DNA of 64,000 nt from Microvirga aerophila (GTDB lineage: Bacteria > Pseudomonadota > Alphaproteobacteria > Rhizobiales > Beijerinckiaceae): positions 1-64,000 of the forward strand of contig NZ_QOIO01000021.1 in the NCBI RefSeq assembly GCF_003332305.1, in the 5' to 3' direction. Both the position numbers and the translations under genes were made by a program. The notes under the pieces were generated by a model. It was given only the letters and a program-made list of their open reading frames with translations, was not told the DNA's origin and did not search any database. Positions 1-64,000 of this stretch are shown here, piece after piece (position 1 is the stretch's first letter; each line of letters opens with the position of its first letter).

Positions 1-1
1 G

Positions 2-223
2 GGCATTCGGGTCAACGCGGTTGCGCCAGGCCCGATCTGGACGCCGTTGATCCCGTCCACCATGCCGGACGAAAAGGTGAAGAGCTTTGGCCAGGACACG
101 CCGCTGGGCCGCGCTGGGCAACCGAAGGAGCTGGCGGGCATCTACGTTCTGCTCGCTTCCGAGGAGGGCAGCTATATGACAGGCGGCATCTACGCCGTGA
201 CCGGCGGAACCCCGCTGCTGTAG
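2..223 (+). CDS. SDR family oxidoreductase, C-terminal fragment
   Basis: The window opens inside a short-chain dehydrogenase/reductase gene, and only the last 73 residues are present. They show the typical SDR C-terminal region: RVNAVAPGPIWTPLIP after the cofactor-binding fold, then a PLGRAGQPKELAG segment and the closing YMTGGIYAVTGG block that shapes the substrate pocket and dimer face. The catalytic Ser-Tyr-Lys lies outside the window, so substrate and cofactor cannot be inferred. The reading frame is open from the left edge to TAG. What is present does not look damaged. Confidence 0.85.
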   Translation, partial: GIRVNAVAPGPIWTPLIPSTMPDEKVKSFGQDTPLGRAGQPKELAGIYVLLASEEGSYMTGGIYAVTGGTPLL

Positions 224-411
224 GGAACATATCAACCGCGGTCATAGCATGCGGGGGCTGGCCCAGTTCTGGAACTTGCATCGAGCCGAAGTAGACGGAA
301 TGTCCGCTCAAGACATCTAGTCAGGATGTGGTTGCAGAGTTTATGTGCCGGGCGACGTGAGCTGGACGAGAAGGGAGCAATCAGCCCTTCATATGAGCAG
401 ATTAAAGTGAG

Positions 412-751
412 TTATTCGGGTGCCCGCATCACCTGTGCCCCGGCGGCAGTAAACAGTTCGCACTGCTCGGTGCTTGCATTCCAATCGGTGATGAGTGTCC
501 AGCTTGCAGGAAGGGGAGCCCACATGGCCTGCTTGGTGCGGGACAGCTTCGTCGCGTCCGCGAGCACGAAGACATCGCGGGCCTGCTCCATCATGAGTGT
601 TTTCAAGGCGATCTGATCGGGACTCGCCTCGCACAGGCCGCGTCCCGCCACGACGCCATCCGCTCGCAGGAAAACCTTGTCGGCCGTGATTCGCCTCATC
701 GGTGACCAGCGACACGCTCTCGGCATAGGACCGTGCCACCCATATTGTCAT
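412..751 (-). pseudogene. DeoR-family regulator remnant (C-terminal effector domain)
   Basis: About 100 codons on the minus strand resemble the end of a DeoR-type sugar regulator: ITADKVFLRADGVVAGRG, then EASPDQIALK, then VFVLADATKLSR and a PASWTLITD segment, the usual order in the DeoR effector domain. A full protein would be near 255 residues with an N-terminal helix-turn-helix, and no such region exists here. The likely upstream part (SYAESVSLVTDEA, from 751) is in a different frame from the recognisable domain, so at least one frameshift is present. It lies just downstream of pdxA2 and dtnK on the same strand, as expected for the regulator of that operon. I read it as a decayed regulator. 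Confidence 0.6.
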
Positions 752-786
752 GATCTGTACCTCATTCAGGCATCAAGGCAGAAGGT

Positions 787-1788
787 TCACGCTTCTACGT
801 GCTTGGGTGCCAAGTCGGCTGCCTGTCGCAGCGCTTCTACGAGACTGCCCTCGTCAGCGATCCCTTTGCCGGCGATGTCGAACGCAGTGCCGTGATCGAC
901 CGAGGTCCGGATCACTGGCAGGCCCACGGTGATGTTCACGCCGGATTCCAGGCCAAGCACCTTGATGGGGCCATGGCCTTGATCGTGGTACATCGCGACG
1001 ACCATGTCGTAGTCCCCCCGAGCCGCCAGGAAGAACAGGGTGTCGGCCGGGAGCGGACCCTCCACGCGCCATCCCTTGGCACGACAGGCAGCAACCGCGG
1101 GCGCGATCTTCTGCTCCTCTTCGCCGTAGCCGAACAGCCCGTTCTCACCGGCATGGGGATTGATGCCGCAAACGCCGATGCGCGGCGATGCAATGCCTGC
1201 CTTCACCAGGGTCGTTTGGGCACGCTCGATGACACGTTCGACCAGACCAGGCTCGATGCGGGCAATGGCGTCGATCAAGCCGATATGCGTGGTCACGTGG
1301 ATGACGCGCAACTTCGGCGACACAAGCATCATCGAGACTTCCGGCGTTCGGGTGAGCTCCGCCAGCAGTTCCGTGTGACCGGGGTACTTGTGACCAGCGG
1401 CGTGCAGCGCCTCCTTGCTGAGCGGCGCCGTGCAGATCGCGTCGGCCTGTCCGGCTTCGACCAGCCTGACCGCGCGCTCGATGTAACGGAATGCACCTTC
1501 GCCCGAAACGGGAGAGACGCGGCCAAAGGGGTGATCCTGAGGGATCAGCTTGAGGTCGATGCATTCGACCTCGCCCGGGGAATAGCGTGCCTCATCAGGT
1601 CGCTCGAGGCTGTTGACCATGAGCGAGGTGCCTACCATCGAACCCGCAATTCGGAGGCGTTCGGCGTCGCCCACCACCAACGGACGGCACATCTCCTGCA
1701 CGTCGGGTCGAGCGAGTGCCTTCATGATGATTTCCGGGCCGATCCCGGAAGCATCGCCCATGGTGATTGCGATTATCGGACGGCTCAT
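787..1788 (-). CDS. pdxA2: PdxA2-type 4-phospho-D-threonate dehydrogenase
   Basis: 333 residues, full length for the PdxA family. These are metal-dependent NAD(P) enzymes that oxidise and decarboxylate 4-phospho-threonate-like substrates. Family motifs are intact: GHTELL at 137-142, CGINPHAGE at 207-215, MYHDQGH at 266-272 and RTSVDHGTAFDIAG at 294-307. Histidines 168, 212 and 268 are in the positions expected for the metal ligands. The gene starts in an ATGA overlap with the kinase gene upstream, so the two are probably translated together. PdxA2 paired with a DUF1537 kinase is the established arrangement for D-threonate catabolism (phosphorylation, then oxidative decarboxylation to dihydroxyacetone phosphate). 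A role in vitamin B6 synthesis is less likely given this partner. Confidence 0.85.
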   Translation of the reverse strand: MSRPIIAITMGDASGIGPEIIMKALARPDVQEMCRPLVVGDAERLRIAGSMVGTSLMVNSLERPDEARYSPGEVECIDLKLIPQDHPFGRVSPVSGEGAFRYIERAVRLVEAGQADAICTAPLSKEALHAAGHKYPGHTELLAELTRTPEVSMMLVSPKLRVIHVTTHIGLIDAIARIEPGLVERVIERAQTTLVKAGIASPRIGVCGINPHAGENGLFGYGEEEQKIAPAVAACRAKGWRVEGPLPADTLFFLAARGDYDMVVAMYHDQGHGPIKVLGLESGVNITVGLPVIRTSVDHGTAFDIAGKGIADEGSLVEALRQAADLAPKHVEA

Positions 1789-3047
1789 GCCAGTTTTCCT
1801 TCCTGCCTGATGGTGCGCAGGCGCTGCACGACGTGCTTCAGAGTGTTCTCGCTCCCGAAGGCACCGGCCTTGGTAACGACGGGAATGGATAGGTCTCCAA
1901 GGGTTAGGCCGAGCGATACGCCGGGCTCGACCTCATCCACGAGGCGGATTCCGTTCACGCCGAAGCCCGCCAGGAGCGCCGCAGCCGTCTCTCCGCCGGT
2001 GGCCGCCAAGCCGCTTGCGAACGGAGCTGCGGGCTTCAGAAGATCAGCCAGCCTGTCGGCGAGACATGGTCCCAGCGCGAGGTCGGGAGTGTTGTTGACG
2101 AGGATTTCGACCAGCACGTCCTCCCCGGCCTGGAGGGCCATGGCGACCTGGTTGACAAGGGCGCTTCGGTCCGCAACGGCCGTCTCCGTGAGCAGGAGTT
2201 TGGGCTCGACGGGAACGTAACGCAGCCCCGGCAACGTCGACAGGACCCTCGCGGCCGAGCGTGATGCACGCGCGAGTGATCCCACGACCACCAGGGCGCC
2301 CTTGTCCGTCACCGGAGTGGGGATCAAGCCGACGGTTTCGCCTCGGGTGGCCTTTGCTAAGGCATGCGCAAGGCCAGCGCTGCCGATCCAGAACACGTCG
2401 CTTCGGACAGGCAGGCCTGCTTCGGCAATCCGGACCAGATCGTCTTCGGTCACTGCGTCGCAGACCGCGACCCGGTCGCCCTTGGAGGCGATTTCGATCA
2501 GCGCAGCCCGAAGAGCATCCGCGTCGGCGCGGATGGTGGCGAGCGGTATGTTCTCAGCCTCGATCCCGGCGGTCGCCAGAACCTGGACGAGATCCGCATT
2601 GGGATAGCTGTGCTCCCGCTGCCAGACCTCGGTCTGCTCCAGAGGCTTGCCACCCACGTGAATCCGGCCGTTTTCCGTCGTGCGGCCAGTTGCCGGAAAG
2701 GCCGGTGCCATGATGCCTAGCACTGAACCATCCCGGGTTCGCATGGCCTCGAAAGCTGCGACAGTCTCCGCGGCTGGCTGTCCACGAAGGGTCGAGTCGA
2801 TCTTCTTGAAGAGGGCGCTGCCCTCTTCAAGAAGCTTTCCAAGCGCCTCGCGGTGTTTTGCCAGGGCGTCCGGCCCCAAGAGCCCACGGCTGTTGGTGTC
2901 GTAGGAGAATACAGGAGGATACTCGCCCGTGGTTTCGGCGCTGTCGCCCCAGCCGACCGCCGCAGCGACACCCTCTTTGGCGAAGGCGATGGCGCAATCA
3001 GCCGCGCCGGTGAGGTCGTCAGCGACGATCAGCCATTTCGCCCCCAT
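1785..3047 (-). CDS. dtnK: four-carbon acid sugar kinase (DUF1537, DtnK/OtnK type)
   Basis: 420 residues, complete for the four-carbon acid sugar kinase family. N-terminal substrate domain: ADDLTGAAD at 9-17 and KKIDSTLRG at 81-89. C-terminal ATP domain: TGGETA near 365, EVEPGVSLG near 385 and VTKAGAFG beyond. The start at 3047 gives the canonical MGAKWLIVADDL beginning; a further upstream ATG at 3104 would add a non-conserved tail. It is coupled to pdxA2 by an ATGA overlap, and one base separates it from the truncated permease frame upstream. The pdxA2 partner points to D-threonate as substrate, but related kinases act on D- and L-erythronate, so the exact acid is inferred. Confidence 0.85.
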   Translation of the reverse strand: MGAKWLIVADDLTGAADCAIAFAKEGVAAAVGWGDSAETTGEYPPVFSYDTNSRGLLGPDALAKHREALGKLLEEGSALFKKIDSTLRGQPAAETVAAFEAMRTRDGSVLGIMAPAFPATGRTTENGRIHVGGKPLEQTEVWQREHSYPNADLVQVLATAGIEAENIPLATIRADADALRAALIEIASKGDRVAVCDAVTEDDLVRIAEAGLPVRSDVFWIGSAGLAHALAKATRGETVGLIPTPVTDKGALVVVGSLARASRSAARVLSTLPGLRYVPVEPKLLLTETAVADRSALVNQVAMALQAGEDVLVEILVNNTPDLALGPCLADRLADLLKPAAPFASGLAATGGETAAALLAGFGVNGIRLVDEVEPGVSLGLTLGDLSIPVVTKAGAFGSENTLKHVVQRLRTIRQEGKLA

Positions 3048-3048
3048 G

Positions 3049-3306
3049 TCAGCGAACCCCGGGAGTCCCGGCCGGCACGGTACCTGCATCGGGATGCACG
3101 GCATCTTCCCGGCTGACTTCCTCCGGGCGTCCTGACTGCCCCATCAGAGCCATGTAGGTGCCGTTGAACAGAGCGCCTATGAAGGAGCCAAAGACCCTTG
3201 GAGTTTCAGGAATGAACGTCGTGATCAGCGTGCCGAGCAGGAGCGGCACGACCATCATGCCCAAGGGGACTTTCTCAACGGCTCTCTTGATAGGAAGTTG
3301 TGGCAC
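3049..3306 (-). pseudogene. 2-keto-3-deoxygluconate permease (KdgT) N-terminal remnant
   Basis: The first 50 or so residues match the start of KdgT-type permeases: MPQLPIKRAVEKVP, MMVVPLLLGTLITTF, then VFGSFIGALFNG. The similarity then stops and the frame runs into an unrelated Arg/Glu/Pro-rich tail ending one base before the dtnK start. A full permease would be about 320 residues with around ten membrane segments, so an internal deletion of some 270 codons is the simplest explanation. The intact 5' end next to dtnK suggests the permease was once the first gene of the D-threonate operon. The leftover reading frame may still carry ribosomes to the dtnK start. Confidence 0.65.
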
Positions 3307-3634
3307 CCTTCCACTCTCTGTTGCGAGAATTTCGCATCACTGGCCAAGAAGAGCAGCCAAAAATCGCATGTTCTGTGCAGTTCTTGTGGGGTCAAGTCAA
3401 TATATGCGCATCGCGCAAGATATGCGTAATTGCCGCATCTCTAGTATGAGAGCCCAAGGCCGGCTCGATCCGCTAGCTCATGGCCTGCGGAGGCTCCGAT
3501 GGTTCGGGCGTGTCTTGCAGAGGTATTCTTGTTATCGATCCTGAGAGCTATCAAAGACCACCCGCAGGAGGGAGCTGGCTGCTGATTCCCCTAGCCGTCA
3601 AGTTTAGGTCCCGGCACGAGGCGGAGGTGATAGT
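3307..3634. other. intergenic region upstream of the kdgT remnant
   Basis: About 330 bases without a convincing gene. Short open frames on the plus strand have no family features. The region should hold the promoter of the kdgT'-dtnK-pdxA2 operon on the minus strand, and a repeated heptamer is listed separately. No terminator hairpin was found. Confidence 0.5.
3402..3426. promoter_or_regulatory. possible operator: repeated ATATGCG
   Basis: The heptamer ATATGCG occurs at 3402-3408 and again at 3420-3426, 18 bases apart start to start, that is close to two helical turns. This is about 100 bases upstream of the permease remnant. Spaced direct repeats of this kind are common in DeoR-family operators, and a DeoR remnant lies at the other end of the operon. 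The link is inference only. Confidence 0.3.
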
Positions 3635-3724
3635 GGCGGAGGGAGAGGGATTCGAACCCTCGATACGGTTTCCCGTATACACACTTTCCAGGCGTGCGCC
3701 TTCAACCACTCGGCCACCCCTCCT
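3635..3724 (-). tRNA. tRNA-Ser (anticodon GGA)
   Basis: A 90-base serine tRNA with encoded CCA. Read on the minus strand it has a 7-bp acceptor stem (5' GGAGGGG, including one G-U pair), a TGGCCGAGTGG D-arm start, the anticodon loop CTGGAAA giving GGA (reads UCC), a long variable arm (TATACGG / CCGTATC) typical of class II tRNAs, and a T-loop GGTTCGAATCC. All arms pair. It stands alone, with no other tRNA or rRNA gene in the window. Confidence 0.97.
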
Positions 3725-3929
3725 GCTCTGGGCCCGCAGGGCGGACCACGACTCCGGCGGCTTTTTCGATCAACCCGGCCCGGATGTCCCGCACGTTTGT
3801 GCGGAGGCGCTCGTGTAGCGCTAAATACGACCTAAATGCAAGGTCCAACTTGTGAGAAGTTGGGTAGGGCTGGCTTTGCTATTTCGACAAACCGAACTAA
3901 GGTGCCTACATGTTTGGAGAGGTAGGCTC

Positions 3930-4250
3930 TTGAGGTTCTTGGCGCGTAGTTTCGGTCTGCTGCTTGTGGCCGCAGGATTTGTCGGGTTGGTCATTGATGG
4001 AACCCGGTCGATCGTCAACAGCGTTATATCGTTTACGTCGCTCGGCGGCGTGATGAGCACGTTCTTTCCCGGCAGCGTCAACGGATTAGAGGCAGGAATT
4101 GCCCGGCAGTCCTATTCCTGGCTGTGGGATCCGATCCTGCTTCACATTCTGCAGCTTCCCGCATCCGTCACGGGCTTCCTGGTTGGAGCCTTCCTGCTTT
4201 GGATGGGCCAAAGGTCCCTCGAGCCCATCGGGTATCTGGCCGGACGCTGA
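3930..4250 (+). CDS. small membrane protein of unknown function
   Basis: 106 residues with two clear hydrophobic helices: FLARSFGLLLVAAGFVGLVI near residues 3-22 and LPASVTGFLVGAFLLWMG near 77-94. The TTG start at 3930 is chosen because GGAGAGG lies eight bases upstream and translation from it begins directly with the first helix; a longer ATG start at 3852 lacks a ribosome site and adds a non-hydrophobic lead. I recognise a small rhizobial membrane family here but no assigned function. It lies between tRNA-Ser and msrA, on the msrA strand. Confidence 0.7.
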   Translation: MRFLARSFGLLLVAAGFVGLVIDGTRSIVNSVISFTSLGGVMSTFFPGSVNGLEAGIARQSYSWLWDPILLHILQLPASVTGFLVGAFLLWMGQRSLEPIGYLAGR

Positions 4251-4333
4251 CGCCTGTATGGGAGTGGTGAGGGCCTCGGCCCTCCCGTTTGCGAAGAAAA
4301 TGCTTACATTCAGGGGGCACGAGAGAGGTCCCC

Positions 4334-4993
4334 ATGTTCAATTTTCTCAAGCGACGCGATTTGCCTACGCCAACCGAGGCTCTTCCGGGCCGGTCGGCGC
4401 CCATTCCCACGGCAGAGCGCCATTTCATCAATGGCCGCTCTCTTCAACCGCCTTATCCCGATGGAATGGAAAGGGCTGTCTTCGGCCTCGGCTGCTTCTG
4501 GGGTGCTGAGCGCAAGTTCTGGCAGATGGGCGATGGCGTCTGGATTACGGCTGCCGGCTACACGGCCGGCCTCACGCCCAATCCCACCTATGAGGAGGTT
4601 TGCTCGGGCATGACCGGGCACAACGAGGTCGTGCTCGTGGTGTTCGACCCGAAGACAATCACCTACGAGGATTTGCTGAAGACGTTTTGGGAAAGTCACG
4701 ATCCCACGCAGGGCATGCGCCAGGGCAACGATGCCGGCACCCAGTACCGGTCGGGCATCTACGTGTTCGGTGAGGACCAGCGCCACGCCGCCGAAGCATC
4801 CAAGGCTGCCTATAGCCAGGCTCTGGCCGATCGGGGATACGGCCCGATCACCACTGAGATTCTTGACGCGGGGCCGTTTTACTTCGCCGAGGATTACCAC
4901 CAGCAATATCTAGCCAAGAATCCTGGCGGCTATTGCGGTCTTGGCGGCACTGGCGTCACCTGCCAGATCGGCACCGGGATCGCGGCCGAGTAG
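4334..4993 (+). CDS. msrA: peptide methionine sulfoxide reductase MsrA
   Basis: 219 residues. MsrA reduces S-methionine sulfoxide in proteins using thioredoxin. The catalytic motif GCFWGAER is at 53-60 with nucleophile Cys54. Resolving cysteines are near the C-terminus (Cys201 and Cys210 in [12 protein letters not shown]). The start at 4334 follows a GAGAGAGG ribosome site; an upstream in-frame ATG at 4289 has no such site. The N-terminal 45 residues before the domain are longer than in minimal MsrA, but this extension is common in rhizobia, and no signal peptide is apparent. It is transcribed convergently with mepA. Confidence 0.95.
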
Positions 4994-5026
4994 ACGTCCA
5001 AACGATCATCGACAAGATAGCGAAAA

Positions 5027-5054
5027 GCGCGTTCCGGTCCCCCTCGGAACGCGC
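5027..5054 (-). terminator. terminator between msrA and mepA
   Basis: A perfect 9-bp inverted repeat, GCGCGTTCC (5027-5035) and GGAACGCGC (5046-5054), with a 10-base loop. On the minus strand it is followed by TTTT, so it should end the mepA transcript. It lies between convergent genes and may also act on msrA. Confidence 0.7.
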
Positions 5055-5057
5055 GTT

Positions 5058-5969
5058 CTAAGGCGCAGCCAGAACCCTGCGGCATTCGGCGGGTAGCTGA
5101 GCCATGGTCAGCGGGGGCCGCGGCTTGCCGGGCTTGGGATAGAGCATCGCCGGGGTAAACCATTGCGCGAGTTCCGCGCCGCAGCCGTCGCCTGGAGGCG
5201 GTGTATCCTGATCGGCGCAGCCCGCTTGATCGTCAGGGCAGTTTAGGCGGACATGGAAGTGATAGTTGTGGCCCCAGGTGGGTCTAACTTTCGTGAGCCA
5301 TCCACGGTCCTGTCCGGCCTCCCGGCACAGGGCTTTCTTGATGGCCGGGTTCACGAAGATGCGAGCGACGCGCCGTTCCTTGGCGGCCGCGCGGATAAGG
5401 GCGGTGTGTTGGGGCGTCCACACATTGGGATCGATGTCGAGCCAGTCCCCGCGAACCACATTGGTGGCCGACATCTCCTCCCGTTCAGCTCGGGTCAGTC
5501 GGCGCGTGGGCATGGGCGTGAGCCAGATATCGGCATCCAGGCCAATCTGGTGCGACGCGTGGCCGGTGATCATCGGCCCCCCGCGGGGCTGCGAGATATC
5601 GCCGATGAGAAGACCTGGCCACCCGTTGATTTGAGGGATGCGCCCCGAGAAATCCTGCAGAAGGCTGATCAGTTGAGGATGGCCCCAGTTGCGGTTGCGT
5701 GACAGCCGCATCACCTGCCAGGTGTCGCCATCAATCGGAATGGAGGCCGCGCCGGCCACGCAGCCTCGCGCGTAGCCGCCGATCGCACGCGACTGGAGAG
5801 AGGCGGGCTTGTCGCGCCGACCAAAAAGTTCCTTTGCCGGGACCGAAGGATCGTCAGGGTTCGCCAGCGGCGGAAGGGGCTTGGGATTGAGGCTGCCCTT
5901 ATCCTGAGCCGTGGCCGGGCCGGCCGCCGCAAGAGCAAGAGCGCAGACAAGGATCCGAATCGACATCAT
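5058..5969 (-). CDS. mepA: penicillin-insensitive murein endopeptidase MepA
   Basis: 303 residues. It is a periplasmic zinc endopeptidase (peptidase family M74) that cuts D-Ala-mDAP cross-links in peptidoglycan. An N-terminal signal peptide ends near AQ at residue 22. The metal-site motif [14 protein letters not shown] is at 136-149, and the second histidine cluster [14 protein letters not shown] is in the C-terminal third, both as in the family. Four extra C-terminal cysteines may form disulfides. The first of two adjacent Met codons (5969) is used; 5966 is equally possible. It is a single gene ending in its own terminator. Confidence 0.93.
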
Positions 5970-6095
5970 GCAATGAGGCTAGAACATTTTCGGCCAAAGG
6001 GGACCCGCCCCCTTGAAGCCGCGGATGAAGAAAAGAAAGCGCTTCCCCCTGCGTGGAAGCGCCGTTTCATGAGTCGATTCCGGAGCCGCATCCCG

Positions 6096-7250
6096 TCAAT
6101 GCCGCGGTTGCGGGCGCCGGTTGAGTCCTTCGCCGCGCGGCGCATGCCCTGGCCCGAAAGACCGCTTGTCGTGCCCGTTGCCCACGCTGCGCGTCATGGG
6201 CCTGAACGGACGGTGCGGGGGCCTGGTGTGCCGCGGACGCGAGCTTCCGCGGGGCATGAGCATGGCTCCAATGGCAGCGCCGAGGCCCGCAATGAGGGCC
6301 GCGGTCGCCAAGGGATGCATTTGCGCCGAAAGCAGAAGGCTTGTCTTGCGTGTCTCACGGGTGAGAGACGAATAGGGGTCTCCATCCTGGCGGGCCTGAT
6401 ACAGGTTGTCGCGCATTCCCTGGCGTTGGGGCTGATCGGTCGTCTGTGCCGAATAGCCGGTCCATTCCATCGCCTTGTCGGTCAGGCGTGGGGCGACCTT
6501 GCCCATGGCTCCGATGACCCAGCCGCCGAAGCCAACGGTCATTTCGCGCCTCTTGTTCTCGGCTGCGAAGACGATTGCCCTGGCGACCAGATGCGGGTCA
6601 TAGGCAGGGGGCGGCACCGTCGCGTTCTTGTCGAGATAGTTGCGGGCGTGTTCCACATAAGGCGTGTTGATGGAGGAAGGCTTGATGAGCGTCACCCAAA
6701 CCGGCGCGTCCGCGGTCTCCATCTCCATCCGCAGGCCATCGGTAAATCCCTTCACGGCGTGCTTCGAGGCCGAATACTGGGTCTGGAGCATGATCGCCCG
6801 CTCGGACAGGACACTGCCGACGTTGATGATGGTGCCGCCCCGTTCGCGCAGATGCCGCGCCGCAACGAGCGAGCCGTAGACCACGCCCCAGTAGTTGACG
6901 TCGAAGAGTTGGCGCTGATCCTGGAGCGGAATGTCCTCAAGCTTTCCATAGAGGGCGACGGCCGCATCGTTGACCCAGGTGTCGAACCCGCCAAAGGTTT
7001 CGATGGCCGTGTGGGCCACGCGCTCCACATCCTCGTTCTGGCTGACATCTGCCGCAACCGCAATGGCGCGGGTGCCGTTGCCGGTGAGCTCGCCGGCGAT
7101 TGTCTGCAGGGCCTCTTCGTTGCGGGCGACCAGGACCAATCCCTTGACCCCGCGTTCGGCGAAAAGGCGTGCGGTTGCAAGGCCAATTCCGCTGGAGGCG
7201 CCCGTAATGACGACGATCTGCTCTCCAACCGGCTTCTGACGAACGGTCAT
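6096..7250 (-). CDS. SDR oxidoreductase with C-terminal membrane tail
   Basis: 384 residues. The N-terminal 250 form a classical SDR: TGASSGIG at 16-23, Ser146, Tyr159 and Lys163 (YSASK). After the catalytic domain comes a linker, one hydrophobic helix near 314-332 and a basic Pro/Arg-rich tail, so the enzyme is probably tethered to the inner membrane. The start at 7250 has GGAGAG just upstream; the open frame extends to 7460 but without conserved sequence. A GGAAC-N16-CGTT promoter 38 bases upstream suggests control by the general stress sigma factor. The PRC-barrel gene is divergent and carries the same kind of promoter. The substrate is unknown. Confidence 0.88.
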   Translation of the reverse strand: MTVRQKPVGEQIVVITGASSGIGLATARLFAERGVKGLVLVARNEEALQTIAGELTGNGTRAIAVAADVSQNEDVERVAHTAIETFGGFDTWVNDAAVALYGKLEDIPLQDQRQLFDVNYWGVVYGSLVAARHLRERGGTIINVGSVLSERAIMLQTQYSASKHAVKGFTDGLRMEMETADAPVWVTLIKPSSINTPYVEHARNYLDKNATVPPPAYDPHLVARAIVFAAENKRREMTVGFGGWVIGAMGKVAPRLTDKAMEWTGYSAQTTDQPQRQGMRDNLYQARQDGDPYSSLTRETRKTSLLLSAQMHPLATAALIAGLGAAIGAMLMPRGSSRPRHTRPPHRPFRPMTRSVGNGHDKRSFGPGHAPRGEGLNRRPQPRH

Positions 7251-7287
7251 CTGGCTCTCCCTTAGCGTGTCTCTGCAAACGCGGATC

Positions 7288-7312
7288 AACGTCAGGGAAT
7301 TGGGCAGGTTCC
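7288..7312 (-). promoter_or_regulatory. EcfG-type promoter of the SDR gene
   Basis: On the minus strand GGAAC (7312-7308) is followed by 16 bases and CGTT (7291-7288). This is an exact match to the alphaproteobacterial general stress consensus GGAAC-N16/17-CGTT. The start codon is 38 bases downstream. Confidence 0.75.
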
Positions 7313-7388
7313 TAAGGCAACGCTTGGTCCGGGCGCGTCTGACAGCGCTCGCCAGGCCGGAACGCCTTGCCGGGACTGGGAAACCACC

Positions 7389-7414
7389 GGAACCGGTGTT
7401 TTCACCCGAGCGTT
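7389..7414 (+). promoter_or_regulatory. EcfG-type promoter of the PRC-barrel gene
   Basis: GGAAC (7389-7393), 17 bases, CGTT (7411-7414). It is an exact general stress promoter match on the plus strand, ending 30 bases before the PRC-barrel start codon and facing away from the SDR promoter. Confidence 0.78.
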
Positions 7415-7444
7415 GCCTTGGCATCCACCCTGATGGAGCATGAA

Positions 7445-7855
7445 ATGCAAACGACAGCACAAACCGGCGATATTCGCGAAACGCACAATCTAATCGCCAG
7501 CGACAAGGTCGAGGGCACCCCGGTGCGCCGCTCAGATGGCGAGAAGATCGGCACCATCGAGCGTGTCATGATCGAAAAGCGTTCCGGCAAGGTCGGCTAC
7601 GCCGTGATGAGCTTCGGTGGGTTCATGGGCCTTGGAGAGGAGTACTATACGCTCCCCTGGGGCGTCCTGAAGTACAACACCGAACTCGACGCCTACGAGC
7701 TCAACCTGACTGAAGACCAGCTGCGTGGCGCACCGAGGCGCACGGCTGAAGGTCATGACGCTTCCTATGACCGCGAGTGGGAAGAGCACGTCCACCGCTA
7801 TTACAACGCCACCCCCTACTGGGGTGAAAGCGACCCGATGAGCACCGGCCGATAG
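7445..7855 (+). CDS. PRC-barrel domain protein
   Basis: 136 residues with one PRC-barrel domain, roughly residues 15-90: NLIASDKVEGTPVRRSDGE, IGTIERVMIEK, then GYAVMSFGGFMGLGEEYYTL and PWGVLKY. PRC-barrel proteins of this type are soluble and stress-induced in Hyphomicrobiales; the biochemical role is not known. The ATG at 7445 has GGAG six bases upstream; an ATG at 7433 is also in frame. The EcfG-type promoter in front and the strong terminator behind make it a single-gene unit. Tyr/Trp-rich C-terminal residues (YYNATPYWGES) follow the domain. Confidence 0.9.
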   Translation: MQTTAQTGDIRETHNLIASDKVEGTPVRRSDGEKIGTIERVMIEKRSGKVGYAVMSFGGFMGLGEEYYTLPWGVLKYNTELDAYELNLTEDQLRGAPRRTAEGHDASYDREWEEHVHRYYNATPYWGESDPMSTGR

Positions 7856-7878
7856 GCTGCCGGACATCTCCCAAAAGA

Positions 7879-7909
7879 AAATCGCCCGGTTTTCACCGGG
7901 CGATTTTTT
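7879..7909. terminator. bidirectional Rho-independent terminator
   Basis: A perfect 10-bp stem, ATCGCCCGGT (7881-7890) and ACCGGGCGAT (7895-7904), with a 4-base loop and T6 on the plus side. An A-rich run before the stem lets it work on the minus strand too. It separates the convergent PRC-barrel and histone-like genes. Confidence 0.93.
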
Positions 7910-7969
7910 GTGCCGATGCGCCGGAGGAAAGAGGCAGGCCCCTTTCCTCCGGCGTCGCGGCTTGCTGGC

Positions 7970-8791
7970 TTAGCGCTTCGACTTCGACGGGCTCTTGCGG
8001 GAGCCTGACGAACGTCCCGAGGACTTCCTGGCTCCGCTGACGGCGCCGGACTTCTTCGTGGAAGACGTGCGGCTCGAAGCGGCGGCTGCGCGCTTGGTCG
8101 TCGCCTTTCCAGAAGTACGGCCCTTCGAGGCCGAGCTCTTGGCTGCGCCCTTGGCCGCACCGCGGCTCGAGGAACGGGCCGAGGACTTCGCAGCCGAACG
8201 ACCGCCGGTCGAACGGGATGCGCCCGACTTGGCGCTGGAGCGCGAAGCCGTCTTCGAACCGCCGCGCGCCGCGGTGGAACGCGAGGTCGACGTCTTCTTG
8301 GCAGTCGACTTGGTCGACTTTGCCGAAGACTTCGCTGCCGATGAACGCGAGGTCGACTTCGCAGCCGTCTTCTTCGCGCTCGACTTTGCAGCCGTCTTCT
8401 TGGCGCCGGACTTTGCGGCCGACTTCTTCGCGCCGGACTTGGCCGAAGACTTGGCTGCGGTGGACTTGGATGCAGTCCGACCCGAAGACTTGGCTGCCGT
8501 CTTGGTCGACCGGGAGGTCGACTTCGCGGCCGTCTTCGTTCCGGCCTTCTTCGAAGCCGTGCTCTTCGAGCCGGTCTTCGACGCGCTCTTCGCCGCGCCG
8601 GAGCGGGACGAGGTGCTGGACGATTTCGCGGCGCTCTTGCGCGCCGTGGAACCTGTGCTCTTCTTGGCGCCGGACTTTGAGCTGCTGGAAGAACCGCGAC
8701 GTGAGCTGCTCTTCTTGGATTTGGTGCTGGTCGCACCGGTGTCACCCGTGAACAGCATCGTCAGCGGGTTTGACTTGTCGTCTGTCGGCAT
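7970..8791 (-). CDS. histone H1-like Ala/Lys/Ser-rich DNA-binding protein
   Basis: 273 residues. After a short ordinary start (MPTDDKSNPLTMLFTGDTGA) almost the whole protein is low-complexity Lys, Ala, Ser, Thr, Arg and Gly in irregular repeats such as KSAAKSGAKKTAAK, ending KSPSKSKR. This composition matches eukaryotic H1 tails and bacterial H1-like nucleoid proteins. It should be disordered, very basic and bound to DNA, although this is inferred. The start at 8791 has GAAGGAGG upstream. An EcfG-type promoter lies 50 bases before the start. The internal repetition makes the gene prone to length variation. Long open frames on the opposite strand here are composition shadows. Confidence 0.85.
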   Translation of the reverse strand: MPTDDKSNPLTMLFTGDTGATSTKSKKSSSRRGSSSSSKSGAKKSTGSTARKSAAKSSSTSSRSGAAKSASKTGSKSTASKKAGTKTAAKSTSRSTKTAAKSSGRTASKSTAAKSSAKSGAKKSAAKSGAKKTAAKSSAKKTAAKSTSRSSAAKSSAKSTKSTAKKTSTSRSTAARGGSKTASRSSAKSGASRSTGGRSAAKSSARSSSRGAAKGAAKSSASKGRTSGKATTKRAAAASSRTSSTKKSGAVSGARKSSGRSSGSRKSPSKSKR

Positions 8792-8840
8792 AGCCGCCTC
8801 CTTCAAGGGCCTTCGCGTGCAACCGTCACGCTTGCAAGGC

Positions 8841-8865
8841 AACGTCGTTATACCAAGGCGGTTCC
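8841..8865 (-). promoter_or_regulatory. EcfG-type promoter of the histone-like gene
   Basis: On the minus strand GGAAC (8865-8861), 16 bases, CGTT (8844-8841), an exact general stress consensus. The histone-like start codon is 50 bases downstream. Confidence 0.75.
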
Positions 8866-9433
8866 GATTAACGGAAAGTGTAGGAAGTAGAACGCGAACG
8901 ATTTCTGTGGATATTTTCTGTGAGAGGCCCGCCTGGACTTACGGTTTCGACCGCCAATAGCAGGTGCATCAGATGACGCGCGGCGCGTTGCTTGAGGCCT
9001 ATTCGAATGATTTCGAAGTTCATTGAAGCGATCAACTTCGTTAAAAAAATCTATCAATATCAATGTGTTGTATCGAGCGAGCGCGGTGTTGCGGCTCGTG
9101 CGAACACGTTGTTCGGCCACTCGATGACGACACCCATGTGTCTGAAAAATATGCTCATTAGGAGACGCTCTGCACTGCCCTGCAGCGCCTCTGAAAAAAG
9201 TTTCGGTTACTCACCCAAAAAAGTGTCGGTTGAGGTTGCGCGACCCCCTTCTACGCAATTCGAGAGTCAAGAATCACGTGTGCCGTTTCGCATGACGTAT
9301 GGGCACACGACGAGGCGTATTCCGGTCGCTCATCGGTGCGCCTGCGCCCATTCGCCCGGGGCCTTCGCTCGACCCTTCACGACGCCGGGCAGACAGGCTA
9401 ATCGGGAGCACCGTTCACATCGCCTGGTCCGCA
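8866..9433. other. intergenic region between the histone-like and EamA genes
   Basis: About 570 bases with no supported gene. The stretch around 9010-9065 is AT-rich compared with its surroundings and contains a 7-bp hairpin (9014-9020 with 9034-9040) followed by an A run. Short open frames on both strands look non-coding. No recognisable promoter was found for the exporter gene to the right. Confidence 0.5.
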
Positions 9434-10300
9434 GTGTCTCATCGCAGCATCCTTGCCGTCGTCCTCTGGATGAGCGGCGCGCTCCTGTCCTTCTCCGCAA
9501 CGGCCGTCGCGGTGCGTGCGCTCGCGTCAACGTTCTCGGTGTTCGAGATCCTGTCCGTCCGCAATGCATCGGGCGTCCTGATCCTTCTCATTCTGGCGTT
9601 GTTCAAGCCGGAGCTGCGGCCGGGGTTGAGGCCGCGACGGATCAAGCTGCATCTCACCCGCAATGTCCTCCACTTCGCCAGCACCGACGGTTGGGCTTAC
9701 AGCCTCACGCTGCTGCCTCTCGCGACGGTCTTCGCGCTGGAGTTCACGACGCCCGCCTGGGTGGCGCTGCTGGCGATCCCGCTTCTTCGCGAGCACATGA
9801 ACCAGGGGCGTCTGGTTGCCGTGACGCTCGGCTTCGTCGGTGTTCTGGTCATCCTACGGCCGGGCGCCGAAACCCTGCAGCCGGCAAGCCTCCTCATGCT
9901 TGCGGTAGCGTTTGGGTTCGCACTAGTCGGCATCATGACCAAGAGGCTCACCATGACCGAGAGCACCTTCTCGATCCTGTTCTTCATGAACCTCATGCAA
10001 TTGCCGATGAACCTCATGGGCGTCAGCGGCGCGTTCTGGCTCAAGATCGATCCCTCGCATATCATTGCGCTGATCGGCGTCTGCGCCGGCGGCCTGCTGT
10101 CCCATTACTGCCTGACGAACGCCTATCGGCACGGAGACGCCAGCATGGTCGTGCCGCTGGATTTCCTTCGCATTCCGCTCATTGCCCTGGTGGGCTGGCG
10201 CGTCTATGGCGAAGCGCTCGATCCCTATGTGTTCGTGGGAAGCGCCTGCATCATCGTGGGCATTCTCTACAGCCTGCGCAACGAGGCGAAATCCGCATGA
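9434..10300 (+). CDS. EamA/DMT-family transporter
   Basis: 288 residues and about ten hydrophobic helices in two repeated halves, as in the drug/metabolite (RhaT/EamA) superfamily of inner-membrane exporters. Recognisable family segments are LEFTTPAWVALLAIPLLRE in the first half and HYCLTNAYRHGDASMVVPLDF in the second. The substrate cannot be read from sequence. The start is uncertain: GTG at 9434 precedes the first helix without cutting it, but no good ribosome site is seen; ATG 9299 would add a long basic lead, and the next ATG (9470) would trim helix 1. The stop overlaps the helicase start as ATGA, so the two genes are cotranslated. Confidence 0.82.
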   Translation: MSHRSILAVVLWMSGALLSFSATAVAVRALASTFSVFEILSVRNASGVLILLILALFKPELRPGLRPRRIKLHLTRNVLHFASTDGWAYSLTLLPLATVFALEFTTPAWVALLAIPLLREHMNQGRLVAVTLGFVGVLVILRPGAETLQPASLLMLAVAFGFALVGIMTKRLTMTESTFSILFFMNLMQLPMNLMGVSGAFWLKIDPSHIIALIGVCAGGLLSHYCLTNAYRHGDASMVVPLDFLRIPLIALVGWRVYGEALDPYVFVGSACIIVGILYSLRNEAKSA

Positions 10301-11388
10301 CCTGGTCCCCGCAACAGGATGCCGCTTTGAAGGCTGTGGCCGATTGGCTGCGCCAAGGTGGTCGTCCGGTGTTTCGCCTCTTCGGATATGCAGGGACCGG
10401 CAAGACCACCCTGGCGCGCCACATCGCCGAAGGGGTCGATGGCGAGGTCGCCTTCGGGGCCTATACGGGCAAGGCCGCGCTCGTTCTGCGCTCGAAAGGA
10501 TGCGCAGATGCGTCCACGATCCATTCCATGATCTACCGATCGCGGGAGTCGGATGAAGGTGGCCCGCAATTCGTGCTCAACCGGCAGAGCCAGGCCGCGA
10601 AGGCCGACCTCATCATCATCGATGAATGCTCCATGGTGGATGAGGAGTTGGGGCGGGATCTCCTGTCGTTCGGCCAGCCGGTTCTGGTGCTGGGCGATCC
10701 GGCGCAATTGCCTCCGGTAAAAGGCGGCGGCTTCTTCACGAGTGCCGAACCGGACGTGATGCTGACCGAGGTGCACCGTCAGGCCAAGGACAATCCCATT
10801 ATCCAGATGTCCCTGCTCGTGCGCGAGGGAGGCCGCCTTGAAAAAGGAACGTATGGCGAGAGCCGCGTCGTCGGTAGGCGCGAGATCGACTCCGCCATGG
10901 TGATGGAGGCCGATCAGGTGCTCGTCGGGCTCAACAAGACGCGACGTCTCTACAACACCCGCCTGCGCGAGCTGAACGGCTATCGCAGCCCCATGCCGGC
11001 CGCGGGCGAGAAGCTCGTATGCCTGCGCAACGACAAGACCAAGGGGCTGCTCAACGGCGGCACCTGGAACATCCAAGCCCTGCGGGGCATCCGCAATGAT
11101 TTCATCCGCATGGACGTGATCCCCGACGACGACGCCAGGCGCCGGTCCGTGGAGGTCGCGGTGCACAAGAGCTTCTTCGAGGGAGTCGAAGAGGAAATCC
11201 CCTTCGTGCTCCGGCGCGAGTCCGATGAATTCACCTACGGTTACGCGCTCACCGTTCACAAGGCTCAAGGCTCTCAATGGGACGACCTGATGCTCTTCGA
11301 CGAGTCCTATGCCTTCCGGGAGCATCGCAGCCGCTGGCTCTATACCGCCCTGACGCGGGCGGCCGAAAAGGTGACGGTGGTCGTATAA
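10297..11388 (+). CDS. RecD-like superfamily 1 ATP-dependent helicase
   Basis: 363 residues. Walker A GYAGTGKTT at 30-38, Walker B with IIDECSMVD near 107-115, and motif III GDPAQLPPV at 133-141. The C-terminal half has a UvrD/RecD C2-type segment with TVHKAQGSQWD and YTALTRAAEK. The overall plan matches small RecD/AAA_30 exonuclease-like helicases that act alone, not as part of RecBCD. A role in DNA repair or replication restart is inferred. It is coupled to the transporter by an ATGA overlap. No nuclease domain or winged N-terminal region is present. Confidence 0.88.
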   Translation: MTWSPQQDAALKAVADWLRQGGRPVFRLFGYAGTGKTTLARHIAEGVDGEVAFGAYTGKAALVLRSKGCADASTIHSMIYRSRESDEGGPQFVLNRQSQAAKADLIIIDECSMVDEELGRDLLSFGQPVLVLGDPAQLPPVKGGGFFTSAEPDVMLTEVHRQAKDNPIIQMSLLVREGGRLEKGTYGESRVVGRREIDSAMVMEADQVLVGLNKTRRLYNTRLRELNGYRSPMPAAGEKLVCLRNDKTKGLLNGGTWNIQALRGIRNDFIRMDVIPDDDARRRSVEVAVHKSFFEGVEEEIPFVLRRESDEFTYGYALTVHKAQGSQWDDLMLFDESYAFREHRSRWLYTALTRAAEKVTVVV

Positions 11389-11644
11389 ACCGCTGAAGGA
11401 CGATCGCCGGATTCGCATCGGCTGTTGCCGCGCTTGATATGCATGAGGCCCTGTCGGTTAGCTTCCATTGAAGGGGACTTTCCATGCGCTGAGCGCATGA
11501 AAATTCTCTCGCGTCTGCGTTCATGTGCCTGCCTCGATTTCGGAAGGCCGTTATGAGTTTTGGCACAAACCTCCACATTTCGGCCGCTGCTTTGAAACAA
11601 AATTTCCCTGTGGTGTCCTGGAAGCTTTGTTCATGAAAGGATGA

Positions 11645-12736
<1,092 letters not shown>

Positions 12737-12787
12737 TCTAGTGGCGAGGCGGATGCGTGTGGGCGTCCGCTTCGCTGCGACAAGGAT

Positions 12788-13621
12788 TTATTGACTGGCA
12801 GCCGCCGAGGTGTCGTCGCCGGCGAGCTTGGAGGCGTAATACGCAATGGTCCGGGAATAGACCTGCGACTTGTTCCATGCCCGCAGCACTTCGTAATTGG
12901 GAGCTCCGGGAGACCAGTCAGCGCCTCGCACCCAGCCGTGTTCTTTCAGATAGTTGGCCGTCGAAGCCAGGACGTCTGCCGGGCTGTGCAAAAGATCCGC
13001 CCGCCCATTTCCGTCGAAATCCACAGCATATTTATAATAGGACGACGGCATGAACTGCGTCTGTCCGAGCTCGCCCGCCCAAGCGCCGCGCATTTCAGCA
13101 GGCGACAGGTCGCCCCTGTCGACAATGCGCAGGGCATCGAACAGATGCGCCTGGAAGAACTCCGTGCGGCGGCAATCATAGGCGAGGGTCGCAACCGAGC
13201 GGATGACTGGAAGGTTGCCCCGCACCGCCCCAAAGTCGCTCTCAAGCCCCCAGATCGCCACGAGTATGGGCCCCGGCACACCGAAACGCTGCTCGATCCT
13301 GGCCAGGGTGGTGTCATGGCGCTTGAGCATGTTGGCGCCGCTCCTCAGACGCCCCTGCGACACCATCCGGCCTGCGAATTGCTCGAAGCTCTGTTTAAAA
13401 ACGCCCTGGCCGCGATCCTTCTTGATCACGTTCTGGTCGAAGGTGACGCCGGACAATCCTTGCCTGATCGCCTCCGAAGAGATCCCTTGCGCTGCCGCTT
13501 CCTGCTGGATATCGCTCAGCCACTTCTCGAAACCGGCCGGGTCGCGGCAAGTCGCCGCCGAGGCTTGTCCTGCCGTGAGCAAAAGGGCTGCAATGACCGA
13601 AATGCGCATCGATGCAGGCAT
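12788..13621 (-). CDS. lytic murein transglycosylase (MltB family)
   Basis: 277 residues with a signal peptide (cleavage near ASA, residue 22). The SLT_2/MltB domain fills the rest. Catalytic glutamate Glu127 is in IWGLESDFG, followed by GELGQTQFMPSSYYKYAVD and the DGNGRADLLHSPADVL loop typical of the family. It cleaves glycan strands to 1,6-anhydro-MurNAc ends in the periplasm. The start at 13621 has GGGGAG seven bases upstream; 13636 is an alternative. The C-terminal peptidoglycan-binding domain seen in longer relatives is absent. The neighbour upstream is divergent. Confidence 0.9.
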   Translation of the reverse strand: MPASMRISVIAALLLTAGQASAATCRDPAGFEKWLSDIQQEAAAQGISSEAIRQGLSGVTFDQNVIKKDRGQGVFKQSFEQFAGRMVSQGRLRSGANMLKRHDTTLARIEQRFGVPGPILVAIWGLESDFGAVRGNLPVIRSVATLAYDCRRTEFFQAHLFDALRIVDRGDLSPAEMRGAWAGELGQTQFMPSSYYKYAVDFDGNGRADLLHSPADVLASTANYLKEHGWVRGADWSPGAPNYEVLRAWNKSQVYSRTIAYYASKLAGDDTSAAASQ

Positions 13622-13756
13622 TGTTGTTCTCCCCATAAGGTCCAGCTCTGACGGCGAGGTAGGGCCGAGATCCGACGGCTCAAGGCCCTGGGTCGAACCA
13701 GCGGGCTTCGAAAGCGTTGCTTCAAGAAGAAATAGCGTGGCGGTATGGAGGGTCCG

Positions 13757-14374
13757 ATGAAGGCGACACTGGGGCGGATCCTCGTTATTGCGGCCCTGCT
13801 GGCCGCTCCGGCTGTCCAGGCCAACACCCTGCCGTCCGATGACGCCTCGCCGGATGGTCCGGTTCTCGTTCGCTTCGACCCCACGATGCGCGAGACCGTC
13901 GTCGCAAGCCGGGTCACGCCCCGTCTTTGCTTCGCGCTCTCGCTGCCGGAGGAGTGGCGGCAGAATACGGGCAGCGGCGAGACCAGCATCACGGCGGTTT
14001 CATCCTCGGCTGAGATCGACATCAATCTTCGCTCCGCTCGAGAGCTTCAGGATCATCCGCAGTCGGACCTCGCGCAACGCGATGCGGTCTTTCTCCAGCA
14101 GGATTACGAGACCCTGCTCGGCCGTCCCGCCCAATCCGTGTCTATCACGTCGCCTGCTCCCGGAGCGACGCGCTGGAGCGCGACCTGGATCGACCAGAAC
14201 CTTCCAGCTGGGTCCCACGCCATCACCATCGAAGCTCTCATCGTGCCGCTCTCGGATGAGTGGGTTCTCGAACTGTCGCTCGCGGGCATCGATACGCCCC
14301 AGTCCCATGAGGCGCTTGTCCGGACGGTTCTGTCCGGCTTGAAGGTGCGCGTCGGAGCGGCTTGCCGCGATTGA
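13757..14374 (+). CDS. secreted protein of unknown function
   Basis: 205 residues beginning with a signal peptide (MKATLGRILVIAALLAAPAVQA). The mature part has no family I recognise; it looks like one mixed alpha/beta domain with two cysteines (in PRLCFALS and near the C-terminus, GAACRD), which might pair. The start at 13757 is preceded by GGAGGG. About 40 bases upstream is CGAAC-N16-CGTT, one base off the EcfG consensus, which I note but do not call. It is divergent from the lytic transglycosylase, and arsC follows in the same direction after 70 bases. Confidence 0.7.
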   Translation: MKATLGRILVIAALLAAPAVQANTLPSDDASPDGPVLVRFDPTMRETVVASRVTPRLCFALSLPEEWRQNTGSGETSITAVSSSAEIDINLRSARELQDHPQSDLAQRDAVFLQQDYETLLGRPAQSVSITSPAPGATRWSATWIDQNLPAGSHAITIEALIVPLSDEWVLELSLAGIDTPQSHEALVRTVLSGLKVRVGAACRD

Positions 14375-14444
14375 GGGCCGCCATTACGTCAGTGTGGGAA
14401 GCCGCCGGCGCATGGCGCGCCGGGTCTCATGGAAGCCACCGTTC

Positions 14445-14870
14445 ATGGACGTGATCATCTACCACAACCCGCAATGCGGCACCTCGCGCAACACCCTGGG
14501 GCTCATCCGCAATGCCGGGATCGAGCCGCACATCATCGAATATCTGAAGAATCCGCCGACGCGTCTCCTGCTCCGGCAGCTGATCGGGCGCATGGGCCTG
14601 TCCGTTCGGGACGTGATGCGCCAGAAGGGCGCGCCGTTCCACGAGCTCGGGCTTGACGATCCGGCGTTGAGCGACGATCAGCTGCTCGACGCCATGATGG
14701 CGAATCCGGTTCTAATCGAGCGCCCCATCGTGGTCACGCCCGCAGGGGTAAGGCTGTGCCGGCCCTCCGAGACCGTGCTCGACATTCTGCCGGCCCAGCA
14801 GGGCGAATTCCGCAAGGAGGACGGCGAGATCGTCGTCGACGCGAGCGGACGCCGCGCCGCGACGGCTTAA
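14445..14870 (+). CDS. arsC: glutaredoxin-dependent arsenate reductase ArsC
   Basis: 141 residues, the usual size for the glutaredoxin-linked ArsC family, which reduces arsenate to arsenite. Catalytic Cys11 lies in YHNPQCGTSRN. The downstream ERPIVV segment supplies a conserved arginine, and the domain is complete. The start at 14445 is the first that gives the standard MDVIIYHN opening; an earlier in-frame ATG at 14394 adds an unconserved basic lead. There is no arsR, arsB or acr3 next to it, so it is an isolated copy. Confidence 0.93.
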   Translation: MDVIIYHNPQCGTSRNTLGLIRNAGIEPHIIEYLKNPPTRLLLRQLIGRMGLSVRDVMRQKGAPFHELGLDDPALSDDQLLDAMMANPVLIERPIVVTPAGVRLCRPSETVLDILPAQQGEFRKEDGEIVVDASGRRAATA

Positions 14871-14904
14871 AAGCCTTCGGCGCCTTCCGGTCCGAGATCG
14901 ATTT

Positions 14905-16161
14905 TCACGCCCCCGCGCGGCCCATATGGGCCGGCGTCAGCTCGGTTCCGACAGGAACGGCAGGCTCGAGGACGAAATGCTCCTTGTCGGCCTCCGGCGG
15001 CGCGGAACGCTGCCGGATGCGGTAGGCCCCCCACAGGGCCATCAAAGCCTGCGCCGCAATGGTCATGTAGGCGAGCCCCTCCGAGCCGAAGGCGCTCATG
15101 GCGATGCCACCAAGAACCGGACCTGCGGCGGACCCTGCTCCGACGAGGATCAGTAGGCCCCCGGACGCGGCCACGAACTCGCCGGGCCTGACCATGTCAT
15201 TCACATGCGCCGTCACGATGCTGTAGGTGGGGATGACGCCGCCGCCGAAGATCGCTACGCAGGCATAATAGACCCATGGCGGCGACCTGTCTGGAATCAA
15301 CGTGACGAAACTGAACAAGATCGCGGCCGCGATGGCCGTTGTGCCGATGATGACGAGACGCCGGTCGATGCGGTCGGACAGCCAGCCGAGCGGCCATGTC
15401 ATGGCGAAACCGCCCAGGGTGCCGCATGCCATGAAAATCGCGATGCCGGTCGTGTCCATGCCCTGGCTCTGGGCGAAGACAGGGCCAAGGGCGAAGAATG
15501 AGCCCGTGGTGATTCCACACAGAAACGCCGCAACCACGCCGAAAGGCGATTGGACGTGCAGGCGCTTCAGGTTGATCTTGGCCTCGCTTGTCTCTTGGGC
15601 GGGCGCGGTCGCCTGGGACAGGGCAATGGGAACGAGGGCCAGCGAAATGATCATCGACACGATGCAGAAGAGCCCGAAACCCGATGGATCGCCTGCCGGC
15701 AGGAGCAATTGTCCGACGATCCCGGCGATCAGACCCGTCATGCCGTAGAGGCTGAGGATCTGGCCGCGGATCTGCGCATTGGCCGAGGCGTTGAGCCAGC
15801 TTTCCACCACCATGAACAATCCGGCGAAGCAGAAGCCGGTAATGGCCCGCGCGACGATCCAGACCAGGGGATCGATCACCAGGAGATGCAGCAGGGTGGC
15901 CGAGGCTGCGATCGCCGCAAGGCCTGCGAAGGTGCGGGTATGTCCGACGCGCTCGATCACCTTGCCGGCCCGCAAGGAGCCAAGCACGATGCCGACCCAG
16001 AAGGCTGCGCCCACGGCTCCGATTTCGGCCGGCGAGAAGCCGTCCATGCTGCCCCGGACGCTGAGGAGCGTTCCCTGGAGCGTATTTCCCATCTGCATCA
16101 GCCCATATCCGAAGAGGAGCGCCAGCAAAGTTGGGAGCGTCGTGCGCAAGGTCGAAGACAT
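14905..16161 (-). CDS. MFS transporter (YcaD-like)
   Basis: 418 residues with twelve predicted membrane helices. It resembles the YcaD/UMF-type branch of the major facilitator superfamily: GYGLMQMGNTLQGTLLSVRG in helix 1, WVGIVLGSLRAGKVIERVGH with the helix 2-3 loop, and a GWLSDRIDRR repeat in the second half. Members are inner-membrane exporters of uncertain substrate. The gene stands alone, divergent from the PAS gene and convergent with arsC. Only 34 bases separate it from the end of arsC, and no clear terminator hairpin was seen there. Confidence 0.88.
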   Translation of the reverse strand: MSSTLRTTLPTLLALLFGYGLMQMGNTLQGTLLSVRGSMDGFSPAEIGAVGAAFWVGIVLGSLRAGKVIERVGHTRTFAGLAAIAASATLLHLLVIDPLVWIVARAITGFCFAGLFMVVESWLNASANAQIRGQILSLYGMTGLIAGIVGQLLLPAGDPSGFGLFCIVSMIISLALVPIALSQATAPAQETSEAKINLKRLHVQSPFGVVAAFLCGITTGSFFALGPVFAQSQGMDTTGIAIFMACGTLGGFAMTWPLGWLSDRIDRRLVIIGTTAIAAAILFSFVTLIPDRSPPWVYYACVAIFGGGVIPTYSIVTAHVNDMVRPGEFVAASGGLLILVGAGSAAGPVLGGIAMSAFGSEGLAYMTIAAQALMALWGAYRIRQRSAPPEADKEHFVLEPAVPVGTELTPAHMGRAGA

Positions 16162-16475
16162 GATTCATCCCTCACGAGATGGTTTGGCTTGGCATTGCGG
16201 TTGAAGACTTTGATCCCTGGTCAGGCGCCCGATCACGCTTGTTCGCAGAGTCGTGGCGGCCCCTTGGTTCAGCGTTCGACCATTGGCGGGTTCAAGCCTT
16301 GTGCCGGGGTTGAACTCGAGCAGTGAAACAGAGTTCCAGCGACGTTGTCGCACCGGAGACCGCACCCCGCCTTGTTGCAGCCTAGTTTGCGGCGTTTTCT
16401 GTTGCCAAGAAAGCGTTTCCGAGACGGCCGAAAAAATGGCCGGCAATGCGTCCAGGGGCTTTGGAGGGCGTAACA
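16162..16475. other. divergent intergenic region, MFS / PAS genes
   Basis: About 310 bases between two divergent starts, presumably holding both promoters. No gene, no exact EcfG-type match and no strong inverted repeat were found. Confidence 0.5.
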
Positions 16476-17039
16476 ATGCATGTCGGCCGCAACAGCGAAC
16501 TGACCTCACAGGCTGAGGCCATCCGCGCGCATGTGAAGAAACAGCTTCTTCGTATTGCCGACTTCAACAGGAAGCCCCCGCCCGACCTGAAGCGGGCGGC
16601 CAATCGCACCTCGGACGTCAATGATCCCGACATGGATGGCTGGATCGCCGACCCTCGATACCCCGAAATTCTCGAAGCGCTGCCGGTGGCCGTCTATGCG
16701 ACGGATGCGGCCGGCCGGATCACGTTCTTCAACGAGGCGGCGGCGGCGCTCTGGGGACGGCGACCCGTTTTGGGACAGGAGCTGTGGTGCGGCTCCTGGC
16801 GTATCTACATGCCTGACGGCACGCCGCTGCCGCACGATCGATGCCCGATGGCGGTCGCCCTTCGTGAAGACAGGCCGGTTCGAAACGTGGACGCCATCGC
16901 AGAGCGGCCTGACGGAACCCGAGTTCGCTTCATGCCCTATCCGACGCCTCTGCACGATGCCTCCGGCGCCTTGATCGGCGCGGTCAACATTCTGGTCGAC
17001 ATCACCACCCTGCGAGTGTCCGGCTCGCCAGCTCAGTGA
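16476..17039 (+). CDS. single PAS-domain protein
   Basis: 187 residues. After about 45 mostly basic residues there is one PAS domain, roughly 50-180: ILEALPVAVYATDAAGRITF, FNEAAAALWGRRP, then MPYPTPLHDASGALIGAVNI and the closing LVDIT. No kinase, GGDEF, EAL or helix-turn-helix follows, so it must act through a partner or as a stand-alone sensor. The start at 16476 has GGAGGG with seven-base spacing. A DUF6894 gene follows nine bases after the stop and is probably cotranscribed. No ligand can be named. Confidence 0.85.
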   Translation: MHVGRNSELTSQAEAIRAHVKKQLLRIADFNRKPPPDLKRAANRTSDVNDPDMDGWIADPRYPEILEALPVAVYATDAAGRITFFNEAAAALWGRRPVLGQELWCGSWRIYMPDGTPLPHDRCPMAVALREDRPVRNVDAIAERPDGTRVRFMPYPTPLHDASGALIGAVNILVDITTLRVSGSPAQ

Positions 17040-17048
17040 GAGCAATTC

Positions 17049-17297
17049 ATGCGTTGCTATTTCAATCTTTCCGATGGTGAGCAGTTCTTGCAGGACGACA
17101 TAGGAGTCGAGGTCTCGAGCCTCGACGCCGCGCAAGCAGAGACCTGGCAAGCGATCCAGGAGATCTCCAGTGAGGCGGGTGCGGCAGGGATCGACTGGAG
17201 CAACTGGACCCTCAACATGACCGATGCGGCCGGGCAGATCCTGCACACCGTCTCGATCCAGCAGGTCATCGCGAACGAGAACACGACCTTACAGTAA
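17049..17297 (+). CDS. DUF6894 family small protein
   Basis: 82 residues matching the DUF6894 pattern of short alphaproteobacterial proteins: RCYFNLSDGEQFLQDDIGVE, then SSLDAAQAETWQAI and a C-terminal WTLNMTDAAGQILHTVSI strand pair. The function is unknown. Relatives are often multi-copy and found near sensors and stress genes. It lies nine bases behind the PAS gene, in the same direction. Confidence 0.8.
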   Translation: MRCYFNLSDGEQFLQDDIGVEVSSLDAAQAETWQAIQEISSEAGAAGIDWSNWTLNMTDAAGQILHTVSIQQVIANENTTLQ

Positions 17298-17352
17298 GCC
17301 GTGAGGCGGAAAATCCTCACGGCGCTTCCGTTCGAACCGGCCTCAACGCCGG

Positions 17353-19158
17353 TCAGGAATCCATCTTCAGGGCTGCGATGAAGGCTTCCTGCGGAATGTC
17401 GACCTTGCCGAACTGGCGCATCCGCTTCTTGCCTTCCTTCTGCTTGTCGAGAAGCTTACGTTTGCGGGAGGCGTCGCCGCCGTAGCACTTGGCTGTCACG
17501 TCCTTGCGCAGCGCCCGGATGGTTTCGCGGGCGATGATCTTACCGCCAATGGCCGCCTGCACCGGAATTTGGAACATGTGCGGCGGGATCAGCTCCTTGA
17601 GCTTCTCGCACATGGCGCGGCCACGGCCCTCGGCCCGATCACGGTGGACCAGCATGGAGAGCGCGTCCACAGGCTCGGCATTGACCAGCACCGACATCTT
17701 CACGAGGTCGCCCTCGCGATAGTCGGAGATGTGGTAGTCGAAGGATGCGTAGCCCTTCGAGATCGACTTCAGGCGGTCATAGAAGTCGAACACCACTTCG
17801 TTCAGCGGCAGGTCGTAGACCACCATGGCGCGCTTGCCGACATAGTTCAGGTCGATCTGGATGCCACGCCGCTCCTGGCAGAGCTTGAGGACGGAACCGA
17901 GGTATTCGTCCGGCGTCAGGATGGTGGCGCGGATCCACGGCTCCTCGATGGTCTCGATCTTCATCACGTCCGGCATGTCGGCCGGATTGTGCAGTTCGAT
18001 GGTCGAGCCGTCGCGCAGCTTCAGGTGATAGACCACGCTCGGCGCGGTGGAGATGAGGTCGAGGTTGAACTCGCGCTCCAGGCGCTCCTGAATGATCTCA
18101 AGATGAAGCAATCCAAGGAAACCGCAGCGGAAGCCGAAGCCGAGCGCCGCGGACGTCTCCATCTCGTATGAGAAGCTGGCGTCGTTCAGGCGAAGCCTGC
18201 CCATGGCGGCGCGCAGATTCTCGAACTCCGCCGCGTCAACCGGGAATAGTCCGCAGAACACCACCGGCTGCACGGGCTTGAAACCCGGAAGCGCTTCCGT
18301 CGTGGGCTTGCGGTCATCCGTGATGGTGTCGCCCACGCGGGTATCGGCCACTTCCTTGATGGAGGCCGTGAAGAAGCCGACCTCACCGGGGCCGAGCTGC
18401 GCCATTTCCTGCATCTTGGGAGAGAACACGCCCACCCGGTCGAGGCCATAGACGGCGCCGGTGCCCATCATCTTGATGGTCTGGCCCTTTTTCATCACGC
18501 CGTCGATGATGCGCACGAGCACCACGACGCCGAGATAGGCGTCGTACCAGGAATCGACCAGCAGAGCCTTGAGCGGAGCCTTCTCGTCACCCTTGGGCGG
18601 CGGCAGCTTCCGGACGATGGCCTCCAGCACGCCCTCGATGTTGAGGCCGGTCTTGGCCGAGATCGGCACCGCGTCGGAGGCGTCGATGCCGATCACCTCC
18701 TCGATCTGCTCCTTGATCCGGTCCGGGTCGGCGGCCGGCAGGTCGATCTTGTTGAGGACCGGCACGATCTCGTGGTTGGCGTCGATGGCCTGGTACACGT
18801 TGGCGAGCGTCTGCGCCTCCACGCCTTGGGAGGCGTCGACCACCAGAAGCGAGCCCTCGCAGGCGGCGAGCGACCGGGAGACCTCGTAAGCGAAGTCCAC
18901 GTGGCCGGGGGTGTCCATCAGGTTCAGGATGTAGGTCTTGCCGTCCTGGGCCTTGTATTCCAGGCGCACCGTTTGGGCCTTGATGGTGATGCCGCGCTCG
19001 CGCTCGATATCCATGTTGTCGAGCACCTGCTCGGTCATCTCGCGGGCCGAGAGTGCGCCGGTGGTCTGGATCAGGCGGTCGGCGAGCGTCGACTTCCCGT
19101 GGTCGATATGGGCCACGATGGAGAAGTTGCGGATGTTGTCGAAAGTATGCGCGGTCAT
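17353..19158 (-). CDS. lepA: elongation factor 4 (LepA)
   Basis: 601 residues, standard length. It is a translational GTPase that acts on ribosomes, classically described as back-translocating. G1 AHIDHGKST is at 16-24, then [17 protein letters not shown] and [10 protein letters not shown], followed by the EF4-specific C-terminal domain ([20 protein letters not shown]). The start at 19158 gives the conserved [15 protein letters not shown] opening; the frame stays open to 19260 but without conserved residues. It is a single gene, on the same strand as hrcA upstream. Confidence 0.97.
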
Positions 19159-19298
19159 CGGTAAAAACTCGGGCGGGTATGAAACCCTGTTGGGCGGGCA
19201 ATAGCAGCCCGGCCCACTAAAGCCAAGGGAAGGCGGTGTCGCGTGCCCCGATACCCTCATGGACTCGAACGAGGTGCGCGGATTGCGCGACTTTCCTC

Positions 19299-20390
19299 CT
19301 AGCGACCCTTCTCCAAGATTCGCGAGATCACCTTCGCGGTGTAATCCACCATCGGCACGATGCGCGCGTAGTTGAGCCGTGTAGGGCCGATGACGCCAAG
19401 AACGCCGACGATCTTTTGATTTCCGTCACGGAAGGGGGCGGCGATCATGGAGGAGCCGGAGAGGGAAAACAGCTTGTTTTCCGATCCGATGAAGATGCGC
19501 ACGCCTTCGCCACCTTCGGCGCGGCTCAGCAGGTCGATCACGTCGGTTTGGGTTTCGAGATCCGAGAACAGCAGGCGGATGCGCTCAAGGTCTTCGACCG
19601 CCTTCAAGTCGTCGAGCAGATTCGCCTGTCCGCGCACGATCAGCTGGCGCGACTCGGCAGGGCCGACCGTGGTCGCAAGACCCGCTTCCACCAGCCGCGC
19701 GGTGAGCGTGTCGAGTTCCTTTTCCATGTCGCCGCGGCGGCTTTCGACCTCCCTCCGGACGTCGCCCAGGGTCTTGCCCTGGATGCGGGCGTTGAGGAAA
19801 TTCCCGGCTTCAATGAGGGCGCTGGCCGGCAGGCCGGGCGGCAGGTCGAGAAGGCGATTTTCCACCGATCCGTCTTCCGACACCAGCACCACCAGGGCTC
19901 GGGCCGGGTCGAGGCGCACGAATTCGATGTGCTTGAGGCGCGCATTGGACTTGGAGGTCACGACCACGCCGGCGCCGCGCGACACGCCCGACAGGAGCGC
20001 CGAGGCTTCGGTGAGCGCCGTCTCAAGGGTGTGGCCGGAGGCCGCGGCCTTCATCTGCGCCTCGATGCGGTTACGCTCCTCGGACGTGACGTCGCCGATT
20101 TCCATCATGGCGTCGACGAAGAAGCGCAGGCCCACTTCGGTGGGCAGGCGACCGGCGCTGGTATGGGGGGCGAAGATGAGCCCGGCGGCCTCGAGATCCG
20201 CCATGACGTTCCGGATCGAGGCAGGCGAGAGCGCCATGGGCAGGATGCGCGACAGGTTGCGCGACCCCACGGGTTCGCCGGTCATGAGGTAGCTTTCGAC
20301 GATCTGGCGGAAAATCTCCCGCGAACGATCATTCAGCTCCGCGATCGCGCGGATCTCGGACAGGCTGGAGGGTGAACCCGGTACATGCAT
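19299..20390 (-). CDS. hrcA: heat-inducible transcription repressor HrcA
   Basis: 363 residues. HrcA binds CIRCE operators and represses chaperone operons. The N-terminal winged helix-turn-helix is present ([45 protein letters not shown]), then the GAF-like inserted domain, ending in [19 protein letters not shown], the family's closing motif. The start is uncertain: 20390, 20423 and 20435 are all in frame and none has a clear ribosome site. 20390 gives the length closest to relatives. It is divergent from rph, as in many alphaproteobacteria. No CIRCE element was found anywhere in the window, so its targets lie elsewhere. Confidence 0.93.
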
Positions 20391-20472
20391 TCGGTGGTTC
20401 TTCGATCCTCTCGGCTCAACCATGCGTATCGTCATTATGTGCTGGTCCCGGACGCTTTAAGCAAGCCCGTGC

Positions 20473-20500
20473 TTGCCGCATCCCATGGCGTCTTTATAAG
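20473..20500 (+). promoter_or_regulatory. sigma70-type promoter of rph
   Basis: TTGCCG (20473-20478), 16 bases, TATAAG (20495-20500), located 44 bases before the rph start. It fits a housekeeping promoter, by inspection only. Confidence 0.5.
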
Positions 20501-20543
20501 GGGCTCCTCATTTCAATGACGTCTGCCTTCAGGAGAGTTTGCC

Positions 20544-21257
20544 ATGCGTCCTTCCAACCGCGCCCCTGACGAGTTGCGCCCCGTGACGCTGGAGCGCAGC
20601 GTCGCGCGCTATGCGGAAGGCTCCTGCATGGTGTCCTTCGGCAACACGCGGGTGCTCTGCACCGCCTCCCTGGAGGAAAAAGGGCCGCCGTGGCTGCGCG
20701 GGACGGGCAAGGGCTGGGTGACGGCGGAATATTCCATGCTGCCCCGGGCCACCCACGAGCGCACCCGCCGCGAGGTCAATTCCGGCAAGCCCTCGGGCCG
20801 CACGCAGGAGATCCAGCGCCTCATCGGCCGGTCGCTCCGGGCCGTGGTCAATCTGCCGGCGATCGGCGAGCGCCAGATCGTTGTCGATTGCGACGTGATC
20901 CAGGCCGATGGCGGAACCCGTACCGCCTCGATCACAGGCGCCTGGGTGGCCTTGCACGAGTGCTTCACCTGGATGCAGAACCGTTCGATCATATCGATCA
21001 ATCCCCTGCGCGAGCCGGTAGCGGCGATCTCCTGCGGTATTTATCAGGGCCAGCCGGTGCTCGATCTCGATTATGCGGAGGATTCGGCCGCCGAGACCGA
21101 CGCCAATTTCGTCATCACCGGCTCCGGCGGCATCGTCGAGGTTCAGGGCACCGCGGAGGGCAAGCCTTTCTCGGAGGACGAGTTCCTGAGCCTCCTGCGC
21201 CTGGCAAAGGCCGGCGTCACCCAGCTCGTGGACCTGCAGAAGAAGGCCGTGGCGTGA
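20544..21257 (+). CDS. rph: ribonuclease PH
   Basis: 237 residues, full length. It is a phosphorolytic 3'-5' exoribonuclease that trims tRNA precursors and forms a hexameric ring. Family segments are complete: [13 protein letters not shown] at the start, [13 protein letters not shown], the [20 protein letters not shown] phosphate-site region and [20 protein letters not shown] ribosome site (AGGAGA) precedes the ATG. The rdgB start lies two bases past the stop, so the pair forms an operon. The order hrcA < > rph-rdgB is conserved in alphaproteobacteria. Confidence 0.97.
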
Positions 21258-21259
21258 CC

Positions 21260-21904
21260 ATGCGTCGTCCCCTGACCGGAAAGGTCGTCATCGCGACCCA
21301 TAATGCGGGAAAGCTGCGCGAGATGCAGGAGCTTCTCGGGCCTTTCGGAGTAGAGGCCGTGTCGGCCGGCGAGTTGGGGTTGCCGGAGCCCGCCGAAACC
21401 GGCCACATGTTTGCCGAGAACGCCGCCATCAAGGCCCATGCGGCCGCCAGGACCACGGGCCTGCCGGCGCTCTCCGACGATTCCGGCCTGTGCGTCGACG
21501 CCCTGGACGGGGCGCCGGGTCTGTTCACGGCGGATTGGGCGGGCCCTGCCAAGGACTTTCCGGCCGCCATGGGGCGCGTCGAGCGCGAGCTGCAGAAGCG
21601 CGGTATCGCTGAGAACGGCAACCGCAAGGCCCATTTCGTCTCGGCGCTGGTGATCGCCTGGCCGGACGGGCACGAGGAGCTGTTTGAGGGCCGGGTCTTC
21701 GGCCAGGTGGTCTGGCCGCCGCGGGGAACGGAAGGCTTCGGCTACGATCCCATGTTCCAGCCGGACGGGTTCGACAGGACCTTCGGGGAGCTGTCCCGAG
21801 AAGAGAAACACGGCATCGACTGGTCGAAGCCAGAGCCCAAGGCGCTGTCGCATCGGGCCAGGGCCTTCCTGAGCCTTGCAGCCGGGTGCTTGCGCCGGGC
21901 CTAG
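21260..21904 (+). CDS. rdgB: non-canonical purine NTP pyrophosphatase RdgB
   Basis: 214 residues of the Ham1/RdgB family, which hydrolyses dITP, ITP and XTP to keep damaged purines out of DNA. Motifs: [13 protein letters not shown] at the start, [18 protein letters not shown] for metal and base binding, and [11 protein letters not shown]. The ATG at 21260 lies two bases after the rph stop. A perfect hairpin follows the stop. In many relatives hemW comes next; here a DUF2852/TetR pair on the other strand intervenes. Confidence 0.96.
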
Positions 21905-21910
21905 AAAGCA

Positions 21911-21934
21911 CGAAGCGCCCCGCGGGGCGCTTCG
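21911..21934. terminator. hairpin terminator between rdgB and the DUF2852 gene
   Basis: A perfect palindrome with 11-bp arms, CGAAGCGCCCC (21911-21921) and GGGGCGCTTCG (21924-21934). There is no long T tract, so it may act as a weak or Rho-assisted terminator. It lies between convergent genes. Confidence 0.7.
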
Positions 21935-21952
21935 CTTGAACCCTAGGGGCCT

Positions 21953-22435
21953 TTAGCTGTTCGTCGGGCTGTTCGGGTCCGAGCGGCGCTTGGCCATGAA
22001 GGCGTCGAATTCCTCGCGGTCCTTGGCCCGCTTCAGCTCCTCGACGAAATCCCGGAAGGCGCGCGCCTCCTCGTCGAGCTTGCGGCGCTCTTCCTCGAGG
22101 CGGCGCAGTTCGTTGCGACGGTATTCCTCGAAGGCGGCGTTGCCGGTGCCGCCGGCTCCGAACCCGCCGGCAGGACCCCGCGATCCGAACATATCATCCA
22201 CGGTGCGGCTGAAGTTGTCGCGAAGGTAGGACTTCGCCTCGTCGAATTTTGGATATCCCATGAGTTTCCAAACCAAGTAGGCCAGCGCGAGCGGCCAGAA
22301 CCAGATGAAGCCCAGAACGATGCCGGCGATTTCCAGCCCCCGGCGGGGCCGTCGCCCGCAGCGGCGCTGAGCACCGGCATTCCAAGGCCCCGCGTGAGGG
22401 CCCGTATTCCAGGCGGTGGAAGCAGAGTCAGACAT
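21953..22435 (-). CDS. DUF2852 family membrane protein
   Basis: 160 residues. One hydrophobic helix (IAGIVLGFIWFWPLALAYLV), a conserved stretch LMGYPKFDEAKSYLRDNFS, a Gly-rich spacer, then a charged helix (EYRRNELRRLEEERRKLDEE) likely to form a coiled coil. This matches DUF2852, a rhizobial family without assigned function. It is probably inner-membrane-anchored with a cytoplasmic coiled coil. A 9-bp inverted repeat 15 bases upstream of the start may be an operator for the TetR regulator encoded just upstream on the same strand. Confidence 0.82.
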   Translation of the reverse strand: MSDSASTAWNTGPHAGPWNAGAQRRCGRRPRRGLEIAGIVLGFIWFWPLALAYLVWKLMGYPKFDEAKSYLRDNFSRTVDDMFGSRGPAGGFGAGGTGNAAFEEYRRNELRRLEEERRKLDEEARAFRDFVEELKRAKDREEFDAFMAKRRSDPNSPTNS

Positions 22436-22449
22436 CGAAGGGGTCCTGT

Positions 22450-22474
22450 ATGTTAATGCTAACAACATTAACAT
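22450..22474. promoter_or_regulatory. inverted repeat, candidate TetR operator
   Basis: Perfect 9-bp arms, ATGTTAATG (22450-22458) and CATTAACAT (22466-22474), around a 7-base centre. It is AT-rich against GC-rich surroundings and lies immediately upstream of the DUF2852 start and downstream of the TetR gene. Its size and symmetry fit a TetR dimer site. Confidence 0.6.
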
Positions 22475-22536
22475 GCGGATCGATTTTGGCGCTTTCAAGG
22501 GGAGGCGGGGCGGTTATTTCGTTGTCATTTTGCGGG

Positions 22537-23187
22537 CTACGTCTGGGAGCGCCGGAGGGCCCCGTGCACAAGGGCGAGCACACCGGCTCTGAGCAGCTCG
22601 TACTTGTCCGGCATGCTTGGCCCTTTGGGGAGCTGCCCGGCGGCGTCCAGGGTGGCGATGCCATGGGAGAGGGCCCAGACCTCGATGGCGATGAAGCGGG
22701 CATCGACGCCTTTAAAGCCCTCGGGAAACGTGTCGGACAGGGCATGAACCAGAAAATCGAACGCATTATCGCCCGCCGGGAAGGGCTTCTCGCCCTTGGA
22801 ATCCGCAGCGCAGGCTTCACCGTCCGCGGGCTTTGCCGAGAACATGGCGGCGTAAAAACCCGGCTCCTGCTCGGCGAAGGCCAGGTAAGCCTCGCCCATC
22901 CGGGTGAAGCGCTCGAGCGGCGTACCGTCGCTCTTGAGGGCGCGGCCAAGCCGCTCCGTCAGCTGGGTGAAGCCCCGAAAGGCCACCTCGGCCACCAAAG
23001 CCTCACGCCCCCGGAAATGACGGTATAGGGCCGCTGGAGTCACGCCCACGAGCTTGGCCGCGTCGGCCAGCGTGAAGCCGCCCAGGCCCCGCTCGGCAAT
23101 GAAGCGCTGCGCGGCCTCGATGAGGGCTTCCTTGAGGTTGCCGTGGTGATAGCCCTGCCGGTCGAACGGGGCACGCCAGTGACGCAT
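22537..23187 (-). CDS. TetR/AcrR family transcriptional regulator
   Basis: 216 residues. The N-terminal helix-turn-helix is clear: YHHGNLKEALIEAAQRFIAE, then FTLADAAKLVGVTPAALYRH. The C-terminal ligand domain resembles the WHG group (TetR_C_33): EAYLAFAEQEPGFYAAMFS and VWALSHGIATL. The effector is unknown. The DUF2852 gene lies 101 bases downstream on the same strand, with an inverted repeat between them, so that gene is the likely target. The region upstream of this start contains a repeat element but no obvious second operator. Confidence 0.9.
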   Translation of the reverse strand: MRHWRAPFDRQGYHHGNLKEALIEAAQRFIAERGLGGFTLADAAKLVGVTPAALYRHFRGREALVAEVAFRGFTQLTERLGRALKSDGTPLERFTRMGEAYLAFAEQEPGFYAAMFSAKPADGEACAADSKGEKPFPAGDNAFDFLVHALSDTFPEGFKGVDARFIAIEVWALSHGIATLDAAGQLPKGPSMPDKYELLRAGVLALVHGALRRSQT

Positions 23188-23350
23188 AACGGTGTATGTC
23201 CTTGCTTGAGCCCAACTCTAGACCGCCCGCCCTCGGGAGGCCAGCAGCGAGCCTTCAGATCATGAACAGCCAGCGGCGAAAGATGTTCAGAAATCGGGTA
23301 ACCAGAGTGACGGGCGGAGTAGCAGGGCTGGTCCGGCGAGGCGTATCTTT

Positions 23351-23485
23351 CACCTCTCCCGTGGAGAGAGGTCGGACCGTGAGGTCCGGGTGAGGGGCGT
23401 GGGTTATCCGGAGAGGGCATAACCCCTCACCCTCGCTTTCGCTCGACCTCTCCCTGGAGGGAGAGGTGAGGCTGTAGTCGCCTCG
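23351..23485. repeat. dispersed palindromic repeat, copy 1
   Basis: A 135-base element in the gap before hemW. It has internal inverted repeats: CCTCTCCCGTGGAGAGAGG at one end, CCTCTCCCTGGAGGGAGAGG at the other, and GGGTGAGGGG against CCCCTCACCC in the middle. A near copy lies at 41641-41780. It is non-coding and intergenic, and fits a miniature or REP-type repeat family of Hyphomicrobiales. Confidence 0.85.
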
Positions 23486-23568
23486 CGCTTCACTCATTCA
23501 GCAAAGCACTTTGACTTTGCAACCCGCATGAGGGTGACGTTTCTGGCCAGAGCTGCCATATACCGCCC

Positions 23569-24729
23569 ATGATCGAGCATCCGACGCGCGATGCGGGCTT
23601 TGGCGTTTATGTGCATTGGCCCTTCTGCGCCTCCAAATGTCCCTATTGCGACTTCAACAGTCATGTGCGCCACCAGCCGGTGGACCAGGAGCGCTTTCTG
23701 GCGGCCTTCGCCCGGGAGATCGCCCATACGGCTGCGCGCATCCCGGGCCGCACCGTCACCAGCATCTTCTTCGGCGGCGGCACGCCCTCGCTCATGCGGC
23801 CGGAAACGGTCGGCGCCATCCTCGATTCCATCGGCAAGGCCTGGGCGGTCGCCCCCGGTGCCGAGATCACGCTTGAGGCCAATCCGACCAGCGTCGAGGC
23901 GGAGCGCTTCCGGGGCTACCGGGCAGCCGGCGTCAATCGGGTCTCCATGGGCGTTCAGGCTCTGAACGACCCGGACCTGCGCCGCCTCGGTCGCATGCAC
24001 TCCGTCGAGGAGGCCCTGGCGGCCGTGAAGGTGGCAGGCTCCATCTTCGAGCGCTATTCCTTCGACCTCATCTATGCCCGCCCTGATCAGACTCCCGAGG
24101 CATGGCGCGCTGAGCTCAAGCAGGCGATCGATCATGCGGTCGAGCACCTGTCGCTCTACCAGCTCACCATCGAACCCGGCACCTGGTTCGAGCGCCTGCA
24201 CCAGGCGGGCAAGCTCACTGTGCCTGACGACGAGGCCGGTCGCGTGCTCTACGACATCACCCAGGAGGTCTGCGATGCGCACGGGATGCCGGCCTACGAG
24301 ATCTCCAACCATGCAAGGCCCGGGGCGGAATCCCGACACAACCTCGTCTACTGGCGCTACGGCGAATATGCGGGCATCGGCCCCGGCGCCCATAGTCGTC
24401 TCGTGACCGGCAACGCGCGCCTCGCGACCTCGACGGAAAGGCATCCTGAGACGTGGCTCGAGCACGTGGAACGCGAGGGTCACGGCGTGATCGACGAGGA
24501 GGTTTTGACCTCCGAGGCCGAGGGCGACGAATTCCTGCTCATGGGCCTTCGTCTCAAGGAGGGCATCGACCCCGGCCGCTATACGGCCTTCACGGGCCGC
24601 ACGCTCAACGAGCGGCGCGTCCGGAACCTGGAAGACAGCGGCATGATCCGGCGGACGGGATCACGCCTCGCCGTCACGCGGGAGGGCTTTCCCGTGCTCA
24701 ATGCGGTGATCGCCGAACTGGCGGCTTAA
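23569..24729 (+). CDS. hemW: radical SAM heme chaperone HemW
   Basis: 386 residues. The radical SAM cluster motif is CASKCPYCDF with Cys20, Cys24 and Cys27. GGGTPSLM lies near 69-76, and the HemW-specific HNLVYWRYGEYAGIGPGAHS occurs in the second half, with a C-terminal winged domain. HemW proteins bind heme and deliver it to target proteins; they were long misnamed as oxygen-independent coproporphyrinogen oxidase. The ATG at 23569 starts four residues before the aromatic lead of the domain. It is a single gene, separated here from rph-rdgB by the inserted DUF2852/TetR pair and a repeat. Confidence 0.93.
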   Translation: MIEHPTRDAGFGVYVHWPFCASKCPYCDFNSHVRHQPVDQERFLAAFAREIAHTAARIPGRTVTSIFFGGGTPSLMRPETVGAILDSIGKAWAVAPGAEITLEANPTSVEAERFRGYRAAGVNRVSMGVQALNDPDLRRLGRMHSVEEALAAVKVAGSIFERYSFDLIYARPDQTPEAWRAELKQAIDHAVEHLSLYQLTIEPGTWFERLHQAGKLTVPDDEAGRVLYDITQEVCDAHGMPAYEISNHARPGAESRHNLVYWRYGEYAGIGPGAHSRLVTGNARLATSTERHPETWLEHVEREGHGVIDEEVLTSEAEGDEFLLMGLRLKEGIDPGRYTAFTGRTLNERRVRNLEDSGMIRRTGSRLAVTREGFPVLNAVIAELAA

Positions 24730-24763
24730 GCCCCCTTGGCGGGATGGGCCAAGCGGGGGCCGA

Positions 24764-25615
24764 TCAACTGTCTGATTCGGATTTGCGCGAGACGGGAGCC
24801 ATATAGCCGTTGGCTTCGCTGAACGGCATTGCTTCTTCTACGTAGGTGAATGTCCCGTGGTCTCGAACCTCCCGAGCCGCGCGAGCCAGGCCCGCTAGGG
24901 CAGCTCTCGCAAACGAGCCGCCGATGCTGATCCGCTTGACGCCTGCCTCAGCAAGGGTTTGGACAGGATACAATCCGCCCCCGAACCCCATGACAACATT
25001 GACGGGCTTGCCGACGGAGGCACAAACCGTTCGGATCGCATCCAGATCGGGTAGGGCTGGGGCGTAGAGCACATCGGCTCCGGCCCGTTCGAAGGCCTGC
25101 AAACGACGGATCGTGTCTTCCAGATCGTCGCGTTTGACGCTGAAATTCTCGCATCGTGCCACGACCATGAACCGAAACGGGAACTCGCGGGCCGCCTCGG
25201 CGGCGGCCGTGATGCGCTCCACGGCGTGGCTTAAATCGTAAATCGGCTTGTCCGGGGATCCCGTCGCATCCTCGATGGACCCGCCGACAAGTCCCACCGA
25301 TGCCGCCCTTCGGATCGTTTCGGCAACCTCGTCCGGGGATTGCCCGAAGCCATTCTCCAGATCGGCCGACACGGGCAGGTCCGTCGCGTCCACGATGGCT
25401 TTGGCGTTTGTCAGAATGTCGTCACGGGTCAACGCCCCTTCGGCATCCCGTCGACCCAGCGAGAATGCGAGTCCGGCGCTTGTGGTCGCCAGCGCCTCGA
25501 AGCCCATGGACGAGAGGACCCGGGCGCTCCCGGCATCCCAGGGGTTGGGAATGACGAATGTGCCAGGCCGCTCGTGAAGAGCTTCGAAATGTGCAGCCTT
25601 TTCGGACTGATCCAT
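24764..25615 (-). CDS. isocitrate lyase/PEP mutase family enzyme
   Basis: 283 residues forming a phosphoenolpyruvate mutase/isocitrate lyase type TIM barrel: PGTFVIPNPWDAGSARVLSS, ALATTSAGLAFSLG, the metal-binding VSADLENGFG, GGSIEDATG and VARCENF. Members cleave or form C-C or P-C bonds next to 2-oxo acids. The specificity loop is too variable to decide between oxaloacetate hydrolase, carboxy-PEP mutase and 2-methylisocitrate lyase activities. Twelve bases separate it from the end of gshB on the same strand, so they may share a transcript. Confidence 0.85.
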   Translation of the reverse strand: MDQSEKAAHFEALHERPGTFVIPNPWDAGSARVLSSMGFEALATTSAGLAFSLGRRDAEGALTRDDILTNAKAIVDATDLPVSADLENGFGQSPDEVAETIRRAASVGLVGGSIEDATGSPDKPIYDLSHAVERITAAAEAAREFPFRFMVVARCENFSVKRDDLEDTIRRLQAFERAGADVLYAPALPDLDAIRTVCASVGKPVNVVMGFGGGLYPVQTLAEAGVKRISIGGSFARAALAGLARAAREVRDHGTFTYVEEAMPFSEANGYMAPVSRKSESDS

Positions 25616-25627
25616 GATGCCCAGATC

Positions 25628-26572
25628 CTACCGCGCCACCTTCGACTCGATCACGTCCCACACATTGACGGCAAGGTTCGGCCCGCCGAGGCGCTTGATG
25701 GCGCGAATGCCCGTGGGGGCCGTGACGTTGATCTCCGTGAGATTGCCGTCGATCACGTCGATGCCCACGAGTATAAGGCCCATCTGCTTGAGGTGCAGGC
25801 CGATGGTCTCGCAGATCTCGCGCTCACGGGGCGTGAGATCGGTCGGTTTCGCGGCGCCGCCGCGCACCATGTTGGACCGGATGTCGTTGGCGGCCGGCAC
25901 GCGGTTGACCGCGCCTGCCGCCTCGCCGTCGATGAGAATGATGCGCTTGTCGCCTTCGGTCACCTTGGGGAGAAAGCGCTGGATCACCCATGGCTCGCGG
26001 AACAGGTTCGCGAAGAGATCATAGAGCGAGCCGAAATTCGGGTCTTCCCGGCCGATCTTGAACACGCTCGCGCCGCCATGGCCGTAGAGCGGCTTCATGA
26101 CCACGTCCCCGTGCTCGCGCCGGAACTCCTCGATTTCCTGCTTGTCGCGGGAAATCAGGGTGGTGGGCATCAGGTGCGGAAAGTGCGTGACGAAGAGCTT
26201 TTCCGGGGCGTTGCGCACATGAGAAGGATCGTTGACCACAAGCGTCTTGGGATGGATGCGCTCGAGCATGTGGGTGGCGGTGATGTAGGCGAGATCGAAG
26301 GGAGGATCCTGGCGCATGAGCACCACGTCCACTGTCGAGAGATCGACGCGCTGCGGCTCGCTCAAGGTGAAATGGTCGCCCTCTTGGTCGCGCACCTCGA
26401 TGGTCTCCGCCATGGCGGTCACGATCCCGTCGCGCATGCTGAGACGGTCGGGTGTGTAATGCAGAACGCGATGTCCCCGGCGCTGCGCCTCAAGCAGCAT
26501 CGCAAAGCCAGTATCGCCGGCGATCTTGATGCTTTGAACGTGGTCCATCTGGACCGCAACGGTCAGGGTCAT
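25628..26572 (-). CDS. gshB: glutathione synthetase
   Basis: 314 residues, full length. It joins gamma-glutamylcysteine and glycine with ATP in the cytoplasm. ATP-grasp hallmarks: [52 protein letters not shown] and the metal site [10 protein letters not shown]. The ATG at 26572 is the only start that keeps the conserved [12 protein letters not shown] opening. In rhizobia gshB usually follows yraN directly; here three unrelated genes and a divergent promoter region lie between them. Confidence 0.95.
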
Positions 26573-26733
26573 GCGTCAGCCTCCATGGGAAGCGGGGTTA
26601 TTGGCCTGAAATCGCCCGATGGCAACTGTTCTGTCGGGCCGAGTGAACGAAAACAGCGCCCGGACGTTGTTTCCTGCTACGCTTTCCTTCAAGTCCCTTG
26701 CCCCCGCGCTCCAACTCCTGCATCTGATAGGCC

Positions 26734-27603
26734 ATGACCCGCCGCGCCCTTCTTATCGTGAACAACAAGAGCCGCAGCGGCGAAACCCAATGCAAGACGG
26801 CGATCGAAAGCCTGCGGGCTCACGACATCGAGCCCGTGCATGTGGAATGCAAGCGCCGCGAGGACATGTCGCCCCTCATTGTCCGGCATAAAGGCCAGGT
26901 CGATTGCGTGGTCGTGGGCGGCGGCGACGGCACGATCAATGCAGCGGCGCTCGGGGTCATCGAGGCCGATCTGCCACTCGGCATCCTGCCGCTGGGAACG
27001 GCCAACGACCTCGCCCGAACCCTGGAGATTCCGCCCGATCTCGATGGGGCTGCGGACATTATTGCGGCGGGCAAGACGCGCAGGATCGACCTCGGCCTCG
27101 TCAACGGGGAGCCGTTCTTCAACGTGGCGAGCCTCGGCCTCTCGGCTGAACTTGCCCAGAAGCTGACACGGGACATCAAGCGCCGCTACGGACGGTTGGG
27201 ATATGCCCTCGTGGCCCTGAAAGTGCTCCTGCAAGCGCGCCCCTTCAGGGCAATTATCACGACCGAAACGGAGACCGTGCGGGTCAGGACCTTGCAGATC
27301 GCCGTTGGCAACGGGGTGTTCTACGGCGGCGGCAACGCGGTGGAACAGGATGCCGCCATCGACGATCAGCATCTCGATCTCTACAGCCTCGAACTCGAGC
27401 GCGCCTGGAAGCTCGCCCTCATGGCGCGGTCCTTCCGGTATGGGCGGCATGGGGCGTGGAGCGAGGTTCGCGCCATCAAGGCCAAGGAATTCGACATCCG
27501 CACCCGGCGCCCGCGCCCGATCAATGCTGACGGCGAGATCGCCACGCAGACGCCGGCCCATTTCACGATCAAACCCTGCGCCGTCACGGTCTTTACTCCG
27601 TAG
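26734..27603 (+). CDS. diacylglycerol kinase-type lipid kinase (YegS-like)
   Basis: 289 residues. DAGK catalytic domain with GGGDGTIN at 62-69 and the following PLGILPLGTANDLAR, the nucleotide-binding signature. The C-terminal beta-sandwich carries GNGVFYGGGNAVEQDA and ends INADGEIATQTPAHF, typical of YegS/DgkB-like enzymes. It probably phosphorylates a diacylglycerol, sphingoid or related lipid at the inner membrane; the exact lipid is unknown. It is divergent from gshB and convergent with the DUF1127 gene, with only 17 bases between the stops. Confidence 0.88.
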   Translation: MTRRALLIVNNKSRSGETQCKTAIESLRAHDIEPVHVECKRREDMSPLIVRHKGQVDCVVVGGGDGTINAAALGVIEADLPLGILPLGTANDLARTLEIPPDLDGAADIIAAGKTRRIDLGLVNGEPFFNVASLGLSAELAQKLTRDIKRRYGRLGYALVALKVLLQARPFRAIITTETETVRVRTLQIAVGNGVFYGGGNAVEQDAAIDDQHLDLYSLELERAWKLALMARSFRYGRHGAWSEVRAIKAKEFDIRTRRPRPINADGEIATQTPAHFTIKPCAVTVFTP

Positions 27604-27620
27604 CGGGCGTTGGGCTTCCC

Positions 27621-27923
27621 TTATCGCCATTCCGTCAGGGAGAGCGGCATGACGGTGGTGCCCCTAAGGTCCGTCGGGACGTTGGAGGCTGCTGCATCCT
27701 GTTTCCAGCGGCCGTGACGGATGGCGTCCTCAAGCCCGCTCCGGCCCAAGCCGATATCGTGAAGCATAGCGTCGTCGAAGCCCGACAGCGTGCGCATGTC
27801 GCGCCGAATCCGAATTTCCTGCGCCACGGCCGCGAAGAAACGGGTGAGAAGAGAGGGGCGCTTGGTGATGGTCGTGGATGTCAGCGGGGAGGTGGCTGCT
27901 TCGCAATTCATCGTCAAAGACAT
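27621..27923 (-). CDS. DUF1127 (YjiS-like) small protein
   Basis: 100 residues. The DUF1127 arginine-rich helix pair is at the centre: QEIRIRRDMRTLSGFDDAML, HDIGLGRSGLEDAIRHG. The flanking N- and C-terminal tails are longer than in minimal 45-residue members. In Agrobacterium such proteins affect phosphate and carbon metabolism through RNA turnover; a similar role here is only an analogy. It is divergent from a LysR regulator. Confidence 0.82.
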   Translation of the reverse strand: MSLTMNCEAATSPLTSTTITKRPSLLTRFFAAVAQEIRIRRDMRTLSGFDDAMLHDIGLGRSGLEDAIRHGRWKQDAAASNVPTDLRGTTVMPLSLTEWR

Positions 27924-28124
27924 GGTTCACTCCAGCGGTTGGACCTTGAAGGTTCGGGGCTTTCAGGCGAGCGCCGTCCTTCGCCGGAATGGTGTCCGGC
28001 GTGGGGGCTTCAGGTCGAAGCGTCGAAGTTCAGGGCCGTTTTGCCGCTGCTGTGTCCCTTTGGAGGACATGTCCAGCGGCCATGAGAGAAATCTAGGATA
28101 CGGCCTTGTATAAGTGAAACGAAT

Positions 28125-28149
28125 GTTCATTATATTGACGATAATGAAC
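28125..28149. promoter_or_regulatory. perfect inverted repeat upstream of the LysR gene
   Basis: Arms GTTCATTAT (28125-28133) and ATAATGAAC (28141-28149) with a 7-base centre, ending 17 bases before the LysR start. This is a likely autoregulatory LysR site that could also serve the divergent DUF1127 gene. Confidence 0.65.
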
Positions 28150-28166
28150 CGTTATGGAGCCGCGCC

Positions 28167-29039
28167 GTGCCCCACAATCTCGACGTCAGTCTTTTGAGGG
28201 CCTTCGTGGCCGTCGTCGATGCAGGCGGAATGACCGCCGCGACAGGGGTCCTCAACCTGACCCAGGCGGCCGTCAGCCAGCAGATCAAGCGCCTTGAGGA
28301 AATGGTCGGCCAGGAGCTGATTACCCGGGAACGGCGCGGGATGAAGCTGACGAGCGCCGGCGAGAGGTTGTTCGGGCGCGCCAAGCGCCTGCTTGCTCTC
28401 AACGACGATATCTGGACCGAGATGACCACTCCGGTCTACGAGGGCGAGGTGCGGCTCGGCATCCCCAGCGACATCGTCAACGCATATCTGCCGACGTTCC
28501 TGAAAGGTTTTGCGCAGACCTACCCCAAGGTGCAGGTCTCCCTGCGGTGCACGTCGAGCTTTGAACTCCTCGACCTGCTTCATTCCGGCAAAATCGACCT
28601 GACGCTGACCACGGAACTGGAATGTGGTCCCGATGGGGAGAACCTGATCGTCGACAAGCTCGTTTGGGCAGGCGCGCGGGGCGGCGAGGCCTACCGGCAG
28701 CGACCTCTTCCTGTCTCGATCGGCTGCAGCGACTGCGCCTTCCGGGCACCGATCCGCGACGTGCTGCACAAGGCCGGCATCGAGTGGCGCTCCACCACCG
28801 AGATAACCAACAACGATGCGCAGGTCGCGACGGCTGCGGCGGACATTGCCGTGATGGCCGTGCTGGCATCAACAGTGCCCAGCGGACTTGAGGTTCTCGG
28901 CAAGGATTCCGGCCTGCCGTTGCTTCCTCCGTTCATGGTCAATCTTTACCTGCCCAAGAACGGCGGCAATCACATCGCCCAGGAACTGGCTCGCCACATC
29001 CGCCAAGCGCTCGGCGAACAGCGCCGGATGGTGGCGTGA
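28167..29039 (+). CDS. LysR-family transcriptional regulator
   Basis: 290 residues. Winged helix-turn-helix at about 5-62 (LDVSLLRAFVAVVDAGGMTA, then LNLTQAAVSQQIKRLE), followed by the two-lobed effector domain (VRLGIPSDIVNAYLPTFLKG, DLTLTTELE). The effector cannot be read from sequence. A perfect 25-base inverted repeat sits just before its start, and the DUF1127 gene is divergent at 243 bases. LysR control of small DUF1127 genes has precedent in Brucella (VtlR), although this protein is not clearly its orthologue. Confidence 0.92.
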   Translation: MPHNLDVSLLRAFVAVVDAGGMTAATGVLNLTQAAVSQQIKRLEEMVGQELITRERRGMKLTSAGERLFGRAKRLLALNDDIWTEMTTPVYEGEVRLGIPSDIVNAYLPTFLKGFAQTYPKVQVSLRCTSSFELLDLLHSGKIDLTLTTELECGPDGENLIVDKLVWAGARGGEAYRQRPLPVSIGCSDCAFRAPIRDVLHKAGIEWRSTTEITNNDAQVATAAADIAVMAVLASTVPSGLEVLGKDSGLPLLPPFMVNLYLPKNGGNHIAQELARHIRQALGEQRRMVA

Positions 29040-29060
29040 GAAAGTGAGGCGAGGATGCCT

Positions 29061-29087
29061 ATTCCCTCCCCTTGCGGGGAGGGGAAT
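29061..29087. repeat. short GC-rich hairpin, repeat-like
   Basis: Arms ATTCCCTCCCC and GGGGAGGGGAAT around TTGC, with one bulged base. It lies between the convergent LysR and yraN genes. The same core (CTCC-CCC with GCAA loop) appears at 41825-41847 in the other orientation. Terminator or REP-like; no T tract. Confidence 0.55.
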
Positions 29088-29119
29088 GCGTTTCGTTCGA
29101 GACGCTTTGCGCTTCGGCG

Positions 29120-29497
29120 TCAGCTCATCTCAAGCTCGAACGCCGCCTTGAGATGCCGCGGCCACCGTCGCGGCGCGACGAAGACCGCGTCGGCGCGCCA
29201 TGTCTTGCCGGCCGCCCAGGGCTGGCGTGACAGCCATGCCCGCGCGGCGCGGGAGAAGCGGCGGCGCTTGGTGGCCGTGATAGCCGAGAGCGCGTCGCCC
29301 ATGAGGCCCCGCGCCTTGACCTCCACGAACGCGACGGTGTCGCCGCGCATGACGATGAGGTCGATCTCGCCGCCCGCAGCCGCATAACGGCGGGCGAGGG
29401 GGCGATAGCCCTTGAGCAGGAGAAACAGGAGCGCGATCCGCTCGGCCCTGTGGCCGCGCAGATAGGTTGTCCGGCGGCGCTCAGGGGCGCTGTTCAT
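29120..29497 (-). CDS. yraN: YraN family endonuclease-like protein (UPF0102)
   Basis: 125 residues with the UPF0102 core: [38 protein letters not shown] ending in the VEVKAR motif of PD-(D/E)XK nucleases, then [18 protein letters not shown] nuclease fold is established for the family, but its cellular task is unclear. The ATG at 29497 overlaps the rsmI stop by four bases, so the two genes are coupled, as in most proteobacteria. Confidence 0.9.
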
Positions 29498-30450
29498 GGG
29501 TCCTTCTTGGCCAGGACGAGCGCGCGGGCATAGACCTCGCGCTTCGGCACGTTCAGTTCCGCGGCCACGATGGCGGCGGCGTCCTTAATGGAGTGGTTCT
29601 TCAAGGCGGCCTCGATCCTCTCGTCCAGGTTCGCAACGACTTCAGCCGCCTGCATGGCCTTCGTGGCTTCGCCGATGAGGACGACGATCTCGCCCTTGGG
29701 CGGGCCTTCCTGGGCGAACATGGCGGCAAGCTCCGGCAAGGTGCCGCGGCGGACCGTCTCGAACAGCTTGGTGAGTTCCCTGGCCACGACGGCCGGTCGC
29801 TCGCCGAGAACCGCCGCGGCGTCGGCCAGCATCTCGGGCAGGCGGTGCGGACCTTCGAACAGCATGAGCGTGCCGGGGATCGACGCGATCTCGGACAGCC
29901 TTGTGCGCCTTGCGGCGCTCCTCGGCGGCAGAAAGCCTTCGAAGAAGAACCGGTCGGTCGGCAGGCCCGACACCACAAGCGCCGTCAGCGCTGCGGACGC
30001 GCCGGGAATCGGCGTTACGGGCAGGCCCTCCTCGATGGCGGCCTGTACGAGCCTGTATCCTGGATCGGACACCAGAGGCGTGCCGGCGTCCGACACCAGG
30101 GCCAAGGCCTGACCCTCCCGGATGCGATGCACCATGCGCTCGCGCACGGCGTCGTTCGAGTGCTCGTGATAAGCCACGAGCGGCGTCGAGATGCCGTAAT
30201 GGGCCAGGAGAGTCTTGGTGACGCGCGTATCCTCGGCCAGAACCGCGTCCGCCGCCGCGAGCACGCTCAGCGCCCGGAAGGACACGTCCTTGAGGTTTCC
30301 GATCGGGGTCGCCACCACGTAGAGACCGGGACGCAAGGGCTCGGCCTCGGCGGCCAGCCCAAAGGCCGTGAAGGTGCTGATCCTGTCCGACGGCTCGCGC
30401 CGCTTGGTCCGGTTGTCGATTCTCTGTGTCATTGGGTTCGAGTGTCGCAT
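29494..30450 (-). CDS. rsmI: 16S rRNA (cytidine(1402)-2'-O)-methyltransferase RsmI
   Basis: 318 residues. RsmI 2'-O-methylates C1402 in the decoding centre. SAM-binding tetrapyrrole-methylase fold: [55 protein letters not shown] and [17 protein letters not shown]. The start at 30450 has GGAAG 11 bases upstream; 30432 and 30513 are alternatives. It overlaps yraN by ATGA and is divergent from the lipoprotein gene upstream, the usual arrangement in rhizobia. Confidence 0.95.
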
Positions 30451-30559
30451 AAAGGCCGGCTTCCGAGGAAGCGGGCGTTGATCATGGAAACAATGTTTAC
30501 TTTTTCCGGCCAAGATTGGTCAGTTCTGGTGTGAGCTGCTTCCCTTGGGGGGTCGGAAG

Positions 30560-31855
30560 ATGGCGCGCTTTGGTCTGAAACGGGTTGGACGCGCCAGGCG
30601 CAAGGCCATCACGGCGCTTGTCGCAGGCTCGCTTGTCCTGGCTGGCTGCGTGGGATCGGGAAGCCTGACTCCTCCGCGCAATATCGGCAGAGCCTCCGCC
30701 CCCGCGGCGCCCCCGCCGGAGCCCGCCTACGCCCAGGATGACGCTCGTCCGACGATGGAGGCCCAGCCGCTTCCCGAGCCTGGGCCGACGCGGCCCGGCG
30801 GCGGGACCATCGGCAACGGGCCCGTGCGGGTCGCCCTGATCCTGCCCCTGACCGGGCCCGGGCAGGGCGCGATCGCCGCCCAGAGCATGCGCAACGCGGC
30901 GGATCTCGCCCTCTCGGAGGCTCAGGGAAAGGAGCTCACGATCCTGGTGAAGGACGACCGCGGAACGCCGGACGGCGCGCGCGAGGCCGCGAGCCAAGCC
31001 CTGGCCGAGGGGGCCGAACTCATCATCGGGCCGCTTTTCGCAGGCTCGGTTCAGGCTGCGGGCCAAGTGGCGCGCCAGGCTGGCAAACCGGTGATTGCCT
31101 TTTCGACGGACGCGAGCGCGGCCACGCAAGGCGTGTACCTGTTGAGCTTCCTCGTGCAGGCCGAGGTGGAGCGGATCGTCTCCTACGCAGCTCAGCAAGG
31201 ACGCCGGTCCATGGCGGCGCTCATCCCTGAGACAACCTATGGCCGCGTCGCGGAGGCGACCCTGCAACAGGCGGCGGCGCGCAGGGGCGTGCGCATCGTC
31301 GCCGTCGAGCGCTACCCAGTCGGTCGTACGCAGGAAGCCGTGCAGCGCCTTTCGCGCGTGATCGCGGGCCCTGCGCCTCAGGCCGATGCCCTGTTCATGC
31401 CCGAGAACGGCGATGGATTGCCGGCCCTCGCCCAGGCGCTTCAAGTGGCGGGGCTCAATCCTGAACAGGTCAAGCCGCTCGGCACGGGCGTGTGGAACGA
31501 GGCGCGGGTCTTCGGGCTGCCGGCGCTCCAAGGCGGCTGGTTCGCCGCGCCCGACAACCGCGGCTTCGAGGCCTTCGCGGGCCGCTACAGAGCGCGCTTC
31601 AACACGGATCCGATCCGTCTTGCGACCCTGTCCTACGATGCGGTGACGTTGGCTGTGGCTCTCAACCGGGTGCAACGCGGCCAAGTCTTCAGCGACGGCG
31701 TGTTGACGAACCCTGCGGGATTCGCCGGGGCGGACGGGGTGTTCCGGTTCAAGCCCGATGGGACGAATGATCGATCCCTCGCCATTCAGGAAATCCGCGA
31801 CGGGGCTGCCGTGACGGTCAGCGCCGCGCCGCGAACTCTCGTTGTCGGAAACTAG
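30560..31855 (+). CDS. penicillin-binding protein activator-like lipoprotein
   Basis: 431 residues. Lipoprotein signal with lipobox LVLAGC (acylated Cys30), a Pro/Ala-rich linker to about residue 85, then a periplasmic-binding fold of the Leu/Ile/Val type (VRVALILPLTGPGQGAIAAQ, GPLFAGSVQAAGQVARQAGK, VIAFSTDASAATQGVYLLSF). This matches the LpoA-like 'penicillin-binding protein activator' family of alphaproteobacteria, although only the C-terminal LpoA domain is present. A role in activating a class A PBP is inferred. The ATG at 30560 is preferred over 30545. It is divergent from rsmI. Confidence 0.88.
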   Translation: MARFGLKRVGRARRKAITALVAGSLVLAGCVGSGSLTPPRNIGRASAPAAPPPEPAYAQDDARPTMEAQPLPEPGPTRPGGGTIGNGPVRVALILPLTGPGQGAIAAQSMRNAADLALSEAQGKELTILVKDDRGTPDGAREAASQALAEGAELIIGPLFAGSVQAAGQVARQAGKPVIAFSTDASAATQGVYLLSFLVQAEVERIVSYAAQQGRRSMAALIPETTYGRVAEATLQQAAARRGVRIVAVERYPVGRTQEAVQRLSRVIAGPAPQADALFMPENGDGLPALAQALQVAGLNPEQVKPLGTGVWNEARVFGLPALQGGWFAAPDNRGFEAFAGRYRARFNTDPIRLATLSYDAVTLAVALNRVQRGQVFSDGVLTNPAGFAGADGVFRFKPDGTNDRSLAIQEIRDGAAVTVSAAPRTLVVGN

Positions 31856-31864
31856 CCGCAAGCT

Positions 31865-32374
31865 TCAGCGGCGGGTGACGGTGGCGCTCAGGTTCGGCCG
31901 GTTGTTGAGCGACTGGAACACCACGCAGTAGCGTTCGGTCAGCTTGAGAAGCTGGTCGATCTTCTCCTGGGGCGCATCGGTGTCGACCTCGAAGCTCAAG
32001 CGAATGTCCTTGAACCCGACCGGAGCGCCCTTGTCGACGCCGAGCGTGCCGCGAAAATCCAGGTCGCCCTCGGCCTTCACAGCCCCGTGGCGCAGGTTGA
32101 TCTCGAGCGCGGTCGCAACCGCTTTCAGGGTCACGCCCGCGCAGGCAACGAGCGCTTCGAGCAGCATGTCGCCCGAGCAGAGTTCCACGCCCGAACCGCC
32201 GGTGGCCGGATGAAGGCCCGCCACCGCCAGAGCGCGGCCGGTCTCGACCTTGCAGGCGATGTGCTGGTCGTCCAGCGTGCCTTGGGCTTTGAGCGTGATG
32301 ACGGCGGCATCCGGATCGGCGCGGTACTGATCCTTCAGCGGCGCCTGCAGGGCGCGCAGAGCAGTCGAGTCCAT
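31865..32374 (-). CDS. OsmC family protein
   Basis: 169 residues with the OsmC fold. The two peroxidatic cysteine regions are SGVELCSGDMLLEALVACAG and TERYCVVFQSL. OsmC/Ohr proteins are thiol peroxidases, but the placement of three cysteines here fits neither classical OsmC nor Ohr fully, so the substrate is open. AAGGA precedes the ATG. It lies 19 bases after the ABC ATPase gene on the same strand, probably the last gene of the sulfonate-type operon, which would tie it to sulfur or redox metabolism. Confidence 0.82.
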   Translation of the reverse strand: MDSTALRALQAPLKDQYRADPDAAVITLKAQGTLDDQHIACKVETGRALAVAGLHPATGGSGVELCSGDMLLEALVACAGVTLKAVATALEINLRHGAVKAEGDLDFRGTLGVDKGAPVGFKDIRLSFEVDTDAPQEKIDQLLKLTERYCVVFQSLNNRPNLSATVTRR

Positions 32375-32393
32375 GGGCGTTGTCCTTCTCGTT

Positions 32394-33182
32394 TCACCAC
32401 CAGAGCGCGGCGGCCTGACGGTCGCGCTCGCGCTGGGGCTGCTTTTGCGGCGTGTTGAGCGATTGGTCCAGGGCTGTCAGTACACGACGGACGGATGTTT
32501 CGAAAGGCAGTCCCGCCTTGTCGCGAGGCCGGGCAAGCCCAAGGCCCAGTTCGTCGAAGATGCGTCCAGGCTTCGGCTGCATGACGATCGCCCGGTCGGC
32601 CAGGGTCACGGCCTCCTGCACGTCGTGCGTGACGAGAACGACGGTGGGGCGCGTCTCTTCCCACAGGCCCAGCAGGTGCTCGTGAAGGCTGGCGCGTGTG
32701 AACGCGTCGAGGGCCGAGAACGGCTCGTCGAGAAGCAGAACCTTCGGGTTGGTGACGAACGCGCGGGCAATCGCCACGCGCTGCTGCTGCCCGCCTGAAA
32801 GATCGCGCGGCCAGCGTTTCGCATGCTCGGCGAGGCCGATCTTCTCCAGCGCATGCCCGACCCGGGCCTTGCGCTCGGCGCTGCTCACGTTGTCGAGACC
32901 GAACGCGATGTTGTCGAAGACCGACAGCCACGGCAGGAGGCGCGGCTCCTGGAACACGATTCCAACCGCCGGGTTCGGTCCGTCGATGGTCTCGCCGTCG
33001 AGCCGGATGGCTCCGGCGCTCGCCCGGTCGAGACCGGCGATGAGGCGAAGCAACGTGGTCTTGCCGCAGCCGGAACCGCCGATCAGCCCGACGATCTCCG
33101 CCTCATGGACCATGAGGTTGATGTCGGACAGCGCGCGGGTGCCGTCGGCATAGGTCTTGGAGAGGTGTTCGAGGCTTAGCAT
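32394..33182 (-). CDS. ABC transporter ATP-binding protein, sulfonate/nitrate type
   Basis: 262 residues. Walker A GGSGCGKTT at 35-43, Q-loop FQEPRLLPWLSV, signature LSGGQQQR, Walker B LLLDEPFSALD and switch VTHD are all present. Sequence style (SsuB/TauB) and the operon with an SsuC-like permease and an SsuA-like binding protein define an aliphatic sulfonate-type importer. The start at 33182 shares its first base with the permease stop (TGATG). The leader of this operon carries a SAM-II-like element, which fits sulfur uptake. Confidence 0.92.
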   Translation of the reverse strand: MLSLEHLSKTYADGTRALSDINLMVHEAEIVGLIGGSGCGKTTLLRLIAGLDRASAGAIRLDGETIDGPNPAVGIVFQEPRLLPWLSVFDNIAFGLDNVSSAERKARVGHALEKIGLAEHAKRWPRDLSGGQQQRVAIARAFVTNPKVLLLDEPFSALDAFTRASLHEHLLGLWEETRPTVVLVTHDVQEAVTLADRAIVMQPKPGRIFDELGLGLARPRDKAGLPFETSVRRVLTALDQSLNTPQKQPQRERDRQAAALWW

Positions 33183-34036
33183 CACAGGCGCTCCCGCACG
33201 GTGTCCTGCCAGCGCACGAGCGGCTTGGTGGAATAGACCAGAATGCTGTCGGCGATCTTGCCGAGGAGCGCGAAGGCGATGATGGCCGCGAGGATCTGAT
33301 CGGGCTTGCCCATCTGCTGACCGTCGACCAAGAGGTAGCCTAGGCCTTCCGACGCGCCCATGAACTCGGCCGCCACCACGAACATGAAGCCGAGGCCTAG
33401 CCCTGAGCGCAGCGCGATGAGGGCTTCGGGCAGAACCGCCGGAAGCAGGATGCGCCGAGCGAGCTTGGTGCGGGAGAGTCGGAACACGTGACCCACTTCT
33501 ACAAGCTTGCGGTCGACGGAGAGAATCGCGCCCGCGATGCCGAGATAGACCGGGAAGAACACGCCCACGGCGATCAACGCGACTTTCGATGCCTCGAAGA
33601 TGCCGAGCCACAGGATGAAGAGCGGCACCCAGGCGATGGACGGAATGGCGCGAAGCGCCTGAAGGGTTGGATCGAGCAGGCGGCGGATGGTTTCATTGGC
33701 GCCGGACAGTGCGCCGAGCACGATCCCGGCCGCGGCCCCGATGGCGAAGCCCGCGAGAATGCGCCAGAGGGTCGCCCACACGTGGGTCCACAATTCGCCG
33801 GTTTCCGAGAGTGCCGCGAGGGTTGCCAGGATGCGGCTCGGCGGCGGAACGAGGCGGCCCTGGGCGACGCCGAAAGTCACGGCTGCTTCCCAGAGAAGCG
33901 CGATGAGGATGGGAAGAAAAAAGCCGAGAAGGACGCGCCAGTCGAAGGCGCGACGCTTCTCGGCAAGGACAGGGGCCGCGAGAGCGGCGGCACCCTCATG
34001 GGAGGACCAGGCTTGGCTTTCGGCTTGGCCTGTCAC
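33182..34036 (-). CDS. ABC transporter permease, sulfonate type
   Basis: 284 residues with about six membrane helices of the SsuC/TauC group. The EAA loop is EVGHVFRLSRTKLARRILLP, contacting the ATPase. The first 30 residues are cytoplasmic and hydrophilic. The stop overlaps the ATPase start by one base. The binding-protein gene ends 24 bases upstream. The whole order on the minus strand is binding protein, permease, ATPase, OsmC. Confidence 0.92.
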   Translation of the reverse strand: MTGQAESQAWSSHEGAAALAAPVLAEKRRAFDWRVLLGFFLPILIALLWEAAVTFGVAQGRLVPPPSRILATLAALSETGELWTHVWATLWRILAGFAIGAAAGIVLGALSGANETIRRLLDPTLQALRAIPSIAWVPLFILWLGIFEASKVALIAVGVFFPVYLGIAGAILSVDRKLVEVGHVFRLSRTKLARRILLPAVLPEALIALRSGLGLGFMFVVAAEFMGASEGLGYLLVDGQQMGKPDQILAAIIAFALLGKIADSILVYSTKPLVRWQDTVRERL

Positions 34037-34060
34037 GGCGCTCTCCCGTGATGAAGTAGG

Positions 34061-35029
34061 TTAGCGGGCAGCGGTCGCGAAGCTGCGGTCGATAAGCGAA
34101 TCGACGGCGGCCTTCACGTCCGTGCCGGCATTGATGACGCCCGCCTGCTGCAGGGCGAGGCCTGCGGCCAGGACCGTGTCCACCTGCGGCTGACCGATGG
34201 TCGAATGGGTCAGTTCCGTGCGCTCGAGCTGACGCTCGATGACCGTCTCGGGCAGCTTGGTGTAGGACACGAGGGTCTTTTTCAGCTCGTCGCGATTGGC
34301 GAGCGAATAAGCGCGGGCTTCCTCGTAAGCCTTGAGCACCCGCGAGACGAGCGCAGGGTTCTCCTTGGCGAAGGTCTCGGTGACGTTCAGCACGCCCCAG
34401 GTGTTGGCGGCCGCGTTGCGGTGGAAGAGCGTCGCGCCGCTCTCCACTTCCGCCGCGGCCATCAGCGGATCGAGGCCGGCCCAGGCGTCCACGTCGCCAC
34501 GCTCGAGAGCCGTGCGCCCATCCGGATGCTGGAGCAGTACGAGCTTCACGTCCTTCTCGGTGAGCTTGGCGTCCTGCAGGGAGCGGACGAGGAAGATGTG
34601 CGGATCTGTGCCGCGGGTGACGGCGACGCGCTTGCCCTTCAGGTCCTCGACCTTGGTGATGCCGGTGTCCTTGCGGGTCACGAGGGCGGTCCATTCAGGA
34701 CGGGAATACACGTAGATCGACTTGATCGGGTTGCCGTTGATCTTGCCGATCAGCGCGGCGGCGCCGGCCGTGGAGCCGAAATCGATCGAGCCCGCATTCA
34801 GGAATTCAAGCGCCTTGTTGGAGCCCAGCGATTGCACCCAGCGAACCGTGATGCCGTCCTTGGCCAATTCCTTTTCCAGGAAGCCCTTGTCCTTGAGGAC
34901 GAGGCTGACCGGGTTGTAGGTGGCGTAATCGATGCGGATTTCCTTCACCTGAGCCGAAGCTGCGGTGGCGAAGGACGCGATGCCGGTGGCGAGGGAGGCG
35001 GTGAGAAGGAAGCGGCGGGTCAGTCTCAT
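34061..35029 (-). CDS. sulfonate-type ABC transporter substrate-binding protein
   Basis: 322 residues. Signal peptide MRLTRRFLLTASLATGIASF with cleavage after ASA near residue 26. The mature protein has the SsuA/TauA fold: IRIDYATYNPVSLVLKDKGF, LGSNKALEFLNAGSIDFGST, VEDLKGKRVAVTRGTDPHIF and the ALERGDVDAWAGLDPLMA segment. The ligand is probably an organosulfonate; a thiamine precursor (THI5-like fold) is a weaker alternative. AAGGA precedes the ATG. Just upstream a hairpin GGTTCCTATG / CATAGGACC lies against the ribosome site, and further up is a SAM-II-like aptamer with a near-consensus promoter. Confidence 0.9.
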   Translation of the reverse strand: MRLTRRFLLTASLATGIASFATAASAQVKEIRIDYATYNPVSLVLKDKGFLEKELAKDGITVRWVQSLGSNKALEFLNAGSIDFGSTAGAAALIGKINGNPIKSIYVYSRPEWTALVTRKDTGITKVEDLKGKRVAVTRGTDPHIFLVRSLQDAKLTEKDVKLVLLQHPDGRTALERGDVDAWAGLDPLMAAAEVESGATLFHRNAAANTWGVLNVTETFAKENPALVSRVLKAYEEARAYSLANRDELKKTLVSYTKLPETVIERQLERTELTHSTIGQPQVDTVLAAGLALQQAGVINAGTDVKAAVDSLIDRSFATAAR

Positions 35030-35090
35030 ATCCTTGGGTCCTATGTTTGGCGCATAGGAACCCTCGACCGTGAGGTCTTGAGCGCCCGGC

Positions 35091-35142
35091 GCTTTAGCTG
35101 CACTTGTTTCGCGCCCGCAAGCTGCATGCTCAAATCGGCGCG
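35091..35142 (-). promoter_or_regulatory. SAM-II-like riboswitch aptamer
   Basis: Minus-strand RNA with the elements I know from rhizobial SAM-II leaders, in order: P1 arm CGCGCC, then GATTTGAGC, GCTTGC, P1 partner GGCGCG, AAACAAGTGC and AGCTAAAGC. GCTTG in the first loop can pair with CAAGT downstream, giving the expected pseudoknot. A sigma70 promoter would start the RNA at the first P1 base. The genes controlled are a sulfonate-type importer, consistent with SAM feedback on sulfur supply. It was identified by eye; a covariance-model search would be decisive. Confidence 0.72.
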
Positions 35143-35149
35143 TGTCCTT

Positions 35150-35178
35150 TATGTAGAACCAATCGTTTCTTTTGTCAA
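35150..35178 (-). promoter_or_regulatory. sigma70 promoter of the sulfonate-type operon
   Basis: On the minus strand TTGACA (35178-35173), exactly 17 bases, TACATA (35155-35150). The -35 box is perfect. The predicted start of transcription near 35143 coincides with the first base of the aptamer, which supports both calls. Confidence 0.8.
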
Positions 35179-35199
35179 ACGTCGTAGCGTATAAAGAAC

Positions 35200-35224
35200 A
35201 ACGACCGGATGCGACCACGGTTCC
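35200..35224 (-). promoter_or_regulatory. second, EcfG-type promoter match upstream of the sulfonate-type operon
   Basis: On the minus strand GGAAC (35224-35220), 16 bases, CGTT (35203-35200). It is an exact consensus match 171 bases before the binding-protein start and upstream of the sigma70 promoter. It could add stress control, but about one chance match is expected in a window this size, so it is the weakest of the six. Confidence 0.4.
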
Positions 35225-35291
35225 GGAACTCAACGATGGGCGAGACCTCCGCAAAGTGTTAAGCGAAACGGAACCTTGAACACGGTCCGGC

Positions 35292-38042
35292 ATGTCGAAC
35301 GATCCTTTCGCAAGAATCCTGCAACATCTGGGCGAGCAGCCGCTGGACGACGCGGCCACCCTCCGGTCCCGGCTGGTGCCCGGCCTCAAGGCCGCCCTGG
35401 ACGAGGGCAAGGCCGCAGCCGAGGCGCAGCTTCTCGAAAAGCAGAATGGGCTGGCCTGCGTGCGGTATCTTTCCGACCAGATGGATGCTCTGGTTCGCAC
35501 GGTCCACGATGCGGTGGTGCGCCATCTCTATCCGGCGGACAATCCCTCCACGGGGGAGCGTCTCGCGGTGGTGGCGACCGGCGGCTATGGGCGCGGGACG
35601 CTGGCGCCGGGCTCGGATGTCGACCTCCTGTTCCTGCTGCCCTACAAGCAGACCGCCTGGAGCGAGAGCGTGGTCGAGGCCATGCTCTACGTGCTGTGGG
35701 ACCTGAAGCTGAAAGTGGGCCACGCCACCCGATCCGTGGACGAGTGCCTGCGCGAGGGCGCCGCCGACATGACGATCCGGACCTCGCTCCTCGAGGCGCG
35801 CTTTCTTTTCGGCGACCGGGCGCTCTACGACACCCTGATCGAGCGCTTCGACCGGGAGATCGTCGCCTCCACGGCGGCGGATTTCGTCGACGCGAAACTC
35901 AAGGAGCGCGATGCGCGCGTGGCCAAGGCGGGCGCATCGCGCTACCTCGTCGAGCCGAACGTCAAGGATGGCAAAGGGGGCCTGCGCGACCTCAACACCC
36001 TCTTCTGGATCGCCAAATACGTCTATCGGGTGCGCGAGCCGGAGGAGCTGGTGAAGGCGGGGCTGTTCACGCCTGAGGAGTTCAGGCTGTTCGCCCGCTG
36101 CGAGGAATTCCTCTGGCGCGTGCGCTGCCATCTGCATTTCGCGACAGGACGCGCCGAGGAGCGGCTGACCTTCGACGTCCAGCGGATCATTGCCGAACGC
36201 ATCGGGTCCACGGCCCGCGGGGGATTGTCCGGGGTCGAACGCTTCATGAAGTCCTACTTCCTGATCACCAAGGATGTGGGGGATCTCACGGCCATCGTGT
36301 GCGCGGAACTCGAGGCGCGACAGGCCAAGCGCAGGCCCGTGCTCGACCGCATGCTCGGCCGCTTCCGGCGCCGTCGGGGCGGAACGTTGGCCGACGACGA
36401 TTTCCTCATCGACAACGACCGCATCAACGTCAGGTCCGAGACCGCGTTCGAGCGGGATCCGGTGAACCTGATCCGGTTGTTCTGGCTGGCGGATCGGCAC
36501 AACCTTCCGATCCACCCCGACGCGACGCGGCTCGCAACCCGCTCCCTCTCGCTGATCGGCCCCAGCCTGCGCCACGATCCGGAGGCCAACAGGCTGTTCC
36601 TCGACATCCTCACGTCGAAGAACGTGCCGGAGGTGGTGCTCCGGCGCATGAACGAAGCCGGCGTGCTCGGTCGTTTCATTCCGGAATTCGGCCGCATCGT
36701 GGCGATGATGCAGTTCAACATGTATCACCACTACACCGTGGACGAGCACCTGATCCGCTCCATCGGCGTGCTGACGGAAATCGAGGCCGGGCATCTGGGC
36801 AACGAGCACCCGCTTGCGAACCAGATCTTCGGCACCATCCGCAACCGCCGCGCCCTTTACGTAGCGGTCTTTCTCCACGACATCGCCAAAGGCCGTCCGC
36901 AGGACCACTCGGAGGCCGGCACCGTCATCGCCCGCAAGCTAGGCCCGCGCTTCGGCCTGAGCGAGGCCGAGACCCATACGGTGGCCTGGCTCGTGGAGCA
37001 TCACCTCCTGATGTCGAACACGGCGCAAAGTCGCGACCTGTCGGACCCTGCCACCATCAAGAGCTTCGCCGAGGTCGTCCAGACCATGGAGCGTCTCAAG
37101 CTCCTCCTTGTCCTGACCATCGCCGACATCAAGGCCGTGGGGCCGGGGGTCTGGACAGGCTGGAAGGGACAGCTTCTGCGCAACCTCTATCACGAGACCG
37201 AGGTTCTGCTCGGCGGCGGCGTGAGCGACATGGCCCGCTCCGAGCGCGTGCGTCTGGCGCAGGACCAGCTGCGGGCCGAGCTGCCGGACTGGTCGCAGGA
37301 GATGTTCGACGCCTATGCGGCCCGGCACAGCCCGGCCTATTGGCTCAAGACCGACGAAACCCGCCGGGCCAAGCAGGCCCGCTTCGTGAAGAATGCCGAG
37401 AAGGCCGGTCGGACGGTGTCCACCTGCCATGAAACGGACGAGTTCCGCGGCGTGACGGAGCTGACGATCCTGTCCCCGGACCATCCGCGGCTGCTCGCCA
37501 TCATCACGGGGGCCTGCGCGGCGGCTGGCGGCAACATCGTCGATGCGCAGATCTTCACCACCACGGACGGCATGGCGCTGGACACCATCGTGCTCTCGCG
37601 CGCCTTCGACCGGGACGAAGACGAATTGCGCCGGGCCGAGCGAGTCGCGAAAGGCATCGAGCGCGCGCTCAAGGGCGAGGTGAAGATCGCCGATCTCGTG
37701 AATGGCAAACGGCCGGTCAAGGAGCGGACGAAGGCCTTCCACGTGCCGCCCGAGGTGACGATCGACAACTCCCTGTCGAACCGCCAGACGGTCATCGAGG
37801 TATCGGGCCTCGACCGGCCGGGCCTGCTCTATGATCTCACGACGGCGCTCGGCAAGCTCAACCTCAACATCGCCTCAGCCCATATCGTGACCTTTGGCGA
37901 GAAAGCCGTGGACGTTTTCTACGTGACGGACCTCACGGGCACGAAAGTGACCCATGCGGGCCGCCAGGCGAGCATCCGGCGGACCCTGCTCGAAGTGTTC
38001 AACACAGAGGAAAGCGCCTCGTCCCAGCGCCGTAGCGCTTGA
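35292..38042 (+). CDS. glnD: bifunctional PII uridylyltransferase/uridylyl-removing enzyme GlnD
   Basis: 916 residues, normal length. It senses glutamine and modifies PII proteins to set nitrogen assimilation. Domains in order: nucleotidyltransferase with GYGRGTLAPGSDVDLLFLLP, the PII-uridylyltransferase helical domain (KDGKGGLRDLNTLFWIAKYV), the HD hydrolase domain (YHHYTVDEH, VFLHDIAKGRPQDHS, WLVEHHLLMSNTAQ), then two ACT domains (LTILSPDHPRLLAIITGACA and VIEVSGLDRPGLLYDLTTAL). No damage is seen. grpE follows after 54 bases. Confidence 0.97.
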   Translation: MSNDPFARILQHLGEQPLDDAATLRSRLVPGLKAALDEGKAAAEAQLLEKQNGLACVRYLSDQMDALVRTVHDAVVRHLYPADNPSTGERLAVVATGGYGRGTLAPGSDVDLLFLLPYKQTAWSESVVEAMLYVLWDLKLKVGHATRSVDECLREGAADMTIRTSLLEARFLFGDRALYDTLIERFDREIVASTAADFVDAKLKERDARVAKAGASRYLVEPNVKDGKGGLRDLNTLFWIAKYVYRVREPEELVKAGLFTPEEFRLFARCEEFLWRVRCHLHFATGRAEERLTFDVQRIIAERIGSTARGGLSGVERFMKSYFLITKDVGDLTAIVCAELEARQAKRRPVLDRMLGRFRRRRGGTLADDDFLIDNDRINVRSETAFERDPVNLIRLFWLADRHNLPIHPDATRLATRSLSLIGPSLRHDPEANRLFLDILTSKNVPEVVLRRMNEAGVLGRFIPEFGRIVAMMQFNMYHHYTVDEHLIRSIGVLTEIEAGHLGNEHPLANQIFGTIRNRRALYVAVFLHDIAKGRPQDHSEAGTVIARKLGPRFGLSEAETHTVAWLVEHHLLMSNTAQSRDLSDPATIKSFAEVVQTMERLKLLLVLTIADIKAVGPGVWTGWKGQLLRNLYHETEVLLGGGVSDMARSERVRLAQDQLRAELPDWSQEMFDAYAARHSPAYWLKTDETRRAKQARFVKNAEKAGRTVSTCHETDEFRGVTELTILSPDHPRLLAIITGACAAAGGNIVDAQIFTTTDGMALDTIVLSRAFDRDEDELRRAERVAKGIERALKGEVKIADLVNGKRPVKERTKAFHVPPEVTIDNSLSNRQTVIEVSGLDRPGLLYDLTTALGKLNLNIASAHIVTFGEKAVDVFYVTDLTGTKVTHAGRQASIRRTLLEVFNTEESASSQRRSA

Positions 38043-38069
38043 TTTGTGCCGCCTGCGACCTGATATGTG
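38038..38069 (+). promoter_or_regulatory. candidate RpoH promoter of grpE
   Basis: CTTG (38038-38041), 18 bases, CTGATATGTG (38060-38069). It differs from the alphaproteobacterial RpoH consensus CTTG-N17/18-CYTATNTNNG at one position. The -35 box overlaps the glnD stop codon. grpE starts 28 bases downstream. Confidence 0.5.
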
Positions 38070-38096
38070 GGCCGACCCCTTTCCCATCTCAGTTGA

Positions 38097-38726
38097 ATGA
38101 CGATGAAGCCGAACGACACGGAAAACCAGAACATGACCCCGCCAAACGACGCCCCCGAGGCCGCCAACACTCCGGCCGACGAGACCGCCTCGCAGGCTGC
38201 GCCGGATCCGATCGCCGTTCTGGAGGCCGAAAAGGCCGACCTGAAGGACAAGTTCCTTCGTCTGATGGCCGATATGGAAAACCTGCGCCGCCGCACGGAG
38301 CGCGAGGTGGCGGACGCCCGCACCTACGCGGTGGCGAACTTCGCTCGCGACATGCTCAACGTAGCCGACAATGTCCGCCGCGCCATCGAGAGCGTGCCTG
38401 ATGAGGCCCGCGGCACCGCCGAGGGCGCCTTCAAGGGCCTGATCGACGGCATCGACCTGACCGAGCGCGACTTGCTCAAGACCCTTGAGCGCCATGGGGT
38501 GAAGAAGCTCGAGCCCGAGGGGCAGAAGTTCGACCCTAACATCCACCAGGCCATGTTCGAGGTTCCCAACCCGGATGTGCCCAACGGCACGGTGGTCCAG
38601 GTGGTCCAGTCGGGCTACGTGATCGGCGACCGGGTCCTGCGTCCTGCCCTCGTGGGCGTCGCCAAGGGCGGCCCGAAGGCGGCCCAGAATGGCGCCGATG
38701 CGGACAACTCCTCCGCCGCGTCTTAG
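38097..38726 (+). CDS. grpE: nucleotide exchange factor GrpE
   Basis: 209 residues. GrpE is the DnaK nucleotide exchange factor. An acidic, disordered N-terminus (1-40) is followed by the long coiled-coil helix ([40 protein letters not shown]) and the C-terminal beta domain ([40 protein letters not shown]). ATG 38103 is an alternative start. A near-consensus RpoH promoter overlaps the end of glnD, so grpE can be heat-induced separately from glnD. It is far from dnaK-dnaJ, which lie on the other strand 8 kb away. Palindromic repeats follow the stop. Confidence 0.95.
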
Positions 38727-38840
38727 CGCATCGTGCGGAAAAGTGGACCCGGTTTTCCGCCTCGAACGATGCGCCGCCTATAAAGTCGAGCATCGGAATC
38801 GATCCCAAAAGTGGAGCCCTCTTTTGGGTCCGAGGCTCTA
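38726..38840. repeat. two palindromic repeat units between grpE and the TRIC gene
   Basis: Unit one, 38726-38775, has arms GCGCATCGT and ACGATGCGC around an inner GGAAAA / TTTTCC pair. Unit two, 38801-38831, pairs GATCCCAAAAG with CTTTTGGGTC (one bulge). Both have the look of the short palindromes scattered through intergenic DNA of Methylobacterium-like and rhizobial genomes. Unit one abuts the grpE stop and may end that transcript. A shortened version of unit one occurs at 39478-39495. Confidence 0.75.
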
Positions 38841-38842
38841 AT

Positions 38843-39478
38843 TTGGGCCTCCTCGGCCACATTCCCTTCGAGACCATCGGCGTCGCCGTCTTTGCCCTGA
38901 GCGGGGCCTTGATGGCGGCCCGCAAGGGCATGGACCCGTTCGGGTTCGCGCTTCTGGCGACGGTGACCGGCGTCGGCGGCGGGACGCTCCGGGACCTGCT
39001 CATCGGCACGCGGCCCGTTTTCTGGGTTGGTGACCCGAGCGACGTCCTCGTCTGCCTTCTGGTCGCCGAGGTCGTCTTCGCGCTGGGCCCACGCCGGGTC
39101 GCGGTCATGGAAGGCGGCAAGCGGGGGCGGGCGCTCCTGTGGGCCGACGCCCTGGGGTTGGCGCTGTTCGCCATCGTGGGAACCGGCAAGGCTGTCGCGG
39201 CCGGGGTCCCGGCCCTGTCGGCGGTGGCGCTGGGCACGATCACGGCCACCTTCGGGGGCATCATCCGGGACATCTTCGCCGGCACCACGCCCCTCGTGCT
39301 GCGGCAGGAGATCTACGTCACGGCGGCGGCCCTCGGAGCCGCCGTCATGGTCGGCCTGCAAGCCTCAGGCGTCGGTCCGTTTCCGTCAGCCGCGGCAGGC
39401 TTCCTGGCGGCCTTCGGCCTGAGGGCGCTGGCGATCCTGCGCGGCTGGTCCCTGCCGGCCTTTCCGCCCCGGGACTAG
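38843..39478 (+). CDS. TRIC-type (UPF0126) cation channel family membrane protein
   Basis: 211 residues with seven predicted helices in two UPF0126 repeats: FETIGVAVFALSGALMAARK, VTGVGGGTLRDLLIGTRPVF, then LGLALFAIVGTGKAVAAGVP and TATFGGIIRDIFAGTTPLVL. The paired GGGxxRD-type motifs are the signature of this family, whose bacterial members form potassium-conducting trimers like TRIC. The only start that keeps the first helix is TTG at 38843; no strong ribosome site is visible, and a repeat unit lies directly upstream. It is probably a single gene. Confidence 0.88.
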   Translation: MGLLGHIPFETIGVAVFALSGALMAARKGMDPFGFALLATVTGVGGGTLRDLLIGTRPVFWVGDPSDVLVCLLVAEVVFALGPRRVAVMEGGKRGRALLWADALGLALFAIVGTGKAVAAGVPALSAVALGTITATFGGIIRDIFAGTTPLVLRQEIYVTAAALGAAVMVGLQASGVGPFPSAAAGFLAAFGLRALAILRGWSLPAFPPRD

Positions 39479-39495
39479 CGCATCAAACCATGCGC
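39478..39495. terminator. short hairpin after the TRIC gene
   Basis: GCGCAT and ATGCGC around a 6-base loop, overlapping the TAG stop. No T tract. The right arm continues into GCCGCCT like the palindrome at 38726-38775, so it may be a shortened copy of that repeat. Confidence 0.4.
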
Positions 39496-39515
39496 CGCCT
39501 CGACCCGTGAGCGGC

Positions 39516-39540
39516 GGAACCGCCGGGTCTCCCCACCGTT
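39516..39540 (+). promoter_or_regulatory. EcfG-type promoter of the SPW-repeat gene
   Basis: GGAAC (39516-39520), 16 bases, CGTT (39537-39540). It is an exact general stress consensus ending 25 bases before the ATG of the SPW-repeat gene, with a plausible short leader. Confidence 0.75.
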
Positions 39541-39565
39541 GCCGTCTCGGATCTCGGGAGACGAC

Positions 39566-39949
39566 ATGCGTTTCATTCCCACCCGCCTGCATGGCGTCAT
39601 CGACTACCTCTGGGGGCTGGCCCTCATTGCTTCCCCCTGGCTCTTCGGATTCGCGGACGTGCCGGCCGCCAAGTGGGTGGCCATCTTCTTCGGCGTGGGG
39701 GCAATTCTGTACAGCCTCGTCACCGCCTACGAACTGAGCCTCGTTCCCCTCGTGCCCATGCCGCTCCACCTGGGGCTCGATGGGCTTACGGGCTTCATCC
39801 TGGCCATCTCGCCCCTCGGCTTCGGCTTTGCGAACCAGGTTTACCTGCCGCATGTCCTGTTTGGGCTGTTCTCGGTCGTGGCAAGCCTTGTGACCAGAAC
39901 GCAGCCGTCGCCCCTGGCGCTGGGCCGACGATCCTCCGCTGGTCCCTAA
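39566..39949 (+). CDS. SPW-repeat membrane protein
   Basis: 127 residues with four membrane helices and two SPW-type repeats: LALIASPWLFGFADVPAAKW and FILAISPLGFGFANQVYLPH. Proteins with SPW repeats are small inner-membrane proteins without assigned function, common in stress regulons of Hyphomicrobiales. The ATG at 39566 follows GGGAG. An exact EcfG-type promoter lies upstream. The stop overlaps by four bases with the stop of the gene on the other strand. Confidence 0.82.
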   Translation: MRFIPTRLHGVIDYLWGLALIASPWLFGFADVPAAKWVAIFFGVGAILYSLVTAYELSLVPLVPMPLHLGLDGLTGFILAISPLGFGFANQVYLPHVLFGLFSVVASLVTRTQPSPLALGRRSSAGP

Positions 39950-40902
39950 GGGTTCATCTCGACGCTGTCGATCATGGTGCGGAAGCGTGGCAGCACCTGC
40001 TCCCGCTTCTCGGCGCGGGCCAGGCCGACCAGCCGCACGTAGCGGTCCGGCTCGAACCGGATGGTCTGCATCACCACCACGTCCTCGCCGGAGGCCTGAT
40101 CCTTGGCCCGGGCGACGATCTCGTGCCAATCCTGACCCTTGAGGCGGAAGGAATCCGCGCGCTCGACCCTGATCTCCTTCAAAACTTCGTTGGAGTTGAG
40201 GGCCATGCGGGCGAACTGCTCCCGCCTTTCGCCAGCTGGCGGAGGCGGCTGCAGGGATACGGCCAGGATTGCCACAGGCTGCTCCACCGCCTTGACGGTA
40301 TCCAGCGGACCGTCCGTGAACAGCGCCGAGTTGCCCGACAACACCCGCACCGGGCGGAAGCCCGCCTTGTTGCCGATCTGGAAGGGCAAGGCCGAGACCT
40401 GCTCGTCCAGGGAGACCGGACCGCGCAGGGCGACGCTCCTGAGCGCCTTTAGCATATCGGTCTCGCTGTAGCCGTCGCTGCCGCCCTGGACCTGCGCGAT
40501 TAGAAGCGCCGTCATGTCTAGGCCCCGCACCGCCATCACCCACTTGCGGCCCTTGACCGGCCCGGTCATGGAGCCCGCGATGAGCACGCCGTCCCGGTCG
40601 CCGACCTTCAGGTTTTCCCGGGAGGTCACGTCGAGCCCCTGGCGCTTCAGGGCATCCTTGGTCATCCCGGTCACCAGCTGCCCATAGGCTTCCGCCGGCA
40701 TCTCCGCGATGGTGATCACCGCCGCCCGCTCGGTGTTCTCAAACCCGGTGAACCGCTTCGACATCACCATTTCCTGCGGCGGCACGAGACCCACCCGGGA
40801 GGCGGGCGGGAAGACGGGCTCAGCCGCAAGCGCGGCCTGAAGGCTGAGGGTCAGGGCCAGGGCCAGGGCTGTGGCGGCAAGCCCCCTCACGACGTTTTTC
40901 AT
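39946..40902 (-). CDS. secreted protein of unknown function
   Basis: 318 residues with a clear signal peptide (MKNVVRGLAATALALALTLS, cleavage near ALAA, residue 27). The mature protein has no family I can name; it appears to be two related alpha/beta halves (RFTGFENTERAAVITIAEMP and SLDEQVSALPFQIGNKAGFR), each about 120 residues. It may be periplasmic. alkB lies upstream on the same strand with 32 bases between, so the two could be cotranscribed. The 3' end overlaps the SPW gene stop by four bases. Confidence 0.75.
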   Translation of the reverse strand: MKNVVRGLAATALALALTLSLQAALAAEPVFPPASRVGLVPPQEMVMSKRFTGFENTERAAVITIAEMPAEAYGQLVTGMTKDALKRQGLDVTSRENLKVGDRDGVLIAGSMTGPVKGRKWVMAVRGLDMTALLIAQVQGGSDGYSETDMLKALRSVALRGPVSLDEQVSALPFQIGNKAGFRPVRVLSGNSALFTDGPLDTVKAVEQPVAILAVSLQPPPPAGERREQFARMALNSNEVLKEIRVERADSFRLKGQDWHEIVARAKDQASGEDVVVMQTIRFEPDRYVRLVGLARAEKREQVLPRFRTMIDSVEMNP

Positions 40903-40934
40903 CAGCGTTCTCCAGACACGTCCATTACAAAGGC

Positions 40935-41555
40935 TTAAAGCGGCTTCTTCACTCTGCGCAAGGTCAGATTGAGCCGTCCGCCCTGCGGCAGCAGGTCGGA
41001 GCCCCCGGTCATCAGCCTGTCGATCCCATGATAGATCAGCCGCGCTGGGCCGCCGAACACAATGGCGTCACCGGACCTGAGCCGGATCGACCGCGTCGGG
41101 TCCTTTCGGTCCAGCCCGCCATAACGAAAGAGCGCGGTGTCGCCGAGGGACAGCGATACCACGGGAGCGTCAAACTCCTCCTCGTCCTTGTCCTGGTGCA
41201 GCCCCATCCGGGCCGCGGACTCGTAGAAATTGATCAGGCAGGCGTCGGGAGGGGCCGGGTAGCCGCTCAAGGTCTCCCATGCATCGAGGGCGAGCCGGGG
41301 CATGGCGGGCCAGGACTCGCCGGTTTCCGGATGGGTGGGTTGATAACGGTAACCCGAAACGTCGGACACCCAGCCGAGGGGCCCGCAATTGGTCATGCGC
41401 ACGGAAAACGGCTTGCCGGTTCGCGGCATGCGGGGCGTGTAGAGCGGAGCCGCCAGGGTAATGTCGCGCACCGCTTGCAGAAGGTTCTCCTGGGCCGTGC
41501 GATCGAGGTAATCGGGGTAGTAGACGAGGCCGGGCGCAAGGGTGATGGAGGTCAT
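40935..41555 (-). CDS. alkB: alkylated DNA repair dioxygenase AlkB
   Basis: 206 residues. It is an Fe(II)/2-oxoglutarate dioxygenase that removes methyl groups from 1-methyladenine and 3-methylcytosine. Iron ligands are HQD in MGLHQDKDE and the histidine in IYHGIDRL. 2-oxoglutarate-binding arginines are in RLNLTLRRV at the C-terminus, and the nucleotide-recognition lid includes SDVSGYRYQPTHPETG. The ATG at 41555 opens directly on the domain. An Ada-like gene lies 8 kb away. A dispersed repeat occupies the gap upstream. Confidence 0.93.
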   Translation of the reverse strand: MTSITLAPGLVYYPDYLDRTAQENLLQAVRDITLAAPLYTPRMPRTGKPFSVRMTNCGPLGWVSDVSGYRYQPTHPETGESWPAMPRLALDAWETLSGYPAPPDACLINFYESAARMGLHQDKDEEEFDAPVVSLSLGDTALFRYGGLDRKDPTRSIRLRSGDAIVFGGPARLIYHGIDRLMTGGSDLLPQGGRLNLTLRRVKKPL

Positions 41556-41640
41556 GGAGATATCCCTTGTGGCGCTGCCCGATGTTTCCTCCCCATTGCT
41601 GGGGGCGCCAGGGTGAGAGACGTTGCTGCAAGGCGCCGAT

Positions 41641-41780
41641 CACCTCTCCCGGGGGGAGAGGTCGGACTGTGAGGTCCGGGTGAGGGGGCGTGCCGTACCC
41701 GGAGAGGGCGTAACCCCTCACCCTCGCTTACGCTCGACCTCTCTCTCAGGGAGAGGCGAGGCTGTAGCGGCCTTGCGCCT
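41641..41780. repeat. dispersed palindromic repeat, copy 2
   Basis: 140 bases closely similar to 23351-23485 in the same orientation, including CACCTCTCCC, GAGAGGTCGGAC, GTGAGGTCCGGGTGAGG, GGAGAGGGC, TAACCCCTCACCCTCGCTT and GGCTGTAG in the same order. It fills most of the 325-base gap between alkB and gpmA. Confidence 0.85.
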
Positions 41781-41824
41781 CGACAACGAAGCTCAGAGGT
41801 CTGACTTTGCGACCCCCACCTCCA

Positions 41825-41847
41825 CCTCCTCCCCGCAAGGGGGAGGA
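41825..41847. repeat. short GC-rich hairpin next to repeat copy 2
   Basis: CTCCTCCCC and GGGGAGGAG around a GCAA-type loop, lying between the long repeat and the end of gpmA. It is similar in core to 29061-29087. It could serve as the gpmA terminator, although it has no T tract. Confidence 0.55.
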
Positions 41848-41880
41848 GAGCACCGTTGGCGCCCGTTGTTCTGCAGGCCT

Positions 41881-42501
41881 TCAGGCCTCCAGCACCTTCT
41901 TGTCGGCCACGGTTGTGTCCTCGTTCAGCCGGTAGACGAGCGGGATGCCGGTGGCGAGTTCGAGCGACGGGATCGTCTTTTGGGTCAGCCCGTCGAGCAC
42001 CATCACGAGGGCGCGCAGGGAATTGCCGTGGGCGGCCACTAAGACCCGCTCGCCGCGCATGACCCGGGGCAGGATCTCGCGGATGTAGTAGGGCAGCACG
42101 CGGGCGACCGTGTCCTTCAGGCTTTCGCCGCCAGGAGGCGGAACGTCGTAGGACCTACGCCATAGGTGTACTTGCTCCTCGCCCCAGCGCTGGCGGGCGT
42201 CATCCTTGTTGAGGCCCGAGAGGTCCCCGTAATCGCGCTCGTTCAGGGCTTGGTCCATGATGGTCCGGAGATCCGGCTGGCCGATCTCCTCGAGGATCAG
42301 CTTGCAGGTCCGCTGGGCCCGGGACAGGTCCGACGTGTAGGCGATGTCGAATTGCACGCCCAACGCCTTGAGGCGTCGGCCCGCTTCACGCGCCTCCTCG
42401 ACGCCGAGATCGGTCAGGCCCGGGTCCTTCCAGCCGGTGAAGAGGTTCTTGAGGTTCCATTCACTCTGGCCGTGGCGGGCGAGGACGAGAAGGCGGTTCA
42501 T
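41881..42501 (-). CDS. gpmA: 2,3-bisphosphoglycerate-dependent phosphoglycerate mutase
   Basis: 206 residues, the short alphaproteobacterial form of dPGM. It interconverts 3- and 2-phosphoglycerate in glycolysis and gluconeogenesis. The catalytic motif is [10 protein letters not shown] with phospho-His10, followed by [20 protein letters not shown] and [15 protein letters not shown] with the second histidine. The start at 42501 is chosen because it opens on [11 protein letters not shown]; upstream Met codons add no conserved residues. It is 35 bases behind dapB on the same strand, and the two are probably cotranscribed. Confidence 0.95.
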
Positions 42502-42536
42502 GTGGTGGCGTCTCCAACGATGCTTCGAATGGGGTG

Positions 42537-43352
42537 TCATAACTGGTTCAGGCCGAGCACGTCGGCCATGGTGTAGTAGCCGGGTTTCTTGTCGAAGGCC
42601 CAGAGCGCGGCCCGGACGGCGCCGCGGGCAAAGATGCCCCGGTCCTCGGCCCGGTGGAAAAGCTCCAGCCGTTCGCCTTGGGCCGCGAACATCACCGTAT
42701 GCTCGCCCACGACCGAGCCGCCGCGCAGGGCTGCAAAGCCGATATCGCCAGAGTTCCGCGCGCCCGTATGGCCGTCGCGGCTGCGCACAGAGCGTTCTTT
42801 CAGGGAAATCTTCCGGCCTTCCGCCGCCGCCTCTCCGAGCAGGAGTGCGGTGCCGGACGGCGCATCCACCTTATGGCGGTGGTGCATTTCAAGAATCTCG
42901 ATATCGAAATCCTCGCCCAAGGTGGCGGCCACCTTGCGCACGAGGCCCGCGAGCAGGTTCACGCCGAGCGACATGTTGCCGGACTGGACGATGCGCGCGT
43001 GGCGGGCGGCGGCTTCGAGCTTGGTGAAGTCCGGCTCCTGCAGGCCTGTGGTGCCGATCACGTGCACGATGCGGGCCTGGGCCGCGAGCGCCGCGAAGGC
43101 CGTGGTCGCCGCAGGAGCGGTAAAATCGAGCACGCCGTCGGCCTGGGCGAAGACCGGCAGGGGATCCTCCGTCACGATCACGTCGAGCAGACCCGTTCCG
43201 GCAAGCAGCCCGGCATCGTGACCGACCGCATCGGAGCCCTTGCGCTCGATGGCGCCGACGAGGCGGCATTCCTCCGTTTCAGCCACGGCCTTGATCAGCA
43301 TGCGCCCCATGCGCCCGGCCGCACCCACCACGACGAGTCGCATCTCGGTCAT
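42537..43352 (-). CDS. dapB: 4-hydroxy-tetrahydrodipicolinate reductase
   Basis: 271 residues, full length. It reduces the lysine/diaminopimelate intermediate with NAD(P)H. N-terminal Rossmann motif [13 protein letters not shown], then [17 protein letters not shown] and the DapB substrate signature [20 protein letters not shown] with the catalytic His-His and Lys. AGGAG lies six bases before the ATG at 43352. It is followed by gpmA. Upstream is an inverted repeat that may belong to its promoter region or end the DUF1330 transcript. Confidence 0.96.
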
Positions 43353-43417
43353 GCCTGAACTCCTGTTTCCACGGGGTCGGATATAGCGGCCGATGCGGCT
43401 GCTGAGAAGCGTAGCCT

Positions 43418-43455
43418 GGAGCGGAATGAGGCTTATCCGGGTTGCATTCCGCTCC
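43418..43455. repeat. inverted repeat between the DUF1330 gene and dapB
   Basis: Perfect 11-bp arms GGAGCGGAATG (43418-43428) and CATTCCGCTCC (43445-43455) with a 16-base loop. It resembles short genome-wide repeats of related bacteria and may act as the terminator of the DUF1330 pair. Confidence 0.55.
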
Positions 43456-43471
43456 CCGGCCTTGCCATCCC

Positions 43472-43777
43472 TTAGGCGGGCTGCGGCCCGTCATACCCTT
43501 CGATGACGATGATGTCCGCTACCGCGTGTCCATCCCGCTCGGCCTTTGCGGCCTTGTATTCGGGCGAATGCCAGCAGGCCAGGGCCTGCTCATAGGACGG
43601 AAACTCGATCACCACGTTGCGGGCCCGGGCCTCGCCCTCCACCGCCTCGTAGGCTCCGCCCCGCACGAGAAAGCGCGCATCATACTTTGCGAAGGCGGCT
43701 CCATTGGCCGCCACGTAGTTCTTGTATCCGTCCGGGTTCGTGACATCCACGCGACCGATCCAGTATCCCTTAGCCAT
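43472..43777 (-). CDS. DUF1330 family protein, second of a tandem pair
   Basis: 101 residues forming one DUF1330 (dimeric ferredoxin-like) domain: [40 protein letters not shown] and [20 protein letters not shown]. The function of the family is unknown. The ATG at 43777 touches the stop of the first copy (TGATG); a GTG at 43780 is an alternative. It shares the same layout and many residues with the upstream paralogue, so it arose by tandem duplication. Confidence 0.88.
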
Positions 43778-44067
43778 CACTCGACTCCTTCCACGGCCAC
43801 CATCTCGGCGATGCCGGCCTTTTCCCGCAGCGCCTTTGCGGCTTGGTATTCTGGCGAATGATAGTACCGCTTGGCCTGCTCCAGCGACTCGAATTCGAGG
43901 ATCACGTTGCGCGGGCGCGCTTCACCTTCGAGCGCTTCGTAAGCGCCACCGCGCGCCAAGGCCCGTCCGCCATAGTGCCGGATCGCCTCGGACGCTCCCT
44001 TGACGTATTCGGCATAGGCCTGCGGATCGGTGACGGTCACGCGGGCGACAACATAGGCTTTGGGCAT
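43777..44067 (-). CDS. DUF1330 family protein, first of a tandem pair
   Basis: 96 residues, DUF1330: PKAYVVARVTVTDPQAYAEY, ALARGGAYEALEGEARPRNV, LEFESLEQAKRYYHSPEYQA. GGAGGAG precedes the ATG at 44067 at a good distance, which sets the start; the frame is open for 67 codons further upstream without conserved sequence. It is translated in a chain with its duplicate. The beta-lactamase gene ends 68 bases upstream on the same strand. Confidence 0.88.
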   Translation of the reverse strand: MPKAYVVARVTVTDPQAYAEYVKGASEAIRHYGGRALARGGAYEALEGEARPRNVILEFESLEQAKRYYHSPEYQAAKALREKAGIAEMVAVEGVE

Positions 44068-44135
44068 CGGCGGCTCCTCCATTCGATGCTGCACGAGAAA
44101 GGCCACAGGCGCCACGCCGTCAAGGTGCGCAGGCG

Positions 44136-44930
44136 CTAATCGCTGAGCAGAGCGGGCAAATCGGCCAGCAGGCTGTCGCGGGCGCGAAAGCTTGCAACCG
44201 AGTTCTCCTTGCGCTCGTCCTTGATCAGGCGCGCGAGAAGAACGGTGCGGTTTCCTCTCTCGGCCCAACCCACGAACCAGCCGAACTGGCGGCTTCGGTC
44301 AGGTCTGCCGTTCGGTCCTGGCTGGAACCCGGAGCCGGTCTTGCCGCGCACCGCCCAGCCCTCCGAGGTGAAGGTTGGCATGATGGCCATCGTCATGTCG
44401 CGGGCGTGGGCCGAGACGGGGAGTTCGCGCTTGAGAAGTTTCCGGAGGAACGCCACCTGTTCGACCGGCGAGATCTGCAACGACGAGCTCAGCCAGGCGT
44501 TCGTCAGGCCGTTCGCTTTGCCGGGATCGCCGGAGAGATCGCGATTGCCGTATCCGAAGGCGTTCACATAGCCTTTGAAGCGCCCGGGCCCCATGGTGCG
44601 GGTCAGCGCCTGCGAATACCAGACCACGGAGTCCCGCAGCCATGGGCGCGGAGTCGTGGTCCTCTTCCAGGCGTCGTTCCAGGCTTTGTATTCCGGCCGA
44701 CAGGGCCAGGCAGGCGCGTCATCGCTTGTCAGAATGCCCGCGTCATAGCCCATCAGGCTGAGCGGGACCTTGAAGGTGGAGGCCGGGCTGCTGCGCTCGT
44801 CGCATGGGCCCTCGCGCTTGATGACCCGCCCCGTCTCGAGATCGACGATCAGGGTGCAGGTGTCGGCCCATGCAGGCCCGCAGACGAGCGCGAGCGCACT
44901 CCAGAGGATGGCGGCTGCGATGCGCTTCAT
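44136..44930 (-). CDS. class D (OXA-type) beta-lactamase
   Basis: 264 residues with signal peptide (cleavage after AWA, residue 22). All class D active-site motifs are present: STFK at 51-54, SVV at 101-103, YGN at 127-129 and KTG at 197-199, together with the FGWFVGW tryptophan region. It is probably a periplasmic serine beta-lactamase encoded as a native chromosomal gene; no mobile element or cassette structure surrounds it. A penicillin-binding sensor role (BlaR-like) is unlikely because there is no membrane sensor region. It is 12 bases behind pyrF on the same strand. Confidence 0.9.
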   Translation of the reverse strand: MKRIAAAILWSALALVCGPAWADTCTLIVDLETGRVIKREGPCDERSSPASTFKVPLSLMGYDAGILTSDDAPAWPCRPEYKAWNDAWKRTTTPRPWLRDSVVWYSQALTRTMGPGRFKGYVNAFGYGNRDLSGDPGKANGLTNAWLSSSLQISPVEQVAFLRKLLKRELPVSAHARDMTMAIMPTFTSEGWAVRGKTGSGFQPGPNGRPDRSRQFGWFVGWAERGNRTVLLARLIKDERKENSVASFRARDSLLADLPALLSD

Positions 44931-44942
44931 CGGCTGTTGTCT

Positions 44943-45686
44943 TTAACGCGTTGCGCCGGAGATTTCCCGCACGATCGCCTCCGCCGCCGCTCTCGGATCG
45001 GCCGCCTTGATGATCGGGCGCGCCACCACGAGGTGATCCGCGCCGAGGCGAATGGCGTCGGCGGGGGTCAGGATGCGCTTCTGGTCGCCCGCCTCGGAGC
45101 CGGCCGGACGAATCCCCGGCGTGACGATCAGGCGGTCGGAGCCGACGATGGCGCGAACGCGCTCGGCCTCGGGAGACGCACACACGATGCCGTCGATGCC
45201 AAGGTCGCGGGCCTGTTCGGCGCGGCGGGTGACAAGATCGGCGGCCGTCATGCCCGGTGCATAGCCTGCATCCGCAAGGTCCTGTTCTTCATAGGACGTC
45301 AGCACGGTCACGGCCAGGATCTTCAAGGAGGAGCCCGCTTTGCCGGCGACCGCCGCCCGCATGGTCTGGGGATAGGCATGGACTGTGAGAAACGTCGCGC
45401 CGAGCCGCGCAATGGAGCGCACGCCCTCTTCGACGGTGTTGCCGATGTCGTGGAGCTTGAGGTCAAGAAAAACCTTCTTGCCCTCCGCAATCAGCTCCCG
45501 GGCGAACTCGAAGCCGCCCGCGTAAGCCAGTTGGTAGCCGATCTTGTAGAACGTGCCTGCATCCCCGATGCGATCGACTGCCGCGCGCGCCTCTTCGACG
45601 GAGGGTAAGTCGAGACCAATGATGAGCCTGTCGCGAATGTCCCTTGCCGGAGCAGATTCCATACGAAGGGGCATCGCAGAGCTCAT
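44943..45686 (-). CDS. pyrF: orotidine 5'-phosphate decarboxylase
   Basis: 247 residues. The last step of UMP synthesis. Active-site motif [20 protein letters not shown], with the phosphate-binding end [11 protein letters not shown] and [10 protein letters not shown]. The first 20 residues are extra compared with minimal PyrF. The ATG at 45686 overlaps the methyltransferase stop by four bases, so the pair is coupled. The order pmtA-pyrF with dnaJ-dnaK upstream is found in rhizobia. Confidence 0.95.
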
Positions 45687-46306
45687 GGGGTCGTGGCCTT
45701 ATTGTAAACCCAGACGCGGGCCGGGGGGAGGTTGCGCCAGATGCGGTTGGACGCGCGGGTGCGGTACGCCTTGGAGCGCGCCGGGATCGGCGGCACGACC
45801 GCATAGGTGAACTGGATGAACGGCGCGTCCGGGCCCATGATCGCGTGCGCGGCGTCGAGCAGGGCCAGGCGCTGATCCATCGGCTTGGTGAAAAGCGGCA
45901 AGCTGGAGACCGTCGCGGCTGGCGCTTCCGACAGGACGTCCGACAGGGTCTCGTGAAGGTCGTAGGCATCCCCTTGGATGATGGTCGCCTTGGGGAACCG
46001 CCGCTTCAGGAGCCTGCAGAAATCGGGGCTGTACTCGACCAGAACGAGCCGGTCCTGGGCGACCCCGCGCCGGATCAGAGCGTCGGTCACCGGGCCGGTG
46101 CCGGGACCGAGCTCCACGACGGGGCCCGGGATGCGCGGGTCCACGAAGGACGCCATGGTTCTGGCGAGGATCTTCCCCGAGGGCGTCACCGCCCCCATGA
46201 CCAGGGGGCGCTCGAGCCAGGAGCGGAGGAAACGGGCTTCGTCTTCGAAGCGGTCCTTGCCGATGGGCAATTTCCGGGGCGTATGCCTTTGGAAAGACTG
46301 AAGCAC
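45683..46306 (-). CDS. pmtA: PmtA-type phospholipid N-methyltransferase
   Basis: 207 residues, SAM-dependent class I methyltransferase: [20 protein letters not shown], motif [20 protein letters not shown], then [18 protein letters not shown]. It resembles the Sinorhizobium PmtA group, which methylates phosphatidylethanolamine to phosphatidylcholine at the inner membrane. The location next to pyrF and dnaJ supports this reading. Some close paralogues methylate other substrates, so the lipid role is probable but not proven. It overlaps pyrF by ATGA. Confidence 0.82.
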
Positions 46307-46391
46307 TGGGGGGACCCCTCAAACGGGCAGATCACATAGGCTCTAAGGAGACTCTGGGCTCTTTAGAAACTCAAAGGAAACGACCGTCAAG

Positions 46392-47537
46392 CTAAGAGGA
46401 TCCACTCAACCCGTCGAAGAATTCGCGAACGCGGGAGAAAAAGCCCGAACTTTCCGGATGATTCTCCTTGGAGCACTCCTGGTCGAACTCCATTAGAAGC
46501 TCGCGCTGGCGCTTGGTGAGTTTCTGCGGAGTTTCCACAACAACCTGAATGTAGAGATCACCCACGTCCCGAGAGCGCAGCACCGGCATGCCCTTGCCCC
46601 GCAGGCGGAACTGTTTGCCTGATTGCGTTCCCTCGGGAACCTTCACCTGGGCGTCCGTGCCGCTCATGGTGGGAACGCTGAACTCGCCGCCGAGCGCCGC
46701 CGTCACCATGGAGATCGGCACGCGGCAGAAAAGATCAGCCCCGTCGCGCTGGTAGAAGGGGTGCGGCTTCAGGGACAGGAAGATGTAGAGATCGCCCGCG
46801 GGCCCGCCGCGGGAGCCCGCTCCGCCTTCTCCGGCGAGGCGGATGCGGGTGCCGTCTTCGACGCCGGCCGGAATGTTGACCGACAACGTGCGCTCGCGGG
46901 TGACCCGTCCGGCGCCGCCGCAATCCGAGCAGGGATCGTCGATCACCTCGCCGCGCCCATGGCAGTTGGGGCAGGTGCGCTCGATGGAGAAGAAGCCTTG
47001 CGTCGCCCGCACCCGGCCCGCGCCGCCGCAGGTGGGGCAAGGCTTGGGCTTGGATCCCGCCTTCGCGCCGGTTCCCGAGCAGGTCTCGCAGGTGATCGCG
47101 GTGGGAATCTTGAGTTCGGCGGTCTTGCCGTGGAAGGCCTCGTCGAGGCTGATCTCGAGATTGTAGCGCATGTCGGAGCCGCGCTCGTGGCCACCGGTGC
47201 TGCGGCCGCCGCCGCCACGCGCACGGGCGTCTCCGCCAAAAAAGTTCTCGAAGATATCCGACATGAAGTCGGAGAAGTCGTTGCCGAACCCTGGTCCGCC
47301 CGCGCCGCCGTTGGCGAAGGCCTCATGGCCGTAGCGATCGTAGGCCGCGCGCTTCTGCGCATCGGAGAGGGTCTGGTAGGCTTCGTTGAGTTCCTTGAAC
47401 TTGACCTCGGCCTCGTGGTCGCCCGGGTTGCGGTCCGGGTGGTACTGCATCGCGAGCTTGCGGAAAGCGGATTTCATCTCCGCCTCGGTCGCGGTCTTCG
47501 AGACGCCGAGAACCTCGTAGTAATCGCGCTTGGACAT
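46392..47537 (-). CDS. dnaJ: molecular chaperone DnaJ
   Basis: 381 residues, type I DnaJ. J-domain with HPD in [10 protein letters not shown], a Gly/Phe region ([16 protein letters not shown]), four zinc repeats [24 protein letters not shown] and CSDCGGAG, then the substrate domain. It stimulates DnaK ATPase. The start at 47537 gives [12 protein letters not shown]. It is separated from dnaK by 191 bases containing a terminator, so dnaJ must have its own promoter in addition to any read-through. No clear RpoH match was found there. Confidence 0.97.
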
Positions 47538-47670
47538 GTCAGGCGCCCCTCGGAGCAATCGATTGCCCCACGAAAATGCGCGCGGCTTCGGCGGGCCTTG
47601 CCAAAGCATCGTGGATATCGATCGGCATGATGGTCATTGTTGATTTTAGCCTTTTCAAGCCTGCCTCATG

Positions 47671-47704
47671 AAAACGGCACCCGGCGATGAACAACCGGGT
47701 GCCG
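47671..47704 (-). terminator. Rho-independent terminator of dnaK
   Basis: Minus-strand hairpin CGGCACCCGG / CCGGGTGCCG (10 bp) with a 10-base loop, followed by TTTT. It lies 25 bases after the dnaK stop and before dnaJ, so it would make dnaK much more abundant than dnaJ. Confidence 0.85.
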
Positions 47705-47728
47705 ATTCCTTAAAAAGCGGCCATGGAC

Positions 47729-49645
<1,917 letters not shown>

Positions 49646-49762
49646 GGCGGGATCCCTCACTTTCAAGCAGACCGCCGGGCCCTAAAAGCAGCCCGGCCCA
49701 TGGCTTATTGGGTTGAACAATCGACAGAGCGCGTCCGATGCCGGCCATTCCCTGTGCTGGCG

Positions 49763-49794
49763 CTGATATAAGAAGGGGTTTCGAGCGCTGCAAG
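49763..49794 (-). promoter_or_regulatory. RpoH heat-shock promoter of dnaK
   Basis: On the minus strand CTTG (49794-49791), 18 bases, CTTATATCAG (49772-49763). It matches the alphaproteobacterial RpoH consensus CTTG-N17/18-CYTATNTNNG at every fixed position. The dnaK start codon is about 118 bases downstream. No CIRCE element is present. Confidence 0.85.
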
Positions 49795-49904
49795 ACGATC
49801 CTGGGGCTGAGATGGCCTCAATCCGTCGGAACGTGGGGCTGTTGCATGGCTGCAATAGGGTAAAGTGACCGCGCGCCTGGAACCCATAACCCCATAGGAA
49901 GACT

Positions 49905-49932
49905 AAAAAAAGCGCAGTGGGATCCACTGCGC
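49905..49932 (-). terminator. terminator of the Ada-like gene
   Basis: Minus-strand hairpin GCGCAGTGG / CCACTGCGC (9 bp, 3-base loop) followed by T7. It insulates the dnaK promoter from the gene upstream. Confidence 0.92.
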
Positions 49933-50001
49933 CCTAACTATTGATGTCCGCGGCCATGGATTCCGCTACGCGGCTCTGGAACGACGACGAACGGTGCCGG
50001 A

Positions 50002-50898
50002 TCACCCCAAGCTCCGTCCAGCCTCCCAGCCCAGGATGGCCTGCTTGCGGGTAATCCCCCAATGGTAGCCCGTGAGGGCGCCCGAGCGTCCCAATACCCG
50101 GTGGCAGGGGACCACGAAGGAGACCGGGTTCTTGCCCACCGCCGCACCCACCGCCCGACAGGCGGAGGGCTTGCCGATATGGCCGGCGATGTCGGAGTAG
50201 GTGGTGGCGCGGCCAAGCGGGATGCGCAGCAGGGTCTGCCAGACCCGGATCTCGAAATCGGTGCCGATCAGCACCACCCGCAGGGGCTGCTCCGCCTGCC
50301 ACTGGGTGGGATTGAAGATCCGGCGAGCCAGGGGCGCGGTTGAGGCCGTGTCCTCGATATATTCCGCTCGGGGCCAGCGGCGCCTCATGTCGGCGAGCGC
50401 CGATTCCCGGTCGCCCTCGTCCACAAAGCCGAGACCGGCCAAACCGCGCTCGGTGGCGACCAGGATCGCCTCCCCGAACGGCGAGGGGTGGAAGCCGAAG
50501 CGCATGGTGAGGCCCAAGCCACCCGCCTTGTAGTCGCCGGGCGTCATGGCCTCGTGGGTGACGAAAAGGTCGTGGAGGCGCGCCGGGCCCGACAGGCCCA
50601 CCTCGTAGGTGGCGTCGAGCACGCTGGCCGAGGAGGCGAGCAGCACCTTGGCGTTGTCCAGGGTGATGGCCTGGAGAAAGGCCTTGGGGCTCAGGCCCGA
50701 CCAGCGCCGGAAGAGATGGTGCACATGGGTGGTGGACAGCCCCACATGGTCGGCGATGGCCTCCAGGGACGGCTGCTCGCGCCAGCGCTCGGAGATGAAC
50801 GCGATGATGCGGCGCACGCGCTCGTAATCGGCCTGGGGGCCGTCCGGCAGGTCGATGGCCGAGGGTTCGATGGTGATGTCGCGTAAGGTATCGAGCAT
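50002..50898 (-). CDS. Ada-like protein: AraC HTH fused to O6-methylguanine-DNA methyltransferase
   Basis: 298 residues. N-terminal AraC-type helix-turn-helix (SLEAIADHVGLSTTHVHHLF, then LSPKAFLQAITLDNAKVLLA), followed by the methyltransferase domain with IPLGRATTYSDIAGHIGKPS and the active-site cysteine in FVVPCHRVLGRSG. It transfers methyl groups from O6-methylguanine to itself and can probably act as a regulator. The zinc-binding AdaA cysteine domain of E. coli Ada is missing, so methylphosphotriester sensing is not expected. It is a single gene with a strong terminator. Confidence 0.92.
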   Translation of the reverse strand: MLDTLRDITIEPSAIDLPDGPQADYERVRRIIAFISERWREQPSLEAIADHVGLSTTHVHHLFRRWSGLSPKAFLQAITLDNAKVLLASSASVLDATYEVGLSGPARLHDLFVTHEAMTPGDYKAGGLGLTMRFGFHPSPFGEAILVATERGLAGLGFVDEGDRESALADMRRRWPRAEYIEDTASTAPLARRIFNPTQWQAEQPLRVVLIGTDFEIRVWQTLLRIPLGRATTYSDIAGHIGKPSACRAVGAAVGKNPVSFVVPCHRVLGRSGALTGYHWGITRKQAILGWEAGRSLG

Positions 50899-50997
50899 GG
50901 CGTTATCCTCTTATGCTCATCCTAGCGACTGGGCTGGGAAGCGACACCCGTTTCCTGTGACGGGGTTTCTTTCTGTGGAGAAGATCGCCGTAGCGCG

Positions 50998-51507
50998 TCA
51001 GTAGCCCCGCTTCACGTCCGCCAACGCCCGTCCGAGAGCCTCGGCCAGGCTCTCCCGCTCCGGCGGAGACAGATCATGGGCGAAGACCACGTGTTCGCCC
51101 CGGGACGTGAGGGCGAGTTCCCGGAGGCCGAATTCGTCGTCCTCCTGGCGGTCGACCCGGGTCCACAAGGGATTGAAGCGCCATTCCCGCACCTCGCCCC
51201 GGTGGGTGACCTTCTGGAGAAGGAGCCTGATCGGGGTGAGCTCCAAAAGCTCGAAGGACTGGCCCTGCCGGTAGTTGATGCGAAATGCGATGTAGAGGCC
51301 GAGAAAATCGAGGCCGAAGAACCCCGCCACCGGCCAGAAACCGAGGATCACGAAAGGGAGGCTGGCCACAATGGACAGGAGGCACAGCAGCCCCATGAGG
51401 ATCTTGAAGCCCTGTGGCGACAGCGAGCGGTGCGGGCGGATGACGGCCGAGAAAACCGGCTCCTCGAACCGCTCCGATCCGCCGAATGGTGCTTTGCCGC
51501 TCTCCAT
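50998..51507 (-). CDS. DUF2244 family integral membrane protein
   Basis: 169 residues. Two membrane helices (FKILMGLLCLLSIVASLPFV and PVAGFFGLDFLGLYIAFRIN) followed by a C-terminal cytoplasmic domain (LLLQKVTHRGEVREWRFNPL, DEFGLRELALTSRGEHVVF). This is the DUF2244 pattern, a family without assigned function found next to nth in many alphaproteobacteria. The ATG at 51507 is divergent from nth with only 20 bases between the start codons, so each promoter must sit inside the other coding region or be shared. Confidence 0.85.
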   Translation of the reverse strand: MESGKAPFGGSERFEEPVFSAVIRPHRSLSPQGFKILMGLLCLLSIVASLPFVILGFWPVAGFFGLDFLGLYIAFRINYRQGQSFELLELTPIRLLLQKVTHRGEVREWRFNPLWTRVDRQEDDEFGLRELALTSRGEHVVFAHDLSPPERESLAEALGRALADVKRGY

Positions 51508-51527
51508 GCTCCAGTTATAACGCAGCC

Positions 51528-52289
51528 ATGCCCGATCTGAAGCGGTCACCCCGCCGCATTTCCAAGCCCAAAGCTTCCGAGCCGAAAGCCAAGCTCGTCG
51601 CGCCGCTGAAAGCCGCCGTGAAGATGCCGCGTGTCCGCGCCCCGAAGCCGGTGGACCGGGCCACCATGGTGGAGATCTTCCGCCGCTTTCACGAAGCCAT
51701 GCCGGAACCCACAGGCGAGCTGGAGTATAGCAACCCCTACACGCTCCTGGTGGCGGTGGCCCTTTCGGCACAGGCGACCGATGTGGGCGTCAACAAGGCG
51801 ACCCGCAATCTCTTTCCCGTGGCCGATACGCCGGAAAAGATGCTGGCGCTGGGCGAGGAAGGGCTGCGTCAGAACATCAAGACCCTGAACTTCTTCAACA
51901 CCAAGGCCCGGAACGTGATCGCGTTCTCGCGCCGCCTCGTGGAGGAGTTCAATGGCGCAGTGCCGAATTCGTTCGAGATTTTGGAAACGTTTCCGGGGGT
52001 GGGCCGCAAGACCGCGAGCGTCGTGGTTAACATCGCGTTCGGAGATCCGCGCATCGCGGTCGACACGCATATCTTCCGGGTCACCAACCGCATCCCGCTC
52101 GCCGTCACCAAGACACCGCTCGACACGCAAGTCGCCCTCGAGGCGATCATGCCGGACGAGTACCGGCTCCACGCGCACCATTGGCTGATCCTGCACGGCC
52201 GCTACGTGTGCAAGGCGCGCAAGCCCGAGTGCTGGCGCTGCCCGATCATTGACCTGTGCCGCTACCCGGACAAGACGCCGGCGCCGTGA
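51528..52289 (+). CDS. nth: endonuclease III
   Basis: 253 residues. It is a base-excision DNA glycosylase/AP lyase for oxidised pyrimidines. The helix-hairpin-helix with catalytic lysine is in ETFPGVGRKTASVVVNIAFG, the catalytic aspartate in VDTHIFRVTNRI, and the iron-sulfur cluster loop is CKARKPECWRCPIIDLC. A basic N-terminal extension of about 35 residues precedes the domain. Start 51528 is chosen, with 51486 as an alternative that would overlap the divergent DUF2244 start. Confidence 0.96.
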   Translation: MPDLKRSPRRISKPKASEPKAKLVAPLKAAVKMPRVRAPKPVDRATMVEIFRRFHEAMPEPTGELEYSNPYTLLVAVALSAQATDVGVNKATRNLFPVADTPEKMLALGEEGLRQNIKTLNFFNTKARNVIAFSRRLVEEFNGAVPNSFEILETFPGVGRKTASVVVNIAFGDPRIAVDTHIFRVTNRIPLAVTKTPLDTQVALEAIMPDEYRLHAHHWLILHGRYVCKARKPECWRCPIIDLCRYPDKTPAP

Positions 52290-52302
52290 GCCGGCGCGTC
52301 CG

Positions 52303-52548
52303 CTAACGTCTGAGGCAGCTTTCCTGGCCTCTCTGGCAGGCGATGCCGGGGGTCGAGCAGGCCAGCCCCTGAGGCGTGCGGGAGCAGACGACGCAGCCGT
52401 CCGTCCATTCGGCGCAAGTCTGATCCGGAGTGAAGCGCTGCGTTGTGGGCACATCCCCCATGACGCCTGCAAGCGTGGCGAGGGTCGTGGCCACAAGGGC
52501 AATCAAGATGGCGAGAATGACCGCTATGGCGTCGTTTTGCGGGTGCAT
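52303..52548 (-). CDS. small membrane-anchored cysteine-rich protein, unknown
   Basis: 81 residues. One N-terminal hydrophobic helix (AIAVILAILIALVATTLATL) then about 45 polar residues with six cysteines, spaced so that three disulfides are possible (TCAEW, GCVVC, LACS, IACQ, SCLR). If exported, the tail would face the periplasm. I do not recognise the family. It ends 14 bases after the convergent nth stop and starts four bases after the uppP stop on the same strand, so it is probably the last gene of a uppP unit. Confidence 0.65.
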   Translation of the reverse strand: MHPQNDAIAVILAILIALVATTLATLAGVMGDVPTTQRFTPDQTCAEWTDGCVVCSRTPQGLACSTPGIACQRGQESCLRR

Positions 52549-52552
52549 GACC

Positions 52553-53350
52553 TCACCCGAAAACGATCAGACCCGCGAGTCCCGCGGCTCCGAGGACGAT
52601 CCGCCACAGGGCAAACGGCGTGAAGCCATGGCGGGAGACATAGTCCAGCAGCACTTTCACCACCACGAGCGCCGACAGGAAGGCCGCCACGAAGCCCGCC
52701 GCGATGACGGTCATGTCGTCCGCCGACAGGTTCTTGTAGTTCTTGAGAAGATCGTACGCGAAGGCGCCCGTCATGGTGGGCATGGCGAGGAAGAACGAGA
52801 ATTCCGCGGCCGCCCGCTTGTCCGCCCCCATCAGCATCGCGCCCACGATGGTGGCTCCCGAGCGCGATACGCCCGGCACCATGGCGACGCACTGGATGAG
52901 GCCGATCTTGAGATACATCGGCAACGGGAACTTGGTGGCGTCCGTGTGCCTCGGCACAAGCGGCAGCCCGTCGACCATCAGGAGCACGAAGCCGCCCCCG
53001 ATCAACGTCATGCAGACGATCCAGGGGTCGAACAGCACTTCCTTGATGAAGCCGTGCAGTACGGCGCCGATGAGGGCCGCAGGCAGGAACGCGATGAGGA
53101 CGCCGATCACGAAGCGCCGCGCGGCCGGATCCGTGGGCAACGCCTTGGCGATGGCCCAGAGCCGGTTGAAATAGACCGACAGGATGGCCAGGATCGCGCC
53201 GAGCTGGATCAGGACCTCGAAGGTCTTGCCGGTGGACTCAAACCCCAGGAAATGGCCGATCAGCAGGAGATGGCCCGTCGAGGAAACCGGCAGGAACTCG
53301 GTCAAGCCTTCGATGAGGCCCAGGAACAGGGCCTCGACAATTTGCAGCAT
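52553..53350 (-). CDS. uppP: undecaprenyl-diphosphate phosphatase
   Basis: 265 residues, eight membrane helices. It recycles undecaprenyl diphosphate to the monophosphate carrier for peptidoglycan and O-antigen synthesis; the family is also known as BacA. Signatures: [20 protein letters not shown] and [20 protein letters not shown]. The start at 53350 gives [15 protein letters not shown]; the further upstream Met at 53404 is not conserved. It is divergent from the GST gene. Confidence 0.95.
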
Positions 53351-53527
53351 CGTTGAAAATCCTAAAGCGGGCGCCAGATGGTCGGGCGTTCCCGGATCTG
53401 TCAAGCACGCCTTGCGCTTCTATTCTGGCGTACTTGCGTCCAGGACATGAGATTCACCAAAATTCCTTACCGACCCTTAACGAGACGCGGCCTTATTCTG
53501 GCCGCCTGTTTCGCGTCTGAACCGCTG

Positions 53528-54220
53528 ATGGCCATCCTTCACTCTTATCCCTTTTGCCCGCAATCGCGGTTCGCTCGTTTGGTCCTGGCGGAGCTGGGCG
53601 TCGAGCCGTCCGTGGTGGAGGAGAAGCCCTGGGAGCGGCGGCTGCCCTTCCTGGAAATCAATCCAGGGGGCAATCTCCCGCTCTTCATCGACGATGACGG
53701 CCTGGCGGTGCCGGGAGCGCTCATCATCGCCGAGTATATGGACGACACCCGCGGCGATACGCTCCGGGACCGGCGCTTCCTGCCTCGGGACATCGCAGAG
53801 CGGGTGGAGGTGCGCCGGCTGCTCGACTGGTTCCTGGTGAAATTCCACGCCGAGGTGTCGGATTATCTTGCCACAGAAAAGATCTATAAGCGGTTCATGC
53901 CCACCGAACTCGGCGGCGGTTCGCCGGATATGGGCGCGATTCGCGCTGCGCGAACCAATGTGCGATACCATCTGAAGTATATCGGATACCTGATTGCGAC
54001 ACGGAATTGGCTCGCGGGCGACCGGATGACCTATGCGGATCTGGCGGCGGCGGCCCATCTCTCCGTGGTGGATTATCTCGGCGACGTGCCATGGGACGAG
54101 AACGAAACAGCGAAGCATTGGTACGCCAGGATCAAATCCCGGCCGTCCTTTCGCGCGCTCCTGGCAGAGCGGGTGCCGGGCATGGCTCCGGCGGAGCACT
54201 ACGACAACCTGGACTTTTAG
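53528..54220 (+). CDS. glutathione S-transferase family protein (FzlA-like)
   Basis: 230 residues. Thioredoxin-like N-terminal domain ([39 protein letters not shown]) and all-helical C-terminal domain, ending [15 protein letters not shown]. The sequence style and the setting beside queG and uppP fit the alphaproteobacterial FzlA group, GST-like proteins that bind FtsZ and are needed for division in Caulobacter. This assignment is from memory of family features and is moderate. Start 53528 opens on the domain; 53447 is an alternative. The 3' end overlaps the queG frame. Confidence 0.78.
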
Positions 54221-55368
54221 ACGGCGAGGCGCTGAAGCGCGCCTTTACGGCCCGGGCTGAGGCGCTTGGCTTCGACGTGGTGCGGATCGCCCGGCCGGAC
54301 GCGATCCCGCTCGCGCCTGAACGCCTCCAGGCCTGGCTGGCAGAGGGCTATCATGGCTCCATGGACTGGATGGCCGAGACGGCGGAGCGCCGGGCCGACC
54401 CTCAGGCGCTCTGGCCCGAGGTGCGCAGCGTCATCCTGCTCGGGCTCAATTACGGCCCCGTGGACGACCCGCTCGCAACCCTCGGCCAGAAGGACCGGGC
54501 CTCGATCTCGGTCTACGCCCGCAACCGCGATTACCATGACGTGATCAAGGGCAAGCTGAAGGAGGCCGCGGGCTTCCTGGCGTCCCGAGCCTCGTCCGAC
54601 GTGAAGGTGTTCGTGGACACGGCCCCGGTCATGGAGAAGCCCCTGGCGGAGGCCGCAGGCCTCGGCTGGCAGGGCAAGCACACGGTCATCGTCTCCCGCG
54701 AGTTCGGGAACTGGCTCTTCCTCGGGGCGATCTTCACGACAGCGGAGCTGCCGGCGGACGCGCCGGAGCGGGACCATTGCGGCTCCTGCCGCCGCTGCCT
54801 CGACGTGTGCCCCACCAAGGCCTTCCCGGCTCCGTATCAGCTCGATGCCCGGCGCTGCATCTCGTACCTGACCATCGAGCACAAGGGGCATATCCCGGCG
54901 GATCTGCGGGAGGGAGTCGGCAACCGGGTCTTCGGCTGCGACGATTGCCTGGCGGTCTGCCCCTGGAACAAGTTCGCCCAGGCCGGGCGGGAGGCGCGGC
55001 TGGTGCAGCGGGACGACCTCGCGGCCCTGCCGCTGGCGGAGCTTGCCCGCCTCGACGACCCGGCTTTCCGGGTTCGGTTTGCCGGCACACCGATCAAGCG
55101 CACGGGTCGCGACCGGTTCATCCGCAACATTCTGATCGCTATCGGCAATTCGGGCGATCCCGCCCTGGCCGGGGAGGCCGTGCGCCTGCTCGACGATGCG
55201 TCGCCGCTCGTGCGGGCCATGGCCGTCTGGGCTATCGGCCGGCTGCTGCCATCCGAGACGGTTGCGGCGCATCGCAACGGCCGGTGGGAGCGCGAGGACG
55301 ATGCGGATGTGCGCGAGGAGTGGCGGCGCATCGCACCGGCCGCATCTCGCGCCGAGGCAGCCGCATGA
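54091..55368 (+). CDS. queG: epoxyqueuosine reductase QueG
   Basis: QueG makes queuosine in tRNA from epoxyqueuosine, using cobalamin and two [4Fe-4S] clusters. The recognisable protein begins near 54220 ([20 protein letters not shown]). It has the cluster motifs [20 protein letters not shown] and [15 protein letters not shown] and a C-terminal HEAT-like tail ([20 protein letters not shown]). No ATG, GTG or TTG is in frame near the expected start. The nearest are TTG 54118 and ATG 54091, inside the upstream GST gene; 54091 is listed here by default. An unusual start codon or a frameshift is possible. The stop overlaps the epimerase start (ATGA). Confidence 0.88.
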
Positions 55369-56246
55369 AGCTGTTCGTCTTCGGGCTCAGTTACACGGCC
55401 CAGGCCTTCATCCGGTTCAAACATGCCCAGTGGTCGCGGATCAGCGGAACGGTGCGGCATGCCGACAAGGCCAGACAATTGCAGCTCGCAGGCATTCAGG
55501 CTTACCCGTTGATGGAGGAGTTCGATGCGTCAGGTCTCGCGGCGGACATCCGCTCGGCCGATGCGCTCTTGGTCTCCGCCCCGCCCTCCAATGACGGAGA
55601 CCCTTGCCTTGGCCGATTCAGGGAGATCATCGCGTCGGCCGATAACCTCCGCTGGATTGGATATCTGTCCACGACCGGAATTTACGGCGACCACGGCGGC
55701 GCCTGGATCGATGAACGAACCCCTCCGTCGCCGCAAAGCACCCGCTCGGTGGAGCGGCTTGCCGCAGAGCAGGACTGGCGGACATTCAGCCGGGACGCGG
55801 GGAAGCCCGTCCAAGTCTTTCGCCTGTCCGGCATCTATGGCCCGGGGCGCAACCCCCTGGTGAGCCTCGCCCAAGGCAAGGCCCACCGCATCGTCAAGCC
55901 TGGCCAGGTGTTCAGCCGCATTCACGTGGACGACATCGCGGCCGTCCTTTGGGCCTCGATGCAGCGGAGCCGGCAAGGCGCGGTCTACAATGTCGCCGAC
56001 GACGAGCCCGCGCCGCCTCAGGATGTGGTCACCTATGCGGCGCATCTTGCAAACGTCGCGCCACCCCCGGAAGTCCCCTATGAGACAGCTGACCTGAGCC
56101 CCATGGCCCGGAGCTTCTACGCCGAGAACAAGCGGGTCTCGAATCGCCTGATCAAGGAGGAACTGGGGGTGCGGCTCAGCTATCCTACTTACCGGGAGGG
56201 ATTGCAGGCCCTCTATGAGGCTGGAGAATATGCTCCCGTGGCGTGA
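55365..56246 (+). CDS. NAD-dependent epimerase/dehydratase family protein (YeeZ-like)
   Basis: 293 residues, extended SDR fold. The N-terminal segment is [14 protein letters not shown] instead of the canonical GxxGxxG, as in the YeeZ-like branch. Other segments are [28 protein letters not shown] and [13 protein letters not shown], with a Y-x3-K-like site not clearly preserved. Substrate unknown. It is coupled to queG by an ATGA overlap. The 3' end overlaps the convergent acyltransferase gene by 34 bases. Confidence 0.85.
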
Positions 56247-57154
56247 CGGTTCGCGGCCGGTCCGAAGTGGTCGATGTAGCGCGGATTGATGGCCGAGACC
56301 GGCAGGATCACGAGCACGTCCGTGGTGCCGAATTCATGGTCCACCACCGCGCCCCGGCCGAAACTGGCGCCAAGGCGCAGGTATCCCTTGATCATCGGCG
56401 GCAGGGCATGCAGAGCCGCCTTGGGATCCACCGCCGCCTTGGGCAGGAGGTCCATGGGGGTGTAGCGCTCAGGAACGGCGCTGGCCTGCCATTCCGGCGG
56501 CGCAGCGGCGTAGTGGTGCAGGAAGCTCAAGGGCAGAGCAAGCGCCCGAGGGTCGGTGCCCTCTAGGCTGGCACAGCCGATCATCACGTCGATCCGGTGG
56601 TGGAGCACGTAGGTCCAGATCCCGTGCCACAGCAATTCCACCGTGCGCTTGTTGCGATAGGGCTTGAGCACGCAGGAGCGCCCAAGCTCCAGGAAACGCA
56701 AGCTCGGATGCGTGTCGATCAGGGGAGCGATGTCGTATTCGCCCGCCGTGTAGAAGCCCAGACTTCCCTCCGCCACCTCCTGGCGCAGGAGACGATAGGT
56801 GCCGACGACCTGCGGTTCCGATCCGGTCTCGTGGTCGAGGACCAGGAGATGGTCGCAGACGGCGTCGTAGTCATCGACGTCCTGGCGCGTGAGCAGGGAC
56901 GCTCCGCGCGGAGCCGCCGACATCTCCTCGAAGAAGACCTCGAAGCGCAGCTTCTGCGCCTGCCTGATCTCCTCCGCGCCCGTAGCTAGCCGAACCTCCA
57001 GGGAGCCGATGCGGCCAAGGACCGGACCCAGGCCGCCGTGATCGCAAACCTGCCTCGGACGCTCCGGGAGGAGACCGGCCACGGTCTCATGCAGGCCGGT
57101 CCCGTCCAGGGCGCCCGGAGCCTGCGGGGCCTCGGTCAACGGAGACGAAATCAT
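56213..57154 (-). CDS. olsB: ornithine-acyl carrier protein N-acyltransferase (OlsB-like)
   Basis: 313 residues. GNAT-fold acyltransferase of the OlsB group, which makes lyso-ornithine lipid for the membrane: EIRQAQKLRFEVFFEEMSAA, DYDAVCDHLLVLDH, VVGTYRLLRQEVAEG, FLELGRSCVLKPYRNKRTVE and CASLEGTDPRALALPLSFLH. The start at 57154 has GAGG closely upstream; 57223 and 57283 are alternatives. OlsA is not in the window. Together with pmtA this indicates a membrane with rhizobial-type lipids. Confidence 0.85.
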   Translation of the reverse strand: MISSPLTEAPQAPGALDGTGLHETVAGLLPERPRQVCDHGGLGPVLGRIGSLEVRLATGAEEIRQAQKLRFEVFFEEMSAAPRGASLLTRQDVDDYDAVCDHLLVLDHETGSEPQVVGTYRLLRQEVAEGSLGFYTAGEYDIAPLIDTHPSLRFLELGRSCVLKPYRNKRTVELLWHGIWTYVLHHRIDVMIGCASLEGTDPRALALPLSFLHHYAAAPPEWQASAVPERYTPMDLLPKAAVDPKAALHALPPMIKGYLRLGASFGRGAVVDHEFGTTDVLVILPVSAINPRYIDHFGPAANRHATGAYSPAS

Positions 57155-57298
57155 AGAAGCCTCGCTCGAACGCGTTCCTGGTCTTCTGTTGGAATTCGAT
57201 CCAACTGCCTTGCGTTGGGACATAACGCTCTTTTCGAACGGTTTCGTGACAGGAAATATCAAGGAGACGGGAGGCCTTATCAAGGATTGACCGGAGTG

Positions 57299-58836
57299 TC
57301 ACGCCGCGGCCGGCCGCCTGTCCGCGTGCGCCCGGTAGGAGAGCGCCTCCGCCAGATGAATGCGCCGGACCTTCTCCTCTCCGTCGAGATCGGCGAGGGT
57401 GCGTGCGACCTTCAGGACCCGGTGGAAGCCCCGTGCCGAGAGCCGCATGGCGTTCGCCGCGTCCCGGATCAGGGACAGGCCTTCCGCATCCGGTTGCGCG
57501 ACCTCCTCCAGGATAGGGGCCGGGTAGGCCGCATTGGTGGAAATGCCGTCGAGGTTGAGAGCGCCGTAGCGTTGCGCCTGCCGCTCCCGGGCTGCGGCTA
57601 CCCGGGCCGCCACGTCCGCCGATCCCTCGACGAGCGGCGGCAGGATCAGGTCCGCCGCCGTGACGGCCGGCACGTCGATGACCAGGTCGATCCGGTCGAG
57701 GAGAGGGCCTGACAGCCGGGCCTGATACTGGGCGATGCAGCGCTCGTTCGGCTGGCGACGGCAGACATAGCCGGGTTCGGTCGCCTGTCCGCAGCGGCAG
57801 GGATTCATGGCGGCCACGAGCTGGAAGCGCGCCGGGTAGGTGACACGATGATTGGCCCGCGCGATGAGAATTTCCCCTGCTTCGAGGGCTGCCGCAGGGA
57901 ATCGAGCACCTGGGGCTGGAACTCGGGCAACTCGTCGAGGAACAGGACGCCGTGATGGGCAAGGGAGGCTTCGCCCGGCCGGGCGTTGAGGCCCCCACCC
58001 ACCAGGGCGGCCATGGAGGCGGAGTGGTGGGGCGCGCGAAACGGGCGGCGGTTGGACAAGGCGCCGTTCGCCAATAGCCCTGCCACGGATTGGATCATCG
58101 AGACTTCGAGCAGTTCCCGTGGCGAAAGCGGCGGCAGGATCGACGGGAGGCGCTGGGCCAGCATGGATTTGCCGGCGCCGGGCGGCCCATTCATCAGGAG
58201 GTTATGCGCGCCGGCCGCCGCGATCTCGAGCGTCCGTTTGGCGCTCTCCTGTCCCTTGATGTCGCGCAGATCCGGCAAGGAACCGGAGGCCCGCATGATG
58301 GCGGGCTCAGGCCTAGCCATCACCTGAGTCCCCTTGAAGTGGTTGGCGAGCTGGATCAGGGATTGGGGCGCCAGGATGTCGATGTCGCGGCTCGCCCATG
58401 CGGCTTCCGAGCCGCTGGCCTCCGGGCAGATCAGCCCATGCTGACGCTCGACGGCCGCCATGGCGGCCGGAAGGACGCCGGCCACCGGAGTGATCGATCC
58501 GTCGAGGGCAAGTTCTCCCAACACCGTGAAACCGTTCAGGGCATCGGAAGGAATGGCTCCGATCGCCGCCATGATGCCCAGCGCGATGGGCAGGTCGTAA
58601 TGGCTGCCTACCTTGGGAAGATCGGCGGGCGCGAGATTGACCGTGATCCTTTTGGCCGGCAGCGCCAGGCCCGAGGCGATCAGGGCCGAGCGGACGCGCT
58701 CACGGGACTCGGCCACCGCCTTGTCGGGAAGGCGGACGACCGCGAAGGCCACATTGCCCGGCGAGATCTGAACCTGGACATCGACCGCCCTCGCGTCGAT
58801 GCCCTCGAACGCGACCGTCGCAATACGCATCACCAT
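57299..58836 (-). pseudogene. comM: ComM/YifB Mg-chelatase-like ATPase, frameshifted
   Basis: Two adjacent minus-strand frames together make a complete ComM/YifB protein of about 512 residues. The first (58836-57805) has the Lon-like domain and the AAA core with GPPGAGKS at 217-224 and [20 protein letters not shown]. The second begins near 57860 and includes AAMNPCRCG and the C-terminal domain (LSGPLLDRIDLVIDVPAV). The break is at 57886-57888: on the minus strand CAGCCC should be followed by one more C to keep the family reading [21 protein letters not shown]. One missing base restores everything, so this is either a recent mutation or a sequencing error. ComM promotes branch migration during natural transformation. 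Confidence 0.88.
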
Positions 58837-58940
58837 TAGCTCGACCTCCGGCAGGTGCGCGACTCTAACGCGATGCGGCGCAATGGTATAGAGTTGCTAA
58901 AAATGATGTGGTGAACAATGCCGCAACCTCTGAAAAGGCC

Positions 58941-58965
58941 GGAACCCTGAGCCGTCCTTTGCGTT
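58941..58965 (+). promoter_or_regulatory. EcfG-type promoter upstream of the response regulator region
   Basis: GGAAC (58941-58945), 16 bases, CGTT (58962-58965), an exact general stress consensus on the plus strand. The first strong ribosome site downstream is at 59025 and the response regulator starts at 59457, so the transcript may carry two short frames or a long leader first. Confidence 0.65.
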
Positions 58966-59039
58966 GAGTCCCACTGTCCTAGAACCACACTGCAGTGGCG
59001 ACAGGGGATCGAGCCCTTTGGGGCGGGAGGAGACAAGCC

Positions 59040-59126
59040 ATGAAGCAGGCTGGTTCATGCTTGCCCACTCATTCGCCTGCGTGGCTGCTCCGGCGGCTAT
59101 CGGGGTTGAGCACGTTCAGAGCATGA
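59040..59126 (+). CDS. possible 28-residue peptide or leader frame
   Basis: ATG at 59040 has a near-perfect ribosome site GGGAGGAG seven bases before it and lies 75 bases after the EcfG-type promoter. The frame codes only 28 residues, with a helix-like AWLLRRLSG segment, and ends in an ATGA overlap with the next frame. It could be a small protein, a translational leader, or a remnant. Evidence is limited to the ribosome site and the coupling. Confidence 0.35.
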   Translation: MKQAGSCLPTHSPAWLLRRLSGLSTFRA

Positions 59127-59467
59127 TAAAAGTGAAGTCCTGCCTCCATGACACGACGCCGCGACAAATCCTCGGAGCGGCCTTCCGATCATCCCGAATG
59201 TCCATGCTGACGAGCCGCTCCTGCCGGAAGCAGCGTTCGAGCCGTGATGAGTCCACGCCCAAGGGCGTCGCCGAACTATTCAACAGCCTGGACGAGCAGA
59301 CTGCGGCGACCCAGATCGGCCGCAGGATCACCTTCGTGGCCCGGACTCGGGCACCCTCCCTGAACACGGGAGGTTTCTATCAATCCTCGGCTGGTATGTT
59401 CATCCGGCCAGACCGCGCGGAAACGGTCATGCCCATGGACGCTGAGGAGGTTCAGGTTGAGCGCTGA
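59123..59467 (+). CDS. doubtful 114-residue frame before the response regulator
   Basis: The frame starts in the ATGA overlap and ends overlapping the TTG start of the response regulator by 11 bases. The residue make-up (many Ser, Arg, Cys, Thr) is unlike the well-behaved proteins around it and no family is recognised. A different frame gives a more protein-like short stretch near 59190, so a decayed gene is also possible. It is listed because it bridges an otherwise empty 490 bases between the promoter and the response regulator. Confidence 0.25.
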   Translation: MIKVKSCLHDTTPRQILGAAFRSSRMSMLTSRSCRKQRSSRDESTPKGVAELFNSLDEQTAATQIGRRITFVARTRAPSLNTGGFYQSSAGMFIRPDRAETVMPMDAEEVQVER

Positions 59468-59906
59468 GAAGTCCCTGCGCATCCTCATTGTCGAGGACGA
59501 AATACTGATTGCCCTGGAGTTGGAGAACCTGCTCCAAGACGAGGGGCATGACGTCGTCGGCATGGCCGCGTCCAGCAAGCAGGCCCTGACCCTTGGCAGG
59601 GATCTCACCCCGGATCTTGCTTTCGTCGATATCCACCTCGCCGATGGGCCCACGGGAGTCGACGTCGCGCGCCACTTCACTAATGAGCTTGGCATCACCG
59701 TGCTCTTCATGACGGCCAACGCCAAGCGCATCCCGGACGATTGCGCCGGCGCCCGGGGCGTGATTGCCAAACCCTATACGGAGCGCGGCGTCAGAGAGGC
59801 TCTGGCCTATGTGATGGCAGAGCAGGACGAGGAGCAGCCAAACCGGACCATGACGTTCGTTCCGTTCGGCGCTCTTTCACGAGAGGACAGTTCCTCGCTG
59901 TCCTGA
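59457..59906 (+). CDS. single-domain response regulator
   Basis: 149 residues, one CheY-type receiver domain (8-120): acidic pair in ILIVEDEILIALELENLL, phospho-acceptor aspartate in LAFVDIHLADG, threonine in LFMTANAKR and lysine in GVIAKPYTERG. A short unstructured tail follows and no output domain is present. It resembles the single-domain receivers that feed the general stress pathway in alphaproteobacteria and the receiver half of PhyR, but it lacks a sigma-like domain. The TTG start at 59457 is set by GAGGAGG six bases upstream. An EcfG-type promoter lies 490 bases upstream. Confidence 0.88.
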   Translation: MSAEKSLRILIVEDEILIALELENLLQDEGHDVVGMAASSKQALTLGRDLTPDLAFVDIHLADGPTGVDVARHFTNELGITVLFMTANAKRIPDDCAGARGVIAKPYTERGVREALAYVMAEQDEEQPNRTMTFVPFGALSREDSSSLS

Positions 59907-59989
59907 GATCCTGGCTCATGACAGACATCGCCCATAGGCCTCATCCTGAGGAGGCTGTCAGGCCGTCTCGAAGGACCGGGCCGGAAAGT

Positions 59990-62713
59990 TCACTGCTGCG
60001 CCTTCAGGCGGTAGAGCGCTTCCAGGGCTTCCCGAGGCGTCATCTGGTCGGGATCGATGCCGTCTAGCGCTTCCCGCAGCGGGTCCCGCTTCGGTTGCGT
60101 CGGTTGCGTCCGAACGGGAGCCGCGAAAAGCGGCAGATCGTCCACCAGGGCGCGTTTCGGGCTTTCCCTGTCGGACCGCTCCAACTCGCTCAAGATCGTC
60201 TTGGCACGCTCCACCACGGCCAAGGGCAGGCCAGCGAGGCGCGCCACCTGCAGGCCATAGGACCGGTCCGCCGCGCCTGGCACGACCTCGTGCAGGAACA
60301 CCACCTCGCCATTCCATTCCGTGACCTTCAGGGTCGCGTTGGCGATGCGCGGCATGCGGTCGGCGAGGGCTGTCAGTTCGTGGAAGTGGGTGGCGAAGAG
60401 GGCGCGGCAGCGGTTTGCCTCGTGCAGGTGCTCGATGGCCGCCCAGGCGATGGACAAGCCGTCGAAGGTGGCGGTGCCGCGGCCGATCTCGTCGAGGATG
60501 ACGAGGGAGCGGGACGTGGCCTGGTTCAGGATCGCCGCCGTCTCCACCATCTCGACCATGAACGTGGATCGCCCGCGCGCCAGATCGTCCGCTGCGCCGA
60601 CACGGGAGAAAAGCCGGTCGACGATTCCGATATGCGCCTCCCGGGCAGGCACGAACGATCCCATCTGGGCCAGCACCACAATCAGGGCGTTCTGGCGCAG
60701 ATACGTTGATTTACCGCCCATGTTGGGGCCGGTGATCAGGAGAATGTGCCCGGCATCCTTGCCTGAAAGGTTCGAGTCGTTCGCAATGAAGGCAGCGCCT
60801 TCGCGTTTGAGGGCTGCTTCCACGACCGGGTGGCGACCGCCCCTGATGTGGAAGGTCAGCCCGGTGTCGATGGTGGGCCGCCTCCAATCGAGGCGCACGG
60901 CGAGGTCCGCCAGCGCCGCCGTCACGTCCACCACCGCGATGGCCTCGGCCGCGCGGGCGATGTCGGCCGATAGGTCGATGAGGTCCTGCGCCAGGGTGTC
61001 GAACAGACCAAGCTCGATCCGAAGCGCCCGGTCGGATGCGGAAGCGATCTTCGATTCGAGTTCGCCGAGCTCCAGAGTGGAGAAGCGCATGGCGCCCGCC
61101 ATAGTCTGGCGGTGGACGAAAGTGTCTTTCCAGGGCTCCTTGAGCAGGTCCTCGCCCACGTTCTGCGGCACCTCCACGAAGTAGCCGATCATGTGGTTGT
61201 GCTTGACGCGCAAGGTGCGGCAGCCCGTCTCCGCCGCGTAACGAGCCTGGAGCGCCGCGATGAAGCGACGGGAATCCTGCTGCAGCTCGCGCAATTCATC
61301 GAGGCTCTGATCGAACCCTGCGCGAACGAAGCCGCCGTCGCGCTTCAGGAGCGGCAGGTCCTCGGCAAGCGCCACCGCGAGCCGCTCGGCCACGTCCGTC
61401 CGCAGGGATTGCAGCAGTTCCGCCGCGCCCGAGAGCTCTTTCGGCAGGTTGGGCGTAATGGCGAGTTCGAGCCCCAGATCCCGCGCGGCGAACAGGCCAT
61501 CGCGCACGCAGGCTAGATCCCGCGGCCCGCCGCGTCCCAGGCCGAGGCGCGAGAGGGCTCGCGCCAGATCGGGCGAGCGTTTGAGGATGCGTCGCAGCCG
61601 GTCGCGCAGGTCTCCGTTTTCCACCAGGGACGCAACCGCGTCCTGTCTGTCGTGGATCAGGCCCGGATGGGTGAGGGGGCCGGCCAACCGGTCCGCAAGC
61701 AGCCGCGCGCCGCCGGGCGTCACCGTGCAATCGATGGTGGCGAGCAGGCTGCCGGACCGCTCGCCCGAGAGGGTCCGCGTGAGCTCGAGGTTGGCCCGGG
61801 TGGCGGAGTCGATGGCGAGCGCCGCTCCCGCATTGTCCCGCACGGGTGGGTTGAGGACCGGGCGGCTGCCGATCTGCGTCTTCTCGATATAGAACAGGGC
61901 GCTGCCGGCCGCCGTGATCTCGGCCCGGCTGAAGGAGCCGAACGCGTCCAGGGTTGCGACGCCGAAATGCTCCTTGAGCCGCCGCTCGGCCGATGCGGGA
62001 TCGAGGCCCTCGCGGGACAGGGGCGTGATGGAGGCCCTGGTCTCCCGCCAGAAGGCCGCGAGTTCGGGGTCGTCGTGGATGACGTCGGGCACCAGGATCT
62101 CGCGCGGCTCGAAACGGGCGATCTCGGCCGAAAGGCCCGCCCCATCCGTCTCGCTCAGGACGAAATGTCCTGTGGAAATATCCACGGCCGCCAAGGCGTA
62201 GCACCATTGCGTATCGGAGACGCGGCGGCGCGCAATAGCCAGGAAGTAATTGGCGCGGCCCGGTTCGAGGAGGCGTTCCTCCGTGATGGTGCCCGGCGTG
62301 ACGAGGCGCACCACGTCGCGGCGCACCACGGATTTCGCTCCCCGCTTCTTGGCCTCGGCCGGATCCTCGGTCTGTTCGCAGACCGCCACCCGATGCCCCA
62401 GGCCGATCAGGCGCTGGAGGTAGTCGTCCGCCCGGTCCACGGGCACCCCGCACATGGGGATGTCCTGTCCCTGGTGCTTGCCGCGCTTGGTGAGCACGAT
62501 GCCGAGGGACTGGCTGGCGATTTCCGCATCTTCGAAGAAGAGCTCGTAGAAATCCCCCATCCGGTAGAACAGGAGGCTATCCGGATTCGCCGCCTTGATC
62601 TCGATATACTGTGCCATCATGGGCGTGACGCGGTTGTCCGGCACCGTCTTCGATGCGGAGGTCTCGGGCGTCGCGGGGGACTCGGCGGGCTGGTACAGGG
62701 CTTGTGATGACAT
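59990..62713 (-). CDS. mutS: DNA mismatch repair protein MutS
   Basis: 907 residues, standard alphaproteobacterial length. Mismatch-binding domain with [20 protein letters not shown] (the Phe-x-Glu wedge region), connector and clamp domains, then the ATPase domain with Walker [61 protein letters not shown] and [18 protein letters not shown]. The C-terminal dimerisation helices are present ([16 protein letters not shown]). The ATG at 62713 opens the frame. maeB is divergent with about 150 bases between. No mutL is nearby. Confidence 0.98.
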
Positions 62714-62864
62714 CCTCTTGTCTTAGCAAAGCTGCTTGGTCCTTTCACCCGTGTCACAGGGTCCCCCGAAAGGGTGTGGACAAGTCTTGAGGGGAGGGGC
62801 GTGCATGCCTTAAGGTCGCAGGTCCTAACGGAAACGCCCCGCCACAAAAACAGCGATAAAACAG

Positions 62865-64000
62865 ATGAACGATCAGCCTCCGAGCCGTCGCAGCCGCCCG
62901 ACCTTCACGGACCAGGAGGCACTGCAATTCCACGCGCAAGGCCGCCCCGGAAAACTCGAGGTCGTCCCCACGAAGCCGATGGCAACCCAGCGTGACCTGT
63001 CGCTGGCCTATTCTCCGGGCGTTGCGGTTCCGGTGCTGGCCATCGCGGAAAACCCGTCGCTCGCCTTCGACTACACCACCCGGTCCAACATGGTGGCGGT
63101 GATTTCGAACGGAACCGCCATCCTGGGCCTTGGCAATCTCGGCGCGCTGGCCTCCAAGCCCGTGATGGAGGGCAAGTCGGTCCTGTTCAAGCGCTTCGCG
63201 GATGTGGATTCGATCGACCTCGAGGTCGACACGGAAGACGCCGACGCCTTCATCAACTGCGTGCGCTATCTCGGGCCTTCCTTCGGCGGCATCAATCTGG
63301 AGGACATCAAGGCGCCCGAGTGCTTCATCATCGAAGAGCGCCTGCGTGAGATCATGGACATTCCCGTGTTCCACGACGACCAGCACGGCACGGCCATCAT
63401 TGCGGCGGCCGGCCTCATCAACGCGCTGCATCTCACTGGGCGCGACATGGCCAAGACGAAGCTCGTGGTCAACGGTGCAGGCGCTGCCGGCATCGCTTGC
63501 ACGGAGCTTCTCAAGGCCATGGGATTTGCGCCCAACAACGTGATCCTGTGCGACACGAAGGGCGTGATCTATCGCGGGCGCACCGAGGGCATGAATCAGT
63601 GGAAATCGGCTCATGCGGCCGAAACCGACGACCGCACCCTGGCGGACGCCCTCAACGGGGCCGATGCAGTGTTCGGGCTTTCGGCCAAGGGAGCGTTCAC
63701 CGACGACATGATCCGCTCCATGGCGCCCAACCCCATCATCTTCGCCATGGCCAACCCGGATCCGGAAATCACCCCGGAGGAGGTGGCCCGCATCCGCGAC
63801 GACGTGATCATCGCCACGGGTCGCTCCGATTACCCAAACCAGGTGAACAACGTTCTCGGTTTCCCGTACATCTTTCGCGGGGCCCTCGACGTGCAGGCCA
63901 CCACCATCAACATGGAAATGAAGATCGCCGCCGCTCAGGCGTTGGCCGAACTCGCCCGCGAAGACGTTCCGGATGAGGTGGCGGCCGCCTACCAGGGCTC
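62865..64000 (+). CDS. maeB: NADP-dependent malic enzyme, N-terminal part (runs off window)
   Basis: The first 378 codons of an MaeB-type malic enzyme, open to the right edge. Malic enzyme domain: [54 protein letters not shown], then [20 protein letters not shown] and the dinucleotide motif [18 protein letters not shown]. It decarboxylates malate to pyruvate. Rhizobial MaeB proteins carry a phosphotransacetylase-like C-terminal domain, which would lie outside the window. The ATG at 62865 has only a weak ribosome site but gives the full domain. It is divergent from mutS, a conserved rhizobial pairing. Confidence 0.93.

Follow-up and report, generated by a model that had tools for sequence, protein, structure and literature searches.

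The leader of a sulfur-importer operon on the minus strand of the window, the 64,000-nucleotide stretch of Microvirga aerophila DNA analysed here, is with a probability of about four in five a SAM-II riboswitch of a conserved subtype, which would act as an OFF switch on the importer and its OsmC-like partner, probably at the level of translation. Comparative sequence analysis establishes the aptamer with its pocket nucleotides, the covariation of the P1 stem, a constant position downstream of the promoter, and the association with the operon across genera. The features of the locus, in window coordinates, are as follows.

35184-35199, unstranded: second degenerate copy of the dyad GTTCTNTATANAGAAC, three mismatches, upstream of the -35 box
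35178-35173, minus strand: -35 box TTGACA, read from the sequence
35155-35150, minus strand: -10 box TACATA, read from the sequence, 17 nt from the -35 box
35144-35159, unstranded: degenerate copy of the dyad GTTCTNTATANAGAAC, two mismatches, overlapping the -10 box
35142-35137, minus strand: P1 5' strand CGCGCC, read from the sequence
35136-35131, minus strand: third strand GATTTG, read from the sequence
35120-35117, minus strand: P2b strand TTGC, pairing with 35094, 35095, 35097 and 35098
35115-35110, minus strand: P1 3' strand GGCGCG, read from the sequence
35098-35092, minus strand: GCTAAAG, read from the sequence
35085-35142, minus strand: SAM-II aptamer core (RF00521 match, P1 covariation; 86.8 bits with subtype model R1, this copy being one of the rows from which R1 was built)
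35036-35063, minus strand: leader hairpin; AGGA in its 3' arm, 9 nt upstream of the ATG at 35029-35027, resembles a ribosome site
34061-35029, minus strand: SsuA-family substrate-binding protein, 322 aa, ATG at 35029 (TIGR01728, 234.9 bits, cut-off 163.5)
33182-34036, minus strand: ABC permease of SsuC type, 284 aa, below equivalog cut-offs
32394-33182, minus strand: ABC ATPase of TauB/SsuB type, 262 aa, below equivalog cut-offs
31865-32374, minus strand: OsmC-like protein of 169 aa, encoded by the operon's fourth gene (PF02566, 64.8 bits)

After the promoter, the minus strand carries in order the blocks CGCGCC, GATTTGAGC, CAGCTTGC, GGGCGCG, AAACAAGTGCA and GCTAAAG, the last ending at 35092. 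The preliminary description had named a SAM-II-type aptamer with its blocks in this order; the blocks can be read in the sequence as described, and the search with RF00521 (SAM_alpha/SAM-II) that it had proposed as a check matches positions 35074-35151 of the minus strand with 33.8 bits and an E-value of 4.1e-6 (351 nt against 4227 Rfam families), though this is 2.2 bits below the gathering score of 36. Because of that shortfall the element is absent from a scan of the whole window at gathering score, which lists a tRNA only, and the window copy exemplifies how annotation by the Rfam cut-off can miss such elements. The missed gathering score is a matter of an annotation rule and not a feature of the class; judged by its sequence the element is filed as SAM-II, because P1 covaries, the pocket triples are present and five of six orthologous leaders score over the RF00521 cut-off. 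The SAM_V model found no match in the leader up to an E-value of 10. Across the 6.0-Mb genome the second-best RF00521 match reaches 15.2 bits (150 of 770 candidates scored), and the core pattern occurs once in these 6 Mb, with none in a reversed control. A sub-threshold score is also what a chance match or a decayed, non-working aptamer might give, but a core kept in dozens of species, compensatory changes in P1 and a fixed spacing from the promoter make chance very unlikely, and we give this explanation almost no weight.

The conserved subtype to which the window copy belongs (type a) has P1 strands CGCGCC/GGCGCG, replaced in other families by AGCGCC/GGCGCT; model R1 was built from 22 of 42 distinct type-a cores, and a second model, R2, from 16 cores of another form (type b, below). 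Covariation was examined in 23 hand-picked related rows, comprising 11 of 56 distinct type-a, 6 of 16 type-b and 6 classical sequences; an earlier row selection had dropped 24 classical rows lacking the exact GATTTG, together with one locus lacking the core (L091), and three of those classical rows were restored to this set. Both-sided changes occur in three of the six P1 pairs (C-G to A-U, C-G to U-A and G-C to C-G), with 98.6% of P1 cells, and 99.1% of all cells, paired. The P1 covariation score is 0.300 against 0.128 in shuffles, none of 500 of which scored as high, and slid versions of the stem reach at most 0.116; the bare count of both-sided pairs (3), by contrast, does not stand above the shuffles, 328 of the 500 reaching it. 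On this comparative evidence the P1 stem is supported by covariation, and the pairing, whose retention in the leaders of relatives had been put forward as a check, is kept in the 23 rows through compensatory changes. Both strands of P2b are present in all 23 rows and, because they are invariant, are uninformative for covariation. P2a comprises two base pairs in the window copy and two to four in 40 of 43 distinct segment pairs, being absent in the other three by the rule used; when P2a complementarity was tested by permutation, 116 of 2000 permutations gave a value as high, which is not significant.

The pocket nucleotides G8, U10-U12, U20-C23 and G42-A46 are all found in the window copy by our own mapping of positions, in which the placement of U10 and U44 is in part our assumption. 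They also occur in 78 of 78 rows, a circular count since the rows were chosen by pattern. The triples given for the solved SAM-II structure in the part of PMC3764141 drawn on here, G8-C23-G42, U11-U21-A45 and U12-U20-A46, are all present in the window. These nucleotides bear on whether the element could be a diverged SAM-II relative with another ligand (SAH, a polyamine or another sulfur metabolite), comparable to the spermidine-sensing variants of SAM-I. The low RF00521 score of the subtype and its importer target would fit such a change, which is known for SAM-I (PMC10853860, in extract); in the SAM-I case, however, contact nucleotides were changed, whereas those of the solved SAM-II pocket are kept here, and many of the genes linked to the element elsewhere are sulfur genes. 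We consider a different ligand improbable and retain SAM as the likely one.

The promoter had been described as near-consensus, and this holds for the -35 box but not for the -10 box. The -35 box has at least five of six matches to TTGACA in all 86 distinct upstream sequences of such elements, and lies exactly 36 nt before P1 in 78 of the 86, compared with 6 of 103 for a control stretch of the same loci. The -10 box TACATA agrees with TATAAT at three of six positions; the commonest hexamer at this place in relatives is TATAAA (20 of the 86). A promoter scan of the region reported no sigma-70-type site, owing to the weak -10 box. Transcription of the importer operon would start just before P1. 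Such an arrangement had been thought less usual, a view that is not borne out: according to the sections of Corbino 2005 (PMC1273637) consulted, P1 of SAM-II is usually preceded, at a distance of a few nucleotides, by a near-consensus promoter, so that it is usual for the aptamer to open the RNA.

The element is conserved at the orthologous operon, as the preliminary description would lead one to expect. RF00521 matches at an E-value of 0.1 or better in all 48 Microvirga genomes, five of them over the cut-off, and each genome has at least one match to the core pattern, against a single match in all 48 together for the reversed control. The type-a core in its window form is present in 46 of the 48 (list read by eye), G009 and G017 having type b only, and an orthologous SsuA-type binding-protein gene stands beside the type-a element in 38 of the 39 examined among those 46, window included. 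At 30 of 30 loci (the window and 29 relatives, whose proteins are 81.7-91.0% identical to that of the window) this gene adjoins the element, and it does so at eight of nine further loci fetched by place. At one locus (L084, G043:C9, about 156126) the aptamer is intact and only the last part of the binding-protein gene is left.

The aptamer is present in 57 of the best 80 named orthologous loci out of 578 relatives, Bosea and Pseudorhodoplanes included. The exact core occurs in 54 of these 80; in three more (L157, L192 and L195) the aptamer before the binding-protein gene contains an insertion, probably a hairpin, between the P1 3' strand and the strand ending AGCTAAAG; R1 gives these copies 50.3, 30.9 and 36.0 bits, respectively. 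In six orthologous loci that lack the exact core (L157, L170, L171, L188, L196 and L203) RF00521 gave no match up to an E-value of 1; the first of these is the copy that scores 50.3 bits with the subtype model. The other 23 of the best 80 (12 of them Bradyrhizobium) have nothing over 13.4 bits with R1, one of them, L212, offering just 157 nt of upstream sequence. The six Pseudorhodoplanes-side leaders tested (Pseudorhodoplanes and five other Hyphomicrobiales assemblies) score 34.3-46.2 bits with RF00521, five of them over the gathering score. On a quick tree of the binding protein, unrooted and with many weak branches, the presence or absence of the element requires at least 6 changes, compared with 20.4 in shuffles, a pattern which fits an old element lost several times. 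By eye, Enterovirga and Methylobacterium tarhaniae keep a similar promoter-like stretch from which the aptamer is gone. Three loci (L171, L194 and L203) have no aptamer upstream of the binding-protein gene and, again by eye, keep the near-palindrome CGTTTGACATAACGAACG or a near copy of it over the -35 box; this near-palindrome is possibly an operator.

The importer operon is divergent from glnD. Its identification as an SsuA-family importer agrees with the score of the binding protein well over the TIGR01728 cut-off, and the best solved chain for the profile of this protein is 2x26, a periplasmic aliphatic sulphonates-binding protein. The OsmC-like gene adjoins the importer in most of the named orthologous loci whose contig reaches that far, and this conserved link offers a handle on the substrate of the importer. 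A search of the genome (a draft assembly of 184 contigs) for the alkanesulfonate monooxygenase SsuD, as distinct from other desulfonating enzymes, gave at best 80.4 bits against a curated cut-off of 518.2, and thus 'sulfonate' is here a family name and not an established substrate. We tentatively raise a broader proposal, which we think somewhat less likely to hold than to fail: that the importer and its OsmC-like partner serve organosulfur salvage, by an undescribed route that supplies methionine and SAM, rather than forming a sulfonate system, and that SAM-II switches, many of them under the Rfam cut-off, run a class-wide regulon of sulfur uptake and assimilation in Alphaproteobacteria that extends beyond methionine synthesis.

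SAM-II was proposed to be an OFF switch (Corbino 2005, PMC1273637, in the sections consulted), and for the window leader we infer SAM as the ligand, the OFF direction and control of translation. With SAM plentiful, the pseudoknot would close around its ligand and so lower the expression of the importer and of the OsmC-like partner; with SAM scarce, sulfur uptake would rise. Control would probably be exerted at translation, via the ribosome site. Three features favor this reading: the aptamer is not followed by a T-run, its short P2a resembles that of translational SAM-II and SAM-V switches, and a conserved hairpin holds the ribosome site. Five consecutive T within the 100 nt that follow the aptamer are seen in 1 of 103 leaders of this set (L185), compared with 27 of the 42 similar elements from elsewhere in the order and class; the 103 leaders are loci, with some genomes repeated under two names and two second Bosea aptamers included. 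A strict stem-plus-T terminator test, an insensitive one that detects only 9 of the 42 elements elsewhere, found none in the 103. Intrinsic termination as the output was rejected on the single T-run in 103 leaders and on the position of both terminator-like sites found in the region, which lie upstream of the promoter. The hairpin abutting the ribosome site of the binding-protein gene, as previously described, is found at 35063-35036, and in 24 of 25 folded leaders from Microvirga and the Bosea side a hairpin immediately preceding the start codon carries a ribosome-site-like sequence in its 3' arm, with differing stem sequences (L152 is the exception; start codons were set by alignment, one being off by 3 nt). 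A short 2-bp P2a is a feature of the translational metX SAM-II, and short P2a goes with translational switches (PMC6061858, in extract). A short coding ORF beginning ATGCGC in the hairpin of the type-a leader was also considered and rejected by eye, having four codons in the window and varying in frame and length.

The aptamer may instead belong to a real SAM-II switch that acts by a route other than masking of the ribosome site, for example through Rho-dependent control of transcription, through the stability of the mRNA, or through a remote standby site like that of Sinorhizobium metA. When 17 hand-picked leaders were folded with RNAfold, the ribosome site remained paired whether or not the aptamer was imposed (its probability of being unpaired never exceeded 0.25) and no switching was seen, which suits such a route. 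So does the SAM-II metA leader of Scheuer 2022 (PMC9373788, in the part used), whose required Shine-Dalgarno sequence stands 74 nt upstream of the AUG in use and for which opposite effects on the stability of the mRNA were found, as does the view in the extract of PMC6061858 that most SAM-II are transcriptional, together with the T-runs of the 27 elements elsewhere. The near absence of T-runs from the leaders of this set and the retention of the ribosome-site hairpin through differing stems nevertheless count against it, and we regard another route as a real but minority possibility beside translational control through the hairpin.

The element resembles SAM-II as represented by RF00521 and the consulted sections of PMC1273637 in P1, the third strand GAUUU, P2b (UUGC/GCUAA), block order, a promoter a few nucleotides before P1 and occurrence in Alphaproteobacteria; it differs in its target, an SsuA-type importer and an OsmC-like gene, its short P2a, the lack of a T-run, the P1 sequence CGCGCC/GGCGCG, a slightly different strand before GCUAAAG and a score below the Rfam cut-off. 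With the Sinorhizobium metA leader, as given in the part of PMC9373788 used, it shares the SAM-II aptamer, a long leader and a hairpin between the aptamer and the used start codon; there, however, the target is metA and the intervening hairpin is a terminator, whereas no T-run was found in the window leader. Pelagibacter SAM-V (extracts of PMC5069961 and PMC6061858) has the same pocket fold, a short P2a and translational control, and one copy precedes osmC, a gene that is raised under sulfur limitation; in contrast, the window leader has no SAM_V match, and those extracts have Pelagibacter raising no further organosulfur importers. SAM riboswitches of Bacillota likewise precede metNIQ and COG0715 (ssuA-named) importers (PMC12452182, in extract), but these cases are from another phylum, the COG0715 importers are read there as hydroxymethylpyrimidine importers and SAM classes are merged. 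The SAM-II targets named in the portion of Leyn 2014 (PMC4239095) consulted are metY, metA, metX, metC, hom and metW, and the window target indeed lies outside these methionine-synthesis genes; the surprise is limited, because the same source has SAM-I controlling transporter genes as well as methionine synthesis in Firmicutes. No report of SAM-II before a sulfonate-type importer was found among the matches listed (titles and abstract beginnings in the open-licence literature), which is not proof of novelty. The finding would add sulfur acquisition to methionine synthesis among the processes under SAM-II control in a large group of bacteria.

Related elements precede a range of other genes. 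In a sample from the family, 29 of 30 fetched best-scoring (classical) hits precede members of one BLAST cluster, represented by an O-succinylhomoserine sulfhydrylase, and one precedes a metA-like gene. R1 at an E-value of 1e-7 finds matches in 14 of 397 genomes from the order and in 57 of 289 from the class, some of the matches being classical forms. From these matches 40 regions with 42 elements were picked: nine elements precede a window-type binding protein, one (L251) directly precedes a 71%-identical OsmC-like gene, and assignment to BLAST clusters places 13 before metY-like genes (with a scan of one representative) and two before MetN-like genes (by cluster alone). Single elements precede cysG, a sulfate-binding protein, cysH and a sulfite/nitrite-reductase-like protein.

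The type-b form, with P1 strands CGCGG/CCGCG, is a second SAM-II-like element found in Microvirga and other genera of the family (L066-L105, L114-L135). It precedes genes for a MetQ/NlpA-type lipoprotein (L101), a MetN-like protein (L104, under cut-off) and MsuE-type FMN reductases (L088, L103), among others. A short reading frame with a Cys/Arg-rich end (e.g. CCRF, CCRFTA) often follows the aptamer, 18 of 32 leaders passing a crude CC/CR test, and type b possibly combines a cysteine leader peptide with a SAM switch. Tandem SAM-II pairs are already known, with 44 cases given in the consulted part of PMC9481103. Two type-a aptamers lie close together in Bosea (L097, L098), where one precedes the binding protein and the other a second ATPase-like ORF with OsmC, and also in L251, where OsmC directly follows one aptamer and the binding protein follows the other. 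In 8 of 40 loci searched (L250, L261, L262, L263, L264, L266, L268 and L283) a type-a element is followed about 64-112 nt on by a type-b element; these second elements score 45.6-56.8 bits with R2, which was built from other loci.

The window genome has SAM-II at the importer, while none was found in the leader of metZ, a gene that is present (563.9 bits) and whose leader carries a perfect dyad GTTCTNTATANAGAAC. In this genome (G000) the dyad lies at C98:54695-54710, C163:14531-14546 and C112:43855-43870; it is exact upstream of metZ and has one mismatch both near a sulfhydrylase-like gene and upstream of another ORF, which presumably resembles ATC hydrolase. Within the window, the two degenerate copies at the promoter (35144-35159 and 35184-35199) are joined by a third match far off at 61880, and none of 100 shuffles had three. 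The dyad is possibly the operator of a sulfur regulator shared with the importer.
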